DNA from: an uncultured Brachyspira sp.
Lineage (GTDB): Bacteria > Spirochaetota > Brachyspiria > Brachyspirales > Brachyspiraceae
Length of the DNA stretch: 54,911 bases
Assembly (NCBI GenBank): GCA_949287565.1
Contig: CASEHG010000316.1
Span: forward strand, 1 to 54,911
Direction of reading: 5' to 3'
Part shown: in pieces, positions 1 to 54,911 of the stretch
Position numbering within the stretch: position 1 is the first letter of the stretch
Layout of the letters: every line of letters starts with the position of its first letter
Made by a program: the position numbers and the translations under genes
The notes under the pieces: model-generated
The model's database searches: none
The model's input: the letters and a program-made list of their open reading frames with translations, nothing else
What the model was told of the DNA's origin: nothing

Positions 1-18
1 TAAGAAAGGTTTTTCATT

Positions 19-1293
19 ATGACTGAACATAGAATTATATTTGGCGATAGTAGAGCCTTAAATCAAATTGAAGATAAATCGGTACAGTTAATCATAACTT
101 CACCACCCTATTGGCAATTAAAAGATTATGGAGTAGAAGACCAAATTGGGTTTAATGATAGTTACGAAGATTATATAAATAACTTAAATCTTGTCTGGAA
201 GGAATGTAACCGTGTTTTAGCTGATGGTTGCAGACTTTGTATTAATATTGGAGACCAATTTGCTCGTTCTGTATATTATGGAAGATATAAGGTTATTCCC
301 ATTAGAACCGAGATTATTCGTTTTTGTGAATCTTTAGGTATGGATTATATGGGAGCTATTATTTGGCAAAAAACAACCACAATGAACACATCTGGTGGCG
401 GTGCAATTATGGGAAGCTTTCCATATCCTCGAAATGGAATACTAAAAATGGATTATGAATTTATTCTTTTATTTAAAAAACTCGGTAATGCTCCTAAACC
501 AACCAAAGAACAGAAAGAACAATCTGTAATGACTAAAGAAGAATGGGGACAATATTTTTCTTCTCATTGGAATTTTAATGGCGTTAAACAAACAGGACAT
601 ATTGCGATGTTTCCAGAAGAATTGCCTAAGCGTTTGATTAAAATGTTTTCATTTGTGGGAGAAACTGTTTTTGACCCGTTTGCAGGTAGTGGAACTACCT
701 CTCTTGCGGCGAAGAATTTAGGAAGAAATTCAATTGGTTATGAAATCAACAAAGAATTTGCTCCACTTATTAAGAAAAAGCTCTGTAGTGACCAACTTGT
801 TTTGGGAGATGAATCAAGAGTCGTTTTTTGTGAAGATGAAAAGGAGAAAAATTGGTCTTTTGAACAATTACCATATATTTTTCACGACCCTCATAAAATG
901 GATAAAAAAGTTGATGTTAAAAAACTTCAATTTGGCTCAAAAATAGATAATAAACAAATCAAAAGAGAAGATTTATTTAGTGTAAAACAGGTTATCTCTC
1001 CTAATAAAATTGAGCTTTCCAATGGGTTGATTGTTCGTTTGTTAGGGATAAATGTTAATCCAACATATCAGGAACAGGCAATCGAGTTTCTTCAAAATAA
1101 ATTCCAGAAACGCAAAGTGTTTTTAAAATATGATACAGAAAAATATGATTGTAACAATACTTTGCAGTGTTATGTGTATCTCGATAACAAAACATTTATT
1201 AATAATCATTTGATAAGAACAGGGTTTGTATATGTAGATAATGATACTGATTATTCTTGCAAGAAAAAATTTAATGATTCTATGCCAAAATAA
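19..1293 (+). CDS. DNA methyltransferase with C-terminal SNase-like domain
   Basis: This is predicted to be an S-adenosylmethionine-dependent N4-cytosine/N6-adenine DNA methyltransferase of the beta (permuted) class. The catalytic motif SPPY is at residues 28-31 and the AdoMet-binding motif DPFAGSGTT starts at about residue 219, so motif IV precedes motif I. After the methylase fold ends (about residue 265), roughly 110 C-terminal residues resemble a staphylococcal-nuclease (TNase) barrel: NKIELSNGLIVRLLGI, then an alanine helix, then YVYLDNKTFINNHLIRTGF. The nuclease catalytic positions look degraded, since the usual Glu and second Arg are not evident, so it may be a binding domain. The start ATG is preceded by AAGAAAGG. 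No restriction enzyme partner is visible, so self-protection or evasion of host restriction is the likely role (inference). Confidence 0.88.
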   Translation: MTEHRIIFGDSRALNQIEDKSVQLIITSPPYWQLKDYGVEDQIGFNDSYEDYINNLNLVWKECNRVLADGCRLCINIGDQFARSVYYGRYKVIPIRTEIIRFCESLGMDYMGAIIWQKTTTMNTSGGGAIMGSFPYPRNGILKMDYEFILLFKKLGNAPKPTKEQKEQSVMTKEEWGQYFSSHWNFNGVKQTGHIAMFPEELPKRLIKMFSFVGETVFDPFAGSGTTSLAAKNLGRNSIGYEINKEFAPLIKKKLCSDQLVLGDESRVVFCEDEKEKNWSFEQLPYIFHDPHKMDKKVDVKKLQFGSKIDNKQIKREDLFSVKQVISPNKIELSNGLIVRLLGINVNPTYQEQAIEFLQNKFQKRKVFLKYDTEKYDCNNTLQCYVYLDNKTFINNHLIRTGFVYVDNDTDYSCKKKFNDSMPK

Positions 1294-1371
1294 AATAAGG
1301 GCGTACTTAAAAGGTAGCTCAAAAAAAAGAATATCGACCTTAATATAAGCAGAAAGAAGGAGATGATGTAT

Positions 1372-2165
1372 ATGCCAACATCGTTATCGACAAATACAGA
1401 CAAACTTGTGGCATTAAAAGAAAAAGCAAATAGTCTACCAGATTACCCCCCCCCGCAAAACTTCAGGAAAAAACTGTAACTCCCACAAAAGAAGGGTTAA
1501 GTGTTGTTTCTGACGAGGGATATGACAGTCTGTCTCAAGTAACTGTTAATGGAGATAGTAATTTAATTTCTGAAAATATAAAGTCAGGTGTCAGCATATT
1601 TGGTGTAAATGGAAATGTACAAGAAGGAGTTAAAAGACTTATTCCAACACAACTAAAGGTGACATATAGTAACCCTGTTTCTATAACCGGAAGTGGCATT
1701 TTATACACTAATTATAGTAGGTTTACTGTTGATGGTTCAAATCATACTGTTACTTATGAAAATAATAGTGATTGGTTATCTTATATAGGAAGTTATGATT
1801 TCTTGAAGATAAAGTTTAATAATTCTGCAACGGTTAATAAGGAGGATATAGCATTAATTGGAAAAGAAAGTGATTATAGCCTTACGGGTTATCCAACAAG
1901 AATTATAAGAGGGCGTCCAAGTGAATCTACACCAATAACAGCTAATGGAAAAGGTTTTGTAATTATAAATAGTGAAGGCAAGGCAAATTATGATTGTTCT
2001 AATATGGGAACTGTAACCATAGATGGTGTTAGAATAAACCAAGGTAGTATAGATGTAGCTGTTGGATATAGTTTTAGATTAGATTTTGATAAAAGCATAA
2101 AAATTGAATATGGTTCAGCAGGTTCTTATAATGAGGATGTAGGGTATCAAATTTTTATTTATTAA
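1372..2165 (+). CDS. Fibre/adhesin-like protein, frame broken at a C9 tract
   Basis: The reading frame starts at ATG 1372, with AAGGAG nine bases upstream, and reaches PDYPPP at a run of nine C (1446-1454). There it shifts out of frame and stops a few codons later. One extra C would join it to the downstream frame, which runs uninterrupted to 2165 (about 264 aa in total). The downstream half contains LQEKTVTPTKEG...VVSDEGYDSLSQVTVNG, a small beta domain common in Firmicutes phage tail-fibre and base-plate proteins, followed by a Ser/Asn/Gly-rich beta region. The break is either a sequencing slip or a phase-variable switch. A virion surface or adhesin function is inferred from composition; nothing identifies the ligand. 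Confidence 0.6.
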
Positions 2166-2260
2166 TAGGATTATATATAGAGAGATGTTTAATTATGCTT
2201 ATTAAAAGCGATTTCTTGCCCCGATTTACAAACAGCGTAAAATATGAAATTTATATTATA

Positions 2261-2290
2261 AAAAGTGGAAAGAAATTTCCACTTTTTTTT
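2261..2290 (+). terminator. Intrinsic terminator after the fibre-like gene
   Basis: An 11-bp perfect stem (AAAAGTGGAAA paired with TTTCCACTTTT, loop GAAA) runs into an eight-base T tract. It closes the first transcription unit just before a strong promoter. Confidence 0.9.
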
Positions 2291-2301
2291 ATTAAAACCA
2301 C

Positions 2302-2330
2302 TTGACAAATATTAATATTTATGGTATAAT
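2302..2330 (+). promoter_or_regulatory. Sigma-A promoter TTGACA-17-TATAAT
   Basis: A perfect -35 (TTGACA, 2302-2307) and perfect -10 (TATAAT, 2325-2330) are separated by 17 bases. The promoter lies directly after a terminator and 29 bases before the phosphatase start codon, so it should drive the 2360 to about 5.7 kb plus-strand group with the host vegetative polymerase. Confidence 0.9.
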
Positions 2331-2359
2331 GTCATTAATTCAATTATGGAGGTGTATTA

Positions 2360-3001
2360 ATGCGTACAATAATTGTAGGAGATATTCATGGATGTTATTA
2401 TACATTAACATCGTTGTTAAATAAGATTAATTTAGATAAACAGAACGATAGAATAATATTTTTAGGAGATTATATTGACAAAGGCAAAAACAGTTTTGAA
2501 GTAGTAGAATACTTAATAAAACTACAAAAAGAAATGACTAAAGAAAGATGTATTTGTTTGTTAGGCAATCATGAATATATGTTTTTAAACAATAAGGATT
2601 TGTGGATATACAATGGTGGAAACAAAACAAAAAGAAGCTATTATAAAAATCATCATATAAGTTATTTGTACAATAGTCATAAAAGTTGGATGAAAAAATT
2701 GCCTCTTCATTATGAGACAGAAAAGTTTATTTGTGTACATGCAGGTCTTCCAAAACCGTTATTGTCAGATAATACAGTAGAAGATATGTTATGGGATAGA
2801 ACCCATCTTAATAATAGAATATACAGAGAAAAACAGGTTATTTTTGGTCATACACCTGCCACTCTATTAGAATATCAAACTATTAATGGTGATATTGGCA
2901 TTGATACTTCTTGTGTATTTGGTTATCAATTAACCGCTTTAATTATTAATAATGATGGTGATTATGAATTTATTCATGAAGACAAAAATGAAAAGGATTG
3001 A
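2360..3001 (+). CDS. PPP-family metallophosphatase (PrpA/ApaH-like)
   Basis: A calcineurin-like phosphoesterase of the bacteriophage-lambda/PrpA serine-threonine phosphatase or diadenosine-tetraphosphatase type. All signature motifs are present: GDIHG near the N terminus, GDYIDKG, GNHEY, and a late FGHTP motif, which together bind two metal ions. At 213 aa it matches the compact phage phosphatase size. The ATG is preceded by GGAGGTG. The gene leads the unit from the promoter at 2302 and is followed after nine bases by a P-loop protein. The substrate cannot be read from sequence: a phosphoprotein or a nucleotide alarmone are both possible. Confidence 0.88.
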   Translation: MRTIIVGDIHGCYYTLTSLLNKINLDKQNDRIIFLGDYIDKGKNSFEVVEYLIKLQKEMTKERCICLLGNHEYMFLNNKDLWIYNGGNKTKRSYYKNHHISYLYNSHKSWMKKLPLHYETEKFICVHAGLPKPLLSDNTVEDMLWDRTHLNNRIYREKQVIFGHTPATLLEYQTINGDIGIDTSCVFGYQLTALIINNDGDYEFIHEDKNEKD

Positions 3002-3010
3002 GGTATTATT

Positions 3011-3499
3011 ATGATTTTTATTGGATATCAAGGCATAGGAAAATCAACTTTAGCAGGGTATAATAGATATATTGATTTGGAAAGTGGTAATTTTTGGATA
3101 AATAGTAAACGAGATGAAAATTGGTATATACCGTATTGTAATATTGCTGAACATTTATCAGAACAAGGATATAGAGTATTTACTTCTTCACACGAAGTAG
3201 TAAGAAATTGTTTAACCACATCAAAAGAAGATTGTTTTGTGGTGTATCCTGCATTACATCTTAAAGATGAGTGGATAGCGAAATTAAAAGCAAGATACGA
3301 AAATAGTAAATTGGATAAAGACTATAAAGCTTACATGAACGCAGTAGATAGATATGAGGATAATATAAAAGAGATAGCGAATAGTGGATTTAATTGTATA
3401 CAAATAGATAGTATGGATTATAATTTAGATGAATTAATAGAAAGAGCAATAACGGAATTAAAATATAAACAAATATTAAAAGATGTGAAAAATTTATAA
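3011..3499 (+). CDS. P-loop kinase-like protein
   Basis: A 162-aa protein opening with a Walker A motif, GYQGIGKST, placed as in small nucleoside/nucleotide kinases. It continues with VFTSSHEVVR, a short strand suggestive of a Walker B or lid region, and FVVYPALHLKDEWIAKL. The fold resembles phage polynucleotide or deoxynucleoside monophosphate kinase-like proteins, but no substrate-specific motif is recognisable. It lies nine bases after the phosphatase gene, so a kinase-phosphatase pair in one transcript is suggested. The biochemical role is unassigned. Confidence 0.65.
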   Translation: MIFIGYQGIGKSTLAGYNRYIDLESGNFWINSKRDENWYIPYCNIAEHLSEQGYRVFTSSHEVVRNCLTTSKEDCFVVYPALHLKDEWIAKLKARYENSKLDKDYKAYMNAVDRYEDNIKEIANSGFNCIQIDSMDYNLDELIERAITELKYKQILKDVKNL

Positions 3500-3516
3500 T
3501 TATAAGGAGTAAAATA

Positions 3517-3849
3517 ATGCGTATTACTAATTTAGAAACTACTATGCAAATAAAAATACCAATTACACAAGAATTGATTGATGATAATGGGATTGTGTTT
3601 GATATGTCAAATATACAAAATATTATTAAGTCTACTAAAGAAATACCAGTTATTATACCAGTAGGCAACCAAGACAAAATAATTGGTATTTGTACTAAAA
3701 TGATATATCAATCTATTGACAATCAGGAATATATTATGTGTGACTGTGTGTTAAATGTCAATGGTGGAACAAGTGAAACAGTTGAAGATAGTGATAACGG
3801 CAGATTGAAAATAAAAGATTTTCAGAGCGTTGGTTTTTGTATAGAATAA
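3517..3849 (+). CDS. Hypothetical protein
   Basis: A 110-aa soluble protein with a good ribosome site (AAGGAG) before ATG 3517. It shows alternating strands (IPVIIPVGNQDKIIGICTKM...) and an acidic C-terminal stretch ending FQSVGFCIE. No recognised domain. It is co-oriented and closely spaced (17 bases) with the P-loop gene, so it probably belongs to the same transcript. The beta-rich pattern around a polar loop resembles small phage accessory proteins, but no function is claimed. Confidence 0.65.
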   Translation: MRITNLETTMQIKIPITQELIDDNGIVFDMSNIQNIIKSTKEIPVIIPVGNQDKIIGICTKMIYQSIDNQEYIMCDCVLNVNGGTSETVEDSDNGRLKIKDFQSVGFCIE

Positions 3850-3861
3850 TAGAGGATTATA

Positions 3862-3960
3862 ATAAGTTTAGAAAATGAAGAAGAAAATAAATCTATTTCA
3901 AGAAGAATCGAAAAGAAGAAGTTGAAAGAAGATAAAAATGCTTTAAAATATCAATATTAA
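3862..3960 (+). CDS. Small charged protein, possible AUA start
   Basis: A 32-codon frame, ending in KNALKYQY, is rich in Lys and Glu and has AGAGGA five bases ahead of its first codon. That codon is ATA followed by AGT, not ATG. It fills the gap between the 3517 gene and the D12 methyltransferase. Either an AUA start is used, or one base of an ATG has mutated or been misread. It is too short to classify. Confidence 0.35.
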   Translation: MSLENEEENKSISRRIEKKKLKEDKNALKYQY

Positions 3961-3999
3961 CTTAAATAATTAATCATATAATTAAAGGGAGTTAAAAAC

Positions 4000-4726
4000 A
4001 TGTGGTATTTAGGGAGTAAAAGTAGAATAAGCAAATATATTGTGCCAATAATACAGTCATATATCAACAAAGATACAAATGGATATTTAGAGCCATTTGT
4101 GGGGGGGGGCTAATATTATTGATAAAATACAATGCAACAATAAAATTGGATGTGACATACATAAAGAATTAATAGCTTTATTAAAACATGTACAAAATAA
4201 TATTAAAGATATACCTGATATTATAACACAAGAAACTTACAATAAAGTAAAAAATAATAAAAATCAGTATGAGGATTGGTATGTTGGATTAGTTGGATTT
4301 TGTGCTACATTTGGAGCTAAATACTTTGGAGGTTACGGCAAACATTCTAAAGATGATAATAGCGAAACTTATCCGACAGAAGCTATTAATAATTTAAAAA
4401 AACAAGCACCTAATTTAAAAGATATTAAATTTATAAATATAGATTTCAGAAATATAGATATGTCACAAATTAATAATTTTGTTATATATTGCGATATTCC
4501 ATACAGATACACAACAAAATATAAAACAAACCCATTCCCTTACGAAGAATTTTACGAATGGGCTATAAAGGCTTCATATAATAATACTGTTTTGGTCAGT
4601 GAATATTGGATGCCTGAAGGCTTCAAATGTATCTGGGAAAAAGAACAAAAAATATTATTAAACAATACTGATAACTCACGTAGTAATTTATCAAGAACAG
4701 AAAAACTGTTTATTGTAGATAAATAG
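4000..4726 (+). CDS. D12-class DNA adenine methyltransferase, frame broken at a G9 tract
   Basis: The N-terminal part, MWYLGSKSRISKYIVPIIQ then LEPFVGGG, is the AdoMet-binding motif of Dam-type methylases. The frame breaks inside the glycine motif at nine G (4101-4109); removing one G or adding two restores it. Downstream are the family's typical DWYVGLVGFCATFGAKYFGGY block, the catalytic motif as CDIPY (usually DPPY), and VSEYWMPEGFKCIWEKE. Total length is about 241 aa. It ends with TAG. The protein should methylate adenine N6, protecting phage DNA from host restriction. As sequenced it would be inactive unless slippage occurs, so it is either an assembly slip or a phase switch. Confidence 0.72.
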
Positions 4727-4792
4727 TTTCTGATGAAGAAGACAAAATGTTTCAAAATATTAAAAAAAGAAGTTGAAAAGGAGTGATATAAG

Positions 4793-5647
4793 ATGAATTT
4801 TCACTGCAATTGTTGTGATGGTATATATAATTCTTTTGATGTACATTTTACAAGTGCTTGCGATAATAAATGTTCACATTGTATTGATAATTGTTACGAA
4901 GGTCTTAAAATTAATAAACCTAATATAGAAGCTATTATAAAAACTATTATTGACAACTCCGATGGTTTAGATGATGTTTTGTTCTTGGGTGGCGAACCAT
5001 GTCTGTATTTAGATGAATTATTAGAGTGTGTAAAAGAACTTAAGAAACAAACAACATTAAAGTTATACGTTACAACTTCTGTTCCTAAAATTTGTTATGA
5101 AAAAAGAGATAAGTTTGAAGAATTAATTGAATTATTAGATGGCATCAATCTTTCTGTTCAACATTATAAAGAAGAAATAGCAGATGATATTAGAAAAACA
5201 AAATCAACATATGATAGACAAGGTTTTTATAATTCACTTCCGCATAAAGAGAAGATAAGGATTAATTTAAATATTGTAAAACCATATTTATATCAAAAAG
5301 ATGATATAATAAATTGTTTGAAACATTATGATAAAATGGGGTTTGGTTCAATTAAACTTTCTGAAATACAGCATGGAGAAGATGTATTTGTATCTTTTGA
5401 AAAAATTTTTGATATTAAATTAAAATCTGCTTATTCTAATGGTTGTCAAACATATTTAGATATGAGTAAGATTATACCTAATTTTCAGACTCCATTACTA
5501 TTAAAAAGGTCTTGTTTTGTGTGTGAGAATACTCTAAAAGCTACATTATCAGACGGAATTAAAGTTGTAAGTAATTTTTTTAAAAAACCTCAAAACAAAT
5601 ATGCTGTTATTTATGAGGATGGGACATTATCGAGAGGGTGGATTTAA
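4793..5647 (+). CDS. Radical SAM enzyme
   Basis: A 284-aa protein with the radical SAM cluster motif C23-x3-C27-x2-C30 (SACDNKCSHC), which binds a 4Fe-4S cluster that cleaves AdoMet. LFLGGEPCLY is the glycine-rich AdoMet motif. Four further Cys near the termini (CNCC at residues 5-8, CFVC near 239) might ligate an auxiliary cluster, but no full SPASM or Twitch domain is recognisable. The spacing differs from QueE (CX14CX2C), so a 7-deazaguanine role is unlikely. A strong Shine-Dalgarno (AAAGGAGTG) precedes the ATG. The stop is separated by a single base from the start of a 29-residue peptide gene, suggesting an enzyme-substrate pair (inference). Confidence 0.85.
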   Translation: MNFHCNCCDGIYNSFDVHFTSACDNKCSHCIDNCYEGLKINKPNIEAIIKTIIDNSDGLDDVLFLGGEPCLYLDELLECVKELKKQTTLKLYVTTSVPKICYEKRDKFEELIELLDGINLSVQHYKEEIADDIRKTKSTYDRQGFYNSLPHKEKIRINLNIVKPYLYQKDDIINCLKHYDKMGFGSIKLSEIQHGEDVFVSFEKIFDIKLKSAYSNGCQTYLDMSKIIPNFQTPLLLKRSCFVCENTLKATLSDGIKVVSNFFKKPQNKYAVIYEDGTLSRGWI

Positions 5648-5648
5648 T

Positions 5649-5738
5649 ATGTATACTAAAATTTTAAGAAAAATAATAAAGATAAAAAGATGGTCATTTG
5701 GTCATTGTGATGGCAGTGGTTCTGGACATTGTACATAA
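5649..5738 (+). CDS. 29-aa GHC-containing peptide, candidate radical SAM substrate
   Basis: This tiny frame starts one base after the radical SAM stop codon, with GAGGGTGG as ribosome site. It has a basic N-terminal half, MYTKILRKIIKIKRW, and a tail SFGHCDGSGSGHCT in which GHC occurs twice around a DGSGS spacer. This leader/core split, with Cys, His and an aromatic residue in a Gly/Ser-rich core, is what RiPP precursors beside radical SAM maturases look like. No protease or exporter gene is adjacent. It might instead be a basic membrane-active or metal-binding micro-protein. Coding status is supported by position, ribosome site and composition only. Confidence 0.5.
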   Translation: MYTKILRKIIKIKRWSFGHCDGSGSGHCT

Positions 5739-5876
5739 AATTCACATTTTAATGCCAATTATGATGTGTAAAAAGTGCCGTATTTATTGAGAAAAATGAT
5801 ATATCAAAAATATTATTTTTAACAAAATATCAAATTTTATAAGAAGAATGTTTAATATTTTCAAGGAGAAAGGTTT

Positions 5877-6167
5877 ATGGAAATAATAAAAGATATAATT
5901 ATCTTAATTATGTGTCATTTAATAGGGGATTATGTTTTACAGAGTAGTTTCATAGCTGACACCAAAGGTTCTAATTGGTATCATTTATTTGTACATTCAG
6001 TACTTTATATTATTCCATTCTGTTTCTTATATGGAATAATATGGCAATCTATTGTCGTATGTGTACTTCATTTTATAATAGATGCCTTAAAGGCAAGATA
6101 TAGTAAAATTACATATCTACAAGACCAAGTAGCTCATTATATTTTAATTTTATTATATTTAATATAA
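5877..6167 (+). CDS. DUF3307-like integral membrane protein
   Basis: A 96-aa protein made of about four hydrophobic helices, with MCHLIGDYVLQSSFIADTK near the N terminus, a central VHSVLYIIPF, and LHFIIDALKARYSKI. These match the conserved signature of the DUF3307 family (HLLGDFxLQ, HxxxH and HxxIDxxK positions) found in many bacteria and phages. Location is the cytoplasmic membrane; function is unknown. AAGGAGAAAGG precedes the ATG. The 138-base stretch upstream (5739-5876) holds no convincing gene. Confidence 0.75.
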   Translation: MEIIKDIIILIMCHLIGDYVLQSSFIADTKGSNWYHLFVHSVLYIIPFCFLYGIIWQSIVVCVLHFIIDALKARYSKITYLQDQVAHYILILLYLI

Positions 6168-6185
6168 AAGAAAGAAGGTAGTAAT

Positions 6186-6758
6186 ATGTGTAATACAAGT
6201 GTAACAACGAATTGGGGAACTTACGATAACTGGCAGACTTTAAATATTAGTACTTCTACACCACAAATTGCTATTTCTGATATAGATTCTGCCACAAATA
6301 CGATAACCCTAACACCATCAAACACGTTACCGTTACCAAATGAAAAAATAAATATTAATGAATTAAATAATATATGTTCAAATATTGATTCAGTGATAAC
6401 AATTAAAGATATAAAAATTATAGTCCCAAATAAAGTTGTAGAAATAACTTATAAAGATAATACGAAAGAAAAAGTTGTTTGTGACAATGAAGATAATTTT
6501 AGCTTTGATGCCGCTATTGCTATATGTGCTTTAAAAAAGCTTATGGGTAATTCTAAGTGCAACCATTATTTAAAATCAGGTTATAAAATAATTGATGATA
6601 AAGAAAAATTATTATTAAAAGAACAAGAAGAAAAAGAGATTATAGCACGTAAAAAAGAAAAAGCTAAATTAAAGAAAGAAAAAAGAAGATTAAGAAAGAG
6701 AGAAGAACAAATAAATATTATCGCCGAAGCGATTAAACGCTCCGAATCATTAAAATAA
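6186..6758 (+). CDS. Hypothetical protein with basic coiled-coil tail
   Basis: A 190-aa protein. The N-terminal 60 residues are Thr/Ser/Asn-rich (possible beta region). The middle contains IKDIKIIVPNKVVEITYKDN, and the last 50 residues are an almost unbroken Lys/Glu/Arg helix (EKEIIARKKEKAKLKKEKRR), consistent with a coiled coil or nucleic-acid-binding tail. The start is preceded by AAGAAGG. A terminator follows at 6777. No family recognised. Confidence 0.6.
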   Translation: MCNTSVTTNWGTYDNWQTLNISTSTPQIAISDIDSATNTITLTPSNTLPLPNEKININELNNICSNIDSVITIKDIKIIVPNKVVEITYKDNTKEKVVCDNEDNFSFDAAIAICALKKLMGNSKCNHYLKSGYKIIDDKEKLLLKEQEEKEIIARKKEKAKLKKEKRRLRKREEQINIIAEAIKRSESLK

Positions 6759-6776
6759 ATAAAAAAAAATATTGTC

Positions 6777-6803
6777 AAAAACCCTTGACATTCAAGGGTT
6801 TTT
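6777..6803 (+). terminator. Intrinsic terminator hairpin overlapping a promoter
   Basis: A perfect 12-bp stem (AAAAACCCTTGA with TCAAGGGTTTTT, three-base loop CAT) follows the 6186-6758 gene. Its left arm contains the TTGA of the next promoter's -35 box, so the two signals share bases. Confidence 0.8.
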
Positions 6804-6813
6804 GTGTTATAAT
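6785..6813 (+). promoter_or_regulatory. Sigma-A promoter TTGACA-17-TATAAT embedded in a terminator
   Basis: A perfect -35 (6785-6790) and perfect -10 (6808-6813) with a 17-base spacer lie 35 bases before the 6848 start codon. The -35 box and much of the spacer lie within the terminator stem. This promoter should start the transcript for 6848-8906. Confidence 0.88.
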
Positions 6814-6847
6814 ATACATATAAAATTTTAAATAAGGAGGAATAAAT

Positions 6848-7276
6848 ATGGAAATAATTTATTTTGAATTAAATAATTGGTTTTGCGGCAGAGATTACCC
6901 AAATTCTGAGCCATTTATTGGATGGATGGATAGAGATTTAGACATTCCATTTGATAATGAAGATTGGGTAAAAGAAAATAAATTAGTAGTTGTTCATTCT
7001 TTCGTAGATATGTCTCAAAATTATTGTATAACAGCTACAAGAGAATGGGTAGAAAACAATTGTCCTGAATTATTAACAAAGTATAAAGAATTTATTAGGT
7101 ATAAAAAAGATGGAGAGTTACCAAAAGGTAGATTTGGCAGTCCATTTTTAGAATATAAAGAGGAAAACATTGGAATATATTTTGCTGAAGAATTTCGAGA
7201 TAATAACGGAAATTGGTACTATGAAATAGAAGAAGATGTTGACGTTGATGAACCTAAAATTAGTAATGAAAATTAA
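6848..7276 (+). CDS. Hypothetical protein
   Basis: A 142-aa acidic soluble protein, first gene after the promoter at 6785, with AAGGAGG before its ATG. It contains EIIYFELNNWFCGRDYPNSEPF and a C-terminal YYEIEEDVDVDEPKIS tail. The aromatic and Asp/Glu content is typical of small phage accessory proteins in clostridial genomes. No domain was recognised. The stretch 7277-7423 downstream holds no supported gene. Confidence 0.7.
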   Translation: MEIIYFELNNWFCGRDYPNSEPFIGWMDRDLDIPFDNEDWVKENKLVVVHSFVDMSQNYCITATREWVENNCPELLTKYKEFIRYKKDGELPKGRFGSPFLEYKEENIGIYFAEEFRDNNGNWYYEIEEDVDVDEPKISNEN

Positions 7277-7423
7277 CTGAACTAATTTAGAACGCAACAG
7301 AAACAGATTTATTTAGTGATTTATCAAAGGGTTATAAAATATATACTATGACAAAGGGAAAAATAATTGCAATATTTTATAATTTAAAATACAGATTTTA
7401 TAACTCAAGGGAGAAGAAGAAAA

Positions 7424-7879
7424 ATGAGCAAATTAAATGAGATTTTAGGTGTAGAGGATGGACAGGAGTTCGAATATAAAAGTCGTTTAGTGGGTTGTAT
7501 CAAATGTAAAATTATAAATGGCATGAGATATACCTTTGATGGTTATTGTTGGGTTGGCTGTACTGATGAATATATACTTACCGAAATGATTAATCATCCA
7601 GAGAGAATTGAAATACTTCCAGTAAGACCAAAACTGACCGAAAAACAGATAACAGCTATTAAAGGTAGAATTGCAGAGGGCTGGAATTGGGTAGCGAAAG
7701 ATGTTTCGAATAATCCATGGGTAGTGTGTTTCACAGAAAAGCCTATAGAGAACGAATATACATTTTGTTCTTCAAATGGAGAAGGAGATTCGTTAGCAAA
7801 CAAAGACATATTTGATTTTGTTACATATAAGGATAGTCCGATATATTTACCAGATTTATTAAAGGAAGTGGAAGAATGA
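7424..7879 (+). CDS. Hypothetical protein
   Basis: A 151-aa protein with LNEILGVEDGQEFEYKSRL at the start and a helical segment LTEKQITAIKGRIAEGWNWVAKD. This layout (a short globular domain beginning with 'gvedGqeF') recurs in small Firmicutes phage proteins often placed beside zinc-ribbon proteins. A good ribosome site (AAGGGAGAAG) precedes it. Its last four bases overlap the next gene (ATGA), so translation is probably coupled. Function unknown. Confidence 0.72.
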   Translation: MSKLNEILGVEDGQEFEYKSRLVGCIKCKIINGMRYTFDGYCWVGCTDEYILTEMINHPERIEILPVRPKLTEKQITAIKGRIAEGWNWVAKDVSNNPWVVCFTEKPIENEYTFCSSNGEGDSLANKDIFDFVTYKDSPIYLPDLLKEVEE

Positions 7880-8172
7880 CATATCAGGAGGCAACTAAAA
7901 TTTTAAAAAACAATTATCCGAAAACCGCAAAAATGGTAGATGGGAGATATAAAGGCGGATTTGATGATGTTGAAAGTGAATTAGGTCAAGCATTAAATAT
8001 GGCGATAGAAGCACTTGAAAAGAGGATACCAAAGGAGCCTTTAAACAGAGAATATAGACCTGAAATAAGCTACGGATATTGCCCTTGTTGCAGCAATTTA
8101 ATTGACGACTGGAATGATATTAAACTCTGTGGTGAGTGTGGACAGGCTATAGACTGGGAGAGAACGGAATGA
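7876..8172 (+). CDS. Small zinc-ribbon protein
   Basis: A 98-aa protein with an N-terminal helical half (MTYQEATKILKNNYPKTAKM and a GQALNMAIEALEKRI helix) followed by a four-cysteine ribbon, CPCCSNLIDDWNDIKLCGEC, closing in GQAIDW. Proteins of this plan (helix plus CxxC/CxxC) are frequent in Firmicutes phages and of unknown role; nucleic-acid or protein binding is plausible. It overlaps both neighbours by four bases, indicating a tightly coupled three-gene unit. Confidence 0.8.
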   Translation: MTYQEATKILKNNYPKTAKMVDGRYKGGFDDVESELGQALNMAIEALEKRIPKEPLNREYRPEISYGYCPCCSNLIDDWNDIKLCGECGQAIDWERTE

Positions 8173-8906
8173 CAGTATTTTTAACAGGTGATACCCATGG
8201 TCAAATTGGTCGATTTAAACAAATAAAAAAAATTTGTAAAAAAAATAACACAAGCAAAGAAACTGATGTAGTCATTATCTTGGGTGATGCTGGATTAAAT
8301 TATTATGAAAATACTTTAGATGTGGTATTAAAAGAATACTTAAATAGTATTCCAATTACTTTTATATGTATTCAGGGAAATCATGAACAAAGACCTGAAA
8401 ATATCGCAACGTATAAAGAAATAAATTTAAACAGTTCAATAAAAGGCTCTTTTTATTATGAACCTTTATATGATAACATATATTTTGCAAAAAATTCCTA
8501 TCCATTTTTTATCAATGGTTTATCTTTCTTTGTTTTAGGAGGAGCTTATTCTGTTGACAAAGAATATAGACTGAATTTAACAAAACTTGGATACAATAAT
8601 TATAAATGGTTTCAAGATGAACAATTAAATGAGATAGAAAAAGCAATAGCTTTAGACAATATAAAGGAAAATAATTATTATTTTGACTACATATTAACAC
8701 ATACTTGCCCTTATAAATATAGACCAACTGAAATGTTTTTACCAAACATTAATCAGAAAGAGGTAGATAATAGTATGGAAATATTTTTAGATAAAATAGA
8801 TGATAAAATACATTACAAACATTGGTATTGTGGACATTGGCATACTGATAAGGATGTCCATAAAATTTCATTTTTATTTAAAAATATTGAAAAAATAGAA
8901 GTTTAA
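8169..8906 (+). CDS. Calcineurin-like metallophosphoesterase
   Basis: A 245-aa phosphoesterase. The N terminus has GDTHGQIGRF, then VVIILGDAGLNYY, then CIQGNHEQRPE, and late in the chain LTHTCP and CGHWHTDKD. These are the five metal-binding blocks of the calcineurin-like fold. The start was placed at ATG 8169, which overlaps the upstream stop (ATGA); an in-frame upstream extension would lie inside the zinc-ribbon gene. Phage proteins of this subfamily are often annotated only as metallophosphoesterase; the substrate is unknown. It is the last gene of the plus-strand arm. Confidence 0.85.
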   Translation: MTVFLTGDTHGQIGRFKQIKKICKKNNTSKETDVVIILGDAGLNYYENTLDVVLKEYLNSIPITFICIQGNHEQRPENIATYKEINLNSSIKGSFYYEPLYDNIYFAKNSYPFFINGLSFFVLGGAYSVDKEYRLNLTKLGYNNYKWFQDEQLNEIEKAIALDNIKENNYYFDYILTHTCPYKYRPTEMFLPNINQKEVDNSMEIFLDKIDDKIHYKHWYCGHWHTDKDVHKISFLFKNIEKIEV

Positions 8907-8963
8907 TAAACGCAATATTTATAGGGATTTTTGATATTTTGTGTAAAAAAAATGGTAAAAAAA

Positions 8964-8991
8964 AAGAGGTACTATAAAAATAGTACCTCTT
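8964..8991. terminator. Terminator between convergent arms
   Basis: The 11-bp stem AAGAGGTACTA / TAGTACCTCTT with loop TAAAAA lies between the convergent plus-strand arm (ending 8906) and minus-strand arm (ending 9050). An A-rich run on its left becomes a long U tract for minus-strand transcripts; the U-rich run on its right is weaker for plus-strand transcripts. Confidence 0.85.
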
Positions 8992-9049
8992 ATATTTATA
9001 AAGGAGTTTAACAAAATAAGTTTATAAAGTCTAAAATAATAAATCTATC

Positions 9050-10063
9050 TTAAACTTCTTTATTTTTAATTATTGTAATTTTCTTCTGTTCGTCATTCCA
9101 ATAAACTTCATAACCTAATGCCTCAACCCATCTTACAGGGATTAAAGCTCTTGAAGTTTCAGGGTCAATTTCAGGTGCTTGGTCAAGTACAACGGTCATA
9201 CCATTAACCTTCATTTCTCTGTCGCCTATCCACATTTCTACAACATCTTGGTCTACAGGGTCGTTCTCTAAATCAACGCCCGTATAAGCATCTACTAAAT
9301 AAGAAATCTGGAATATGTCATTTGTTTTTCTATTTAAATAATCATAGGGTATGTAAATATATCCTTTGTTTCCACAATTCTCACCCCAAGAATTTAATAA
9401 ACGAAGGAATCCTTTACATTTTGTACCATCTTCATATTTGTGTTCTAACTCATCATCATACCCTACTGCTACCATAGCGTGTCCACCAATAGATTTACCT
9501 TTTGGCATAGGACAAAATTCATCATTTAATATATCATAAAAATTTTCAAATGCTATGATACCAACAACTACAGGTTTTCCAAGACTTAAAGCATATTTTA
9601 TATCATCAACATTATTACATCTTGCATAGTTTGCTATTTTATAATGTGGAACTTTACTATCATTAGGAAGTTCATGAAACTTAAGACTTCCTACCTCGTA
9701 GTCATAAGGATAATCTATATCTTTTACTGTACCATGATTATATATTGCTTTAAATACACTTAAGATATCACTACCTTCTTGACCTTTAAATGAATCTATT
9801 TTTTTTACTTCTTTAGCTAATGCTATAGGAGACATATTCATTTTATTAGAAGTTTCCATTGTTTCCTGCATACCTTTAAAATATGCACCTGCATAAGAAT
9901 GGCAGAATCCTGTTGAGCCTTGGTCTAAAACCTTATCACAATATTTTTTTAAACTTACTTTTTTAGGTAACTCCCCATGTGCAGTAAATATTTTGCACAC
10001 TTCCCAATCTCTCGGACTTTTAGGAGATTCTTTTAAATCAAAACATCTTTTTATATCGCTCAT
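9050..10063 (-). CDS. Papain-like (C1) cysteine peptidase with stalk domain
   Basis: A 337-aa protein. The papain fold is shown by DQGSTGFCHSYA (oxyanion Gln48, nucleophile Cys54), GGHAMVAVGYDD (His195) and LLNSWGENCGNKGY (Asn224). The last 55 residues resemble the copper amine oxidase N-terminal-like stalk domain of clostridial surface proteins (ALIPVRWVEALGYEVYWND). There is no obvious signal peptide. It is the last gene of the late minus-strand unit, directly after the amidase (gap of four bases). It may therefore serve lysis by cleaving peptide cross-links, or degrade host surface proteins; both are inference. Confidence 0.85.
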   Translation of the reverse strand: MSDIKRCFDLKESPKSPRDWEVCKIFTAHGELPKKVSLKKYCDKVLDQGSTGFCHSYAGAYFKGMQETMETSNKMNMSPIALAKEVKKIDSFKGQEGSDILSVFKAIYNHGTVKDIDYPYDYEVGSLKFHELPNDSKVPHYKIANYARCNNVDDIKYALSLGKPVVVGIIAFENFYDILNDEFCPMPKGKSIGGHAMVAVGYDDELEHKYEDGTKCKGFLRLLNSWGENCGNKGYIYIPYDYLNRKTNDIFQISYLVDAYTGVDLENDPVDQDVVEMWIGDREMKVNGMTVVLDQAPEIDPETSRALIPVRWVEALGYEVYWNDEQKKITIIKNKEV

Positions 10064-10067
10064 AATC

Positions 10068-10835
10068 TTACTCCTTTGGTGAATCTATAGTAGGGATTCC
10101 TTCTTTATAATCTATTTTAAAACCTGCTTGTTCTAAACTTCTTAATTCAATATAGTTTTTATCATTATATAAAATCCTATTTACATTGTAAATTTTACCA
10201 TCTATTAATACTTCTGTTGTTGTAACTGCCAATTCTTCTTCACCCCATTTAATTCCTAAATACTGCAAAATGCCTTTTGCATCTGCAATTGCACATTTTT
10301 CTCTAAAATCATCTGATTTTAATAATTCCAATTCAGATTTATTTGTATAAAAGCCATGTTCTATTAGAACAGAAGGTATCCCGTATTTATGTGTCTGATT
10401 AATAACATATAAACTACTTCCAATTTTTATACCTCTGTCTTTTAAACCTAAATATGGTATACTATTTTTTTCTATATCTTCAGCCAAAAGTAATGGTTTA
10501 CCATATTTTTCATATACATATATTTCCCATCCATGGGCGGTGTTCCAAGTAATACCATAGGCATTAGCATGTATTGATACAAAAATATCTACATGGTTAT
10601 CTTTGGCAATTCTAACACGTTCTGCTAAAGAAGTATCAGTATCATTAGGTGACGTTAAAATAACTTTAATTTTAGAATATTTATCAAGTATTTTTTTTAT
10701 TCTATTTGTAACATCACGATTAAATTCCCATTCAAACATACTTTCGTCAAAGGCACGTTTGCCAGCAGTCTCTTTGCCTTGCTAATGACCAGCGTCCAGA
10801 CATACTATATATACATCTTTAGCTGACATACGCAT
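10068..10835 (-). CDS. N-acetylmuramoyl-L-alanine amidase (endolysin) with in-frame amber codon
   Basis: An Amidase_3-type zinc amidase that would cleave the bond between muramic acid and the stem peptide. The first zinc ligand is in CLDAGH (residue 17); VSIHANAYG and LIEHGFYTNKSE supply later ligands, and a stalk-like C-terminal domain (residues about 205-255) follows. Codon 18 (10782-10784) is TAG, immediately after the zinc His, and the following QGKETAGKRAFDE is clearly homologous sequence in the same frame. The frame begins at ATG 10835 or 10829 behind AAAGGGG. An internal ATG (10739) lacks the first motif and a ribosome site, so it is unlikely to yield active enzyme. The gene is preceded by the holin. 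Confidence 0.8.
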
Positions 10836-10842
10836 CACCCCT

Positions 10843-11247
10843 TTAAATATCAGTTAATTCATCCTCAGATGGGGATACAGGTTCAGTAGGATTTAATATT
10901 TGTTGGAAAGTCTTAAAGGCTTCTTTAATATATTTATAAACTCCGCCAATAAATAAACTAACAATTGCAATAATATTAAAGCTCTCTGTAAATTCTGGTG
11001 AAATTTCTAATCCTATCATAGTTAAATAATTAGGTAAAAATGTTATTACTGTTGTTAATGCAACCAGCCCTACGGACATTGCAATCATTTTTAATACACT
11101 GTTGATTATTTTTTGTTTATCAAATTCCTGCTGTAATATTTTAGTATTGTAATAAATACTAAAACACATATTAGCAATATATGAAGCAACAAATAATCCT
11201 ACCGCAATGCTAACATCTGATAAATTTGATATAAATATATCTAACAT
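10843..11247 (-). CDS. Holin
   Basis: A 134-aa membrane protein with three hydrophobic segments (about residues 10-30, 48-68 and 86-106) and a charged, Pro/Glu-rich cytoplasmic tail (EPVSPSEDELTD). Size, topology and position directly before the amidase fit a phage holin, which would permeabilise the membrane and time lysis. A strong ribosome site (ATGGAGGTGA) precedes ATG 11247. No particular holin family was recognised with certainty. Confidence 0.75.
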   Translation of the reverse strand: MLDIFISNLSDVSIAVGLFVASYIANMCFSIYYNTKILQQEFDKQKIINSVLKMIAMSVGLVALTTVITFLPNYLTMIGLEISPEFTESFNIIAIVSLFIGGVYKYIKEAFKTFQQILNPTEPVSPSEDELTDI

Positions 11248-11273
11248 ACAGTCACCTCCATATATTATTAAAT

Positions 11274-11307
11274 TAATAATAGGGTGGATTAATCCACCCT
11301 ATTATTA
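11274..11307 (-). terminator. Long palindromic hairpin before the holin
   Basis: A perfect self-complementary sequence centred on GGGTGGATTAATCCACCC with flanking AATAAT/ATTATT. It lies between the 11315 gene and the holin, so it could limit read-through into the lysis genes. The A/T-rich flank gives only a weak U tract. Confidence 0.65.
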
Positions 11308-11314
11308 TAATAAA

Positions 11315-11710
11315 TCAAAATTTAAGCATCATATAAAACTCATTAGCAATTCTATATGCTTCTTTAACCTCAGACGATAACTCAACGTGCTCAAATTTAG
11401 TTCCTTCAATGGGATGGTCTGTTACATTGCATCTAATATCATTATCTCTTGCATATTTACTAGTATAAACATAACCTTCGCCAGCACCATAAAGTTTAAC
11501 CTTTACACCATTGATTACAGGATAACCATGGCTTGTTGAGATTTCATCAGTTGCAACATATGCACCAGTTGAATAGTAATAAGCAGTATCTTCAAAATCA
11601 GAAGCATGAAGAATGCCATATTTGTCCTGATAAACATATTTTGTTGCTGTAATTTCACTTACGTCATGTCTGTCTTTCTTTTCGATTGCGTCTTTTCTTA
11701 ATTCTCTCAT
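11315..11710 (-). CDS. Small tail-associated protein, unknown
   Basis: A 131-aa soluble protein located between the fibre-like gene and the holin. It has a basic N terminus, a central beta-rich region with many Tyr/Gly (EDTAYYYSTGAYVATDE; VKLYGAGEGYVYTSKYA), and a helical end (EVKEAYRIANEFYMMLKF). Ribosome site AGGAGG. No family recognised; position suggests a virion-tip or lysis-accessory role (inference). Confidence 0.65.
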   Translation of the reverse strand: MRELRKDAIEKKDRHDVSEITATKYVYQDKYGILHASDFEDTAYYYSTGAYVATDEISTSHGYPVINGVKVKLYGAGEGYVYTSKYARDNDIRCNVTDHPIEGTKFEHVELSSEVKEAYRIANEFYMMLKF

Positions 11711-11756
11711 AATAAATTCCTCCTAAAATAATATATATATTGTTTTATTAGTAAAA

Positions 11757-12539
11757 TCAGGATACTCTTTCAATGTATGGCCTTTCATTATCCGCACCTA
11801 ATCTATAGGTTTGAGGTAATGTGTCATCATTGAAAGTTCCCGATGATGCTATTGCTTGTTGTACATCGTTTGATAACATATTCATAGTAACATAATAATC
11901 TGGAATTTGAAAATTCCAAGCTAAAGCCCAATAATCATTATTTCCACCTTCTGTAGGTGTATTACCAGTTGTTGTCTGTAATGCTCCATATAAGCTACCA
12001 AGATATTGAACACAGTCATTTTTTTGATATGTTTTTAATGGGTCGTATTCTCCTTGGAAAGCCAATCCTATACCAGCGTCTCCTTTTTCACCTCTAATAG
12101 CTAAAGGAATCCAATATGTAATATTTGTAGGGTTAGTTCCTACTGGTGTATTTGCAGATACACACATATAAGCTTCTCTTAAACCATTAGTTGCATATGA
12201 CACAACATTATATTTATTATATTTTACGCTGGCAACATATTCACCACGATACTGAACAAGTTCCACAATATACTGTTGAATATCATCAAGATAGAACTGC
12301 TCAATAGACATTACTGCGTCACGTAGCTTATTTAAATTTTCAGCATTAATAATCATTCTTTTTAATTGCTGATTTGTTGATAAAACATTTAAAGCCTGAC
12401 TTATATTTCCAGCATTGTAATACTGATAATAAAGATTGATAGCTTGTAATGAATTAATGTCAGGGTCTATAAATTTTTCAAAATTATCAACTCCCTCAGA
12501 GGGGAAATTGTTATCGTATTGTGGATATAAGGTACTAAT
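11757..12539 (-). CDS. Tail fibre/base-plate protein with carbohydrate-binding-type repeat, AUU start likely
   Basis: About 260 aa. Two segments of the carbohydrate-binding-module type occur: YRGEYVASVKYNKYNVVSYA and FQGEYDPLKTYQKNDCVQYL, each followed by an aromatic-rich region with W at the end. These are typical of phage fibres that bind cell-wall sugar. The nearest conventional start, TTG 12560, lies upstream of, and overlaps, the ribosome site AAGAAAGGAG. That site is spaced correctly for the ATT codons at 12542 and 12539, giving STLYPQYDNNFP as the N terminus. So an AUU start is preferred; TTG is the alternative. Confidence 0.7.
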   Translation of the reverse strand: MSTLYPQYDNNFPSEGVDNFEKFIDPDINSLQAINLYYQYYNAGNISQALNVLSTNQQLKRMIINAENLNKLRDAVMSIEQFYLDDIQQYIVELVQYRGEYVASVKYNKYNVVSYATNGLREAYMCVSANTPVGTNPTNITYWIPLAIRGEKGDAGIGLAFQGEYDPLKTYQKNDCVQYLGSLYGALQTTTGNTPTEGGNNDYWALAWNFQIPDYYVTMNMLSNDVQQAIASSGTFNDDTLPQTYRLGADNERPYIERVS

Positions 12540-12556
12540 AATAAACACTCCTTTCT

Positions 12557-14668
12557 TCAATCGTCTTGTACAATAAAAGGATATAACGGGAAAAATTTTA
12601 CAGCTTCTATTGTCATAATTCCAGAACTATAACTATAATTAATAGTCTTGATGATATATTCTTCTATTTTACCCGTAGTCTTACTTTTATATTGAATTTT
12701 TTGATTGACATCTAACCAGAATATAGGTTTTATTTCAAGAACTAAATTAGTATTAAGTCTCATAGCTTTCCAGTTTTCATATTCTGCCCTTTGTCTTGCT
12801 AAATCGTCTGTGTAAATCTTTTCATAATCACCATCAGATAATACTTGTCTAAGTTCTCCAACTTCATCTATAGCAAACGGATTGTAATATTCACGTTTCT
12901 CTGCTTCTGTCATATCAGATGTAATATATTCGGATTCTGAATTAATAATATATTTTATATTATCTGTACCTTCATTTTGCTTATCTTGAGCTATCCATTG
13001 CTCCTTAGTCTGTCCTGATTGTAATGGCAACTCATTATATTCTTTTACTACATAACATACTTGTGACTGCCCTTGAAGATGTAATCCACCACCTTTGTGT
13101 TTGAACACATAAGGTATTCCGGGTAGCAAATCTCCAACCTTAAGAGCCGTATTTCCAGACCTATATAGATTATAAGTTTTAACAAATGTATCATACACTA
13201 TACTATCAGTGTTTTCATCATAATGAGGATTAGCATAATTATCTGTAATATAAAGTATCATCCTTGTAGGAAGTGTTTCGGGAAATGTAAGAGCTATCAT
13301 TATATTATTAGGAATATCATAATCATCTGTTTCTACAATATAATCTAAAGTAACTTGATAAGACTCATCAACATTTGTAACTGTTGCATATCTATCAGCT
13401 TCTAAACATTTTCCCCATACTCTTGTAGAATTTTTAACAGTCTCAAAGCTTGTACTCATATCTTCTTGTATTACTAATGGAGATAATGTTTCCCAATCTA
13501 ATACATAAGAATCTTCTATAGTTGTTGGTATTTTTTGATTAACAAATATATCATTAACGTCAAAGAAAAACTCCCAACCAGCTTCCAAATTATTTAATTC
13601 GTCCAATATATCATATATTGTAGCCCCCGCACTAAACTCTAAGTCATAAGGAACAACACCTTGATGATTATATTCAATAAACTCTGGAGCGGTATGAAGA
13701 GTATATCCACTTCCTTTAAATATCCAGAAATTATAAAAGCGAGCATTAGCAACCTCGTCATAAGGTTCAGATAGTTCCATTCTAACTTCTATATAATTAA
13801 GTTGTGTAAAATCAGAATCTATTGTAAATTCATTTACAAGTGAAGGCCAAGGAGAGTCTACTGACACTTCTTGAATTTTTTCTTCATTTCCTTTCTTCCC
13901 TACTATTCTAAGAAAGAAAAGAGCATCAAATGTTTGGTCTCCGTCCTTGCCTGTATTTCCGGGAATGGTGTACGTTTCACCAAATTCAAATACAGCAACA
14001 TTGTAATATCTAACATACGCTACGGTATCTCCAATAGGAATGTGAAACAGTAATTCATTGTTTTCGAAATCCAAATGACAACCTACATATTCAACAGAAG
14101 GCGAATCTCTATCAAACAAGTTTTCTGTTGTCTCGTGATTTTTCCTATTTTCTACTCTATATTTTGGATATTTACCTTCTATAGTAACAGTATCAATAAT
14201 AGCTTGTCTAATATCAGTACCTTCATGAATAATAGTTTGTAAACCCCTCATTTGACCGCCACGTAAGCCTGTAAATTGAGCCATTAAGTCTACACATTGT
14301 AGGGTTAATGTTTTTGTGGTGGTATTATACGAGTAATTTATATCATTAAAAAGATAAGTTCCAATATTGTAGTAAACAATATTATCAGTTCTTATATTCT
14401 TAATGCCTATTCTTACTTTAATATATTTATCTAACCAGATTTTTGTATCTTGCCCTATTAAAAAAGAACTATCTTTAACATACATAGTTAAATCTATATT
14501 TCTTCTTATATCAGATTCTGCGTCAACAGTATAGTTCGCATCTATCAATTCACCTTGTAAATTTTCTACAATCTGAAAATTTTTATTAAGTAAATCTATA
14601 GTAATAAATAAATTTAATTTATTTTGATAAATTAAATCAAGGTCTTCTTGTGTGTAGTTATACGCCAT
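12557..14668 (-). CDS. Tail hub/tip protein (DUF5048-like)
   Basis: A 703-aa protein beginning MAYNYTQEDLDLIYQNKL. Its first 150 residues (NIDLTMYVKDSSF..., YYNIGTYLFNDINYSYNTTTKTLTLQCVDLMAQFTG) match the tail hub class found downstream of the tape measure in Firmicutes siphoviruses. A beta-rich middle and a C-terminal domain ending IMTIEAVKFFPLYPF follow. Start ATG 14668 was chosen over an upstream codon because GAGAGAGG is correctly spaced; it overlaps the preceding gene by 11 bases. It probably forms the distal tail hub. Confidence 0.72.
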   Translation of the reverse strand: MAYNYTQEDLDLIYQNKLNLFITIDLLNKNFQIVENLQGELIDANYTVDAESDIRRNIDLTMYVKDSSFLIGQDTKIWLDKYIKVRIGIKNIRTDNIVYYNIGTYLFNDINYSYNTTTKTLTLQCVDLMAQFTGLRGGQMRGLQTIIHEGTDIRQAIIDTVTIEGKYPKYRVENRKNHETTENLFDRDSPSVEYVGCHLDFENNELLFHIPIGDTVAYVRYYNVAVFEFGETYTIPGNTGKDGDQTFDALFFLRIVGKKGNEEKIQEVSVDSPWPSLVNEFTIDSDFTQLNYIEVRMELSEPYDEVANARFYNFWIFKGSGYTLHTAPEFIEYNHQGVVPYDLEFSAGATIYDILDELNNLEAGWEFFFDVNDIFVNQKIPTTIEDSYVLDWETLSPLVIQEDMSTSFETVKNSTRVWGKCLEADRYATVTNVDESYQVTLDYIVETDDYDIPNNIMIALTFPETLPTRMILYITDNYANPHYDENTDSIVYDTFVKTYNLYRSGNTALKVGDLLPGIPYVFKHKGGGLHLQGQSQVCYVVKEYNELPLQSGQTKEQWIAQDKQNEGTDNIKYIINSESEYITSDMTEAEKREYYNPFAIDEVGELRQVLSDGDYEKIYTDDLARQRAEYENWKAMRLNTNLVLEIKPIFWLDVNQKIQYKSKTTGKIEEYIIKTINYSYSSGIMTIEAVKFFPLYPFIVQDD

Positions 14669-15593
14669 TGTACACACCTCTCTCAGTAGCAGAAGCTAAT
14701 CTGGGGTTATAATCTATAATATTGTTATTATATAAATCATCAGTGTTTTCTATATCACCAATCTCAACCCAATTAAAAGTTGTTACTGGGAAGTAATTAC
14801 TTGTTGCTTCATTCTGTGTAGGACTGTCTATTATTGAAACCAAATATGCTCTGCCATCAAAATGTTTTAATACTTTTGGTTTACCATTACATAAGAAGTC
14901 ATACAAATCATCTCTATACTTATAACTATCATACCATTGCCAATCGTAATCGTCGAGTACTGTTTTGATAAAAACTGCGGAAGTTGTGCCTGACATATAA
15001 TTATTATTACCATTAGTAACAACATAAGGGTATTTCCTGTCTATTGTGTTTACTACGGCTGTAGGCCTATTCCTTTGCATGGTCATTGTAATATTAGCGA
15101 CTGCGTGATATGTTACATCTTTTTCCATAATGAATATACCTTCAAATTCACATACAATAGAAGAAATATTTAACTCTCCTTCTTGTCCAGCAACGACAGG
15201 AACTAAAGCATAATTATATTTTGTATTTGCTCTAACTGTTTTATCAAGTTTAACAAAGGCAAAATCTTCTTCTGTAGTAATAGGGACTTCAAATAAAGTA
15301 ATCCATTTACCAGTACCATCTTCTTCTCTCTTTATTAGTAAAGAGTTAACTTCGTTTAACATAAAGTTTACGTTTCCTGCACTAAGACTGCCATCAAAAT
15401 GAGCATCAAATACTGTACTATATTCCCATTCTTCGGGAATATCTGTTGTATAGTCTTTACTAACATTAGTATCTATATATAACCTATCATAAATACCATT
15501 TTCAACCTTTATACTTTGTATATTATTAACATTAGATGGTGTGTAATCAAGAGTTTTCATAGCACCACAAAATGTTCCACCACAAAATACCAT
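14658..15593 (-). CDS. Distal tail protein
   Basis: A 311-aa beta-rich protein with one Fn3/Ig-like strand pattern, WEYSTVFDAHFDGSLSAGN and KYNYALVPVVAGQEGE, and later FNWVEIGDIE. Its place between an Fn3-containing protein and the hub gene fits a distal tail or tail-tip component. It starts at ATG 15593, overlapping the previous stop by one base (TAATG). The identity as tail structural protein comes from position and fold pattern. Confidence 0.6.
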   Translation of the reverse strand: MVFCGGTFCGAMKTLDYTPSNVNNIQSIKVENGIYDRLYIDTNVSKDYTTDIPEEWEYSTVFDAHFDGSLSAGNVNFMLNEVNSLLIKREEDGTGKWITLFEVPITTEEDFAFVKLDKTVRANTKYNYALVPVVAGQEGELNISSIVCEFEGIFIMEKDVTYHAVANITMTMQRNRPTAVVNTIDRKYPYVVTNGNNNYMSGTTSAVFIKTVLDDYDWQWYDSYKYRDDLYDFLCNGKPKVLKHFDGRAYLVSIIDSPTQNEATSNYFPVTTFNWVEIGDIENTDDLYNNNIIDYNPRLASATERGVYNGV

Positions 15594-16672
15594 TAAGCAC
15601 CACCACCCAATAATTGTATTATTAATTCGTATCTATTATTTTGTCTCTTTATCCACATATAAATATACTGTTCTGGTGTTGGAATGTCAATATAATTACT
15701 CATTTGATAGTAACAAGTTAAAACATTGTAAGCCTTTAATTCAATATAAGCTTTATTACCGTTTTGTCCTTCAAAATTACCAATCCTATAATTAATTTCT
15801 ATATTGTATTCTCCGTTTGATAATTCCATAATTGTAGACTGCGGAGTGAAGTCTCGTCCAATAGATTGTATTAAGAAGTTGTCGTTTATTTGAAAACCAT
15901 CATCAAAGTCAACATAAGAACCATCACCTGTTAAATCAATTTCTTTATCATCGATATATATTGGAGGGTCTGGATTACAAGTTGCACCTATAACCTTGAT
16001 ATTGGGTGAAATTCTGATTGCTCCTGCACTTCTTAAATTCTCCAAACCTAATAAAGTGTAAACAGGAGGTGTTAAATATGATATATTAAAATAAATATAT
16101 CCTGTGTCAACAGTCATATTATGAACAGTAACGCCTGTAGCTCTTATATAATAGAACTCATTATTAGTTAAGTTATAAAATGTATATCCTAAGTCAGAAG
16201 TATCATATAAACTTCCGCTATTATTTATTTCTATCCTATTGCTATTGTACAATATTACTGTATATTGATTTAATAACTCACCTTCAAGCTGTGAATAATT
16301 AATATCAAAGCGATAGTAAGAAGAAGTTAAGGTTTGTTCTTGTGACACATTGGTAAAAGTAAAAGTTGGTGTAGTAAAACAATAAATAATCATTGGGTCA
16401 CTAAACTGCGATGTATCACCATTTGTATCTGTGACTTGAATTTGCACACTATAAACTTTTCCGTTAGTTAATGTATTCGCAGGAAGCGTATGTCTTAACT
16501 GTCTTGATGTAATTTTATTTCGGTAGATTTCTGTACCACTCTGATTATCCTTAATCAATATAGTATTGTCCTGTAAAGAGCCATACACATACGAAAATGT
16601 AAATGTAAACTCAAATTGTGCATCAAAGGCTGGCACTACATACAATACTGGTTTATAAGATAATGTTGCCAT
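15593..16672 (-). CDS. Tail tip protein with Fn3-like domains
   Basis: A 359-aa protein consisting of Fn3-like beta sandwiches. The first (residues about 1-95) is SYVYGSLQDNTILIKD... to GKVYSVQIQVTDTNGD, the second includes SYYRFDINYSQLEG, and a C-terminal jelly-roll-like region follows (LSNGEYNIEINYRIGN). Fn3 repeats in tail-tip proteins mediate weak carbohydrate contact. No signal peptide. Immediately precedes the distal tail gene, with one-base overlap. Confidence 0.65.
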   Translation of the reverse strand: MATLSYKPVLYVVPAFDAQFEFTFTFSYVYGSLQDNTILIKDNQSGTEIYRNKITSRQLRHTLPANTLTNGKVYSVQIQVTDTNGDTSQFSDPMIIYCFTTPTFTFTNVSQEQTLTSSYYRFDINYSQLEGELLNQYTVILYNSNRIEINNSGSLYDTSDLGYTFYNLTNNEFYYIRATGVTVHNMTVDTGYIYFNISYLTPPVYTLLGLENLRSAGAIRISPNIKVIGATCNPDPPIYIDDKEIDLTGDGSYVDFDDGFQINDNFLIQSIGRDFTPQSTIMELSNGEYNIEINYRIGNFEGQNGNKAYIELKAYNVLTCYYQMSNYIDIPTPEQYIYMWIKRQNNRYELIIQLLGGGA

Positions 16673-16684
16673 GTAATACCCCCT

Positions 16685-17179
16685 TTAAATAATTACTGCC
16701 TTATAAGTGTTAGCTCCAATATTTGATGAACTATTAAACTTAACAACAATACCGTTGGTTGATGATATTAATATATCACAATCTTTAACCACTTGTCCAG
16801 TAGAAATATTAATAATTGTTACTACAACATCCAATGTACCTTTATTATGAACACATTGCCAAGTACAAACACCGCTTTGTGTAGTAAGTTCTGGATTAAT
16901 AACAACTACCTTTTGTAAATAAGAGCTTGGAAGAACCATAGTATTATTAGGGTTATTTTGTGTAAACATTAAGTTAATGGCTTGTCCTACTTCCAAAACT
17001 AAATCAGTTTTTACATTATAAGTTTTATCTTTAGATGTTACTGTATAGTCTTTATATCCGTTCTTACTAACAACTATACATTGTACTGTCTTATCATAGG
17101 GTGCTACTGATATTTTTTTATCAGTAGCACCTAAGATAGAAGTAACTAAAACATCAACTGCTTTGTTACTTATATTCAC
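16685..17179 (-). CDS. Small beta-sandwich tail protein
   Basis: A 164-aa protein. The first 60 residues have repeated beta strands (SILGATDKKISVAPYDKTV, NGYKDYTVTSKDKTYNVK), the rest an Ig-like sandwich, KGTLDVVVTIINISTGQVV to NTYKAVII. It starts at GTG 17179 with AAAGGGG upstream. It lies directly after the tape measure, where the tail completion or tip assembly proteins occur. No specific family recognised. Confidence 0.6.
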   Translation of the reverse strand: MNISNKAVDVLVTSILGATDKKISVAPYDKTVQCIVVSKNGYKDYTVTSKDKTYNVKTDLVLEVGQAINLMFTQNNPNNTMVLPSSYLQKVVVINPELTTQSGVCTWQCVHNKGTLDVVVTIINISTGQVVKDCDILISSTNGIVVKFNSSSNIGANTYKAVII

Positions 17180-17193
17180 CTTAATACACCCCT

Positions 17194-20100
17194 TTATCTC
17201 CTATATAAGTTCTTAACCATTTGGTTAGGTAAATAATTAATAATTGCCTGTGATAATTCATCTACATTTTGAACATCATGTAATATTATATCTCCGATAC
17301 TAATTGAGGGAGCAGTTGCTTGTGTTGTAGGTGCTTGATATTTTTGTAAAATATCACTAAATGTATCTTGGAAGAAACCGTATGGATTCATTGCGACATC
17401 AATTATTCTTTTTGTTAAATCTGCTGGAACTACTCCTGTTCCTAAACCTAAATAATCTAATCTTCCCTGTGAAGTAGGTCTAATGGTTAATTCAGAGCCC
17501 TCTTCGTCAATCATAGCAAAGCCTTCTGGTGAACTCATAGTACCTTTGGCAAATCTATAAACACCGTCCCAAAGTTCATTATAAGCATCTCTAAGCTCTA
17601 TATATCTTGAACTTGTTGAGCCATATAACTTCGCCATTCTGTCAAGATAGTTTTCTATTTCAAGCTGAGCGGCTAATTGTTCCATTGAAGACATCTCATT
17701 GGGGTCTTCATTAGCATAAGGAGCACCAGCGGGGAAATCAATATTACTTCCACCAGAGCTACCTCCAGAACCTCCGCCGCTACCGCCTTCATCACCGCTA
17801 TCGCCGCCACCGCCAGAATCGCCACCATCGCCACCTGAACTGCCACCGCCAAAATCAGTATTAGAAATGATATCACCTAAGTCATCAACGCTATATGTTA
17901 AATCTTCAATACTTCCAGTGTTATTATATAACTCATCACTATTCCAATATAATTCGTCTGTATTATCGTCAAGACCATCATATACATCATAGTTTGAGTC
18001 TGTGTTATCTTCAAGTATAGAACTATTATTTTCAATACTTGAATTTAATACTTCTGTTCCCCATAAACTGTCATCAATGGAAGTTTTTACATCGTCTATT
18101 TTTTTACTCCATTTACCAGTCTGTGGGTTATATGAAGCACCTTGCGTATTTGGAGCAACTATTTGATAGATACCGTCAGTAGTAATAATTTTATCCCCAA
18201 CTGCCGCTTCTGATGGAGATGAGCCATCTGCGTTAACATACCAAGTTTTTGAACGTGAAGAAGTCGTTCCACTTGCAAACAAGTTCTTTGTCTTTTCTTC
18301 TACTTTGTCCATTTCATCTAAATATGAATCAACAAAGTCATCTAATATATCACTCATTTCTTCGAATGACATATCACCATTAAGAACCATTCTTTGCAGT
18401 TCTTCACTTAATCCATCAACTATGTCAGAAATATCAAGAGACTCTTCCCATTTTTCTTTGAGCGTTTCTAATTCGTCAATTTGTGCGTCAAAGTTCTCTT
18501 CTACAGCTTCTTTTGCTTCTTCTAAGGCTTCAATTTCATCGTTTAATTGTTCTTCTAACTGCCATTTTTCATAATCTCTTTTCGCATCATTATAATCATT
18601 CTGTGCATCTTGTATCGCTGTAGGGTCAGCTTCCCAAACGAAACCTATACCTTCTCTATAAATTTGTATATTTTTTTGTTTTTTAGCTTCGTCAAGGGCA
18701 AGTTGCTTTTCTTCTAAATCAAGGATTTTATCTCTTTTTTTTTCTTCTTCGTCTAAAAGGTCTAATTGTTCCTTAATTCTTTCTATTTTTTCATCATAAT
18801 ATGCAGTTTCTTCGTCTTTCTGCTGTTCTAAAGCGTCAATTTGGTCTTCAATTATCTTTACATTATAGTCTCTTAAAGCTTCGTATTGAGATTGAATATC
18901 ATCTTTAAGTTTTTCTGCCGCATCTATCCAACGCTCTAAATATTCTTCTTCTGTAAGATATCCTTTACGAGCATATTCTTCAATAATGTCAAGCTTTGAT
19001 TTACTTAAATTAATTTGTGTCTGTAAATCAAGTTCACCAATTGCTTCAAGATATTCAGCATATCTATCAAGTTCATCAATACCATTATCAACTATATCAG
19101 TTTGAAGCTGTTTAACTTCACGAGCATACTCTCTATATTTAGACTGTAAGTCCTTAATTAGGTCAGAATCTTCAGAAACACCTGCGGCTCTATATGCATC
19201 AGCCATTTGATGAGTAAATTCCATTTGTTGTCTACGTAATGCTAATATTTCTTCTTCTCTATTACCTTGGTCTTCAAGAATTTCAATTTCAGCGTCAATA
19301 TTAGACATTTCTTCATCATAGATTTCACCTTGTAACTGTCTCATTTCTTCTAAATTTTTTCTATGCTCACTTAAATATTTTTCATTACCAGCATAGTATT
19401 TAGTATCAAGAGCTTTTAATCCATCATAATATTCTCTCCTTGAAATCTTACCCATTGCGTATAAATGTTGGAGTTCTTCTAATTCTGCTTCAAAGGCTTT
19501 AATTATAAGGTCTTCTCCACTATCACTACTACTACCACCACTACCACCAGAAGAAGGAGGGGTATATTGAACGTCTGTATCAAATTTATCATACATTTCA
19601 TCAAGAGCATTTTCAGTCAACATATCAATATAATTTTCACTATAAGTTGTTTTAAGTTTCATTCCATTAACAGTAGTATATTGAACTAATTGACCATTTT
19701 CTAAAAATCCACCATTCGCCATTATAGAATTTAAAACTTTTAAAGAGGCTATTGGTTGACTAATGCTTTTGTTTAATTCTTGTAATGCCTTTATTTTATC
19801 AGATACAGACAAATTAGTTTTATTAAAGTTTATTTGCTCTAAAACTAATAGAGCCATCTGATTAGTGGTTATACCAGCTTGCGTTGCTTCTAAATCAAGA
19901 TTTCCAATAAATGTCATTAATGTTCCATTAGTAATTTGTGTTTGTATTTCTAAAGAAGCTTTTTGTTTTGTAAGTGCTTCCTCAGCGATTACTTCGGCAT
20001 TGGTAATACCCATACCCTCTAGTCTGGTTACAATACTATCCTTATTAGCCTCTGTTAATTCACCCAAAACTACTTTTTCGTTAATATAATCAGTTATTAA

Positions 20101-23100
20101 ATTATTTATTGTATCTTGAAATTTTTCACTGGTTATATTCGCATCAGAAAGAGTATCAATATACTTATCAATACCTTGAACTTCCGCAAAAGATTGTTTA
20201 ATTTTATCTAAAACATCTAAAGAAACATATCCGTTATCTTTAAAATCATCAAAAGCAGACGATATACTTTCTAAAGAAGTCTCAAATGTTCCAAGAGAAC
20301 TTAAAATATTACTATTGTCCGAATTAGTAACATTAATTTTTGTATTAAGTTCATATGTTTCATTTTCTATAGCTTGTTTTAATTTATCAGTAAGGTTATT
20401 AAAATCTTTACCTTTAACTTCTTTGCCTGATAAATAATCTGACCACTCTTGACCATGGTCTTTCATAAAATTGTTAATTTCATCTTCGTCAAATCCAAGC
20501 GATATTAAAAACTCTCTACCTTCGGTAGTTGTTAATAAGTCGTTCATAATATCATTAAGTTCTTTTTGATATTCTTCTGTATTAACATCTATATTTGATA
20601 AATTTAGCAATCTTTGATTATAATAATCTACAGCGTTACTTGCTCGCATCCAAGAGTTAACTGCGTTTTGCATTGATTCAGCTAAATCTTTATCAAATTG
20701 ATTATTTGATTGTGATAATGCTTCTATTGACTGACTGAAACTACTATATAAATTTAATCCTTCGGATTGCAAATCTGCATAATTACCCTGTAGATATATT
20801 AATTGTTCGTTAAGTTTTTGTTCCTTCTCAGATAATTTTTCTAATTGTGATATCTTATCCTCATTTGATAAAGTATCATCCGCTTCTATTTTATTTCTTT
20901 GTGCTATAATTTCGTTAATTTCTTTTTCTTTATTTTCTACAGCAGTTAATGCTTCTTCTTGCAATTCCGCATTTTCTAATAAATAATCTGTCGCACTAAT
21001 ATCTTCTCTTTGTCCAAAAATATCAACTTGTTTTTTACTTATAAATGTAGAATCATAAAATTCACGAGCATCCTGTTGTGCTTGAAGTTGTGCAATTTTA
21101 TTTCTAGTTTCTAATAGTTGAATTTGTCTTTCAAGTTCTTCACTTTGAGCCTTCAAATTTGATAATTCTTGAGCATCAGTAATAGAAAGTTCACCCTTTG
21201 ATTTTATCTCTGCTATTTGATTATTAATATCAGAAAGTTCGTTTTTGGCATTTTCTAAATCGGCAGAACTATCACTAAGCTCATTTATTGACTCTGTTAA
21301 ATCTGACATTGCTCTTTGTCCACTAGTTCTTATGTATTGTTGCACTGCCGCTAAAGCCGCAAATGCTCCAACTAACGCCATGATTCCACCAGTCGAGCCT
21401 ATTAATTTTGATAAAACTTCAACACTACCCTTGTTTTTAAATAACTTCATTAAATCAACAAAGGAATCTTTTAAATATAAAACTTGTAAATATAAAGTTT
21501 CTGCTGAGTCTTTAATTTTTAATAATTGCTGTTGAAGACCAGAACCACCCTTTAATTGACCAGAGGTAATTAAGTTCAATATTGTACTAAGATCTGCTAT
21601 TAAATTACTCGTTCCTTTTAATACTGCTGGTGCACCAAATAATGCAAAACCAGCTATTGCACCACCAACGGCAATTTCAACTAAATGTAACTTATCAACT
21701 AATTCTAAAAGGTGTGTACCTAATTCAACAATTCCTGCAAAAGTATCACTCTGATTTAAATTATTTACAAGCTGTTCCCATGTAGCTATAAATTCGTTTA
21801 TCTTGGCATCTATACTTTCAAGATATATTGAATACTTTTGTTCAGCAGTACCAGCTGCATTTGTAGCTTTATTTGTAGCTTCTGTAACTTTTTCCCAATT
21901 ATTAAATAATACAATTAAGTTTTCTCTTTGTCTCGTACCACCAAGAGCAGTTGTAATTTGTGACCTTTGAGTATCTGTAAATTCACTCCATCTATTACCT
22001 ACTTCTTCGAAAATTTCAGAAGCATCTCGCCATTCATTTAAGCTATTCCTTGTAGCAATACCAACTCTATTTAAAGATTTCTCAACATCATTTAATTTTT
22101 CTCCTTCTTCATCAAGTTCTTTACCTGCCGCAACATTCTGTAATCTTGAGAAAATTGTTTTAAATGATTGTCCAATAGATTCGGCAGAACGTCTTGTTGT
22201 CGAAGAAACAATAGTAATCATACCAATCATTTCATCAAGTGAAACTCCAGCCATACCCGCAGAAGCCGCTGTATATCTTAAAGCTGTAGCGATTTCTCCA
22301 GCACTGGTAGCATAATCCAACTTTTATGTTATAATTCAAATGGCAAATTTGAATTTATGTTATTTGTATATTTTTATCTAAATCGTAACGAAATATAAAA
22401 TTATCTTTTAATATTATATCCTGTAATTTTTATATCAATAAATTTTGAAATTAAACTCATTCTGTCACCATTAATTATATACAAATAACAATTTCTTATA
22501 CTTTCCTATAAGAACAGACTACATCTTCATATTATTACTACATGAATAATAATATACCCTCCATTTCGATACATCATAAGCCATTTATGTATCTACTCTA
22601 CTAACTATTATGTAACGTCTTTCTCGTTATCAATAGATTTCGATAGTCGTTGAGCCTTTGTCTAATAAATAGACACTTGGTTGCTGATTGTCCAATCTTA
22701 ATTCTTTTTACTATCTCAAACACATTACTGTTTGCCCTTATATATGTCACCATTATAAGTTAGTAAACTAAGCTCTAAGGAGTTTCCAGCAATTAAAAGG
22801 GTTTATAGTGAACTAAAATTAATCCACTTTAACAAGCTTATCTACTACGCTCTCAGACTCTTTAGCTGTTAAATTGAAACCGTTTAAACTTGATGTCATT
22901 AATTCTGTTGCTTCTGCCGAATCAAGCATGCCTAATGTTGACAACTTTGTTGAAGATTCAAGCATCTCTGCTGATTCTTCGATAGAATATCCCTGTCTTC
23001 TGTTATATTACTTTTGAAAACAATTACCTTTCAAAAGATTCTATTAAAAATAGAATTTTCTTACAGTTTCCTATAAGCATAGACTATATCTTTATATTAT

Positions 23101-25562
23101 TACCCTATAAGGATAATAATATACCCTCCGTTTCAATACATTGTTAATTCTGTATTTACTCTACTACCTACTATGTAACGTCTTTCTCGTTATCAGCAGG
23201 ATTTGATAGTCGTTGAACCTTTCTCTATTCGAGACTTGGCTGCTGATTACCCAATATTTATAATTTTTAACCGTCACACCTAATCCTATTTCATATTTAT
23301 GTTGTGGTTTATAAATCTCTAAGGGATTTCCAGCAATTAAAAGGGTTTATAGTGACCTATTTTTTATTTAAGCCACTCTATACTACCTTCAGCAACGCTT
23401 CGAGTAGTAACACCTAACTGTCTTGCCAAATCGGCATAAGTATTAATAGCTTCGTGAGCTTCTTCTGCCGTTTGTCCTGTTACCATTCTCATATTAGTCA
23501 TTGCGGTGTCAAGTTCATGAACTAAAGAAATTGATTCACTTATACCACGACCAACTAAGTTTAAGGCTTCCCAAGCTAATTGATATTGTACTACATTTTT
23601 TGCAACTTCTGTTATTTTACTACCTAAAGAACCAAATAAAGATTGACTTTCTTTAGTTTTAGAGTTTACTTTAGCCATCGAATCTTCTAACTTATTATTC
23701 GAATCTGTTATTGCATCAGTATATTTTTTTCTTTTAAGCAATTCAGGGTTAGTCTGTTTCAACTCATTATTATAAGCCTCTTCTGCCTTTCTAACTTTCT
23801 CTGTAGCGTAAGCTTTTTCTTCTGTTGTTGATTTTACATTTTTGTCAACCGCATAAGCATTTAATTTTGCCTGATTTAATTCTTGGTATAATTGTATTAA
23901 TTTATTAATTTGAGCTGTATCAGCCTTATTTTGCTGTGTTAGATTAAATTCTAATTCTTGTTGTGCAAAATCATTATCAATTTCATTTAAACGAGTATTA
24001 ATTCTATTTCTAAATTGTTCGAGGTCTGCTTCGGCTTCAGTTAATTGTTTAGTAGCATTAATTTCCTCTTTAATATCATTAATTCTCTGATTATTAGCAT
24101 CTATTTTATTTTGATAAAATCTCTGTAATGCAGTATCTTCATCTTGTTCAGCTTTTTGAATTTCTTTTGTTAATTGAAGATTGTCCTTTTTTAAACTAAT
24201 ATATTCACGATAGATTTGTTCATCTTTTGCAACAGTAGTGCTACTTGCTACTGTAATTCCTTTAATTCCAGTAGCCTCATCTGTATATGATTTTAAAGAG
24301 CCTAATGCCTTAATGTCACCCATCATTAATTCAAAGGCTTGGTGAAATTCTCCTGCTTCGTCAGTCATAACATCTCCAAGATTTAATTTCATTCCTAAGC
24401 CTTTTGCGATATCTTGTGCTTCATCTAAAGTAACTGATTTAAAATCTTTTAATCTATCTTCAAATATCTTTAATATATTATTACCTTCATCAATCTGTTC
24501 TCTAACACCATCAAAAAGATTTAATTTTAAAGTTTCTCTGCCTAAATCATCATCATAAGCAGTAATTCTGGCCGAAGCTACCATGTCTGAAAATCCTTTT
24601 AAGACACCAGCTTCATCAGAAATATCCAATCCTTTAAAATATTGTGCGAACCAAGATTCAGGATTAGTCTTACTTAAATTAATATATGTTTGAGCGAGTT
24701 CCCTTCCAGCCGCAGATAATTTTTGTACCTTGGATACTCCACCCTCAATACTATTATTAAAAGTGCTTATTTCTTGACCTAATCCTGTTAAAGCTCTAGT
24801 AACTTCAACCTCATAGACTTTCCATCCATCTGACTTTATATTAACATTAGATAAATCTGAGATTTCAGATTTCCACTGAGCTATTTGCTGAGTAATTTTA
24901 TCAAAACTTGCGTCAGGCATAGAAATTTGTACACTATCACCTATTGCTCTTTGTAATAATTCATAACTTTCACGAAACCTTTGCAGTTTTCTTAAATTAC
25001 TTTCCCATTGTTGCTCATTTTGTTTTAGTGTTTTAGATTGGTCGTAATTAGGCATTACAGCATTATACTCTTTAAATCTTTCAGTATAATCCATAATACT
25101 AGAGTTAATTTTTTCTTGCAACTGAACGCTTTGTTGTAAATTTTTAATCTGTTTATTTAAGCTTTCATCGTCATTAAATGAAGGTGTTACCATATCTAAT
25201 TCTTTCGACTTTTGAACAAGTTCTTCTATTGTAGATATAGCTTTTTCAGAATTTGATATAAATTTTTCAAATCCCATATTTTTAGAAAAATTTGGCATTG
25301 AAGCTCCAACTGCATCAAATCTTTTTTTTAATTCATTTAATCTATTTGAAGAGTCACCAATAACAGACATTAAGGTATTCCATTGATTTGTATATTTTCT
25401 TAAATCACTTAATGCATCTTCATCTGTGACATTAATCTTTAATTTTTTTTGTGCTTTTTCGATTTTCTTTGCGATATTTGTAATTTGATTTGTCAAATTT
25501 TCATCCTGCATATTTGCCGCAAAGTTTATAGCTATATCAAATTGTTTCTTATTATAGGCCAA
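17194..25562 (-). CDS. Tape measure protein, three exons with two group I introns
   Basis: The phage tape measure (tail length) protein. Exon 1 is 25562-23371, exon 2 is 22999-22822, exon 3 is 22320-17194, giving about 2,498 aa. The splice junctions restore the family motif: exon 1 ends EGSIEWL, exon 2 reads RQGYSIEESAEMLESSTKLS to DKLVKVD, exon 3 begins LDYATSAGEIATALR. Start TTG 25562 lies eight bases after AAAGGAGG. Most of the chain is coiled coil, with a hydrophobic pair near residues 990-1120 and Gly/Ser-rich spacers. It would wind inside the tail tube and be ejected first. At the usual 0.15 nm per residue the tail would be roughly 375 nm long (inference). Exon 2 ends with an IGS-compatible AGTGGAT. 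Confidence 0.9.
22321..22821 (-). ncRNA. Group I intron B in the tape measure gene
   Basis: A 501-nt self-splicing-type intron. On the minus strand, conserved core elements appear in order: P-element AATTGCTGGAAACTCC, Q-element AATCAGCAACC, R-element GCTCAACGACTATCG (22642-22656) and S-element AAGATGTAGTCT (22516-22527). R and S contain the complementary P7 strands GACTA/TAGTC. The 5' site follows exon AGTGGAT, which pairs with intron AGTTCACT, ending in the required U.G pair. The last intron base is G (22321) if exon 3 starts at TTG; ending one codon later is also possible. No homing endonuclease frame lies inside. A subgroup IA type is suggested by the short P7.1/P3 layout, but the fold was not computed. 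Confidence 0.9.
23000..23370 (-). ncRNA. Group I intron A in the tape measure gene
   Basis: A 371-nt intron with the same core as intron B: P-element AATTGCTGGAAATCCC, Q-element AATCAGCAGCCAAG, R-element GTTCAACGACTATC (23205-23218), S-element AAGATATAGTCT (23082-23093), with complementary GACTA/TAGTC. The 5' site follows exon AGTGGCT, which pairs with intron AGGTCACT and ends in U.G. The final base is G (23000), and exon 2 starts AAGACAGGG. It is clearly paralogous to intron B, much of the core being identical, and it likewise lacks an endonuclease gene. Confidence 0.9.
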
Positions 25563-25580
25563 TAATAACACCTCCTTTAA

Positions 25581-26072
25581 TTATAAATTTTCTAATATAA
25601 CTGCATTAATTATTTTATTTGTTTCTTCTTCAAGATATTCGTTAAGCCATTCTGTAGTGTTTTTTATCATATAAATACCAGAGTGATTTTTTCTAGGGTT
25701 TAAATCAGAACCACTATTATTATCATTTTCTATCCAATCTATCAACCCTCTGGTAAAATCTATACCACCAAAGCCTCTGTGTACATTCCATGTATCCGTG
25801 TCGTATGAACGCATCCTGTCTACATCGAAATATATATATACTGTTTGATTTTTAACTTTATAAGAAATACAACTTAATAAATCATAAGTTCTAACATATA
25901 CCTTTGGTATATAAGAAGCATACCATTTTAGTGTATACATTCTTAATTGTTCTACCGTCTTTTGACCTAAATTATCAAGTCTTTTATTGATTTCTTTATC
26001 TAAGTTTTTTTTTATTCTATTTAATTTACCTTTAGTATATCCATTCAATTCTCTTGAAATATTCGTAGACAT
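25581..26072 (-). CDS. Tail-associated protein upstream of the tape measure
   Basis: A 163-aa soluble protein with a basic helical N-terminal third (KLNRIKKNLDKEINKRLDNL) and a beta-rich middle (YISCISYKVKNQTVYIYFD-like region, here LLSCISYKVKNQTVYIYFD). It ends with a helix. Its size, helix-plus-beta pattern and position before the tape measure resemble HK97 gp10-type neck proteins, but that family usually lies further upstream, so the assignment is weak. Confidence 0.5.
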   Translation of the reverse strand: MSTNISRELNGYTKGKLNRIKKNLDKEINKRLDNLGQKTVEQLRMYTLKWYASYIPKVYVRTYDLLSCISYKVKNQTVYIYFDVDRMRSYDTDTWNVHRGFGGIDFTRGLIDWIENDNNSGSDLNPRKNHSGIYMIKNTTEWLNEYLEEETNKIINAVILENL

Positions 26073-26086
26073 ATGACCACCTTAAT

Positions 26087-26668
26087 TTATTTAGTTAATT
26101 TGGATAATGTCGGATTGTTATACATATTAATAGATTTCAAAATATCTAATTTATCTTTATCTAAATCTTCTAACATTTTAACTGATTCTGCAAAATCGTG
26201 ATTATTGTTAGATAATAAATCGCTAATTAAATCAACGCCAATTAAAAATGATAAATTAATCGTCTTATCGCATTGAGCAATAAAATTTTCATAATCTTTT
26301 GAACATTTAGACATTACATATTCTAAAAAATAACTATTATATATAGTATCATACATTTCGTCATTTATATATGTTGACGGAATTGATATATCAATATAGT
26401 AAAATAATATTGTCAATCTTGTATATATCTCATACTGTAATTCTATATTATCATAATCCTTTTTTACAAATGTTTCATCTACATTTAAATACTTTTTTAA
26501 AAAATCTTCTTTAATAAACTTAATAATCTTATATTTATATTTAATTGGAATATAAGTTAATACTTTTATATTTTCGTTACACCATTTTTCAAAATCAAGT
26601 TTAGTAATTTCATTCTTATTACACTTCTCGACTTCATTTAATAAACTATCATAAGTAATATTGTTCAT
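26087..26668 (-). CDS. Helical protein, candidate tail assembly chaperone
   Basis: A 193-aa, highly AT-coded, nearly all-helical acidic protein (MNNITYDSLLNEVEKCNKNE..., FVKKDYDNIELQYEIYTRL, SVKMLEDLDKDKLDILKS). It lies one gene upstream of the tape measure, where tail assembly chaperones normally sit. No frameshift extension into a downstream frame is evident. Chaperone role is inference from position and fold only. Confidence 0.5.
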   Translation of the reverse strand: MNNITYDSLLNEVEKCNKNEITKLDFEKWCNENIKVLTYIPIKYKYKIIKFIKEDFLKKYLNVDETFVKKDYDNIELQYEIYTRLTILFYYIDISIPSTYINDEMYDTIYNSYFLEYVMSKCSKDYENFIAQCDKTINLSFLIGVDLISDLLSNNNHDFAESVKMLEDLDKDKLDILKSINMYNNPTLSKLTK

Positions 26669-26683
26669 TAATAAACACTCCTT

Positions 26684-27736
26684 TTATTTCATTTTATCCA
26701 AAGACTTTTTGAGCACATCTAAATTTTTCCACTCTTTATCTTTAGCAGTAAGGTCATTATAAATAGTGTACATTTCTCTAGACTTCCATCCCATAATTGA
26801 AATAATAAAATCAGCTTCAAGACCTAATTTACTTAAATGAGTAACAATTCTATGTCTTAAACAGTGAGGATAAAAATAAACTTCATGACCATCAGGGTTA
26901 GAATCTTTATCTTCAGTTAAAAATTTTTCCCACTTTCTAATCCAACTTCTTGCTGTAGTTGGAGTCGCTGGTGAACCATCTTTTTTTATAAAAATATAAT
27001 TATGCTCTTGATTATTTTCTTTCATAATTTTTTCTCTTATTGGCAACCATTTTTTATATTTAGGCATAAAAACATCTTTAATAATATATTTATATTTAGC
27101 TTCGCCCTGTTTACCAAAGCCTTTTGTTTTAATCATATCTGTTGTCTCTAAGAATAGTCCATCAAACGCAGTATTATCTTCGTCAATTAAATCAGTTGTA
27201 AACCTAAATAATTCACTAATTCTTGCACCTGAAGATATGGCTAAAGCCAATAACAAAGCTTCCTGTGGCTTCTCGATTTCATCAGACAACCAGTGCATTA
27301 AATTATCAACTTGTTTATCAGTTAATATCGTTTTCTTTCTAACTACATTCTTAGGTAATTTTTCAATCTTTTTAACTTGATTTCTAAAATCAGGATAATC
27401 ATCATCGAGAATATTTTCTATAAAATTACTTAAAGAATTTAAAGAACTCCACATATTAGCGTATCTATTTGGACTCCATTTTAATTCCAATACTGCATAA
27501 TCAAAGAAATCTGCAAATTCTGACTTTCGAATATCTATAAAAAATTTATTATCATTATTTTCTACATTCCAACAAAAGAATATATTAAAATTAGAACGAT
27601 AAACATTTACTGAATTATCTGACCTTTTTGTATCAAAGTTTTTTAAAAATCTATTAACTAATTTAACATTTTTGGGATTAATTTGACTAATTAATTCATC
27701 TGTCGTTATCTTTTTTCTATATGTAACTCTCCCCAC
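26684..27736 (-). CDS. Tyrosine site-specific recombinase
   Basis: A 350-aa integrase-fold protein. The core-binding domain occupies about residues 20-125. The catalytic domain has Arg172 (SSGARISELF), His291-x-x-Arg294 (PHCLRHRIVTHL), Trp317 in the second His position (MGWKS), and Tyr326 (MYTIYNDL). It starts at GTG with AGGTGATG upstream. It would cut and rejoin DNA at a specific site. Its location inside the tail gene cluster, next to a RecU-like resolvase, and away from any repressor or visible attachment site, is unusual for a lysogeny integrase. It could resolve genome multimers or invert a segment. Confidence 0.85.
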   Translation of the reverse strand: MGRVTYRKKITTDELISQINPKNVKLVNRFLKNFDTKRSDNSVNVYRSNFNIFFCWNVENNDNKFFIDIRKSEFADFFDYAVLELKWSPNRYANMWSSLNSLSNFIENILDDDYPDFRNQVKKIEKLPKNVVRKKTILTDKQVDNLMHWLSDEIEKPQEALLLALAISSGARISELFRFTTDLIDEDNTAFDGLFLETTDMIKTKGFGKQGEAKYKYIIKDVFMPKYKKWLPIREKIMKENNQEHNYIFIKKDGSPATPTTARSWIRKWEKFLTEDKDSNPDGHEVYFYPHCLRHRIVTHLSKLGLEADFIISIMGWKSREMYTIYNDLTAKDKEWKNLDVLKKSLDKMK

Positions 27737-27745
27737 TTACATCAC

Positions 27746-28276
27746 CTATTTAAATTCATTTATATTCATAATTTCTTGACAAAATTTATCAATGTCATAT
27801 TTATAATTTGTTCTTAATAATTTTTTATTTATCAATATCGGACTACAATACTTTAATAAATCTTCTTCGTTAAAACTTTTTTTATTTATAGAATTAATTA
27901 AGTCATCCCACTCCGTTATTGACAAAAAATAAGTATTATTACTTTTTCGAAAATCTAATATAAAACCAGAACATACATTGCCATAACGGGAAAAATCTTT
28001 TAAAGATTGAATTTGATAATAATGTATTATTCCTTTATCTTCCTTACATCTTTCAAAGGAACAAGAGCCTTGAAATGTTTTTAATTCTAAAGCATAAAAA
28101 ATTCTGTTCATACTATCAAACATAAAAAAATCGCATGGGCTATGTTGACTAAAACGTAATTTATTACTTGTACCAACATCAAACCCTTGTGCAGAATCCG
28201 GAGGTCTATATACTAACAAATAATCTGGGCATGACTTTTTCCAGTTAGCTTCAAATTTCTTGCCTATTGATTGCAT
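27746..28276 (-). CDS. RecU-like Holliday junction resolvase
   Basis: A 176-aa protein (start ATG 28276 after AAAGGTGAG). Signature: SIGKKFEANWKKSC near the start, a catalytic core with CDFFMFDS and FYALELKTFQGSCSFER (Asp and Glu-x-Lys of the PD-(D/E)XK nuclease fold), and IQSLKDFSRYGNVCSGFILDFR. This matches RecU/Penelope-type resolvases of Firmicutes and their phages. It would cleave four-way junctions during recombination or before packaging. It ends with a TAG stop, showing TAG is used as a stop here. Confidence 0.85.
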   Translation of the reverse strand: MQSIGKKFEANWKKSCPDYLLVYRPPDSAQGFDVGTSNKLRFSQHSPCDFFMFDSMNRIFYALELKTFQGSCSFERCKEDKGIIHYYQIQSLKDFSRYGNVCSGFILDFRKSNNTYFLSITEWDDLINSINKKSFNEEDLLKYCSPILINKKLLRTNYKYDIDKFCQEIMNINEFK

Positions 28277-28346
28277 TTTCTCACCTTTCGTCCTTTTCAT
28301 TCTTATCTATAAAATTTGAGTTTTATGTATAATAAATTTTAAAAAT

Positions 28347-28371
28347 AAGACTGCCTTTTTAAGGCAGTCTT
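28347..28371 (-). terminator. Hairpin after the Cys-rich protein gene
   Basis: AAGACTGCCTT / AAGGCAGTCTT is a perfect 11-bp stem with loop TTT (minus loop AAA) downstream of 28381-28761, followed on the minus strand by ATTTTTAAAATTT. It likely terminates the upstream unit before the RecU gene. Confidence 0.75.
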
Positions 28372-28380
28372 AACCATTTT

Positions 28381-28761
28381 TTAAGCATTTCTATTGTTAA
28401 TACAATCACTAAACATTTCCGAAATTTTTCTCATTTCCTCTGCTGGTATTACAAACTCGTCAATGTCATCATAAACTAAAGTCGTTTTGTCATCACAGTC
28501 AAATTTTCCAAGCTCAATATCATATCCAATGATATTTCTTATTTTTTTATTTTTTGTTTTTACCTTTAATAACACTCTTTGTTCCTCCTCTTCCGTTTGT
28601 GGTATAATTGTTGGTTCTACTTTTTCAGTAGTGTTGGTCATTAATTTACGATAGCACTCTGGCGAACAAGCTAAGTGTTTCCAAGAATGTATACTAACGC
28701 ACGCACAACATACATAATATTCACGTCCACAAACTCTACATCGTCTATTGGCTTTTGGCAT
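28381..28761 (-). CDS. Small Cys-rich (zinc-binding) protein
   Basis: A 126-aa protein opening MPKANRRCRVCGREYYVCCAC and HLACSPECYRKLM, giving two CxxC-type pairs with a following His: a small zinc finger of the kind found in phage proteins. The C-terminal half is acidic and beta/helical. Its role is not recognisable; DNA or protein contact is likely. It is read after the glycosyltransferase gene and before a terminator. Confidence 0.7.
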   Translation of the reverse strand: MPKANRRCRVCGREYYVCCACVSIHSWKHLACSPECYRKLMTNTTEKVEPTIIPQTEEEEQRVLLKVKTKNKKIRNIIGYDIELGKFDCDDKTTLVYDDIDEFVIPAEEMRKISEMFSDCINNRNA

Positions 28762-28773
28762 TTTTACACCACC

Positions 28774-30585
28774 TTATTTTAAATTAATAAGATATAAATA
28801 TTTATCAATATTTATTCCTGAATCTAAGTATTTATTTACAACATTATTTAATTTGTCACTTTTATTAGTCATATATAATGCTAATAAATAAGTTCCAATA
28901 ATTTCTGAATCTCTGATTTCATTTACTTCTTCAAAAATTCTTATAATATCTTTATATTTATTTAAACCTTCCAGTAAAATAAATATTCTTGATAAATTAT
29001 CTTCATTAATTAATTGACAGTCAAGGGTTTTAATAAAACTATTATAATCTAAATATAATAATCTAATTAAAATATCTATATATACATTATAATCATCAAC
29101 ACTAATATTATTATTTTTATCACGACACCAAGTAATAATATTCTTATAAGTATCATTTAAACATATATAATATTTATCATATAATTCAGATTTATTAGCA
29201 TATATTAATATTATCATTAAGATATACAAATAATAAGCATCTTTAGAATTACGGTATATGTTATAAGCAACACTTGCAGACAATTCGTACTGTTTGTCTA
29301 ATAACATAGCCATAAACACTGCCGTATCTCCGCCTTGATATTCTGTATTATAAGTTAAAGCAAAATGTCTAAATACTTCATGCATTTCTGTGTTTACAAG
29401 ACCATTAATAACAAATTCATAATCTTCTTTAGATGAAGGATTATATGTTTTATAAATAATATCAATAACTTTTTTAGATTTAAATTTACTACATATCTTC
29501 AATAATAATCCTAAAAATAACATATTCTTTCTATCCAACATACATGCTACAATAATAAACCTCAAAGCTTTATTATAATCTTTTTTTATAAACGCTATTT
29601 TGGCAAGAAAATAGTATATTTTAGGTTCATAGGAACAATAGTTACTATATCTATCTGTGTGAATAAGTCTATTGTTGCTATAAATTGTTTCCTTAAAGAA
29701 ATTATACGCAATATTATAATCTCTATTCATATATAAAATAGCTAAATTGTAGTAAAAATCAGGAATATCATAATTTTTTATAATTTTAGATAAGTAGTTA
29801 ATTTTATCATCACACGATGCTCCATCTTTTGTCATTAATATATAATCATAAATATATGCCATATATCCAATATCCATAGTGTCAATAACTTCTTTATAAT
29901 CACTTTGTTTAAAAAATATATCTCTATATTTTTTTGCCTCATCGTAATTATTTAATGAGAGCGATTCACGCATTAGATAATAATAATCTTTTGTAGTTAA
30001 ATCGTTATCTCGTTCTTTAGCCTTTAGTATTTGTAAATTTCTTTCAGGTTTTTTCATAACGATATCAGAACTATATCCAGTATGTATTAAAGGAAAATCA
30101 TTAGTTAATACACCTACAACGTCATTTTCATTAAAATCTAAATATTCATGTATTCTCTCTTTATATTTAAACCCTTTTCCATTTTTAAAAAACTTTAATC
30201 CATAAGTCGTATTTAATTTTCTTTCAGTTTTTTTATCTATATTATATGTTAATATTTTTAAAATATCAACATTATTATGTTCTAATTCTTCTACACAATT
30301 TTTAAACTCAACAGTAAGTGGCGACATAAAATATTCATCAGCGTCTAAAAATAAAATCCAATCTGAATCTGTTAGACTTAATGCATAATTTCTGGCATCT
30401 GCAAAATCATCTTTCCATTGATAATCTACAACTTTACAACCTAAATCTAAACAGATAGACTTTGTATTGTCTGTTGAGCCTGTGTCTACTATAATAATTT
30501 CATCTACAGCGTCTTTATAGCTGTTAATTGATTTAGCGATATTTTCTTCTTCGTTTTTAACAATGCACAATGCTGTTATTTTCAC
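28774..30585 (-). CDS. Family 2 glycosyltransferase with TPR-like helical repeats (SunS-like)
   Basis: A 603-aa protein. The N-terminal 200 residues are a GT2 domain: ITALCIVKNEEENIAKSI, VDTGSTDNTKSIC, and the metal-binding ILFLDADEYF. The remaining 400 residues are helical repeats resembling TPR (YYNLAILYMNRDYNIAYNFF, IYYFLAKIAFIKKDYNKALRF). This architecture resembles SunS-type peptide glycosyltransferases of SPbeta-like prophages. It starts at GTG (30585) behind AAAGGGG. It would transfer a sugar to a protein or surface target. It lies between the major tail gene and the RecU gene, so tail-protein glycosylation is possible (inference). Confidence 0.82.
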   Translation of the reverse strand: MKITALCIVKNEEENIAKSINSYKDAVDEIIIVDTGSTDNTKSICLDLGCKVVDYQWKDDFADARNYALSLTDSDWILFLDADEYFMSPLTVEFKNCVEELEHNNVDILKILTYNIDKKTERKLNTTYGLKFFKNGKGFKYKERIHEYLDFNENDVVGVLTNDFPLIHTGYSSDIVMKKPERNLQILKAKERDNDLTTKDYYYLMRESLSLNNYDEAKKYRDIFFKQSDYKEVIDTMDIGYMAYIYDYILMTKDGASCDDKINYLSKIIKNYDIPDFYYNLAILYMNRDYNIAYNFFKETIYSNNRLIHTDRYSNYCSYEPKIYYFLAKIAFIKKDYNKALRFIIVACMLDRKNMLFLGLLLKICSKFKSKKVIDIIYKTYNPSSKEDYEFVINGLVNTEMHEVFRHFALTYNTEYQGGDTAVFMAMLLDKQYELSASVAYNIYRNSKDAYYLYILMIILIYANKSELYDKYYICLNDTYKNIITWCRDKNNNISVDDYNVYIDILIRLLYLDYNSFIKTLDCQLINEDNLSRIFILLEGLNKYKDIIRIFEEVNEIRDSEIIGTYLLALYMTNKSDKLNNVVNKYLDSGINIDKYLYLINLK

Positions 30586-30605
30586 TTAACCACCCCTTTT
30601 ATTAC

Positions 30606-30638
30606 AATAAGCATTAGGGATAACCCCTAATGCTTATT
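30606..30638 (-). terminator. Terminator after the major tail gene
   Basis: AATAAGCATTAGGG / CCCTAATGCTTATT is a perfect 14-bp stem with loop ATAAC. It is located just downstream of the major tail gene, where a strong hairpin would raise tail-protein message relative to the glycosyltransferase. The following minus-strand U run is short. Confidence 0.8.
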
Positions 30639-30681
30639 ATTAAATAAAATGTTAAATGATGTTAATAAAACATCGTTATTC

Positions 30682-31500
30682 TTATTCTCCTTCTTCTTCT
30701 GTAAATACAGTGAAGTTATATAATTTGCTTTCAAGACAGCCCTTAACGAATTCCATATTAAGGTTCTGTACAGCAGGGTCGCCATCAGCGGAAAGGTCGA
30801 ATGACCAGTTACCATCAATCTGAGCCTGACCTTCTACTTGTGCAGGATATAATTCACCGTTACAAATATCTCTGGCGATACCGAAAGCTGTAACTAAAGC
30901 AACTGAAGGGATTGCGTTAGCTTCTATTGTAATTCTTTCACTACCAGAAGGTTTATATGTGTAAGCACATTCATAATAATCACCAGCAATAGGAGTTTCT
31001 GATGTATCAAATGTAAATGTCTTTGTTGCTGTTGCATATGTGAATTTTCCAGAAGCTGCTGTTTCTGCATCTTGCATAAATTCTTTTTCATGAGTTCCGT
31101 CATCATTTAACTTATATACGAAGCCAATTTCTGTACCAGTAGCTCCAAGGGCTGTAAAAGTTGTCTTTAATGTTCCGGTAGCATCAGCCTGTATTAAATC
31201 GTAATATGTTACTTCTGATGTGTCTCTCTGAACTTCTGTACCATTCTGTAAGGCCATAACATCTATATTCCAAGTAGCTGTTGAAACATTAAATGTAGCT
31301 CTTCTTGAGTGTGCGAAACCACCACCGATGTATACGTTACCCTGACCACCGACAGGATATACCATTTCAACTGTGTTGTCAAGTCCAGAAGTCTTAACGT
31401 CTGTTAAATAAGCTATAATACTTTTATCGCTCGGTCTTCTTAATAAAAGCTCGAAAACCTGTTGCATAGCAAACTTTTTAGGTGTTGCTTTATTAGCCAT
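30682..31500 (-). CDS. Major tail protein
   Basis: A 272-aa protein with typical tail-tube features: moderate length, beta-rich, GC slightly higher than its neighbours, and a codon pattern of highly expressed genes. It begins MANKATPKKFAMQQVFELLL and includes VYPVGGQGNVYIGGGFAHSR, GTEIGFVYKLNDDGTHEKEF and a C-terminal LSADGDPAVQNLNMEFVKG. It is followed by a strong terminator, as major structural genes often are. It forms the tail tube. Confidence 0.82.
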   Translation of the reverse strand: MANKATPKKFAMQQVFELLLRRPSDKSIIAYLTDVKTSGLDNTVEMVYPVGGQGNVYIGGGFAHSRRATFNVSTATWNIDVMALQNGTEVQRDTSEVTYYDLIQADATGTLKTTFTALGATGTEIGFVYKLNDDGTHEKEFMQDAETAASGKFTYATATKTFTFDTSETPIAGDYYECAYTYKPSGSERITIEANAIPSVALVTAFGIARDICNGELYPAQVEGQAQIDGNWSFDLSADGDPAVQNLNMEFVKGCLESKLYNFTVFTEEEGE

Positions 31501-31514
31501 AGTTATTTCCTCCT

Positions 31515-32354
31515 TTATTTATTAATAACACTACTCCAATTAATTTTTTCCCATTCAATTGGATTCTTTTTAGTATCAATGCACCCACTATGTAATGCTT
31601 GCATTGTATTTTTCCAATCATCAATTTTTATATATCTATAATATAATTCATATATCATATATATAGGATAATCCCAGATATCTTTATATGGTTGGGATTG
31701 AGAAACTAAAGATGATACTATACTATCTATAGTAATATTTTGTGATTTAGCCTTCTTTTTTCTTCCATCATATTGATGTTTCAAGATATATTTTTTGGCT
31801 CTTTTTGTGCCACCATGTAAAAAGTCATAATCTGTATATATCCAATTAACCTTCCTTAAATATTCAACTAAAACATAATAACAAGGTTTCGTAATTTTTA
31901 GATTAGTTGGAGATAATAAAAACACATCTTCTTCTGTTGTTGGTAAAACATTATATAAATAAATTTCCGATTCTTTCTCAGTCTTTTTATCCATTATAAT
32001 ATATTCACCTTCGGTTTTTAGAAAGAAATTTAGAGCATCTCTAAATCTGTCTATTATTCCAATACCTTCAACAATATTATTTTCTGAAACCTTAACTTTA
32101 ATTTTTTTTTCTTCACTTAAACATTTTTGAACAAAAAACATCCATTCATCTTTAATATCCTCATACCAAATTTTATGTTCAAACCATAAAATATCAGCAA
32201 TATCCTTTGAATCTGTGATAATTGTATATAAAAATAATTGATATTTTTCCCAACCTAAATCATCTATATCTCCTAAAGTTGGTTGTAATAATTCAATATT
32301 CCCAACTTTAATTGGATTTTTATTTCTTTCTAAAGATAACTTATCTAAATTCAA
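31515..32354 (-). CDS. Hypothetical protein, candidate tail-module chaperone-like
   Basis: A 279-aa soluble protein with a TTG start (32354) that overlaps the upstream stop by four bases; AAAAGGTAAA is the ribosome site. N-terminal LKPTLGDIDDLGW-like segment (LLQPTLGDIDDLGWEKYQLF), basic middle GGTKRAKKYILKHQYDGRKKK, and a C-terminal helical part with YPIYMIYELYYRYIKIDDW. The pattern resembles phage tail proteins that assess the major tail protein, but position before the major tail gene makes chaperone assignment uncertain. Confidence 0.5.
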   Translation of the reverse strand: MNLDKLSLERNKNPIKVGNIELLQPTLGDIDDLGWEKYQLFLYTIITDSKDIADILWFEHKIWYEDIKDEWMFFVQKCLSEEKKIKVKVSENNIVEGIGIIDRFRDALNFFLKTEGEYIIMDKKTEKESEIYLYNVLPTTEEDVFLLSPTNLKITKPCYYVLVEYLRKVNWIYTDYDFLHGGTKRAKKYILKHQYDGRKKKAKSQNITIDSIVSSLVSQSQPYKDIWDYPIYMIYELYYRYIKIDDWKNTMQALHSGCIDTKKNPIEWEKINWSSVINK

Positions 32355-32956
32355 TTCTGTTTACCTTTTAAAATTCTTGAAGCATAAAATGGTTTACATG
32401 TTTCTGCTTCTTTATTTAAATTGATATTTTTAGGCTCAGGAAAACAATCAATATTGCTATTAAGAGTTAAATCATATATTACCTGTATACCATAATATGC
32501 ACTTGAATAATCTTTAACATTAAAATCATAGTACCTAGATAAACCTATAATCGGGAGGTCAGGGTTTTGATTGTTAAACATCTTATCAAGTTCTGATAGT
32601 ATTCTATATGGTCTAAATGATTTTTTAATAATCCAACTTTTTAAATGGAATACAATATCAAATACTACTCTAACTGTTCTATAACCATTTTGGTTTTTCA
32701 TATAATCTCCACCTGTTAATACAACAGTTAAAAATCCTTTTTGCTCTGTTTCAGCATCGGGACTTTTAGGTAGAGGATATATACAGTCAAGTAGCAATTT
32801 GCTTGTATCTTCTATATCTTCATTAGCCAAAGGGTCATAACTCAAATCATAATCCTTGGGATAATAATATAATAATTTGCAAATATTTTGATTAGTTAAT
32901 ATATATTGACTTATTATTACATTAAGAATTTCATCTAGCTCTTCATAATATGCCAT
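32351..32956 (-). CDS. Neck/tail-terminator candidate
   Basis: A 201-aa protein in the connector block between capsid and tail genes, overlapping both neighbours (one base with the upstream gene, four with the downstream). It has an N-terminal helix pair (EILNVIISQYILTNQNICKL), an Asp-rich loop and a beta region (FLTVVLTGGDYMK; VRVVFDIVFHLKSW; YGIQVIYDLTLNSNI). This size and location match neck or tail-terminator proteins. No clear family. Confidence 0.5.
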   Translation of the reverse strand: MAYYEELDEILNVIISQYILTNQNICKLLYYYPKDYDLSYDPLANEDIEDTSKLLLDCIYPLPKSPDAETEQKGFLTVVLTGGDYMKNQNGYRTVRVVFDIVFHLKSWIIKKSFRPYRILSELDKMFNNQNPDLPIIGLSRYYDFNVKDYSSAYYGIQVIYDLTLNSNIDCFPEPKNINLNKEAETCKPFYASRILKGKQN

Positions 32957-34206
32957 CAGAACAACCCTCCCAATTCAATCTCCTTTTCAACTACCGAACC
33001 ATTATTTAAATTCTTACACACAACAAGTAAAGGCTCATCAAATGCTCTTAAATTTTTTATTGCAAATCTGTTATCCTCTACATAACAGTCATAATTACGC
33101 TTTGGTACATTATAAAACTTAATTTCAAATTTAGTATCTGTAATTTCTCCATTAACATATTCAAATATACTGTATTCTTGTATATTATTTAATTTAATAT
33201 AATTAATATTTGGAGATATTTTATTAGTTATTGCATCGTCTTCTATCGAATTTTTCACAATAACCTTTATATTAAATTCTATATTTTCATTTTCTTTTAA
33301 TGTACATTTAAATTCGCATTCACCAGCACGTAATAATTGATAAGTGCCTTCAGTTTCATTTATAATTCTACCAACAGACGAATCAGAACTTTCAAAGACT
33401 GGGGTTACATTGTCAACTACCTCATTATTTAATAAAACTTTACAATCTATCTTACCACTTGTACCTGCCACATTGATAATTTCATTAGTAACATCGAAAG
33501 AATAAAGTTTTTTGTAATTAGCAATTTGCAACTCTAAATTGTCATCTTCTGCTATATTATCATAATCTAATTGAAATCTCAAAAGGCGGATAGTAGATTT
33601 ATCAAAAGTTTCTCTTCGGTCAAATCTATCTCTAACTCTAACTTTATAAGCATCGTCACCAATTATAAATCTTGTATTAACATTAATATCATCAGTATAT
33701 TGATTTAATTGACAATAAATGACAATTCTGCCCCTTGGTATGTCAATAGAATATTCTTTAAATATTTGCGTTTCAGTTAAACTATAATCTACATAACAAG
33801 GTTCTTGGTGGACATTCCCATATTCGTCTTGTGTATTTAATGTATTATTACATCTTCTAACATAAACACTTGCTGTGTCAGTTTTAACATTATCAGTAGA
33901 AAAAACTATCCATATATTATTATTAAATTTATATCGAGTGCCAATAGGAGGCATATAATGTATATCTTCAAAAATTAACTTTTTAAAGTCATCGTTAATT
34001 CTTTGACCTGTCTTTGCGTCAACTAAATTGTTAACTCTGACATTAATTTTATGATAAGTCTGACTACCAAAAGAATCTTCTTCCTCTACATCTTCATAAT
34101 ATGTTGGTGCATTAATAAATAATTGATTAACAACTTCTTGCAATTGTTCTTTGTAATTTTCTCTGGGTGATTTATTAATAGCAATAAAACTGTCATAATA
34201 TGCCAT
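32956..34206 (-). CDS. Structural connector with an Ig-like domain
   Basis: A 416-aa protein. The first 200 residues contain INDDFKKLIFEDIHYMPPIG and FNNNIWIVFSTDNVKTDTA, a head-tail connector type pattern. Residues about 230-310 form a bacterial Ig-like (Big2-type) domain (ESSDSSVGRIINETEGTYQL, then ECEFKCTLKENENIEFNIKV). A further beta domain follows. Ig-like domains decorate phage virions and aid host-surface retention. It overlaps its neighbours by one base each. Confidence 0.6.
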   Translation of the reverse strand: MAYYDSFIAINKSPRENYKEQLQEVVNQLFINAPTYYEDVEEEDSFGSQTYHKINVRVNNLVDAKTGQRINDDFKKLIFEDIHYMPPIGTRYKFNNNIWIVFSTDNVKTDTASVYVRRCNNTLNTQDEYGNVHQEPCYVDYSLTETQIFKEYSIDIPRGRIVIYCQLNQYTDDINVNTRFIIGDDAYKVRVRDRFDRRETFDKSTIRLLRFQLDYDNIAEDDNLELQIANYKKLYSFDVTNEIINVAGTSGKIDCKVLLNNEVVDNVTPVFESSDSSVGRIINETEGTYQLLRAGECEFKCTLKENENIEFNIKVIVKNSIEDDAITNKISPNINYIKLNNIQEYSIFEYVNGEITDTKFEIKFYNVPKRNYDCYVEDNRFAIKNLRAFDEPLLVVCKNLNNGSVVEKEIELGGLF

Positions 34207-34517
34207 TAAATCACCTTCATTTTCTTAATAACTGAAATACAATAAAAGACTAAAGATTTAACTTTTTTATGTGCCATAATATCTGAATTAGCCATTCCTA
34301 TTAATACATTATATAAAGATAAAAAATCATTCTTATCTAAAGAAAGACCGCAACCTTTTAATTCAAGTGCTAATCGTTCTACATATGTATAGTAATTTTC
34401 ATAAGCATCAATTAATGAGCAGTCTTCGTAAACTCCCAATATTGCGAAAGTTCTATTAATAAGTTTGTCTAAATAGTTATTTAATTCAACATCACTCAAT
34501 TCAATTTTATAATCCAT
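34206..34517 (-). CDS. Small helical connector protein
   Basis: A 103-aa, all-helical protein (MDYKIELSDVELNNYLDKLI, then ALELKGCGLSLDKNDFLSLY) that overlaps the previous gene by 11 bases (34507-34517) and the next by one. In this position other siphoviruses encode a small head-tail adaptor component. No sequence family recognised. Confidence 0.55.
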   Translation of the reverse strand: MDYKIELSDVELNNYLDKLINRTFAILGVYEDCSLIDAYENYYTYVERLALELKGCGLSLDKNDFLSLYNVLIGMANSDIMAHKKVKSLVFYCISVIKKMKVI

Positions 34518-34965
34518 AATTTCCCACCGCCCATTCTTTAAAAGGTGTGTGAGATAAACCGTAATTAACCATATCTTGACTAACTTTTTCCCTTAATCTA
34601 TCGGCATATTCACTTTTTTCTTTTAAGTTTTTTTCTTCACTAAAATGGCGGAAGTCATTGTCATTTAGTGACCAGTTCATCTGTGTGATATCATTGACAT
34701 TCCAATTCATCCAAGCAATAACCATTAAATCTTTAATAATAGTTTTTTCTTGTATATCAAGTTCGCAAAAAAATGTATCATTTTCAAAATCTAATTCGTT
34801 AATTTGTTTGCTACAATTAATAAACTTACTTACAGCGTCCATTAAAAAATTTTGCATTAAGTCATCAGCAACTTCAGGAGTATCAATAAACATTTTTTTA
34901 ATACGGTAATCTTGAATAGTAAGTAAGAACATTTTATAAATGTCACTTATCTTAGTATTACCCAT
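34507..34965 (-). CDS. Head-tail connector candidate
   Basis: A 152-aa predominantly helical protein (MGNTKISDIYKMFLLTIQDY, FENDTFFCELDIQEKTIIKD, NLKEKSEYADRLREKVSQDM) read after the coiled-coil protein and before the small helical protein. Its helical plan and order match gp6-type (DNA packaging/adaptor) proteins. The C-terminal bases overlap the next gene by 11, indicating translational coupling. Confidence 0.55.
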   Translation of the reverse strand: MGNTKISDIYKMFLLTIQDYRIKKMFIDTPEVADDLMQNFLMDAVSKFINCSKQINELDFENDTFFCELDIQEKTIIKDLMVIAWMNWNVNDITQMNWSLNDNDFRHFSEEKNLKEKSEYADRLREKVSQDMVNYGLSHTPFKEWAVGNYGL

Positions 34966-34979
34966 TTATATCACTCCAA

Positions 34980-35720
34980 TCATTTTCCTGCTTTTTTACT
35001 AGAGTCTTCCATATCTTTAATCATAGCTAAGATATCTTTATTAATTAATTTTGAAATCAAAGTTAACTTATTATAGTCAAGAGATTCTCCATTAAACTTT
35101 CTATATGCCAAACCATATGCCATTTCTTCTTTTTGTGTATCCGTAATAGTATCACATATACTTTTAATAGATGAATCGTCATAACTGCATATATTATCTA
35201 AAACTTCTTTTGGTTTAATATTTTTATAAATATCTGATAAACCTAAATGATAAACAGCACCTTTATCTGCAATATAAAAATATCCTTCCTCAGCAAATTT
35301 AGAATTTTTATTAACAATATCAACTAATTTTCCATATAAACAATTTTTAACTTGTCCATATTTATCAAAGGAAAGAGTAGTAGCATGACCATCTGATAAA
35401 TTTAACGAACCATAATAAAGTGATATAATTTTAATATTTTTATTAGCACTAGGCTCTTCGTAAACTTTATTATCAATATCTTCTTGATAAGTCATTTCTG
35501 TTACTTTTTCTTCTTGTTTTTTTTGTGAATTATTCATTTCTTGGAATAAACTCATTAACTGAGAAAGTTCATCTTTTAATGATTTTATTTCGTTTTTTGC
35601 ATCTTCAAGCTCTTTCATTGATTTATCTTCTGATAAATTATTTATATTTTCAGTTTTACTTGTTTCTGTTGTGTTTAAATTTTCAGTACTATTCTTTTTA
35701 TTTCTTACAGTATTAGGCAT
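34980..35720 (-). CDS. Coiled-coil capsid-module protein
   Basis: A 246-aa protein. Residues 1-90 are low-complexity Asn/Thr/Lys and coiled coil (LEDAKNEIKSLKDELSQLMS). The rest forms a mixed domain with IKIISLYYGSLNLSDGHATTLSF and an Asp/Ser-rich helix. It is the first gene after the major capsid gene terminator and ends AGK-TGA. Possibly a capsid-vertex or neck component; function inferred only from position. Confidence 0.55.
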   Translation of the reverse strand: MPNTVRNKKNSTENLNTTETSKTENINNLSEDKSMKELEDAKNEIKSLKDELSQLMSLFQEMNNSQKKQEEKVTEMTYQEDIDNKVYEEPSANKNIKIISLYYGSLNLSDGHATTLSFDKYGQVKNCLYGKLVDIVNKNSKFAEEGYFYIADKGAVYHLGLSDIYKNIKPKEVLDNICSYDDSSIKSICDTITDTQKEEMAYGLAYRKFNGESLDYNKLTLISKLINKDILAMIKDMEDSSKKAGK

Positions 35721-35750
35721 TATATTATAAACTCCCTTCTATTCTTTTAA

Positions 35751-35786
35751 TTATTATAGTAGGTGATAAACCACCTACTATAATAA
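35751..35786 (-). terminator. Terminator after the major capsid gene
   Basis: TTATTATAGTAGGTG / CACCTACTATAATAA is a 15-bp perfect stem with loop ATAAAC between the capsid gene end (35807) and the next gene start (35720). It would separate abundant capsid message from connector message. The U run is interrupted, so attenuation rather than complete termination may occur. Confidence 0.8.
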
Positions 35787-35806
35787 CTTTAATAACTTTA
35801 TTTTAA

Positions 35807-36904
35807 TTATGCAGTAGTAACAATACCTGCTGTAGCATTTGTAGCGATTGCAATACCCCAAGATTTATTAATCGTTGTTGTTTCTGTTAAGTTTGCACTT
35901 CTATATGCTTCAATAGTATTAGTCATTGAGCTTCCTTCATATACTAATTTTACTATCTTCTGGCTTGAAGGTGAAAGAACATAGAATCTATCATCTTTAA
36001 GAGCGAGTTCGTAAGAACCATTAGCCTTAGCAATCTGAGGAAGTTCGATTGTATCAAATCCAGCCATATTTCTAACATATCCTAATGTTACATAATCGCT
36101 GTCTAAGAAATATCTATAGTTAGCATTATCAGGTAAAATTTCAGAAAGTGCTAATTTTGTACCAACGAAAACAGCAGGAGCACCATTATTATATGCAGAA
36201 ACTCTCTGAGCAAGTGCTACAACTTTCTTCTTGTCGTAACCAGCAACTCTTAATTCTCCAGATTCAAGAGATGTAGGGAGCTGACCCATTGCTTCGTCAA
36301 AAGCTGTATATACTTCTCTTGTGATTTGCTGTTCGATACTTAAAATAGCTTTAGCAACAAACTTAGCAAGAGAATCCATACCACAAAGTACTCTATAAAG
36401 ATTAACAGCAACAGTAATAGCTCTGTTTTCAGGAACCACCGTTACCATACCTTCGAATTGTCTCTGGAATTCAACAGTTCTCTGGTCACGACCAGCTTTA
36501 CTTACTAAGAATAAATCATTAGGCTCAACAATAAACGAAGCTGAATCGCCCATTGCGATTGTTCTGCTTTCTGTATACATTCCGATTGTTTTATCAAGAA
36601 CATCAGGAATAATCATATCAATAAGTGAATTAGTAACAGCCATTGTAGCCCACTGTATATTGGGGTTTACAGCCCACATTTCTTTTGAAATTTCAGAATC
36701 TGTAGAAAAATTAATACCAGCTAAAGTCTTAACTTCTTTAACTAATAAAGTATTCATCTTTTTATCTTTTTCAGCAAAAGATATTGATTTATCGTAAGCG
36801 TCAAAGCCTTCTCTTTTTAATTCTGTTGAAAAATAATGATACATATAATCTTTAAATGCTTCTTTTACATTCGCATCATTTGAAAAACATAATAATTGAT
36901 TCAT
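35807..36904 (-). CDS. Major capsid protein (HK97 fold)
   Basis: A 365-aa protein with the mix of alpha and beta segments of HK97-fold capsids: KEAFKDYMYHYFSTELKREG at the N-terminal arm, EMWAVNPNIQWATMAVTNSL, VKLVYEGSSMTNTIEAYRSA and a C-terminal GIAIATNATAGIV. It is placed after the protease-scaffold fusion and decoration gene and before connectors, and is followed by a terminator. The ribosome site is GGGTGAG. It builds the icosahedral head. Confidence 0.85.
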   Translation of the reverse strand: MNQLLCFSNDANVKEAFKDYMYHYFSTELKREGFDAYDKSISFAEKDKKMNTLLVKEVKTLAGINFSTDSEISKEMWAVNPNIQWATMAVTNSLIDMIIPDVLDKTIGMYTESRTIAMGDSASFIVEPNDLFLVSKAGRDQRTVEFQRQFEGMVTVVPENRAITVAVNLYRVLCGMDSLAKFVAKAILSIEQQITREVYTAFDEAMGQLPTSLESGELRVAGYDKKKVVALAQRVSAYNNGAPAVFVGTKLALSEILPDNANYRYFLDSDYVTLGYVRNMAGFDTIELPQIAKANGSYELALKDDRFYVLSPSSQKIVKLVYEGSSMTNTIEAYRSANLTETTTINKSWGIAIATNATAGIVTTA

Positions 36905-36926
36905 AATATTTACTCACCCTTCCTAA

Positions 36927-37460
36927 TTAGTTCTTTTTGCAAACAAATTTATAACCCATTATAGGTGTTTTTGCAATAGCACCTGTGCCAATTGATATTC
37001 TTTCAGTTCCAACCTTTTGTAAGCAGAAACCAGTACCTGCACTTGAAGAAGCTGTTAAAACATACTCAGTAGAAGGAACAAGATAAACATTAGCTGTTTC
37101 AGAAATACCAGTAATACCTTCACCAGACATAACTATAATATCATCTTCAACTAATTTAGTAGCATCAATCATTCTACCTGCGTTATTAACAAATGCTCTG
37201 GGGTCTGGTGTTATTCCTTTATACTCATTACCCATAGCATCTTTTATGATTACTACTTCAGGACTTGTAGCCATCCATAAACCTGTAGCATCGGCAGTGG
37301 GTTTTTCAGCAACCCAAACCATTCCTTCTCCGTCTACTTCTGACTGTTTATTTAATGCGAATACACAACCATTCTGAATATCTTCATCGCATTTTGCTGT
37401 TCTGTTTAATGCATCTATATTATATGCTTGTACACGTTTCTTAATTACTACGTTATTCAT
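36927..37460 (-). CDS. Head decoration-type protein
   Basis: A 177-aa beta-rich protein between protease and capsid. Features: ALNKQSEVDGEGMVWVAEKP, a central IIKDAMGNEYKGITPDPRAF and late GFCLQKVGTERISIGTG. Size and position match lambda gpD or SH3-like decoration proteins that stabilise the expanded capsid. Codon usage resembles the capsid gene (comparatively GC-rich). No exact family recognised. Confidence 0.6.
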   Translation of the reverse strand: MNNVVIKKRVQAYNIDALNRTAKCDEDIQNGCVFALNKQSEVDGEGMVWVAEKPTADATGLWMATSPEVVIIKDAMGNEYKGITPDPRAFVNNAGRMIDATKLVEDDIIVMSGEGITGISETANVYLVPSTEYVLTASSSAGTGFCLQKVGTERISIGTGAIAKTPIMGYKFVCKKN

Positions 37461-37480
37461 TTATAACTTCCACCCTTCTT

Positions 37481-39088
37481 TTAAAAATTAAAATTATCCC
37501 AAATACTACCCGACTTTTGCATATTTGAATCAGTATTTGCTATTCTAACAACATCACCAAAATTTTCTGATTTATCAAATGCATAAGCTTTAACATAATT
37601 ACTCCAAGCATCAATGGAACTAAATTTAGAAATATCTGATTTTAATGTTTCCTTATCTTCATCAGACATAGTTACACCACGTTTTTCAATTTCAGACATA
37701 ACCTTTTCCATTTCAGCCATTTCTTTTTCTCTTGCTTCTTTTTCTTCTACGTCTGCTTTAAATTTCTTTAATTCATCATAATCAGCCATAGATTCAATTT
37801 GTGCCATATAAGCCTTATTTTCTTCTTCTAATTTTTGTATTTTTTCTGACATTTCCTCTAATGACATTTCTTGTGAATTTTCTTTATCAATCTGACCTTC
37901 ATCATCTGACATCGTTGTAGACTGACCTTCTTCACTTTCTTCTACTGTATTACAAGAAGCTTCAACTTCTGCCATATCCTGATTGTCTACATTAGATTCC
38001 ATTTTATTGTCATCATCTTGACATTCTACTTTAGCCATATTTTCTTTATCAATACATTCCATATCTTTCTCTGTTCCCATTTCTTTATCACCCACACTTT
38101 CTAAATTGTTTGCGTCCGAATCAGCAAAATATTCAAAATCCTCTTTAGACAAATTAAAGCTTGAAAAATTTTCCTGATTCAAACCAAGTTCTTTATAATG
38201 TTTCAGTATGTGTTGTTTTATTTCTCCACTAACAATATCTTGTTGAGATGCTCTACTAAATGCAGATTGTAAACCTCTAATATGTAAAACAAGTTTGCCA
38301 TCTTTAATTACATGATGTGGATATTTATACTCAGACATTATAGGCTCATTATTGTCGCCATGGACTAAATAAGCTTCCTTTAATAATGAATCTTTATTGT
38401 CTGAATTAATAATTGGATTAAATAACTTTCTTCTGGGATTGCTCCAAACACCATCAACAGCACTTTCTTTTGAATTATCTATTGTGATAGTATTTTTAGC
38501 AAACTGTGTTAAACTCAAATACTTCTCTTTATCAGCATCAAAATCATCTATAGAAAATTTTAATAATTCAGCACTAGCCCCTTTACAAGCAGGGTCAATC
38601 CATTCTCCCAATATTGTAATTCCAGCTACAACGAAATCTAAAACTTCTGGCTTATCACCAAATTCTTTATTTTTATCATTAGTGATTATTTCAATACTAA
38701 CGTCTTTTTTATATCCATCTCTTTTAAAAATATCTAAAAGTCTACCACAATATCTTGTCCAAATTAGAGCATTAACAACCATAAATAATCTTCCGTCTGG
38801 TTCTCTTTCAAATGTTAATTTATTTTCGTCATTTTCAGGAATAAAACCGCAAGGAACTTCATCAATATCATGAGTATTAGCATCATCTGTAAATGGATTA
38901 TATTTCCATACTATAGGCTTGTTATAAACAGTTAAGGCTCCACGTTTTAAAACATCTTCGCTGATGGGTAATGTATGTGCATTTTCACCACTTGCGAAAG
39001 CTTTAATACGCATTTTTCTAAATAATGCATCTTGAACATTATCAACAAATTCTAACGAACTAATTGAAAAGTTTAATGTGTTATTCAA
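37481..39088 (-). CDS. Prohead protease fused to scaffold
   Basis: About 535 aa. Residues 1-200 form a prohead-protease-like domain (RKMRIKAFASGENAHTLPIS, RALTVYNKPIVWKYNPFTDD-like region with KPIVWKYNPF, DGRLFMVVNALIWTR, DVSIEIIT). The C-terminal 280 residues are acidic coiled coil (EEMSEKIQKLEEENKAYMAQ) typical of capsid scaffold, so protease and scaffold are joined in one chain, as in some siphoviruses. The likely start is TTG 39088 behind GGTGAG; GTG 39100 is an alternative. It organises and then matures the procapsid. Confidence 0.75.
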   Translation of the reverse strand: MNNTLNFSISSLEFVDNVQDALFRKMRIKAFASGENAHTLPISEDVLKRGALTVYNKPIVWKYNPFTDDANTHDIDEVPCGFIPENDENKLTFEREPDGRLFMVVNALIWTRYCGRLLDIFKRDGYKKDVSIEIITNDKNKEFGDKPEVLDFVVAGITILGEWIDPACKGASAELLKFSIDDFDADKEKYLSLTQFAKNTITIDNSKESAVDGVWSNPRRKLFNPIINSDNKDSLLKEAYLVHGDNNEPIMSEYKYPHHVIKDGKLVLHIRGLQSAFSRASQQDIVSGEIKQHILKHYKELGLNQENFSSFNLSKEDFEYFADSDANNLESVGDKEMGTEKDMECIDKENMAKVECQDDDNKMESNVDNQDMAEVEASCNTVEESEEGQSTTMSDDEGQIDKENSQEMSLEEMSEKIQKLEEENKAYMAQIESMADYDELKKFKADVEEKEAREKEMAEMEKVMSEIEKRGVTMSDEDKETLKSDISKFSSIDAWSNYVKAYAFDKSENFGDVVRIANTDSNMQKSGSIWDNFNF

Positions 39089-39266
39089 TGTTGTTCTCAC
39101 CACCCTCTGAAACAATAGCTTCTATTGTTTTATTTTTAATAAAATAATATTTATCTTTATAAATACCTAAGAGTGGAATATTGTGTTGCATAATGATATT
39201 TGCTAAATGTTTATCACAAATAAATAAACAATCCTCATTCATTTCATTTATATTAACAATAAACAT
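39081..39266 (-). CDS. Small hypothetical protein
   Basis: A 61-aa protein, MFIVNINEMNEDCLFICDKH, ending EGGENNIE and overlapping the protease start by eight bases. It contains a beta-hairpin-like LLGIYKDKYYFIKNKTIEAI. Ribosome site AAGGTGGG. Function unknown; coupling with the protease gene suggests a head-assembly accessory. Confidence 0.55.
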   Translation of the reverse strand: MFIVNINEMNEDCLFICDKHLANIIMQHNIPLLGIYKDKYYFIKNKTIEAIVSEGGENNIE

Positions 39267-39286
39267 TATCCCACCTTCTTATCCAA

Positions 39287-40303
39287 TTAATTACTTGCCA
39301 TAATTCCAGAAGCAATTAATTTATCAATTAAACTATTGAAGTCATTTACTAAATTAGCAACACTATCTGCACTAGAATGAGCCTGATTTGCAGACTGTTT
39401 AACGCCACCTAATTCAGAAGTTGTAGCAGAAGGAAGTTCATATGAACCGTCACCTTTTTCTAAATTAGCTTTAAGATAAGTACCTAACTGAGCTTTTTGT
39501 GCAGCTACATTCATATTATTTAACGCTTCAACTTGATTACTTGTAAGCTTCATCGTAATCACCTCCGATATCGATTCTGTATCATTTTTTATCATAAACA
39601 TTTCTGACGGAATAATAATAGGTTCAACCGTTTCATCTTTTTTATAGGTATACGGTTCTTTAATAATCATTTGAGTTAAATTTCCACTTAATTTTACAGT
39701 ATAACTACCAGATGTTGTATTTGGTTCGGTATCTTCTCCTTTAGGTGTCGTACCTATTGTATAATCAGTTACATTATTTTGGAAGGTACATTTAGAGATT
39801 GAAACTATATCAACGGTTGCTGGTGTGGTCACTGTAATATCTGTAGGGTGGTCTGTAGCACCTTTTCTTGCAGAAATTTTAATAGCGGATTTTGTTCCAA
39901 CATTATCAAAGACTGAATTTTTAATAATAATAATAGCTCCTTGTATTGAACATAAATTAACATCTACTCCATAATCGGAAACAGTATTATTTATAAATGT
40001 ACAATTATCAATATTTAACTCTTGTGCATTTGTTATATAAATCTGCTTATATCCAACAGTTCCTCCATCAAAATTACAATTTGTAACGAATAAATGTAAT
40101 TTAGGTGGATTAACTACATTCTGAACATTAGCAATATTCAAAGAGCTATTTTTAAAATTTATATCAGATATATATAAATATACATCTTTGCCCTGATATT
40201 CAGGTTTAACCTCTTTATAATATAAACTTGACGGCACTTCATTATTTGCCATTGTGCTTAACGCCTTATTATATTCTTCTACAGAGTAAAATTTAGTTTG
40301 CAC
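39287..40303 (-). CDS. Right-handed beta-helix virion protein
   Basis: A 338-aa protein with repeated parallel beta-helix rungs: LHLFVTNCNFDGG, LNIDNCTFINN, IIIKNSVFDN, VSISKCTFQNN, each 'N-x-x-F' turn. The C-terminal part carries KLTSNQVEALNNMNVAAQ and a coiled coil. Beta helices of this kind form fibres or spikes, sometimes with glycan-cleaving activity. Start at GTG 40303 after GAGGTGA. It lies in the head module, so a head fibre is possible. Confidence 0.7.
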   Translation of the reverse strand: MQTKFYSVEEYNKALSTMANNEVPSSLYYKEVKPEYQGKDVYLYISDINFKNSSLNIANVQNVVNPPKLHLFVTNCNFDGGTVGYKQIYITNAQELNIDNCTFINNTVSDYGVDVNLCSIQGAIIIIKNSVFDNVGTKSAIKISARKGATDHPTDITVTTPATVDIVSISKCTFQNNVTDYTIGTTPKGEDTEPNTTSGSYTVKLSGNLTQMIIKEPYTYKKDETVEPIIIPSEMFMIKNDTESISEVITMKLTSNQVEALNNMNVAAQKAQLGTYLKANLEKGDGSYELPSATTSELGGVKQSANQAHSSADSVANLVNDFNSLIDKLIASGIMASN

Positions 40304-40314
40304 AATCACTCACC

Positions 40315-40827
40315 TCAAACATTAATATAATCATCTATCTCAAAATCTAATATTTGCATTTTAAATGCGTCATTGTCGCATTTGCCAAACAAATCAATTA
40401 AATCTTGTGATAAAGCAGTATATGGAGACAACCTCATAAGTAAATCATTTAAAAATTTTGTAGTAGTATTATCTCCTTCTTCTACTGATTCATCAATAGC
40501 GTCTTTAATCATATTTTCTAATTCTATATTTTCGTTATAATAATCTATAAAGAAATCAAGAGGTGTATTATATTCTTTATTACCTATTGGTGTTGCAGGA
40601 TATATTGTTTCATTACCTCTTTCAGCCTGATAATCACTAATACCATCAGCAAATTTCTCAGCAGGATAAGCATGTGCAACTTTTGGATGCATTGTGTTAG
40701 AAGTATGAATTAATTTCCATCTAACTTTTAATAAAGACATACCTCTATCCAACATTCTATTAATTGCAAAACATTTTCCTATAATGTCATCTAATTGACC
40801 GTTAAGCTTATCTGAAATTAATGCCAT
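40315..40827 (-). CDS. Hypothetical protein next to portal
   Basis: A 170-aa helical protein (GQLDDIIGKCFAINRMLDRG; ENIELENMIKDAIDESVEEG) between portal and beta-helix genes. It includes HPKVAHAYPAEKFADGISDY. It may be a head-assembly accessory; no family recognised. A TGA stop lies 11 bases before the next start. Confidence 0.6.
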   Translation of the reverse strand: MALISDKLNGQLDDIIGKCFAINRMLDRGMSLLKVRWKLIHTSNTMHPKVAHAYPAEKFADGISDYQAERGNETIYPATPIGNKEYNTPLDFFIDYYNENIELENMIKDAIDESVEEGDNTTTKFLNDLLMRLSPYTALSQDLIDLFGKCDNDAFKMQILDFEIDDYINV

Positions 40828-40846
40828 TTATTTCACCTCTTTTTTA

Positions 40847-42442
40847 TTAACCTTCATTTAATTCATTACTTTCTCTCTCTTGGGAAGCAACTGTATTGTC
40901 GTTTTCAGGATTTTCCTCTGTGGGTCTACCGCCAACATTATCAGTCTGAGTGTACAGATTAATTAATGGCACAAATGAGCTTGTAATGTCTTTAAACATC
41001 ATATTTTCCATTTCAACCTGCCTTCTATATTCAAAAACATTTTTATCATTTAATCTGGCCATAAGTTCCCAGTTAGTAGCACCCTTTGAATTATATACAT
41101 CCAATAAATCTTTTCTTTGAGAAAAATCATCTGGAGTATTAAAATCATTAAATTTAATTTTAAATTTATATTTTTTTGTTCTATTGTTGATATGATATTC
41201 AACAAAATTAGCGAACATAATATATGTATCTCTGATAAAGTTGTTGTCAACAGCAGATGCAAGTTTTGATTGATGTACAGATAATTTACTATCACTCAAT
41301 AAAACATCAGAAGAAGCTGTTGACTGTTTTGTAATATTAGTAATATAGTCTGTAAGAGAGTTAGTTGATGAAGTGTCGAATTGAACAGCTTTAATATCAT
41401 CAACAGGAAGTGCAACTAATCCTATCTGTTTATTTAATCCTTGTCTCGCCACACCTAAAAATTTACCAAGCATATCTGGTGTCATATTTATTTGGTTCGC
41501 TACATTACCAGACTTATTATCTTTATTAAATCCAATAATACCAACTAAGAGTTTTGAAGCTTCGATAAAATACTTATCTTCCTGTAAACCTCTTACAACT
41601 GGTTGTAAGGATATATCTGGAAATAATGGAGCAAAATAAGGTATTAATGTGGTAATTTCAGGAGATATTTTCCATGCCCAAAATCCATCTTTAGGCGAAC
41701 ATTGATGCCAATAAGCGAAAGAAGTATTACGATAATCTATATTTTTTGCTGGATTATATCTTTTGCTTATATTATTAAATACCTCTCTATACATCTTTTT
41801 AAAAACTTTAGGATACATATTAATATCTACACCATAATTCGCTATAAACCAATTAAAGTCAAAATCAAATAATAATCCGTAATCAAATTTACCTGTAATT
41901 TTAGAAAAATTTGCTGGTAACTCTTGTAAAACATATTTACTACCCTCGTCTCTTAAGACAGAATAAAAAACCCCTTGTCTTAAAAGTTGTCTAAGTACCA
42001 TTGCAAATTGTTCTTTATAATTAAATTTATAAGAAAAATCCTCAACTACCTTTAAATCATCTTTAAATTCTTTTGAATTGTAGTTGTTGGGATTCTCTAT
42101 ATTAATACAATCAAATGTCATATTAAAAGCAGGTAAGTCAGAATAATATCTAATTAATCTTTTATAATACATATTATTATTTTCCAAAGACATTGCATAA
42201 TTACGCAAAATTTGTTCGCTGTTTTTGGGATTATCCAACGCCTTTTCTATTTCTTTAACTGTTGCATCTATAGGATTCATGTTTATATTCTGCATCTGAC
42301 GGTTTATTGTATCAGGCGTATTATAAACATTAAAGTAAGTATCTCTATAAGTTCTTGAAAATTCCAAGAAATCCCATGCATTAAGAACATTATTAACTTC
42401 TTGTTCCGTTAATTTTGTTGTATTTTCTGACAAATTATTCAC
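40847..42442 (-). CDS. Portal protein
   Basis: A 531-aa protein placed immediately after TerL, with the typical mix: FSRTYRDTYFNVYNTPDTIN, RLIRYYSDLPAFNMTFDCIN, a stem/wing segment with FAYWHQCSPKDGFWAWKISP and a C-terminal LPLINLYTQTDNVGGRPTEE-like tail. Length and genomic position match phage portals, which form the dodecameric DNA gate at one head vertex. No conserved catalytic residues are expected. Confidence 0.8.
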   Translation of the reverse strand: MNNLSENTTKLTEQEVNNVLNAWDFLEFSRTYRDTYFNVYNTPDTINRQMQNINMNPIDATVKEIEKALDNPKNSEQILRNYAMSLENNNMYYKRLIRYYSDLPAFNMTFDCINIENPNNYNSKEFKDDLKVVEDFSYKFNYKEQFAMVLRQLLRQGVFYSVLRDEGSKYVLQELPANFSKITGKFDYGLLFDFDFNWFIANYGVDINMYPKVFKKMYREVFNNISKRYNPAKNIDYRNTSFAYWHQCSPKDGFWAWKISPEITTLIPYFAPLFPDISLQPVVRGLQEDKYFIEASKLLVGIIGFNKDNKSGNVANQINMTPDMLGKFLGVARQGLNKQIGLVALPVDDIKAVQFDTSSTNSLTDYITNITKQSTASSDVLLSDSKLSVHQSKLASAVDNNFIRDTYIMFANFVEYHINNRTKKYKFKIKFNDFNTPDDFSQRKDLLDVYNSKGATNWELMARLNDKNVFEYRRQVEMENMMFKDITSSFVPLINLYTQTDNVGGRPTEENPENDNTVASQERESNELNEG

Positions 42443-42448
42443 CTCGCT

Positions 42449-44215
42449 TTAACATGATATTATATAATCTAAAAAGTTATAATCGTTTGATTCGTTTAAT
42501 TTACCTTCTAATTCTTTTGCATAATTTAAACCATAAATTAAACTCATTACTCTATCTTTTCGTTTGCCAGATTTTTCTTTAGCACTAATATATCCTTGTA
42601 CTATAACTCTTTCCAGATTTATTGCTTCATTAATAAAGACTGAGGTTTGCACATAAGGATTTAACAATCTGACTTTTAAATTTTCATCTTTTATATTATA
42701 ATATTTATACTCTTTGTTTAACCATTCCAGTCCTTCATTATAATCAACTGGTAATTCAATATCATTTTCTGTAAATATATCTTTAGCTTGGTTAAGCATA
42801 AAACTCTTTTCTCTAATGCTGGTTTTTACAGCATGTATAATAGGTATTGCATTATTACTAATAGCTCTATTAGTCATTCCAATATCTTCCAATGTATCTA
42901 CAACCCAAGCAGGATATACCTCTCCTCTTTCTTCGTCATATGTTTCAGTCGTACAAATATCATATACACCCGCACCGTTACCTTGTGCGTCCAAAACGAA
43001 ATAATCACAATCCATTTCATAAAATAATTGCTTTGCTCTTTTGGCCTGTATTATTGAGTTAACACCATGACATGTCTCAAGATATGGTGCTATTTTTTTA
43101 TATTTACCGCCATCAGGTATTAATCTAATAATCCAAAATGCAGTATTATCGTTTTTTTTCGATTCTACCAAAGCAACGTCCATACATAATAGTCTTATTT
43201 CATTTGGCAGTTTTTCTACATAATAAGGCCAATCTCGTTTATTTTTTTTATAAGTTATATATTCTTCGTCACTCATAGCAGTCATACATTTATAAACATT
43301 ACGACATTTAGATAAAGAATTGTATTTATAAAAAGAATTTTCATTACCTCGCTCTGGTTTACAACAATATTCTGCTAAAAGTAATTCAGTACTTTCTTGA
43401 TTTTCTTTAAAACTCTGTTCTACTGTATCTTTTGATATATATTTATTTTTTACACCAAAATTATATGGAAGAGCAACTGTCATATATGTTGTATTGCCAT
43501 GCTCTATCTCATCAATATATGTTTCAAAATATTTATAAGACCATTCATCAGCACCTCGAATAGAACTTAAATATAATTGTCTATTTTGCTCTATCGGAAT
43601 TTTTTCTCTTTCTACTCTTGTTAATTCTGAATATTCTGGCGTTCTTGGACTGGTTAAAAATGGAACAAAAACTCTAATAATAACTTCTCGCTCAGTTCTA
43701 ACAAACTCGTCCACTATTAATATATTACATCTTTGACCTAATGCATTTTCACTATATGGAACTGTAATTATTTCTGAACCATTTTCAAACATTATTTTAC
43801 TTTCATTTTGACTTGTTTTAATTCCATCTTTTTTTATTTCTTGTTCTAAGTTTCTTTTATTTCTTTTTAAGTCATATATTTTTTTTATAAATCTGGTACT
43901 TTGTGATTTTGTAGGAGCAACAATAACGATAACGCTATGTGGATACAATATAGCATAAGCTACCGCAAATATTAAAGAAAGGGTTGATTTAGCAAGCCCA
44001 CGAGATGCTATAAATATAAATTTAGGATATTTAAACATCATATAAATCAAAACTTTTTGAAAATCATACAATGTTAATCCTAAATAATCAGTAATAAATC
44101 TATGTGGATTTGCCCTCCAATATGAAGCCCATTCTTCTAAATTTTGCATAAACTGTTCTTGTTTTGTAATATTATTCTTTTTCTTACGCTTTATTAAAAT
44201 TTTATTCGACTCCAT
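42449..44215 (-). CDS. Terminase large subunit (TerL)
   Basis: A 588-aa packaging motor. Walker A ASRGLAKST is at residues 70-78 and Walker B NILIVDEF at 164-171. The nuclease half has LLCMDVALVESKKNDNTAF (first metal Asp) and DYFVLDAQGNGAGVYD, and a further acidic stretch. It drives DNA into the head and cuts it to length. The start overlaps the previous gene by 14 bases. The best marker that this is a functional tailed phage. Confidence 0.92.
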   Translation of the reverse strand: MESNKILIKRKKKNNITKQEQFMQNLEEWASYWRANPHRFITDYLGLTLYDFQKVLIYMMFKYPKFIFIASRGLAKSTLSLIFAVAYAILYPHSVIVIVAPTKSQSTRFIKKIYDLKRNKRNLEQEIKKDGIKTSQNESKIMFENGSEIITVPYSENALGQRCNILIVDEFVRTEREVIIRVFVPFLTSPRTPEYSELTRVEREKIPIEQNRQLYLSSIRGADEWSYKYFETYIDEIEHGNTTYMTVALPYNFGVKNKYISKDTVEQSFKENQESTELLLAEYCCKPERGNENSFYKYNSLSKCRNVYKCMTAMSDEEYITYKKNKRDWPYYVEKLPNEIRLLCMDVALVESKKNDNTAFWIIRLIPDGGKYKKIAPYLETCHGVNSIIQAKRAKQLFYEMDCDYFVLDAQGNGAGVYDICTTETYDEERGEVYPAWVVDTLEDIGMTNRAISNNAIPIIHAVKTSIREKSFMLNQAKDIFTENDIELPVDYNEGLEWLNKEYKYYNIKDENLKVRLLNPYVQTSVFINEAINLERVIVQGYISAKEKSGKRKDRVMSLIYGLNYAKELEGKLNESNDYNFLDYIISC

Positions 44216-45257
44216 CTAAATCACCACTATCATTTAATGGAATATCTGGATTATCTTCTCTTGCCTTTTTTAATTCATCTATAATATCAATGCTGTATTT
44301 TCCATAAATTTCATCAAACTTCTCTGTATATTTATTTTCAATACCTCTAGCACGACACATAGAGCCAACAAACCCATATATAATATCTTTTATTGAATCT
44401 ACATCATCAAAGTCTGGGTCAACTTTTTTCAACGGTCTTTTATATTCTATATCTTCTATTAACATGCCCGCACTTTTTACGGCTTCCATATCGTCTTGTT
44501 TCTCGATTAGACCACTGTTCTTTAAAAGATTTTGTAATGTTGCAAGTTTCTTTTCTACATTAATTCCGCTTTCTCTGTCTTTTCTAATTTCATTACATTG
44601 TAAGCAGACTTCTTTTACCATAATTTCTGTAGACTTATCCATAATTCCATTTAATTTTTCTTCCCAATCTAAATACTCCGATTCTAAGTATGCTAAATCA
44701 GAGTTCATAAAGTTTCCCCATTTTTGTCTTAATTCATCAGCATCATATTCTAAGACTTCATATTTTTCAGTATCTATATCTTTACAATCAAGGGTTTTTG
44801 ATTTTACTTTTACAACCTCTTCGTAAGATGCTAAACCCTGAATCTGATTTTCTCCTTGTGAATCATCAAAACTTGAACCCCAGCCATTTCTTTCTGCAAA
44901 TGCAAAACTTTTAAAATAAGCTGGAACAATATTTTCTTCACCTTGTATTTTTGAATCTGGGTTATTAACACTATTTAAAGCACCTTCAAAAGCACTATGT
45001 ATATAAGGGAAATCTATTTTTCTACACATATAATATAATGCCAAATTAACATTATTATCGTATTTTTTTAAATAATGTTGATATATCTCTTTAACACAAT
45101 CTTTACAATAAGGTATTTTTTTAAAATATTTTCTAAAGGTATCTCTGGCTGAATAGAAATTATCCTGCTTAGCACATCCACAATTTAAACAATATAATTT
45201 ACTTTCGGTATTTTTTTTACCCTCAGCATTAGTATTTGTAGTTTTTGTTCTTGGCAT
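44202..45257 (-). CDS. Terminase-associated zinc-binding protein (small-subunit candidate)
   Basis: A 351-aa protein. N terminus has a treble-clef-like zinc site, YCLNCGCAKQDNFYSA and IPYCKDCVKEIYQHYLKKYD, followed by a helical body with a coiled coil. It ends in DDSGDLDGVE-like acidic tail (IPLNDSGDLDGVE). Directly upstream of TerL and overlapping it, as small terminase subunits do; that function is inferred from position. The zinc part might instead bind DNA. Confidence 0.55.
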   Translation of the reverse strand: MPRTKTTNTNAEGKKNTESKLYCLNCGCAKQDNFYSARDTFRKYFKKIPYCKDCVKEIYQHYLKKYDNNVNLALYYMCRKIDFPYIHSAFEGALNSVNNPDSKIQGEENIVPAYFKSFAFAERNGWGSSFDDSQGENQIQGLASYEEVVKVKSKTLDCKDIDTEKYEVLEYDADELRQKWGNFMNSDLAYLESEYLDWEEKLNGIMDKSTEIMVKEVCLQCNEIRKDRESGINVEKKLATLQNLLKNSGLIEKQDDMEAVKSAGMLIEDIEYKRPLKKVDPDFDDVDSIKDIIYGFVGSMCRARGIENKYTEKFDEIYGKYSIDIIDELKKAREDNPDIPLNDSGDLDGVE

Positions 45258-45269
45258 TATATCACCCCT

Positions 45270-46448
45270 TTATACCTGTAAATCAACATCGTATGTAGAT
45301 ATTATTCCATCCTCTGTGCATACGCACACTAACTGTTGTGCCTTACCAAATATTCTTTTACTAACACAATAATCATCCATTCCCATTAAGCTACCAGACA
45401 TTATAACCTTATAATTCTGAATATAATTTGTAGAATTATGATGCAAGTGTCCAAAATGTATACAGTATACTGGTTTATCTATCATAGAAGTTACTTTTTG
45501 TACAGTGTTAAAACCATCATAATCTCCATGAACATTAAGATAGTTTTTACCTCTAATATTCACCAAATTTAAAGTACCATCGATTTCACAATCAATAACT
45601 TTAACATTGTTGACATTTCCAAGTCTGGCTTTAATATACCAAGGTATCAAATCATCTAATCTTTCGTATATCGGAGCTTCATCTTTTTTTGATATTCTTG
45701 AATGATTACCAGCAACAACAGCAAAATATACATTGTTAAATTCTTTGCTCAATTCTGATAAAAACCAAGCTATAAGCTCAGAAACACCCATTACTTGTTG
45801 AATAACATCCTCTCGATTAGTTATTGCTATTCTCGGATGTATGTTCCCACTAATTAAATCTCCATTTGCACAAACATAACAATTTTCTGAATTATGTATA
45901 TCTTTTATTTTTAATATCTTTGACAAATAAAGTTTTAATCTTTTAAATGCTATATCTGAATTGTAACAATTCCAATAATTATTAATGTCAGCACCATAGT
46001 GTATGTCATTTAATCCAATTAATAAATCATTATCTGAATTTGTTACTATATCTTCATATCTGTTTTCGTTTGATTGATATGGTGTCAAATTAGAAATTGC
46101 ATTTAATAATAAATTTAAATTCTCATCTTTACGAGCTTGTTCCCTAATTAACTTGTTATATGCATTTCTTTGGTCATAAAATTTAATTTTTTCTTTTTCA
46201 AATTCAATTTGATTTAATTTTATACTATCATTATATGTATCTTTATTTGTATTTAAACCATCTTCAAATCCTTCTTGATATGATTTAAACCATTTTCTAT
46301 ATACGCTTTCATCAGAATTAGCGTTAGAAGCTTTATTAATATAATAAGCTATTTCTTTTGACGTAAGATTATATTCTTTTTTATTCCTAAACAATCTTAA
46401 TTTATATTCTTTTAAACTTTCATTATCTTTTAATTCTAAATAATCCAT
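45270..46448 (-). CDS. Calcineurin-like phosphoesterase (Mre11/SbcD-like fold)
   Basis: A 392-aa protein with an N-terminal coiled coil (KEKIKFYDQRNAYNKLIREQ) then a phosphoesterase core: GLNDIHYGADINNYW, VCANGDLISG, VVAGNHSR, NVHGDYDG and HFGHLHHNST, all five metal blocks. It lies between fibre genes and the terminase genes. The family can act as nuclease or phosphatase on DNA ends, so a role in DNA processing during packaging is possible (inference). Confidence 0.82.
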   Translation of the reverse strand: MDYLELKDNESLKEYKLRLFRNKKEYNLTSKEIAYYINKASNANSDESVYRKWFKSYQEGFEDGLNTNKDTYNDSIKLNQIEFEKEKIKFYDQRNAYNKLIREQARKDENLNLLLNAISNLTPYQSNENRYEDIVTNSDNDLLIGLNDIHYGADINNYWNCYNSDIAFKRLKLYLSKILKIKDIHNSENCYVCANGDLISGNIHPRIAITNREDVIQQVMGVSELIAWFLSELSKEFNNVYFAVVAGNHSRISKKDEAPIYERLDDLIPWYIKARLGNVNNVKVIDCEIDGTLNLVNIRGKNYLNVHGDYDGFNTVQKVTSMIDKPVYCIHFGHLHHNSTNYIQNYKVIMSGSLMGMDDYCVSKRIFGKAQQLVCVCTEDGIISTYDVDLQV

Positions 46449-46486
46449 AAATACAACCCCTTTAATTCTTTATAGTATAAAACTTC

Positions 46487-46537
46487 TATATAGTGCTATA
46501 AATATAGCACTATATAGAGGCTTTATAGCCTCTATAT
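46487..46537 (-). terminator. Two overlapping hairpins
   Basis: Hairpin 1 is TATATAGTGCTATA / TATAGCACTATATA with loop AA (46487-46516). Hairpin 2 is ATATAGAGGCT / AGCCTCTATAT with loop TTAT (46512-46537). They share the TATAG bases, so they exclude each other in part. They lie between 46539 and 46448 on the minus strand and could act as terminator or attenuator. Confidence 0.65.
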
Positions 46538-46538
46538 T

Positions 46539-46832
46539 TTATTTTATTTTAAAATTTTCTACTTCTGATTTTACTCTATTAATCCATCCATTATATACAC
46601 TTTCTAATAATACTCCCTTTAAATCTTTGCCTTCAGGCGTGTTGGCAAGTTTATTATTTAAAGTTTGAGTTAAAAAATCATAATGCTTTATTTCGTCTTT
46701 CGCTATTTCCTGTAATTTTGTTATTACCGCTGTATCTTCACATTTTTCTATAAGATACATGTATTTTTCAGCCATTCTAATTTCATCTATAGAATATTCC
46801 ATCATTTTTTGCTCAATTTCAAACTTATTCAT
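46539..46832 (-). CDS. Small ferritin-like helical protein
   Basis: A 97-aa all-helical protein with two E-x-x-H-like metal-site patterns: KMMEYSIDEIRMAEKYMYLI and AKDEIKHYDFLTQTL. This resembles one half of a rubrerythrin/ferritin-like four-helix bundle, so it could dimerise to give a di-iron site. It is co-transcribed with the virion genes. A binding role is possible; enzyme activity is not established. Confidence 0.55.
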   Translation of the reverse strand: MNKFEIEQKMMEYSIDEIRMAEKYMYLIEKCEDTAVITKLQEIAKDEIKHYDFLTQTLNNKLANTPEGKDLKGVLLESVYNGWINRVKSEVENFKIK

Positions 46833-46882
46833 TATATATCACCTAAAATAATTATTTAGTGTGAATAATGTAAATATTTTTA

Positions 46883-47323
46883 TTAATCAACAATTTCTGT
46901 TGGCAAAGAATATAGGTCTGCAACCAAATCATCTATTACACCGTTGCCACCCATTTTTTTATAAGCATTATGCATATGTTCGAGAGATTCTCTGGCATAT
47001 ATTGGAAAGTAATGTTTTTCATTATAATAATGATTATATATTTTAATAATTTTCTCTCTTAACAATGCTAATTCTGCTTCTAAAAGATCTTCGATGAGGA
47101 GATTAATTTTTGATATCTCCTCATCATAGACCTTAGTCACTTTTTGCAGTTCTTCATCAAGCTGTTTGAAGTTTTCTTTTATAATAGACAATTCTTTTAC
47201 TGTACTATCTTCTTTAACTTCTTTATTATCTTTCTTTTTAAAATACCTATAAATTAAAAAGCTGGCTATAGTAAAGATAAACCCTGTCAATCCTATTCGA
47301 TTTAGTGTGTCTATCCATTCCAT
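46883..47323 (-). CDS. Membrane-anchored coiled-coil protein
   Basis: A 146-aa protein with an N-terminal transmembrane helix (IGLTGFIFTIASFLIYRYF), a Lys-rich stop-transfer segment and a coiled coil (KENFKQLDEELQKVTKVYDE), ending in a helical domain LPTEIVD. N-in or N-out topology is unclear. Holin or spanin-like or superinfection-exclusion roles are conceivable; the identified holin is elsewhere (10843). Confidence 0.6.
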   Translation of the reverse strand: MEWIDTLNRIGLTGFIFTIASFLIYRYFKKKDNKEVKEDSTVKELSIIKENFKQLDEELQKVTKVYDEEISKINLLIEDLLEAELALLREKIIKIYNHYYNEKHYFPIYARESLEHMHNAYKKMGGNGVIDDLVADLYSLPTEIVD

Positions 47324-47350
47324 TTCAACTAGCCTTCCTTACTTTATAAA

Positions 47351-47611
47351 TTAATTTAAAGCAAGTGTATATAATAATCCATTTTCAGTACCAAGTAAAG
47401 TTAATTTTCCTGTAACATCATCAGTTAAAATAGCTTTAATATAGTCTAAATCGTTCCAATGTGTTACACCATCTCCTACTTTGATATAGGTGGAATTATC
47501 TGTTGCTATCTCAATACCCAATTCTCCTTTTTTTAAAATTGGATTAACAGAACTCCAATTAGCAGATGTATCATTTCTACTTAGTATCTGAGAGGGTACT
47601 GTGCGTTCCAT
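47351..47611 (-). CDS. Mtd_N-type tail fibre domain, short
   Basis: An 86-aa protein with the N-terminal fold of phage tropism proteins: QILSRNDTSANWSSVNPILK, GELGIEIATDNSTYIKVGDG and VTHWNDLDYI. The pattern is the same as residues 1-60 of the next gene (47627), so it looks like a duplicated or split fibre foot. It probably trimerises on the virion as an adaptor for a fibre. Confidence 0.75.
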   Translation of the reverse strand: MERTVPSQILSRNDTSANWSSVNPILKKGELGIEIATDNSTYIKVGDGVTHWNDLDYIKAILTDDVTGKLTLLGTENGLLYTLALN

Positions 47612-47626
47612 TTATACCACCTCTTA

Positions 47627-49141
47627 TTATGCCTCTGCACCAGAAGCGTTTCCTCCATTAAGAACAAATGTATCAGTATTTCTTAATAACGAATCTGAAT
47701 CTGTTAATTCTGTTGAAGCATGTGTCTTGAAGTTAGCTGTGGCTCTTGCCTCTGTGTAGTAAAGGTTAGTTGAACCCTCTGTTACATTATCAGTTGTCTT
47801 AGTTGCTAATGAAGCGTCAAATAATGTCTGTGAATAATACTTATTTGTTTCACCTTCAGTAACATCATCAGTTGTTATACCCTCAAGAGCACCGCTAAAT
47901 GCTTCTGCAAAGTTAGCGTCAAATACGGTCTTAGCTCTTTCATCTGTAAAGTATTGATTTGTTGAACCTTCTGCAATATCATCTGTTGTTAATACAACAG
48001 CACCAGTCTTACTATTTACGCTTAATACTGTGTCGGTAGGTGTTCTTAATTCAACCCAGTTAGCAAGTGTGGAAGCGGGAGTTGCTTTTAAGATAAATGA
48101 CTTGTTAACATCGCTTCTTACAGCAACGTCACCTTTTTGAGCGTCAAGCTCTAACATTGCTTGCTGACTATCAACTTCAAATGTGTCAGTAATTGCTAAT
48201 GCAGGAAGCACTGCTTCGTTAAGTTTGCCTTCTGCACCAAGAACAGGCACTTCTCCTTCTGCTGTACCAACATTCTTACTAGCTGCTGTACCAGCATCCG
48301 TTACCTTGCTAAGTGTAATGTCAGGGATAACAGCGACATCAAGAGTATTGCCAGTGCCAATAACGGGTACGTTTCCTTCTGCTGTACCTGTATTAACAGT
48401 AGCCGCAGTTCCAAGACCAGTAATTTTGCTTACAGGAATATTACTAGGCATATCATCAGCGGTGGCATTTGTAGCGGCAGTAACAATACCTTTAGCGTCT
48501 ACAGTTACTTTAGTATATGTACCAGCAGTTACGCCACTATCTTTTAATGTAGCGGCAATACTAGCTTCTGCACTACCATCAAATGAAGCTGTACCAGTAA
48601 CATCGCCTGTTAATGTAATACTCTGTGCGGCTGCTAATTTAGTAGCTGTTGCGGCACTTGTAGCACTTGTAGCTGTATCAGCACTTGCGGCATGCGTAGC
48701 TTCAGTAGCACTGTCAGCCATAATAGCCTTATCTACATAACCCTGTTCAGCCTTACCATTAGTAGCGAACTGGCTCTTTAACATGTCTCCAGCACCAAGG
48801 TCTGAAAGGTCTTTCATTAATGCTATCTGTTGCCAATCTGCACTGCCTTCATTAATTCCAAGTAATAAGAATGTCTTTTTATTAGTTGTATTAACCCATT
48901 TAGTACCAACGCTATATGAAACGTCTGAAGAAGTAGGGTCTGCTTCTTTTAATACTGCGTGCTCTGTGTCAGCATATTTTAAATTATTCCACTGTGTAAC
49001 TCCGTCACCAAATTTAAATAATCTAGTGTCGCTTTCAATACCAACTTCACCTTTACCGAGTACGGGATTAACAGTAGACCACTGTGCCTTTGTGTCATTT
49101 CTAAGTAAAATTTTTGTTTTTAAAGTAACATTTTCAGCCAT
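47627..49141 (-). CDS. Tail fibre with Mtd_N foot and repeats
   Basis: A 504-aa fibre. Residues 1-60 form an Mtd_N foot (LLRNDTKAQWSTVNPVLGKG and DGVTQWNNLKY). The middle has two GTAxxxNxGTAEGxVPVxG repeats and an ALD/T-rich stalk of Ala/Thr residues. The C-terminal part has three repeats of the kind DDIxEGxTNxYxTxxRA (TTDDIAEGSTNQYFTDERAK, TTDDVTEGETNKYYSQTLFD, TTDNVTEGSTNLYYTEARAT). GC is higher here than elsewhere, perhaps pointing to transfer or expression selection. It would bind host receptors. Confidence 0.8.
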   Translation of the reverse strand: MAENVTLKTKILLRNDTKAQWSTVNPVLGKGEVGIESDTRLFKFGDGVTQWNNLKYADTEHAVLKEADPTSSDVSYSVGTKWVNTTNKKTFLLLGINEGSADWQQIALMKDLSDLGAGDMLKSQFATNGKAEQGYVDKAIMADSATEATHAASADTATSATSAATATKLAAAQSITLTGDVTGTASFDGSAEASIAATLKDSGVTAGTYTKVTVDAKGIVTAATNATADDMPSNIPVSKITGLGTAATVNTGTAEGNVPVIGTGNTLDVAVIPDITLSKVTDAGTAASKNVGTAEGEVPVLGAEGKLNEAVLPALAITDTFEVDSQQAMLELDAQKGDVAVRSDVNKSFILKATPASTLANWVELRTPTDTVLSVNSKTGAVVLTTDDIAEGSTNQYFTDERAKTVFDANFAEAFSGALEGITTDDVTEGETNKYYSQTLFDASLATKTTDNVTEGSTNLYYTEARATANFKTHASTELTDSDSLLRNTDTFVLNGGNASGAEA

Positions 49142-49445
49142 TTGCGTTACCTCCTATAATTTCTTTTAAATTGTTATAATTGTAACTGTCTTTGTAATAC
49201 TTTAAATCCTTTTCATCCCAGCGGTAAATTTCATTATTTGTTGTATCAATATATATATATTTATTATTTCCTACATTTGGAAATAATAAAGGACTTTCCC
49301 TTTCCACTACCTCTGCCTTGTTACTGACATCAATGCCTCCGCCACCTGATTCAATTAAATCATCTAACAGGCTACCTAATTGAACATTTTGTGCGGCTAC
49401 ATTCATATTATTTAAATCATAAATTTGCTTATCAGTCAAAGACAT
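49134..49445 (-). CDS. Small fibre-associated protein
   Basis: A 103-aa protein beginning MSLTDKQIYDLNNMNVAAQN, start ATG 49445 after AAGGTGG. It shares the LNNMNVAAQxxQLG motif with the beta-helix protein at 39287-40303. C-terminal: KYIYIDTTNNEIYRWDEKDL, a fibre-foot-like repeat. It overlaps the fibre gene by eight bases. Function: probable fibre attachment (inference). Confidence 0.6.
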   Translation of the reverse strand: MSLTDKQIYDLNNMNVAAQNVQLGSLLDDLIESGGGGIDVSNKAEVVERESPLLFPNVGNNKYIYIDTTNNEIYRWDEKDLKYYKDSYNYNNLKEIIGGNANG

Positions 49446-49478
49446 TAATATCACCACCTTTGACGTATAGTAGTTCAA

Positions 49479-49667
49479 TTATAACTTTTCTAACTTGTTA
49501 TTAATTGATTTTAATTCTGATAAAACTTCTTTTAATAAGGAATTATTATTCTTTTTAGCCTCGGATAACAACTCCTTATTAATTTCATATTTTTTTTAAT
49601 TAAGATTTAATAAAATAGTCATTAAACTAATGTCAGTAATACCAAACAATTTATCAATATTGTCCAT
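49479..49667 (-). pseudogene. Small gene split by an in-frame TAA
   Basis: ATG 49667 opens a frame MDNIDKLFGITDISLMTILLNLN that stops at TAA (49596-49598) after 23 codons. The same frame then continues for 38 codons as a Lys/Asn/Leu-rich coiled coil (KKYEINKELLSEAKKNNNSL) to TAA 49479-49481. Either a nonsense mutation broke a 62-aa gene, or the second half is reinitiated. The TAA lies at an A8 run. Confidence 0.4.
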
Positions 49668-49668
49668 A

Positions 49669-49974
49669 CTAATCTCCATTATTTTTTAACATATTAATAA
49701 TTTGATTATTTTGTTCAATAATTTGATTATTTTGTTCAATAATTTGATTATTTTGTTTTTCTGTGGTTTGTATTTCTTTAATTAATATATCAAGTAATTT
49801 ATTATTTTTATTATCTATTGTATTTTCCAGTTCTTTATTCTGATTTATAATTTCTGTTGCCAGTTGTGAATATGTAGCACTTTTAGTTGATTGCCAAATA
49901 TTAATAAATTGTGATATATTTGCCAAAGAATTAACTAAATCGCTATTTCCAATATCAATAATAATATTAGACAT
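49669..49974 (-). CDS. Small coiled-coil protein with NNQIIEQ repeats
   Basis: A 101-aa protein. The C-terminal third has three tandem seven-residue repeats NNQIIEQ (21-nt DNA repeats), a continuous helix. It starts at ATG 49974 with TTAGGTGAG and follows the AgrB-like gene by eight bases; it ends with TAG. No family recognised. Its link with the agr cassette is by position only. Confidence 0.55.
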   Translation of the reverse strand: MSNIIIDIGNSDLVNSLANISQFINIWQSTKSATYSQLATEIINQNKELENTIDNKNNKLLDILIKEIQTTEKQNNQIIEQNNQIIEQNNQIINMLKNNGD

Positions 49975-49982
49975 AAACTCAC

Positions 49983-50594
49983 CTAATTATTTTTATGTAT
50001 AATATCCCAAATATTTTTTAATATATATTCTCCGATATCACTAATCATAAAAACAGAAATAATAATACCACTACTTATCGCAGTAGAAAATAAAAAATGT
50101 TTATAATAAATAAATATTAAATTAAAACACATTAATAACACAAAATATCTTATATATTTATATCTGAATTTTTTATCTTCCTTATAACCCCTACTTGGAC
50201 TATTAATGCTTGGCTTAGGACATTGTGGAATAATATATATACCTAATAATAAAGATATAATAAACATAGATATTACATAGTCTTGTGTTAGATAAGCTAT
50301 AAAAGTACCACAAAAAAATACTGTTAAAGAAGTTATAAAACAGTCTCTAAAACAACTGCAATGGTAGCCGCCCCCACCAATTCTTAACAATACAAAGCTT
50401 GATACAACTATAAAAAAAGGTATAAACATATTTAATAACCAAGCTATTAAAAATGCTATACCAAATGTAAAAAATTGCGAAAATATACCAAAGATTGCAT
50501 ATCTATATACTTCTCTGTCGTCTTCGGTTTCATTTTCACCAATTTTATTACCTATTTCATTAGACTTTTGTTCTATGTAATCGAATATATTCAT
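49983..50594 (-). CDS. agrB: AgrB-like peptide-processing membrane endopeptidase
   Basis: A 203-aa polytopic membrane protein. The catalytic pair is visible: GGGGYHCSCFRDC, with His78 and Cys85 spaced seven apart, as His77 and Cys84 of S. aureus AgrB. Several hydrophobic helices follow (about residues 95-115, 145-165, 170-190). AgrB cleaves AgrD, forms the thiolactone/lactone ring and helps export. Start ATG 50594 after AAGGTG was preferred over an earlier GTG. The gene lies 82 bases downstream of the AgrD-like gene, with a terminator between, and ends in TAG. Confidence 0.88.
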   Translation of the reverse strand: MNIFDYIEQKSNEIGNKIGENETEDDREVYRYAIFGIFSQFFTFGIAFLIAWLLNMFIPFFIVVSSFVLLRIGGGGYHCSCFRDCFITSLTVFFCGTFIAYLTQDYVISMFIISLLLGIYIIPQCPKPSINSPSRGYKEDKKFRYKYIRYFVLLMCFNLIFIYYKHFLFSTAISSGIIISVFMISDIGEYILKNIWDIIHKNN

Positions 50595-50610
50595 TAATTT
50601 CACCTTAATA

Positions 50611-50646
50611 AGTAAAAATGGGAGAGGTGTAAACTACACCTCTCCC
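50611..50646 (-). terminator. Terminator between agrD-like and agrB-like genes
   Basis: GGGAGAGGTGTA / TACACCTCTCCC is a perfect 12-bp stem with loop AAC, followed on the minus strand by ATTTTTACTT. It lies between the AgrD-like stop (50677) and the AgrB-like start (50594) and would make prepeptide message more abundant than peptidase message. Confidence 0.88.
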
Positions 50647-50676
50647 TTCTATTCGATAATGTCTATAATTAGCTAA

Positions 50677-50811
50677 TTAATCATTAGCTTTGTCTTCAAT
50701 TTCTTTCTTTAAAGACTTTGGCATTTCTGGAGTATAATAATCCCACCAAGTAAAAGATGCATTAACCTGATTTGAAGCGACTTTCTTAAGCATCGATTTG
50801 AGATTTTTCAT
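50677..50811 (-). CDS. agrD: AgrD-like autoinducer prepeptide
   Basis: A 44-aa peptide. The first 17 residues (MKNLKSMLKKVASNQVN) form an amphipathic basic leader. Residues 19-23 (SFTWW) match a five-residue ring with Ser as lactone residue in place of Cys, ending at a hydrophobic-D boundary. Residues 24-35 (DYYTPEMPKSLK) correspond to the conserved C-terminal recognition tail (D-x-x-x-P-E-x-P-x-x-L) used by AgrB. Strong ribosome site AAGGAGG. Its start overlaps the end of the upstream membrane gene by 26 bases. The predicted signal is an SFTWW-type lactone; leader length of the exported peptide is not predictable. Confidence 0.8.
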   Translation of the reverse strand: MKNLKSMLKKVASNQVNASFTWWDYYTPEMPKSLKKEIEDKAND

Positions 50812-51268
50812 TTTTTATCCTCCTTAAAATAAAAAGTAATATAATTTGAAATACAGTTTTACATATATTAATTCCAATTTCATAATTTAAATTAATATAG
50901 TTTACTGTATATATAGTATTAGAATATCCATCAAACAAATAAATAATTGCTGAGGTAGTAATCATATAAAATGCTTGTACTACAAATACTTGTAAATACT
51001 TTACTTCTCCTAAGTATTTATTATAATAAATTTTTGTAATATAAGGAGAAACAATAAATGGCACAAATATATTTAATAATAAACCTAATATATCAGATTT
51101 AAACAAATGTAAAAATATTTGAACTATAAGATTAATTGTACCTAAAATATAAATATGTTTAATATCTTTAGATATATTAAATTTTCTATTAGTAAATATG
51201 TCACAACCCATAATGACTACCAAAGCTTCAAGTGGATTTAATATCAAAAATGATATTGGTATATTCAT
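50786..51268 (-). CDS. Membrane protein resembling the AgrC sensor domain without kinase
   Basis: A 160-aa protein of about five to six hydrophobic helices (PLEALVVIMGCDIF, IYILGTINLIVQIFL, LLLNIFVPFIVSPYI, YLQVFVVQAFYMITTSAIIYLF, CKTVFQIILLFIL), ending in a charged tail KNEKSQIDA with no histidine-kinase domain. Its opening (NIPISFLILNPLEALVV) resembles the N-terminal membrane part of AgrC receptors. Start ATG 51268 behind AAAGGAATG was chosen. It may sense, sequester or export the signal peptide; those roles are inference. Confidence 0.65.
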   Translation of the reverse strand: MNIPISFLILNPLEALVVIMGCDIFTNRKFNISKDIKHIYILGTINLIVQIFLHLFKSDILGLLLNIFVPFIVSPYITKIYYNKYLGEVKYLQVFVVQAFYMITTSAIIYLFDGYSNTIYTVNYINLNYEIGINICKTVFQIILLFILRRIKNEKSQIDA

Positions 51269-51291
51269 AAATTCATTCCTTTCTACAATTA

Positions 51292-51615
51292 TCACATTCT
51301 GTTTTTAATCCAAGATAAACAATTATACCAACAGGTATCTCCGTTAAACCTTCTTAATTCATGATATTTATTGTAACCTTGTTTGCCAGAATTTTCTTCT
51401 AAAACAACTAAATTAATCTCAGTGTCAGAAGCAAAGATAATATAAGAATGTAATCCATAAGTAATCCATAAAGCTTTTTCATCGTCTTTAAATAATTCTA
51501 TCTTAAAGTTTTCAAAGTTAAAAACAATCTCACATAAAGAACTAACATAATTACAACATGATTCGTAATTTAAGGAATTACGTTTTATCCATTTTAAACT
51601 TCTTGCAGAATCAAT
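51292..51615 (-). CDS. Hypothetical protein, probable AUU start
   Basis: A frame of about 107 codons with no ATG, GTG or TTG in its first part. It opens at ATT GAT (51615-51610) overlapping the upstream stop by five bases, where an ATGA coupling would be expected. It reads KWIKRNSLNYESCCNYVSSL, then FNFENFKIELFKDDEKALWI, and ends LSWIKNRM. It is a compact globular protein with several Cys and Trp, of unknown family. It is part of the agr cassette transcript. Coding status is supported by frame length and spacing. Confidence 0.5.
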   Translation of the reverse strand: MDSARSLKWIKRNSLNYESCCNYVSSLCEIVFNFENFKIELFKDDEKALWITYGLHSYIIFASDTEINLVVLEENSGKQGYNKYHELRRFNGDTCWYNCLSWIKNRM

Positions 51616-51961
51616 TTTCCTTTGGATGATTCATCACCCCCAAATCTTTAGCTAATTTCATTATTATTTCTTCTGTCTCTCTATGTAATTTTGCATTATT
51701 GTCTTCTACATCAACCATCGTATCAACAATTTCTTTCAAATTATTTCTAATCCTGACCAATAGGCACAAGACAATTATAAGAACAATACAAACTACTAAT
51801 GTCCCAACACCAAACAATAACAAAATAAATCTATCAGATTCAGTGAATATTAAATTATTATTTATTATATAACAAGATGCATAATAAATTATACTTGCAA
51901 TAATTAAAACTGATAAAACGATACAAAATACTACCTTATATATAAAACCCTTGCTTCCCAT
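51611..51961 (-). CDS. Two-TM membrane protein
   Basis: A 116-aa protein with two transmembrane helices (VVFCIVLSVLIIASIIYYA and FGVGTLVVCIVLIIVLCLL), a charged C-terminal helix (VDVEDNNAKLHRETEEIIMK) and tail MNHPKEN. It lies upstream of the agr-like genes on the same strand. No family recognised; it might be a holin-like or accessory membrane component. Confidence 0.6.
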   Translation of the reverse strand: MGSKGFIYKVVFCIVLSVLIIASIIYYASCYIINNNLIFTESDRFILLLFGVGTLVVCIVLIIVLCLLVRIRNNLKEIVDTMVDVEDNNAKLHRETEEIIMKLAKDLGVMNHPKEN

Positions 51962-51993
51962 GCGAATACCCTTTCTAAAATTTCAATAATATT

Positions 51994-52185
51994 TTATAAT
52001 CTACTTCTATTTTTAGACCATTGTTCTAAATAAATAGACATTTCAGGCACTCTTTTAAAAACCCAACATATCTTATTTTCTCTTATATGTGTAAATTGTT
52101 TGAATACTTCAAAACCATTATCTATTAAGTATTCTTTTAAATTTGGTGAATAACATAAGAAATATTCTTCTTGAGAAAATTTCAT
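51994..52185 (-). CDS. Small DUF5659-like protein
   Basis: A 63-aa protein: MKFSQEEYFLCYSPNLKEYL then ENKICWVFKRVPEMSIYLEQW. The aromatic pattern (F-x-C-Y...L-x-x-x-L and ICWVFKR) resembles the DUF5659 family of phage and Firmicutes small proteins. It overlaps the small upstream frame by four bases (ATGA), so it is probably translated by coupling. Confidence 0.55.
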   Translation of the reverse strand: MKFSQEEYFLCYSPNLKEYLIDNGFEVFKQFTHIRENKICWVFKRVPEMSIYLEQWSKNRSRL

Positions 52186-52247
52186 AATACATCACCAGCC
52201 TTAAATTGGTTAATAATATACGCTTTGTTCATCAAAGTCATCAACAT
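52182..52247 (-). CDS. Micro-protein, coupled to the next gene
   Basis: A 21-aa frame, MLMTLMNKAYIINQFKAGDV, with AAGAAAGG seven to eight bases upstream and ATGA overlap with the next start. An in-frame ATG at 52277 would add ten residues. It may serve mainly to couple translation of 51994. Confidence 0.4.
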   Translation of the reverse strand: MLMTLMNKAYIINQFKAGDVL

Positions 52248-52319
52248 AAAATCACCCTTTCTTAAAAGTTTAACCATTTTCACAATCTCTTTTAGAGATT
52301 TTTATATATATAATATAAA

Positions 52320-52360
52320 ATTATACACATAAAAAAATCTAAAATGTCTATAATGTGTAT
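52320..52360 (-). promoter_or_regulatory. Candidate promoter/operator upstream of the agr-like group
   Basis: On the minus strand TAGACA (52350-52345) and TATAAT (52325-52320) with a 19-base spacer form a weak promoter. The inverted repeat ATACACAT/ATGTGTAT (52323-52330 and 52353-52360) brackets it. The block ATGTCTATAATGT recurs at other intergenic sites. A regulator site is inferred. Confidence 0.4.
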
Positions 52361-52361
52361 T

Positions 52362-52847
52362 TTAAATTTTCTTTTCAACCCACTTAGATTTCCCAAATAT
52401 ATTCTTTTTCTCAACCAAAACAGTTGCGTCTTGGTTTTCTTCCGTATATGGCACTACGTCACTACCACTTGGACTTACATTAACAATGCCATTTGTATTA
52501 TTAGCTAAATTTTCATTTAATGCTTCTAACTGTGTATTAGTGTTAGACAATAATTTATTGATATTTTCACTAATAAGATTAATAGAAGTTTGTAATGAAT
52601 CAATTGCACTAACTATTTTTTGGTCATTAGTATTAACTGCCATAATATTATTATTAACTGTAGATAATCCCGACATTATATTAGTAAGTTGTTCTTGAAT
52701 ATTCTGATAAGTTTCACTATTGTTATTATTGTCTTTTAAGGCACAATATGGCGATTTATCACATATCAATTTAAACATACAAGCAGAACACTTACTTATA
52801 GTACCACAACCGTTATTTTGAATATTCATAGTAGGACTTAATACCAT
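52362..52847 (-). CDS. Cys-rich coiled-coil protein
   Basis: A 161-aa protein (start ATG 52847 behind AAAGGGG). N-terminal CGTISKCSACMFKLICDKSP and YCALK give six Cys that could bind a metal or form disulfides. The next 90 residues form a coiled coil rich in Asn/Thr (IQEQLTNIMSGLSTVNNNIM). The end is basic. Similar layouts occur in Firmicutes phage genes upstream of the packaging block; function unknown. Confidence 0.6.
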   Translation of the reverse strand: MVLSPTMNIQNNGCGTISKCSACMFKLICDKSPYCALKDNNNNSETYQNIQEQLTNIMSGLSTVNNNIMAVNTNDQKIVSAIDSLQTSINLISENINKLLSNTNTQLEALNENLANNTNGIVNVSPSGSDVVPYTEENQDATVLVEKKNIFGKSKWVEKKI

Positions 52848-52861
52848 ATAATTCATCCCCT

Positions 52862-53272
52862 TTATTCAGAAACTGTATTACTTGTACCAGTAGGTGTAGC
52901 AGTAGGTGTAAGCCATTCTTTAATATAATAGTCTGTAGGACAAATACAACCAAGTACTCTAATTACCTTTGTCACACTATCAAATTGACAGGTTATACAC
53001 CTTCTGTTTGAGGCATACATTTCTAATTGTTCAGCTAATATAGGATTGCCTAATCTATCTACCAAATGATAAACATCTGTTGAATTATTATCTGACAATG
53101 TTAACTGATTAGTATTCTGAAATGTAAAGGGTTGTGTGATAACCATATTAAATGTATAAAATCTTCTTGGATAGTGTCTGTTCTCTATTCCATTTGCAGG
53201 TGTTGCATTTAAAAGCATTGTTCCACCAGAAGGAGTCCCAAAACTATTAACAACAATAACAGGTAAAGCCAT
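52862..53272 (-). CDS. Virion-associated beta protein, unknown
   Basis: A 136-aa protein beginning MALPVIVVNSFGTPSGGTML, with a beta region (RRFYTFNMVITQPFTFQNTN) and two Cys pairs (ITCQFDSV, VLGCICPTD) and a Thr/Pro-rich end. Pattern resembles small virion decoration proteins. No family recognised. Ribosome site AAAGAGG. Confidence 0.55.
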   Translation of the reverse strand: MALPVIVVNSFGTPSGGTMLLNATPANGIENRHYPRRFYTFNMVITQPFTFQNTNQLTLSDNNSTDVYHLVDRLGNPILAEQLEMYASNRRCITCQFDSVTKVIRVLGCICPTDYYIKEWLTPTATPTGTSNTVSE

Positions 53273-53335
53273 AAAAATTACCTCTTTTCAACCGTAAAGG
53301 CGAATATTTTTTATAATATAATGTCAATATTTGTA

Positions 53336-53638
53336 TTATTCTTTTATTTTACTTTTAGCCTCACGTACTCTCTGACGATATTCTTCGATTTTGTCATTTA
53401 TCATCATTTTAGCAATATCTGAGGCTTCGTCAATATCACTGGTATCTTCAATGCCAAATAAAGAATCGACAACCATATCTAAACCACTATCTATGTATTT
53501 TAAAATTTTATCTTCAAATAAACCTAAAAATGGTGTAATATTAATTCCTAATTGGCTACTTAATTGTGGTAATTGTCTGTAAAGATTCAGTGCATCTCTT
53601 TCTAACATTTGTTTTGCAATTTCTTTATCTGAAATCAT
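53336..53638 (-). CDS. Helical hypothetical protein
   Basis: A 100-aa helical protein, MISDKEIAKQMLERDALNLY, with an acidic middle FGIEDTSDIDEASDIAKMMI and a basic end. It starts at ATG 53638, which overlaps the previous gene's stop. Function unknown; its translation is probably coupled with its neighbour. Confidence 0.6.
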   Translation of the reverse strand: MISDKEIAKQMLERDALNLYRQLPQLSSQLGINITPFLGLFEDKILKYIDSGLDMVVDSLFGIEDTSDIDEASDIAKMMINDKIEEYRQRVREAKSKIKE

Positions 53639-54123
53639 TATTTATTAGCCCCCTCTCCCATTTCTAACTCTGCCAATCTTTTCTTTACAACTTCATCTTC
53701 CATTATTTTATGAAGTCTTTCCATATTCTGTATTTCTTCTTGTACATATTTATCTTTGGCACTTCTAAAAGTAGCTAACATTCTCTCAAACGCAATACGT
53801 CCATTAGGTGTTTGCATTACCTGCGGTCTAACTGCGTCTTCGATTGCACTTTGCATCAAATTATCACAATATTGCATTGACTTCTTAAATTCTTCGTCAT
53901 TTAAAATTTTGTTTTGAACTGTTGTTGAGCATTTACTAAATTCTGCTTCAAAGTCAGAGTATGGGTCTGATAATTGTTGAGGTTGCTGTGCAGGTGGCTC
54001 TTGCCATCCTGTTCTACGCATAGTTTGAATATACTCCCATTCTTGAGGGGATACGTTTGGTGTTGATTTATTAGAAAATATATTACCATTAGGAATTAAT
54101 GGATTTTGATTCATTATAGACAT
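53638..54123 (-). CDS. Helical hypothetical protein
   Basis: A 161-aa protein (start ATG 54123 preceded by GAGAGGG; a longer start at 54144 is possible). N-terminal Pro/Gln-rich region (WQEPPAQQPQQLSDPYSDFE) then helices (SKCSTTVQNKILNDEEFKKS; NMERLHKIMEDEVVKKRLAE). No family recognised; it may be an assembly scaffold or packaging accessory. Confidence 0.6.
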   Translation of the reverse strand: MSIMNQNPLIPNGNIFSNKSTPNVSPQEWEYIQTMRRTGWQEPPAQQPQQLSDPYSDFEAEFSKCSTTVQNKILNDEEFKKSMQYCDNLMQSAIEDAVRPQVMQTPNGRIAFERMLATFRSAKDKYVQEEIQNMERLHKIMEDEVVKKRLAELEMGEGANK

Positions 54124-54167
54124 TTTCAATACCCTCTCTTTCAAGTCATGTATTAATATGAAATAAA

Positions 54168-54187
54168 ATGTCTATAATGTCTATAAT
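54168..54187. repeat. Recurring intergenic motif ATGTCTATAATGT
   Basis: ATGTCTATAATGTCTATAAT here, ATGTCTATAATGTGTAT at 52344-52360, ATGTGATAATGTGTAT at 54811-54826, and AATGTCTATAAT at 50658-50669 share a core. All lie between minus-strand genes. It may be a regulator or phage-promoter site. Confidence 0.45.
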
Positions 54188-54211
54188 TTTATATATTATA
54201 ATTATGATTAA

Positions 54212-54778
54212 TTAATACATGCAATTACAGCCACAACCAGTATTGTAATATCCGTTGTATCCACAATCATAGTTCGCATAAGCATATGCAGGATACATAT
54301 GTTTTGTAGATATTACATTAATACCTCCAGAATAAGGGTCTGCAAGCTGTGAAGGACTAGCGTATACATCACCTTTAATACATCTGCAAGTTGCATCGCT
54401 AATTCTGCACTGTTCAAGCAAGTCAGCATATTTAAACTGAGCTTCAAAGAACTTATTCTGCCAATCATTCTGAGCTGACATAAATTCAAAGTTTTTAGCA
54501 ATAGAAGTTTCATCAACAGCAACTCTTTGCTCTAAAGCACAAATTCTATCTGAAATACCCATTGTTGTGTTGAAACCTTCTTTGAGATTTTGGATTTCAG
54601 TCTCATAGAATTGTCTTTCTGATACTGCTGGCGATTCACATTTATTACCTAATAAACCACCTATGCCATTTTCGCCAGCTAAAGCTAATCCACCTAAAGC
54701 TGTGCCGATTACACCAAGAGCTGTTGTTCCTCTTCCAGCGGCATTAAAATCTGAACCACTTGTTGTTTTTACCATCAT
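54212..54778 (-). CDS. Hypothetical protein with Gly-rich start and Cys-rich end
   Basis: A 188-aa protein (start ATG 54778 behind AGGTG). N terminus is Gly/Ala-rich (TTALGVIGTALGGLALAGEN), the middle is a helix with ICALEQRVAVDETSIAKNFE, and the C terminus is a Tyr/Gly/Cys repeat (DCGYNGYYNTGCGCNCMY). Similar proteins are seen in gut Firmicutes phages near the virion genes. No function is recognised. Confidence 0.65.
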   Translation of the reverse strand: MMVKTTSGSDFNAAGRGTTALGVIGTALGGLALAGENGIGGLLGNKCESPAVSERQFYETEIQNLKEGFNTTMGISDRICALEQRVAVDETSIAKNFEFMSAQNDWQNKFFEAQFKYADLLEQCRISDATCRCIKGDVYASPSQLADPYSGGINVISTKHMYPAYAYANYDCGYNGYYNTGCGCNCMY

Positions 54779-54832
54779 AATAATCACCTATTTATATAAA
54801 TTTGGTGACAATGTGATAATGTGTATTAAAAA

Positions 54833-54858
54833 ATGCACTAAAAATATTTTTAGTGCAT
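54833..54858. terminator. Hairpin at the right edge
   Basis: ATGCACTAAAAA / TTTTTAGTGCAT is a 12-bp stem with loop TA. It lies upstream of the first minus-strand gene and may end a transcript entering from the right. The sequence 54859-54911 shows no gene. Confidence 0.55.
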
Positions 54859-54911
54859 AAATTAATCATAATATATTATTTAAAAACTATAAATATTTTT
54901 ATTTAATAACA

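Follow-up and report, generated by a model that had tools for sequence, protein, structure and literature searches.

The analysed DNA (the window, the whole stretch of 54,911 nucleotides) carries two adjoining genes, one for a radical SAM enzyme and one for a peptide of 29 residues, which we explain overall as a maturase and its precursor, RiPP-like in kind and carried by a phage, a reading to which we assign a probability of roughly 0.7. Sequence comparisons suggest that the enzyme probably modifies the adjacent small protein, and the pair appears to represent a family of modified peptides, borne by phages, that had not been described before. An earlier note on this DNA had proposed a radical-SAM-modified peptide carried by a phage; judged from sequence, this proposal is well supported and reaches far beyond the window.

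The enzyme-peptide gene pair and its phage setting

The gene of the radical SAM enzyme, the proposed maturase, spans 4793..5647 on the forward strand and encodes 284 residues. Its assignment to the radical SAM proteins in the earlier note is confirmed by a PF04055 match above the gathering score (45.4 bits against a cut-off of 29.5, E 1.3e-11; Pfam), a CxxxCxxC motif formed by C23, C27, and C30, and a GGEP motif at residues 66-69. The three cluster cysteines are invariant in the enzyme alignment, as are three further cysteines (C8, C218, and C241), and C101 is kept in most sequences. No named family was found for the enzyme above PF04055, and no NCBIfam model reaches its cut-off. An RRE (PqqD-like) domain has no Pfam match, and only 22 residues lie ahead of the first cluster cysteine, which leaves no room for an N-terminal RRE. 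The Pfam models revealed no SPASM domain either; a reduced twitch-like site is possible, because C218 and C241 are invariant and the residues up to 284 align with SuiB and CteB. The nearest solved folds to the AlphaFold model of the enzyme (mean pLDDT 87) have close scores: SuiB (Z 17.6), MoaA (17.2), GDGT-MAS (16.9), and viperin (16.8), followed by PFL-AE (16.6), CteB (16.0), ChlB (15.1), and SkfB (15.0). The peptide maturases SuiB, CteB, ChlB, and SkfB are thus among the closest folds, tied with others.

The peptide gene (MYTKILRKIIKIKRWSFGHCDGSGSGHCT, 29 aa; 5649..5738, forward strand) begins one base after the enzyme gene, just as had been described: the enzyme stop codon TAA at 5645-5647 is followed by the single T5648 and the peptide ATG at 5649-5651. 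Its assignment as a precursor gene draws on its retention behind homologous enzymes, a reverse search, and pN/pS. An alignment of 23 peptides defines a conserved leader box, M[YFW]TK.LRK., at residues 1-9 (5649..5675, forward strand). In the same alignment H19 and C20 of the first GHC unit (residues 18-20; 5700..5708, forward strand) and H27 and C28 of the second (residues 26-28; 5724..5732, forward strand) are invariant. The claim that the peptide gene has its own ribosome site stands only in part. A possible site, GAGAGGG (5632..5638, forward strand), is located about 10 nt upstream of the ATG, but it lies in the last codons of the enzyme gene and may be coincidental, because relatives read AAAGGATGG at this spot and the same letters encode the conserved KGW end of the enzyme.

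A chance ORF was rejected for the peptide on three counts. The window contains M[Y/F/W]T...GHC...GHC a single time, and none of 100 shuffled sequences contains it; GHC..GHC-x-stop occurs once in the whole 2.93 Mb assembly. Furthermore, the window and related loci together have 1,984 distinct ORFs between 20 and 80 aa long; of the 25 that contain at least two HC pairs, 23 follow the radical SAM gene and the other two are unrelated. Look-ups of the peptide family in Pfam, PHROGs, NCBIfam, and PADLOC gave no match. The N-terminal part of the peptides has a net charge of +2 to +6, and the hydrophobic moment reaches p < 0.05 in 9 of 16 peptides (0.09 for the window's own peptide). This helical moment is only moderate, and the claim of a strongly amphipathic leader helix was rejected.

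The portal, terminase, tape measure, and tail fibre genes identify the window as a tailed phage, which bears out the phage origin proposed for the pair. The contig was binned with a 2.93-Mb draft genome; the host given by this binning is uncertain, since the terminase resembles those of SPbeta-group phages (35%). Three other features of the window were recorded. A DNA adenine methylase-like gene just upstream of the pair (4000-4726, forward strand) is broken at nine consecutive G (4101-4109) and continues in a second frame, through phase variation or an assembly error. A papain-like peptidase (9050-10063, reverse strand; phrog_16701, E 5e-21) lies near the tail and lysis genes and would be a candidate leader protease only if it is present in other carriers too. 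A Group I intron (23060-23411, reverse strand; RF00028, E 5e-17) is flanked by ORFs at 17194-22320 and 23364-25571 that both match tape-measure families, so the intron apparently interrupts the tape-measure gene.

Linkage of enzyme and peptide across phages

With the enzyme as query, IMG/VR and bacterial assemblies yielded the homologous loci L008-L045, and clade-specific searches added further ones. A Cys-rich small ORF stands behind the enzyme at all 49 IMG/VR and assembly loci (near-copies included; the clearly distinct enzyme sequences number about 35) and in four Lak megaphages, so the search for the peptide beside homologous radical SAM genes, put forward in the earlier note as a check, came out in its favor. 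The partnership is also visible where the locus has been disturbed. At L061 an unrelated gene is inserted between the two and the precursor is retained one gene further on; at L031 the enzyme is frameshifted and the peptide retained; in Lak-A2 (L004) the precursor reading frame is shifted; and at L054 (4001-4456) a deletion fuses the beginning of the enzyme gene to the peptide, whose GHC end is preserved. In the reverse direction, a pattern built from the peptide alone was run over IMG/VR and yielded 26 stretches, 18 of which carry 19 in-frame peptides, and the enzyme lies directly ahead of every one of these 19. Three of the stretches are on new contigs, with enzymes about 50-55% identical to the nearest known relative. 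The linkage is exclusive in both directions and spans very different phages.

The carrier phages come from the gut, the rumen, and sediments, and the giant Lak phages are among them. Plasmid records contain no homologue. Of 391 genomes from the class to which G062 (an assembly titled as Clostridium) belongs, G062 alone has the family, which argues against a common chromosomal system, and 60 relatives of the window's own genome gave weak generic radical SAM matches only. Two further arrangements were observed. A family pair at L075 (4334-6404), on the same contig as L045, shares this contig with aldehyde and iron-alcohol dehydrogenase genes and adjoins a second radical-SAM-like frame (5538-6404, reverse strand), whose ORF does not contain the cluster motif; the pair is possibly a chromosomal or decayed-prophage copy. 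L074 (2810-4547, reverse strand) is a chromosomal tandem pair of small radical SAM genes that are distantly related; a short ORF with LYCC at its end comes next, and the arrangement is perhaps a bacterial cousin of the phage system.

Within about 4 kb on either side of the pair, no other gene is common to the whole set of loci, so the pair behaves as a self-contained two-gene cargo. No exporter, peptidase or protease, or immunity-like gene recurs in these flanks, and the pair has no constant place among the phage modules across carriers. Neighbors identified by eye at single loci include terminase-, helicase-, polymerase-, methyltransferase-, and baseplate-like genes. In the rumen phages with long precursors (L028-L036) the pair occupies one fixed site, after NMN-adenylyltransferase-like and PnuC-like genes and before baseplate genes (named by eye).

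Precursor types and their variation

Four types of precursor were distinguished. The two-unit type, found in the window and most other loci, has 27-38 aa and consists of the M[YFW]TK.LRK leader, HC-x(2-13)-GHC, and 1-3 final residues. The four-unit type (L022-L027, L040) has 58-62 aa and four HC units. The long type (L028-L036, L058-L068; 92-111 aa) starts with an N-terminal segment of about 45 residues, followed by GGCG/SCG repeats and a G-x-Cys at the extreme C-terminus, and the Lak type (153-166 aa) ends in ...SGGCGNTYGSPYHHWSGGC. Both the long and the Lak precursors lack the short cationic leader and retain Cys-rich ends. By eye, we suspect that the leader of short and long precursors is perhaps shared.

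Within the two-unit type, mean pairwise identity is 55% in the leader (residues 2-9), 98% in the HC motifs, and 16% in the spacer, in agreement with the earlier expectation of a conserved leader beside a varying core. The residue before HC varies in the 23-peptide alignment (SHC, AHC, CHC, and THC besides GHC). The peptide is under protein-level selection, with a pN/pS of 0.21 for leader and motifs and 0.01 for the motifs alone, values that are rough because synonymous sites are near saturation. Two two-unit precursor genes stand in tandem at L020, and the near-identical enzymes of L032 and L034 are paired with precursors of five versus seven cysteines. Collectively, a steady leader, an invariant reactive residue, a hypervariable spacer, a shifting unit number, and gene duplication are hallmarks of modified-peptide precursors.

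The enzyme tree sorts by precursor type without exception, requiring 4 changes, which is the minimum (shuffled mean 17.2), and the core unit follows the enzyme clades, with HC in one half of the family and GGC(G) in the other. Such sorting would be expected of enzyme clades that each act on their own kind of core, and it supports specificity, but it falls short of proof, because clade depth or shared descent alone would also cluster the labels.

Possible chemistry, alternative readings, and known systems

On the maturase-precursor reading, we propose that the enzyme, having no RRE domain, would itself bind the conserved basic segment at the N-terminus of the peptide. By analogy with the superfamily, SAM would be reductively cleaved at the CxxxCxxC cluster and a hydrogen atom abstracted in the Gly/Ser/Cys-rich C-terminal core. 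Cysteine would be the reacting residue, since, glycine aside, no other residue is shared by the cores of the four types of precursor. The invariant enzyme cysteines suggest an auxiliary cluster on C8/C218/C241, which perhaps holds the thiol of the peptide cysteine. The thiol would then be joined to carbon, most likely as a thioether, so that each Cys unit would form a small ring or loop, and the enzyme clade would determine the unit type (HC or GGC(G)). Thioether links at cysteine are the probable products. The His-Cys links envisaged earlier have no advantage over other Cys links, as in sister clades the cysteine is kept without the histidine. As no protease or exporter is shared, the product would most likely act inside the infected cell, possibly uncleaved with the leader attached. 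Its likeliest role, as an accessory (moron) product directed against host functions or rival phages, is a guess, which we hold as tentative.

The enzyme could instead act on a small molecule such as a nucleotide, in the manner of viperin or MoaA, with the Cys/His peptide as a metal- or cluster-binding helper or an electron-transfer piece. Viperins (pVip) are of similar size and rank first in a profile search of solved structures with the enzyme (E about 1e-11), the pVip models of PADLOC match weakly, the HC pairs are possible metal ligands, and the partner is strictly linked. The profile match, however, is confined to the common core (residues 10-197), and viperin proper was rejected at 35.5 bits against 180 for NF038283 and 21.4 against 450 for TIGR04278; the enzyme also differs from viperin in its extra invariant cysteines and its obligate Cys-rich peptide partner. 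A helper would not be expected to vary so much in spacer, unit number, and length, nor to be duplicated, and we regard this explanation as improbable. Still less probable is that the peptide is left unmodified and is only a companion of the enzyme, serving the phage as a short cationic peptide with a membrane-active or regulatory function. The N-terminal charge and the moderate helical moment noted above agree with such a peptide, and unrelated small genes are common in phage operons. Against it stand the two-way exclusive linkage across very different phages that have no other gene in common, and the long and Lak precursors, which do without the short cationic leader yet keep their Cys-rich ends.

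Weak similarity to the PFL, YjjW, and NrdG activases and the Gly-rich cores could point to an enzyme like the glycyl-radical activases, which would place a radical on a peptide glycine (GHC/GGCG), so that the peptide would serve as a small radical cofactor or a spare part. However, the residue ahead of HC is not always glycine, an RVxGY-like motif is absent, and no glycyl-radical enzyme recurs near the loci; a glycyl-radical activase was rejected for want of an invariant glycine and of a partner enzyme nearby, and we give this reading hardly any weight. The maturase-precursor reading in turn has points counting against it: most studied radical SAM RiPP clusters have the RRE, SPASM, protease, and exporter that are missing here, the folds of MoaA, viperin, and PFL-activase score as high as those of the peptide maturases, and viperins come first by profile.

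Radical SAM enzymes with precursor peptides are as a kind already known in bacteria. The sactipeptide and ranthipeptide systems (CteB/SCIFF, SkfB, PapB; PMC8326336) likewise place a radical SAM gene beside that of a small precursor whose leader is conserved and whose core bears Cys, and CteB and SkfB are related in fold to the window enzyme. Their maturases begin with an RRE and end in a SPASM or twitch domain, whereas the window enzyme has neither by sequence, although the RRE is not needed by every member of the class; the phage pair further differs in that no protease or exporter recurs nearby. In known systems a thioether is a common outcome for Cys-bearing cores, and the auxiliary cluster of CteB is proposed to hold the peptide cysteine (PMC8326336). 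The bacterial streptide maturase SuiB, which shares the top fold score with others, has its leader helix in the active site and not in the RRE (PMC8326336), an arrangement that would suit an RRE-less enzyme. SuiB, however, makes a Lys-Trp C-C link and has both RRE and SPASM, and the phage cores lack KxxxW. Radical SAM proteins of TIGR04038 and TIGR04100 are of similarly small size and among the best NCBIfam profile matches, but the scores of the window enzyme (43 and 38) fall short of their cut-offs (130 and 262), and only the core is covered. Sublancin of prophage SPbeta, to whose group the window terminase is related, also represents a phage carrying a modified-peptide gene; this secreted glycocin is S-glycosylated, comes with an exporter and immunity, and has no radical SAM enzyme.

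Pfam, NCBIfam, PHROGs, and PADLOC contain nothing named for the family or its HC/GGC cores beyond the generic radical SAM core. No report of the pair was found in the openly accessible literature; the Lak-phage literature examined contains neither 'radical' nor 'RiPP', and the radical SAM RiPP review (PMC8326336) does not mention phages. We see an even chance that the pair represents a phage-specific radical-SAM peptide family, spread over unrelated phages from about 55 kb to the 540-kb Lak phages, acting intracellularly without leader removal or export and forming a new class of effector chemistry. If true, an independent family with its own enzyme and core logic and no export genes would bring radical peptide chemistry into infection by diverse phages. 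The finding also provides a testable interpretation of a gene pair in the Lak megaphages, whose records were deposited without annotation. Finally, a compact single enzyme without RRE or SPASM, together with dozens of natural core variants, may provide material on how Cys links form.

Follow-up and report, generated by a model that had tools for sequence, protein, structure and literature searches.

Two related group I introns predicted within the tape measure gene of a large phage contig

The transcript of the tape measure gene (TMP) in the DNA stretch analysed here (54,911 nt in full, hereafter the window) most probably carries two self-splicing group I introns of one spreading family, a prediction to which we give a probability of about 0.93. 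The window lies within a large phage contig that was binned with a 2.93-Mb bacterial assembly. TMP lies on its minus strand, and the frame is interrupted twice, by introns termed I1 and I2, whose insertion points are referred to as site 1 and site 2. An intron pair in TMP had been claimed in a first-pass annotation, and its coordinates proved exact, including the 178 nt of exon 2 between I1 and I2.

23371..25571, minus strand: TMP exon 1, from the GTG at 25571, with the 3' end GAG TGG CT (open frame and spliced frame)
23000..23370, minus strand: I1, putative group I intron (IA-like), 371 nt, no ORF (RF00028, held-out profile, fold)
22822..22999, minus strand: TMP exon 2, 178 nt, phase 2 to phase 0, gap-free against the intronless TMP of contig G067
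22321..22821, minus strand: I2, putative group I intron (IA-like), 501 nt (RF00028, held-out profile, fold)
17194..22320, minus strand: TMP exon 3, beginning TTG GAT TAT (open frame and spliced frame)

Removal of both introns in silico results in a single 2501-aa TMP frame, in which the exon joins proposed in the first-pass annotation, EGSIEWL-RQGYSIEES and DKLVKVD-LDYATSAGE, are both found. Translation is predicted to end after 735 codons if both introns are kept and after 793 codons if I1 alone is removed; the first in-frame UAA is at most seven bases into I1, and in I2 it is the first codon. The joined exons contain a complete PhageMin_Tail domain (PF10145, 120.7 bits against a gathering score of 33.2, E 9.9e-35, profile positions 2-201 of 201). 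The intronless TMPs of known cultured phages align as one piece across both junctions, and that of the related contig G067 is 47% identical to the joined TMP, without a gap at either junction. Automatic annotation fragments such structural genes, and here TMP comes out as two separate large ORFs. A tyrosine recombinase (26684-27736) is encoded close to TMP, within the late operon, and in FADO, 2S-4, WRP3, phiL47 and PJN02 annotated integrases are found immediately upstream of TMP. Elsewhere in the window, 49983-50603 encodes an AgrB homologue (PF04647, 1e-29), a possible case of phage-borne peptide signalling, with another in the phage contig MT835481; and 9050-10063 encodes a papain-family cysteine protease with a copper amine oxidase N-terminal-like domain, adjoining an amidase-like ORF.

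The anatomy and pairings of both introns, like the frame around them, can be read from the sequence itself. Against the Rfam model RF00028, which represents group I introns in general and does not discriminate subgroups, I1 scored 74.1 bits, above the 50-bit gathering score, and I2 scored 44.3 bits over the full model length (E 2e-9), below it; the covariance-model search suggested in the first-pass annotation thus bore out I1 and left I2 under the cut-off. A nucleotide profile of 22 relatives, with I1 and I2 held out, recovered both (E 1.5e-45 and 2.4e-41, respectively) and detected no third intron in the window. The folding z-scores were -4.44 for I1 and -4.36 for I2, with no shuffled sequence equally stable. 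The unguided minimum-energy fold of I1 contains P1, P3, P4, P5, P6, P8 and P9, with P8 as a long hairpin, and has hairpins at the place of P7.1/P7.2, between the P7 5' strand and the P3 3' strand, a possible IA-like feature.

Both introns possess the P, Q, R and S elements claimed earlier, the U.G splice sites (each 5' exon ends in a U that faces a guide G) and the terminal G, which is the last base of each. The helices P3-P8 and P7, on which the earlier folding prediction hinged, can form: P3 pairs 7/7, and does so in 6 of 7 related introns with several pairs exchanged; P8 is a hairpin in I1; and P7, a pseudoknot confirmed by a scripted check, is GACUA/UAGUC. P1 pairs 7/7 in I1 and in I2 despite differing exon and guide sequences. 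Among five introns, both sides of P1 have changed at three pairs, and at the I1 site of MT835481 the exon is CUUGGCU and the guide GGUCAAG. Related introns also show covariation in P4 (U-A to G-C) and in P7 (U-A to C-G, varying in one relative only). P10 was not evident in I1 or I2.

23351..23357, minus strand: I1 guide GGUCACU, P1 7/7 with exon AGUGGCU (23371-23377)
22807..22813, minus strand: I2 guide GUUCACU, P1 7/7 with exon AGUGGAU (22822-22828), a C-G to A-U exchange relative to I1
23207..23219, minus strand: I1 R element GGUUCAACGACUA, P7 5' strand
23082..23092, minus strand: I1 S element AAGAUAUAGUC, P7 3' strand
22644..22656, minus strand: I2 R element GGCUCAACGACUA
22517..22527, minus strand: I2 S element AAGAUGUAGUC
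23172..23194, minus strand: 23-nt block in the P7.1/P7.2 region of I1, with an identical block in I2
22609..22631, minus strand: 23-nt block of I2, identical to that of I1

The exact 23-nt block shared by I1 and I2 had no match in viral_contigs.

We infer that splicing would proceed as follows. Each intron would fold as a group I core, and the guide at its 5' end would pair with the last seven exon bases to form P1; a guanosine would attack after the final exon U, and the freed exon would then attack past the terminal G of the intron. Two such reactions would join the three exons into the message for the 2501-aa tape measure protein, and the early in-frame UAA codons in I1 and I2 would halt ribosomes on unspliced RNA. 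The family may have spread within and between genes of the lineage by endonuclease-driven homing, guide-directed reverse splicing or both, with endonucleases lost after the spread. The site-1 intron is common to related phages, and the site-2 intron is known from the window phage only.

MT835481, from human faeces, is syntenic with the window. Its TMP is broken at the same residue as by I1, with an intron of 75.1 bits in that place; site 2 is empty, and a second TMP intron, with an endonuclease gene, lies near residue 916. Viral contigs scanned with TMP or TerL as a single protein gave no matches, and the sequences of a seven-member TMP alignment were too divergent for it to serve as a query; a search with a two-sequence TerL alignment retrieved 14 close virus contigs, 4 of which include the relevant part of TMP. 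The TMP of G067 has no intron, that of G066 has one (near residue 187), that of G068 at least three and that of G073 at least four, which are related to one another and lie in this same TMP domain. Site 1 is occupied in G068 and G073, and so in 4 of 6 phages with MT835481 and the window phage included, which means that I1 is not new. Site 2 is occupied in the window only, being empty in 5/5 related phages examined. RF00028 matches were found in 11 of the 14 close contigs (at most eight in one contig), and TerL and several structural genes of the lineage are also split. A site-1 intron was considered in FADO-like phages, whose match starts from residue 53, and was rejected, their TMP being one open frame.

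Outside the lineage, in Clostridioides phage ES-S-0107-01, an intron is evident in TMP within about 10 codons of site 2, for which Rfam gave no match at E<0.1. In Geobacillus virus E3 (L056 2726-3036), TMP is annotated as two genes separated by a 310-nt gap with group I-like motifs; the gap resembles an overlooked group I intron, lying about three codons from site 2. Given these introns near site 2 and the repeated TMP introns within the lineage, this TMP domain is a favoured target. Other split genes were seen in the same material. TerL is split at residues ~161 and 412-414 in MT835481 (L043 21527-21785 and 22548-23680), L066, L068, L069, L073 and L074 by a conserved element of ~250 nt that RF00028 misses at E<0.5. 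The element appears to represent a second group I family; its P7 is GCAUA/UAUGC, and one copy has an HNH ORF. Tandem group I introns, seemingly separated by a micro-exon of a few codons, lie in a virion gene homologous to 30682-31500 of the window (L187 1801-2558, L189 4384-5324), and a second phage-like contig of the same assembly (G000:C217 41063-41344, L001) has a group I intron of 97.2 bits in what is, by eye, an apparent homologue of the window gene at 54212-54787.

I1 and I2 are mutual best matches, with 75% identity over 339 nt and 76% over 246 columns, in agreement with the paralogy asserted in the first-pass annotation. In a tree they are nearest by path, with the branching order left open, and topology tests (p-AU) gave 0.58 for I1 with I2, 0.10 for I1 with the site-1 intron of G073, and 0.0585 for all site-1 introns together; a clade of I1 and I2 is allowed by these values, not required. 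The similarity is not uniform along I1. In a comparison of I2 with the G073 site-1 intron, I1 agrees with I2 at 66 of 88 informative sites as far as position 312, and with the G073 intron at 13 of 14 beyond it (p<=0.0005 for the switch). In its final 100 nt, I1 matches the site-1 introns of other phages with z of 13.5, 5.1 and 4.5, against 1.0 for I2; site-1 introns are alike across phages in this part (z 4.5 to 15.9), and other pairs of tails stay below 3.4. By these comparisons I1 is a mosaic, with an I2-like core and a site-1-like 3' tail, which requires either conversion between introns or tail loss after copying. The ends are thus bound to the site, and the cores are shared within the gene.

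The same pattern is seen in G073, where the site-1 core is 83% like the phage's own site-b intron and the tail is like site 1. In TerL of MT835481, introns A and B are 90% identical to each other, A being only 77% identical to its positional counterpart, with exons at 82-89%. The pattern is not universal, being absent from TerL of L069 and from the tandem introns of the 30682-31500 gene. The TMP introns b and c of G073 (L184 1407-3619) share 94% identity over 275 nt, the ACAGCT target and the guide, with an endonuclease gene in one and none in the other; intragenic spread to a matching target therefore happens in this lineage. We propose that the cores of I1 and I2 had a recent shared source, through copying or mutual conversion. 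More tentatively, the introns of one gene may evolve in concert, with cores repeatedly copied or converted and guide and 3' tail fixed to the site, although we consider this rather less than an even chance. If true, each such gene would generate an intron family of its own, directed anew at fortuitous matches within the gene.

No endonuclease ORF was found in I1 or I2, nor any endonuclease among the window proteins scanned (small ORFs in part). One short frame in I2 resembles the start of endonucleases in the introns of relatives (G073: MIISKFVNIRMVSQNIKYYRDLGY):

22401..22460, minus strand: MSLISKFIDIKITGYNIKR*, ORF of 19 codons in the I2 3' tail, matching a homing endonuclease gene (HEG) N-terminal profile

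The peptide, which is short and was picked out after inspection, scored 14.9 bits against a four-sequence HEG N-terminal profile, a value reached by 0 of 3000 shuffled tails (best 13.4). Searches with it in PHROGs and by tblastn returned nothing, and the support for a relic therefore lies in the profile-versus-shuffle test. In G068, one intron has an endonuclease gene at a similar position of its 3' tail. The 19-codon frame is likely the start of a decayed homing endonuclease gene, and suggests past endonuclease-driven mobility; it is also compatible with reverse splicing.

Loss of splicing, with TMP dead or made in pieces, would fit the sub-threshold Rfam score of I2, but each of the three exons is open and conserved, the guides co-vary with the exons, and the core pairs are intact in I1 and I2; we regard such a broken gene as very improbable. 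Purposeful skipping of exon 2 to give a shorter protein, as in Twort orf142 and SIOphi, is brought to mind by the related introns flanking a short exon, and skipping has been published for such genes (PMC11878797). However, since exon 2 is 178 nt long, skipping it shifts the frame and ends the protein at 747 aa, which makes this very unlikely.

Within the reading of two self-splicing introns, the mosaic pattern is shown by the sequence, and we infer the mobility route and the direction of exchange. Reverse splicing or ectopic repair may have placed a copy of I1 at site 2, with I2 then gaining an endonuclease gene and losing its original tail; we place this slightly below even odds. The duplication and transposition to a similar AGTGG-U target suggested in the first-pass annotation is partly supported. 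Both are favoured by the targets AGTGGCT and AGTGGAT with their matching guides and by the G073 pair at one target; the suggestion also gains from I1 and I2 being mutual nearest relatives, and the copy from the vacant site 2 of the related phages. Against a simple copy stand the occupation of site 1 in 3 of 5 other related phages, the site-1-like tail of I1 and the tail of I2, in which nothing of the I1 tail is seen (z 1.0); the tree does not require the clade. Equally probable, in our judgement, is that I2 arrived at site 2 from another locus, bringing an endonuclease gene, and that its core later overwrote the resident site-1 core, the guide and 3' tail of I1 being left in place. The division of informative sites between core (66/88 toward I2) and tail (13/14 toward G073 site 1) supports such conversion, as does the like pattern in G073 and in the TerL introns A and B of MT835481. 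However, the same pattern would arise if I1 had been copied and the tail of I2 then replaced; moreover, the TerL introns A and B of L069 are not homogenised (73% identity), and the tandem introns of the 30682-31500 gene are not mutual closest relatives.

Several TMP introns are also known in Vibrio phage ICP1, which belongs to another phage lineage: three introns and four exons, spliced in infected cells, with variable endonuclease content, according to an excerpt of the report (PMC10448857), which does not describe them as paralogous; splicing has been shown in ICP1, whereas the window is known from sequence. Bastillevirinae such as SIOphi resemble the window in having IA-like group I introns, up to three in a gene, but these lie in DNA metabolism and terminase genes instead of TMP, and exon skipping has been observed in SIOphi (PMC11878797); the SIOphi intron is ~71% identical to I1/I2 over 28% of the query. 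Twort orf142, as cited in PMC11878797, is likewise a tail gene with several introns and exon skipping, although a different gene from TMP. Jug phages (PMC12363816) and zeta crAss-like phages (PMC7886860) of the human gut are intron-dense (18.5 introns per genome; up to 14), but are larger and different, with terL, nrdD, polymerase and MCP genes as the named targets. The site-1 TMP intron of MT835481 shares the insertion site and family of I1 but has a short P7.1 and no P7.2 block. Intron-rich phages and a three-intron TMP are already published, and the remaining special interest is the exchange of cores within a gene; related introns occur here as natural pairs, at sites of one gene that are shared or lineage-specific, and with empty-site relatives available they make the route by which group I introns change site (endonuclease, reverse splicing or conversion) directly testable.

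Follow-up and report, generated by a model that had tools for sequence, protein, structure and literature searches.

What does a phage gain from genes for an agr-type signal peptide and its processing peptidase when no kinase accompanies them, and who would listen to such a signal? The window, as we call the whole stretch of 54,911 nucleotides that was analyzed, is a phage contig in which reading of the ORFs places agrD and agrB in tandem on the minus strand, the same strand as the virion genes. The neighboring genes of the window encode phage proteins, including a terminase large subunit (TerL), a tape measure protein, and fibre-like proteins. Our best reading, to which we would give an even chance of being right, is an agr-type signal cassette in which a split-AgrC receptor is coupled to a host kinase.

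Gene content and conservation of the cassette

The agrB gene (49983..50594, minus strand) encodes a putative membrane cysteine endopeptidase that matches PF04647 over residues 15 to 186 (E = 1e-29), its score of 103.7 bits lying well over the curated cut-off of 23. The preliminary description had named this protein AgrB-like, with a catalytic pair at His78 and Cys85, and both points held: the family match is strong, the two residues show the H-x6-C spacing expected of the catalytic pair, and both are invariant in the four phages described below, where the stretch PKPSxxSPSRG is also conserved. These residue numbers refer to the 206-aa protein that begins at GTG 50603; the ATG at 50594, which gives 203 aa, is the start that agrees with all of the relatives (MNIF/MNVF/MSIF). 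The AgrD-like prepeptide proposed in that description is likewise present, as a 44-aa ORF (50811..50677, minus strand) that aligns across the four phages and matches TIGR04223 above its cut-off (21.2 bits against 19), with a strong ribosome site, AAGGAGG, preceding the start. The identity of both AgrB and AgrD is, judged from sequence, secure.

The prepeptide and peptidase genes had therefore been correctly placed as a pair among virion genes of the same strand, but a third ORF had been missed. The interval from 49983 to 51268 had been taken to hold a two-gene cassette, which is not the case, since 51268 is the exact ATG of this third ORF (51268..50786, minus strand), kept in all four phages. 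It encodes a 160-aa membrane protein with 5 to 6 predicted helices and overlaps agrD by 26 bp. A 169-aa version with a GTG start at 51295 was considered and dropped, as the ATG at 51268 agrees with the MN..S start of the relatives.

The route to the other cassette relatives was MT835481.1, a 74.7-kb phage record from human feces, and the relatives in viral contigs were recovered with alignment-based scans; when viral contigs were queried with one protein alone, the AgrB of the window or of MT835481, no relatives were confirmed. In all, there are four distinct cassettes: those of the window, MT835481.1, and the IMG/VR contigs 3300035498_000552 and 3300035502_000208. The cassette proteins of IMG/VR 3300043004_000018 are identical with those of 3300035498_000552, and 3300043000_000006 has an identical AgrB. 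A looser AgrD pattern run on viral contigs returned only the already known cassette L008 and three chance matches broken by stops. No near DNA match of the window was found among phages, and defence-system models gave no match.

All four phages carry the cassette at one locus and in one order, membrane protein-agrD-terminator hairpin-agrB, with the first two genes overlapping and flanking small proteins of the same kinds. Identity to the window across the relatives is 33 to 40% for AgrB and 24 to 30% for the membrane protein, and the TerL proteins of the window and MT835481 are 58% identical. Because genes, order, overlap, and flanks are unchanged across four divergent phages, we infer that the cassette is under selection, and we read it as a phage-maintained cassette of agr type.

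Between agrD and agrB lies an intrinsic-terminator-like hairpin (50646..50620, minus strand), which had also been overlooked before and which consists of a 12-bp stem followed by a U-rich run. All three relatives have an equivalent hairpin and U tract of different sequence, and the fold z-scores in the four phages were -5.7, -3.4, -2.7, and -6.1. This arrangement suggests that sensor and AgrD are produced in excess of AgrB, the terminator holding AgrB low relative to both, or that expression of agrB depends on readthrough.

Directly upstream of the hairpin is a 16-bp motif, TTATAGACATTATCGA, that is common to all three relatives. The intergenic motif at this place in the window (TTATAGACATTATCGAAT; 50651..50668, minus strand) recurs elsewhere: TTATAGACATTATAGA is found at 50651-50668, 52336-52353, and 54169-54186, each copy being intergenic and on the late-gene strand, and in L008 (around 1078-1140) the motif takes the form of tandem 9-bp units, TAGACATTT. 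The repeated motif could serve the phage as a promoter or an operator. Sigma-70-like promoter matches were no commoner than in shuffles (32 versus 35). The late genes of SPβ use the phage's own RNA polymerase, YonO, for which no promoter sequence was known as of 2017 (PMC5467207), and it would be speculation to link the motif to a polymerase of the YonO type.

The membrane protein and the search for a kinase

The 160-aa protein belongs to no Pfam or NCBIfam family, and its predicted structure is poor (AlphaFold pLDDT of 54). In hhalign comparisons with membrane proteins that adjoin clostridial agrD genes, the profile built from the four phage proteins matched clostridial stand-alone sensors of 149 to 180 aa with E values of 9e-5 (8 members) and 4e-4 (10 members) and AgrC N termini with an E value of 7.5e-4. 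None of the controls (AgrB, unrelated membrane proteins, and proteins of the Davies type) did better than 0.05, nor did the reversed and shuffled profiles that served as nulls do better than 0.014. Over the ∼70 residues of the sensor match, identity is 13%, and the hhalign probability lies between 34 and 59%. One control sequence, L039, is itself a sensor relative and another, L103, probably is too; the phage profile matched neither of them singly.

Given the weak profile match and the poor structure prediction, the case for a receptor function is built mainly on where the gene lies and on the size and topology of its product, and clostridial stand-alone sensors of equal size do adjoin agrD. 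We regard the assignment of the 160-aa protein as an AgrC-type sensor as plausible and, on balance, probable. In 341 clostridial genomes the sensor profile found only weak partial matches, which argues against recent copying of the phage sensor from a common clostridial protein; the profile had no match in the scan of genome contigs.

The absence of a kinase, already claimed in the preliminary description, is supported for the records searched. A HATPase_c_5 search of the window contig, MT835481, and the two IMG/VR relatives (G101 and G102) found no AgrC-type kinase, a result that covers these records, the last two being fragments and the window possibly an incomplete phage. Only MT835481, at 74.7 kb, is long enough to argue against a kinase elsewhere in the genome. 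HATPase_c_5 matches in the rest of the bin from which the window comes are on other contigs than the window, and no AgrA (LytTR) response regulator was seen among the flanking ORFs read. The clostridial locus L080 (595-2957), one of two with Thr at the ring position discussed below, encodes AgrB, AgrD, a 162-aa sensor, and a 291-aa kinase in this order, an example of a sensor and a kinase encoded by different genes.

We propose that the membrane protein overlapping agrD would act as the receptor portion of a split AgrC and would bind the peptide. As a receptor without a kinase of its own, it would hand the signal to a separate host kinase, as in the clostridial split loci, or, alternatively, it would alter the activity of a host kinase. 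We infer in this way cyclization on Thr, a receptor function, export of the peptide, coupling to a host kinase, and any effect on lysis or lysogeny.

The same genes could instead serve to interfere with agr signaling, the peptide blocking the agr receptors of the host or of competing lysogens and the membrane protein acting as a decoy or sink that shields the producer or weakens its response. A cassette without a kinase and a hypervariable ring would both suit this role, and non-cognate AIPs commonly inhibit other AgrCs (PMC12312760, PMC10482373). However, no target agr system came to light, and the sequence favors neither blocking of host or rival agr nor signaling through a host kinase, the two being inseparable on this basis. 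We consider interference rather unlikely.

It is quite improbable, in our view, that the membrane protein is a processing, export, or self-protection partner of a ring peptide that is secreted and antimicrobial-like. To mature, AgrD has to be cut a second time, on the N-terminal side, and exported, steps that are incompletely known (PMC10482373), and the weakness of the sensor match leaves room for such a partner; but what the profile picks out are sensors of AgrC type rather than AgrB or unrelated membrane proteins, and the 160-aa protein falls into no recognizable protease family in Pfam.

AgrD and its predicted ring

Among the relatives, TIGR04223 scores the AgrD of MT835481 at 30.8 bits, while the AgrD of L008 is below the cut-off and that of L006 has no match; the latter two nevertheless align gap-free in the core. 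Aligned on the second Pro of PxxP and with the predicted ring in brackets, the window AgrD reads LKKVASNQVNASF[TWWDY]YTPEMPKSL and those of the relatives read LKKIAEKSVENAF[TNFAH]YQPKMPKSL, LKKIAENKVEEAF[TDWRF]FSPEKPKIL, and LKKIAIKHTEKAF[TIMNN]YQPKMPKIL. A basic leader, LKK[IV]A, and a PxxP tail, [YF]xP[EK]xPK[SI]L, are found in all four. Across the four AgrDs, residues -9 to -6 agree in 1 of 24 comparisons (4% identity), whereas the leader is 58% and the tail 65% identical, so that the four residues after the Thr are hypervariable between a conserved leader and a conserved tail, as expected of a diversifying signal.

None of the four phage AgrDs has Cys or Ser at the position of the ring nucleophile; each has Thr at -10, counted back from the second Pro of PxxP, and in the window this is Thr21. 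In the AgrDs of Listeria and S. aureus, the ring-starting residue is at -10. We therefore consider Thr21 likely to be the ring nucleophile. AgrB would cut AgrD after Tyr25 and use the side chain of Thr21 to close a predicted five-residue Thr lactone, T21-W-W-D-Y25, which would leave the cell with an N-terminal tail; in the prepeptide the predicted ring is followed by the tail YTPEMPKSL. The published AIP rings listed in PMC12312760 begin with Cys or Ser, and the open-access literature searched yielded no AIP closed by Thr. The expectation of a Cys or Ser nucleophile reflects the AIPs characterized so far and not the TIGR04223 profile.

A comparison set was obtained from 341 clostridial genomes, which yielded 81 unique AgrD sequences, the survey being centered on one clostridial locus that came from a genome-contig scan with AgrB. 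Position -10 is Cys in 41 of the 81, Ser in 19 (these two counts including two sequences outside the automatic motif that were placed by eye), and Thr in 2. In the remainder, where positions -11 and -12 were assigned by eye, Cys is at -11 in 14, Ser at -11 in 1, and Cys at -12 in 3, and one sequence has none of these. Thr at -10 therefore occurs in Clostridia but is rare there, and it is fixed in our sample of four phages.

Two other products have to be weighed against a Thr lactone. AgrB might cut AgrD without forming a ring and release a linear peptide, as may hold for the Brevibacillus and Paenibacillus phage peptides, those of Davies, Emery, and Harrison having no Cys, Ser, or Thr at -10; the silence of the searched literature on Thr AIPs would fit this too, but the invariant Thr borders the hypervariable stretch exactly at the expected ring site, and we hold a linear product to be highly doubtful. 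The ring of the preliminary description, SFTWW (residues 19-23) closed by Ser, or a seven-residue SFTWWDY (19-25), appears very improbable, for although Ser is a known AIP nucleophile (PMC12312760) and the three clostridial AgrDs with Cys at -12 carry it at the position of Ser19, this residue is Ala in all three related phages, Thr21 is invariant at the canonical position, and SFTWW would shift the cleavage site two residues off the usual spacing to PxxP.

Phage lineage and comparison with known systems

The bin to which the window belongs, as contig C316, is 2.93 Mb in size and includes FlaA genes of spirochaete flagella. Neither the sensor nor the terminase was found in the 99 relatives searched. 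The named relatives of TerL belong to SPβ-like and other Bacillota phages, with ∼35% identity to SPβ phages. Composition is not decisive on the host, as the GC content of the window (29.2%) is within the range of the sampled bin loci (24 to 30%). A mis-binned Bacillota phage is probably a better explanation than a spirochaete phage, a cross-phylum phage being the alternative, and with a spirochaete bin and a Bacillota phage lineage in disagreement, no host kinase can be named.

We also made two observations on the surrounding material. Contig C283 of the same bin, itself phage-like, has a second AgrB-like gene (L005 7243-8488) that keeps H-x6-C and is preceded by a gene for a 184-aa membrane protein, with no recognizable AgrD and no match of the sensor profile to that protein. 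In MT835481.1 (21101-24197), TerL is split into three tblastn pieces over 3.1 kb, and a 289-aa ORF inside the split gene is mobile-intron-like.

Carried to its full extent, the split-AgrC reading would have a lineage of SPβ-like gut phages communicate by means of a Thr-lactone AIP and a free-standing receptor coupled to a host kinase, timing lysis or lysogeny; we put this forward tentatively and would not expect the whole of it to hold. If true, the Thr lactone would be a third agr ring chemistry after the Cys thiolactone and the Ser lactone, widening the chemistry used in AgrD gene finding, and a kinase-less viral receptor would show a phage listening through host signaling parts and borrowing only the missing half of the host signaling chain. 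In all four phages this compact cassette occupies one locus, and its hypervariable ring has the look of a signal; two sharp predictions follow from it, namely, closure of the ring on Thr and a receptor that functions with no kinase of its own. Phage agr genes have been known since 2014, and their role is still untested in the literature that we found.

Arbitrium is the best-known form of phage peptide communication. Its genes, aimR and aimP, provide peptide communication in related SPβ-like phages (PMC8270828), but the components are unrelated, arbitrium using a linear imported hexapeptide and a cytoplasmic receptor (AimR/AimP) and the cassette an AgrB-processed peptide and a membrane sensor.

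An apparently complete agr set, with all genes annotated as hypothetical, is present in the Ruminococcus phage NatCom_29429 (PV036441.1, L023; 3706-6721). It comprises an AgrC-type kinase (HATPase_c_5, E = 9.7e-23), a LytTR-like response regulator, a divergent AgrB, and an AgrD with Ser at -10.

As a set of agr genes borne by a phage, the cassette is of a kind already known. That phage agr genes had been reported from Clostridioides difficile, as the preliminary description stated, is correct, phiCDHM1 carrying agrD, agrB, and agrC (Hargreaves 2014, PMC3901668); the priority is wider, however, since the same work already mentioned kinase-less phage sets, with AgrB, AgrD, and membrane proteins without HATPase_c in Davies, Emery, and Abouo. 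The phiCDHM1 agr3 locus resembles that of the window in its phage-borne AgrB and AgrD, PxxP tail, and lack of a response regulator, whereas its AgrC has a HATPase_c kinase domain where the window has a 160-aa membrane protein, and the phage lineage differs. The Brevibacillus phages Davies, Emery, and Abouo and the Paenibacillus phage Harrison share with the window an AgrB, a small peptide, and one or two kinase-less membrane proteins, but their gene order is membrane protein-agrB-agrD, their membrane proteins of ∼220 aa have no hhalign match to the window protein (E = 0.46), and the Davies, Emery, and Harrison peptides do not have the Thr at -10 seen in the window; the Davies and Abouo cassettes adjoin the integrase, while that of the window is in the late region. 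Clostridial split loci such as L080 have an AgrB, a stand-alone sensor of equal size, and Thr at -10, as in the window, but L080 retains the kinase that the window cassette does not have, and the sequence similarity is remote. What sets the cassette apart from known phage agr genes is therefore the gene order, the predicted Thr nucleophile, the size and family of the membrane protein, the terminator, and the phage lineage.
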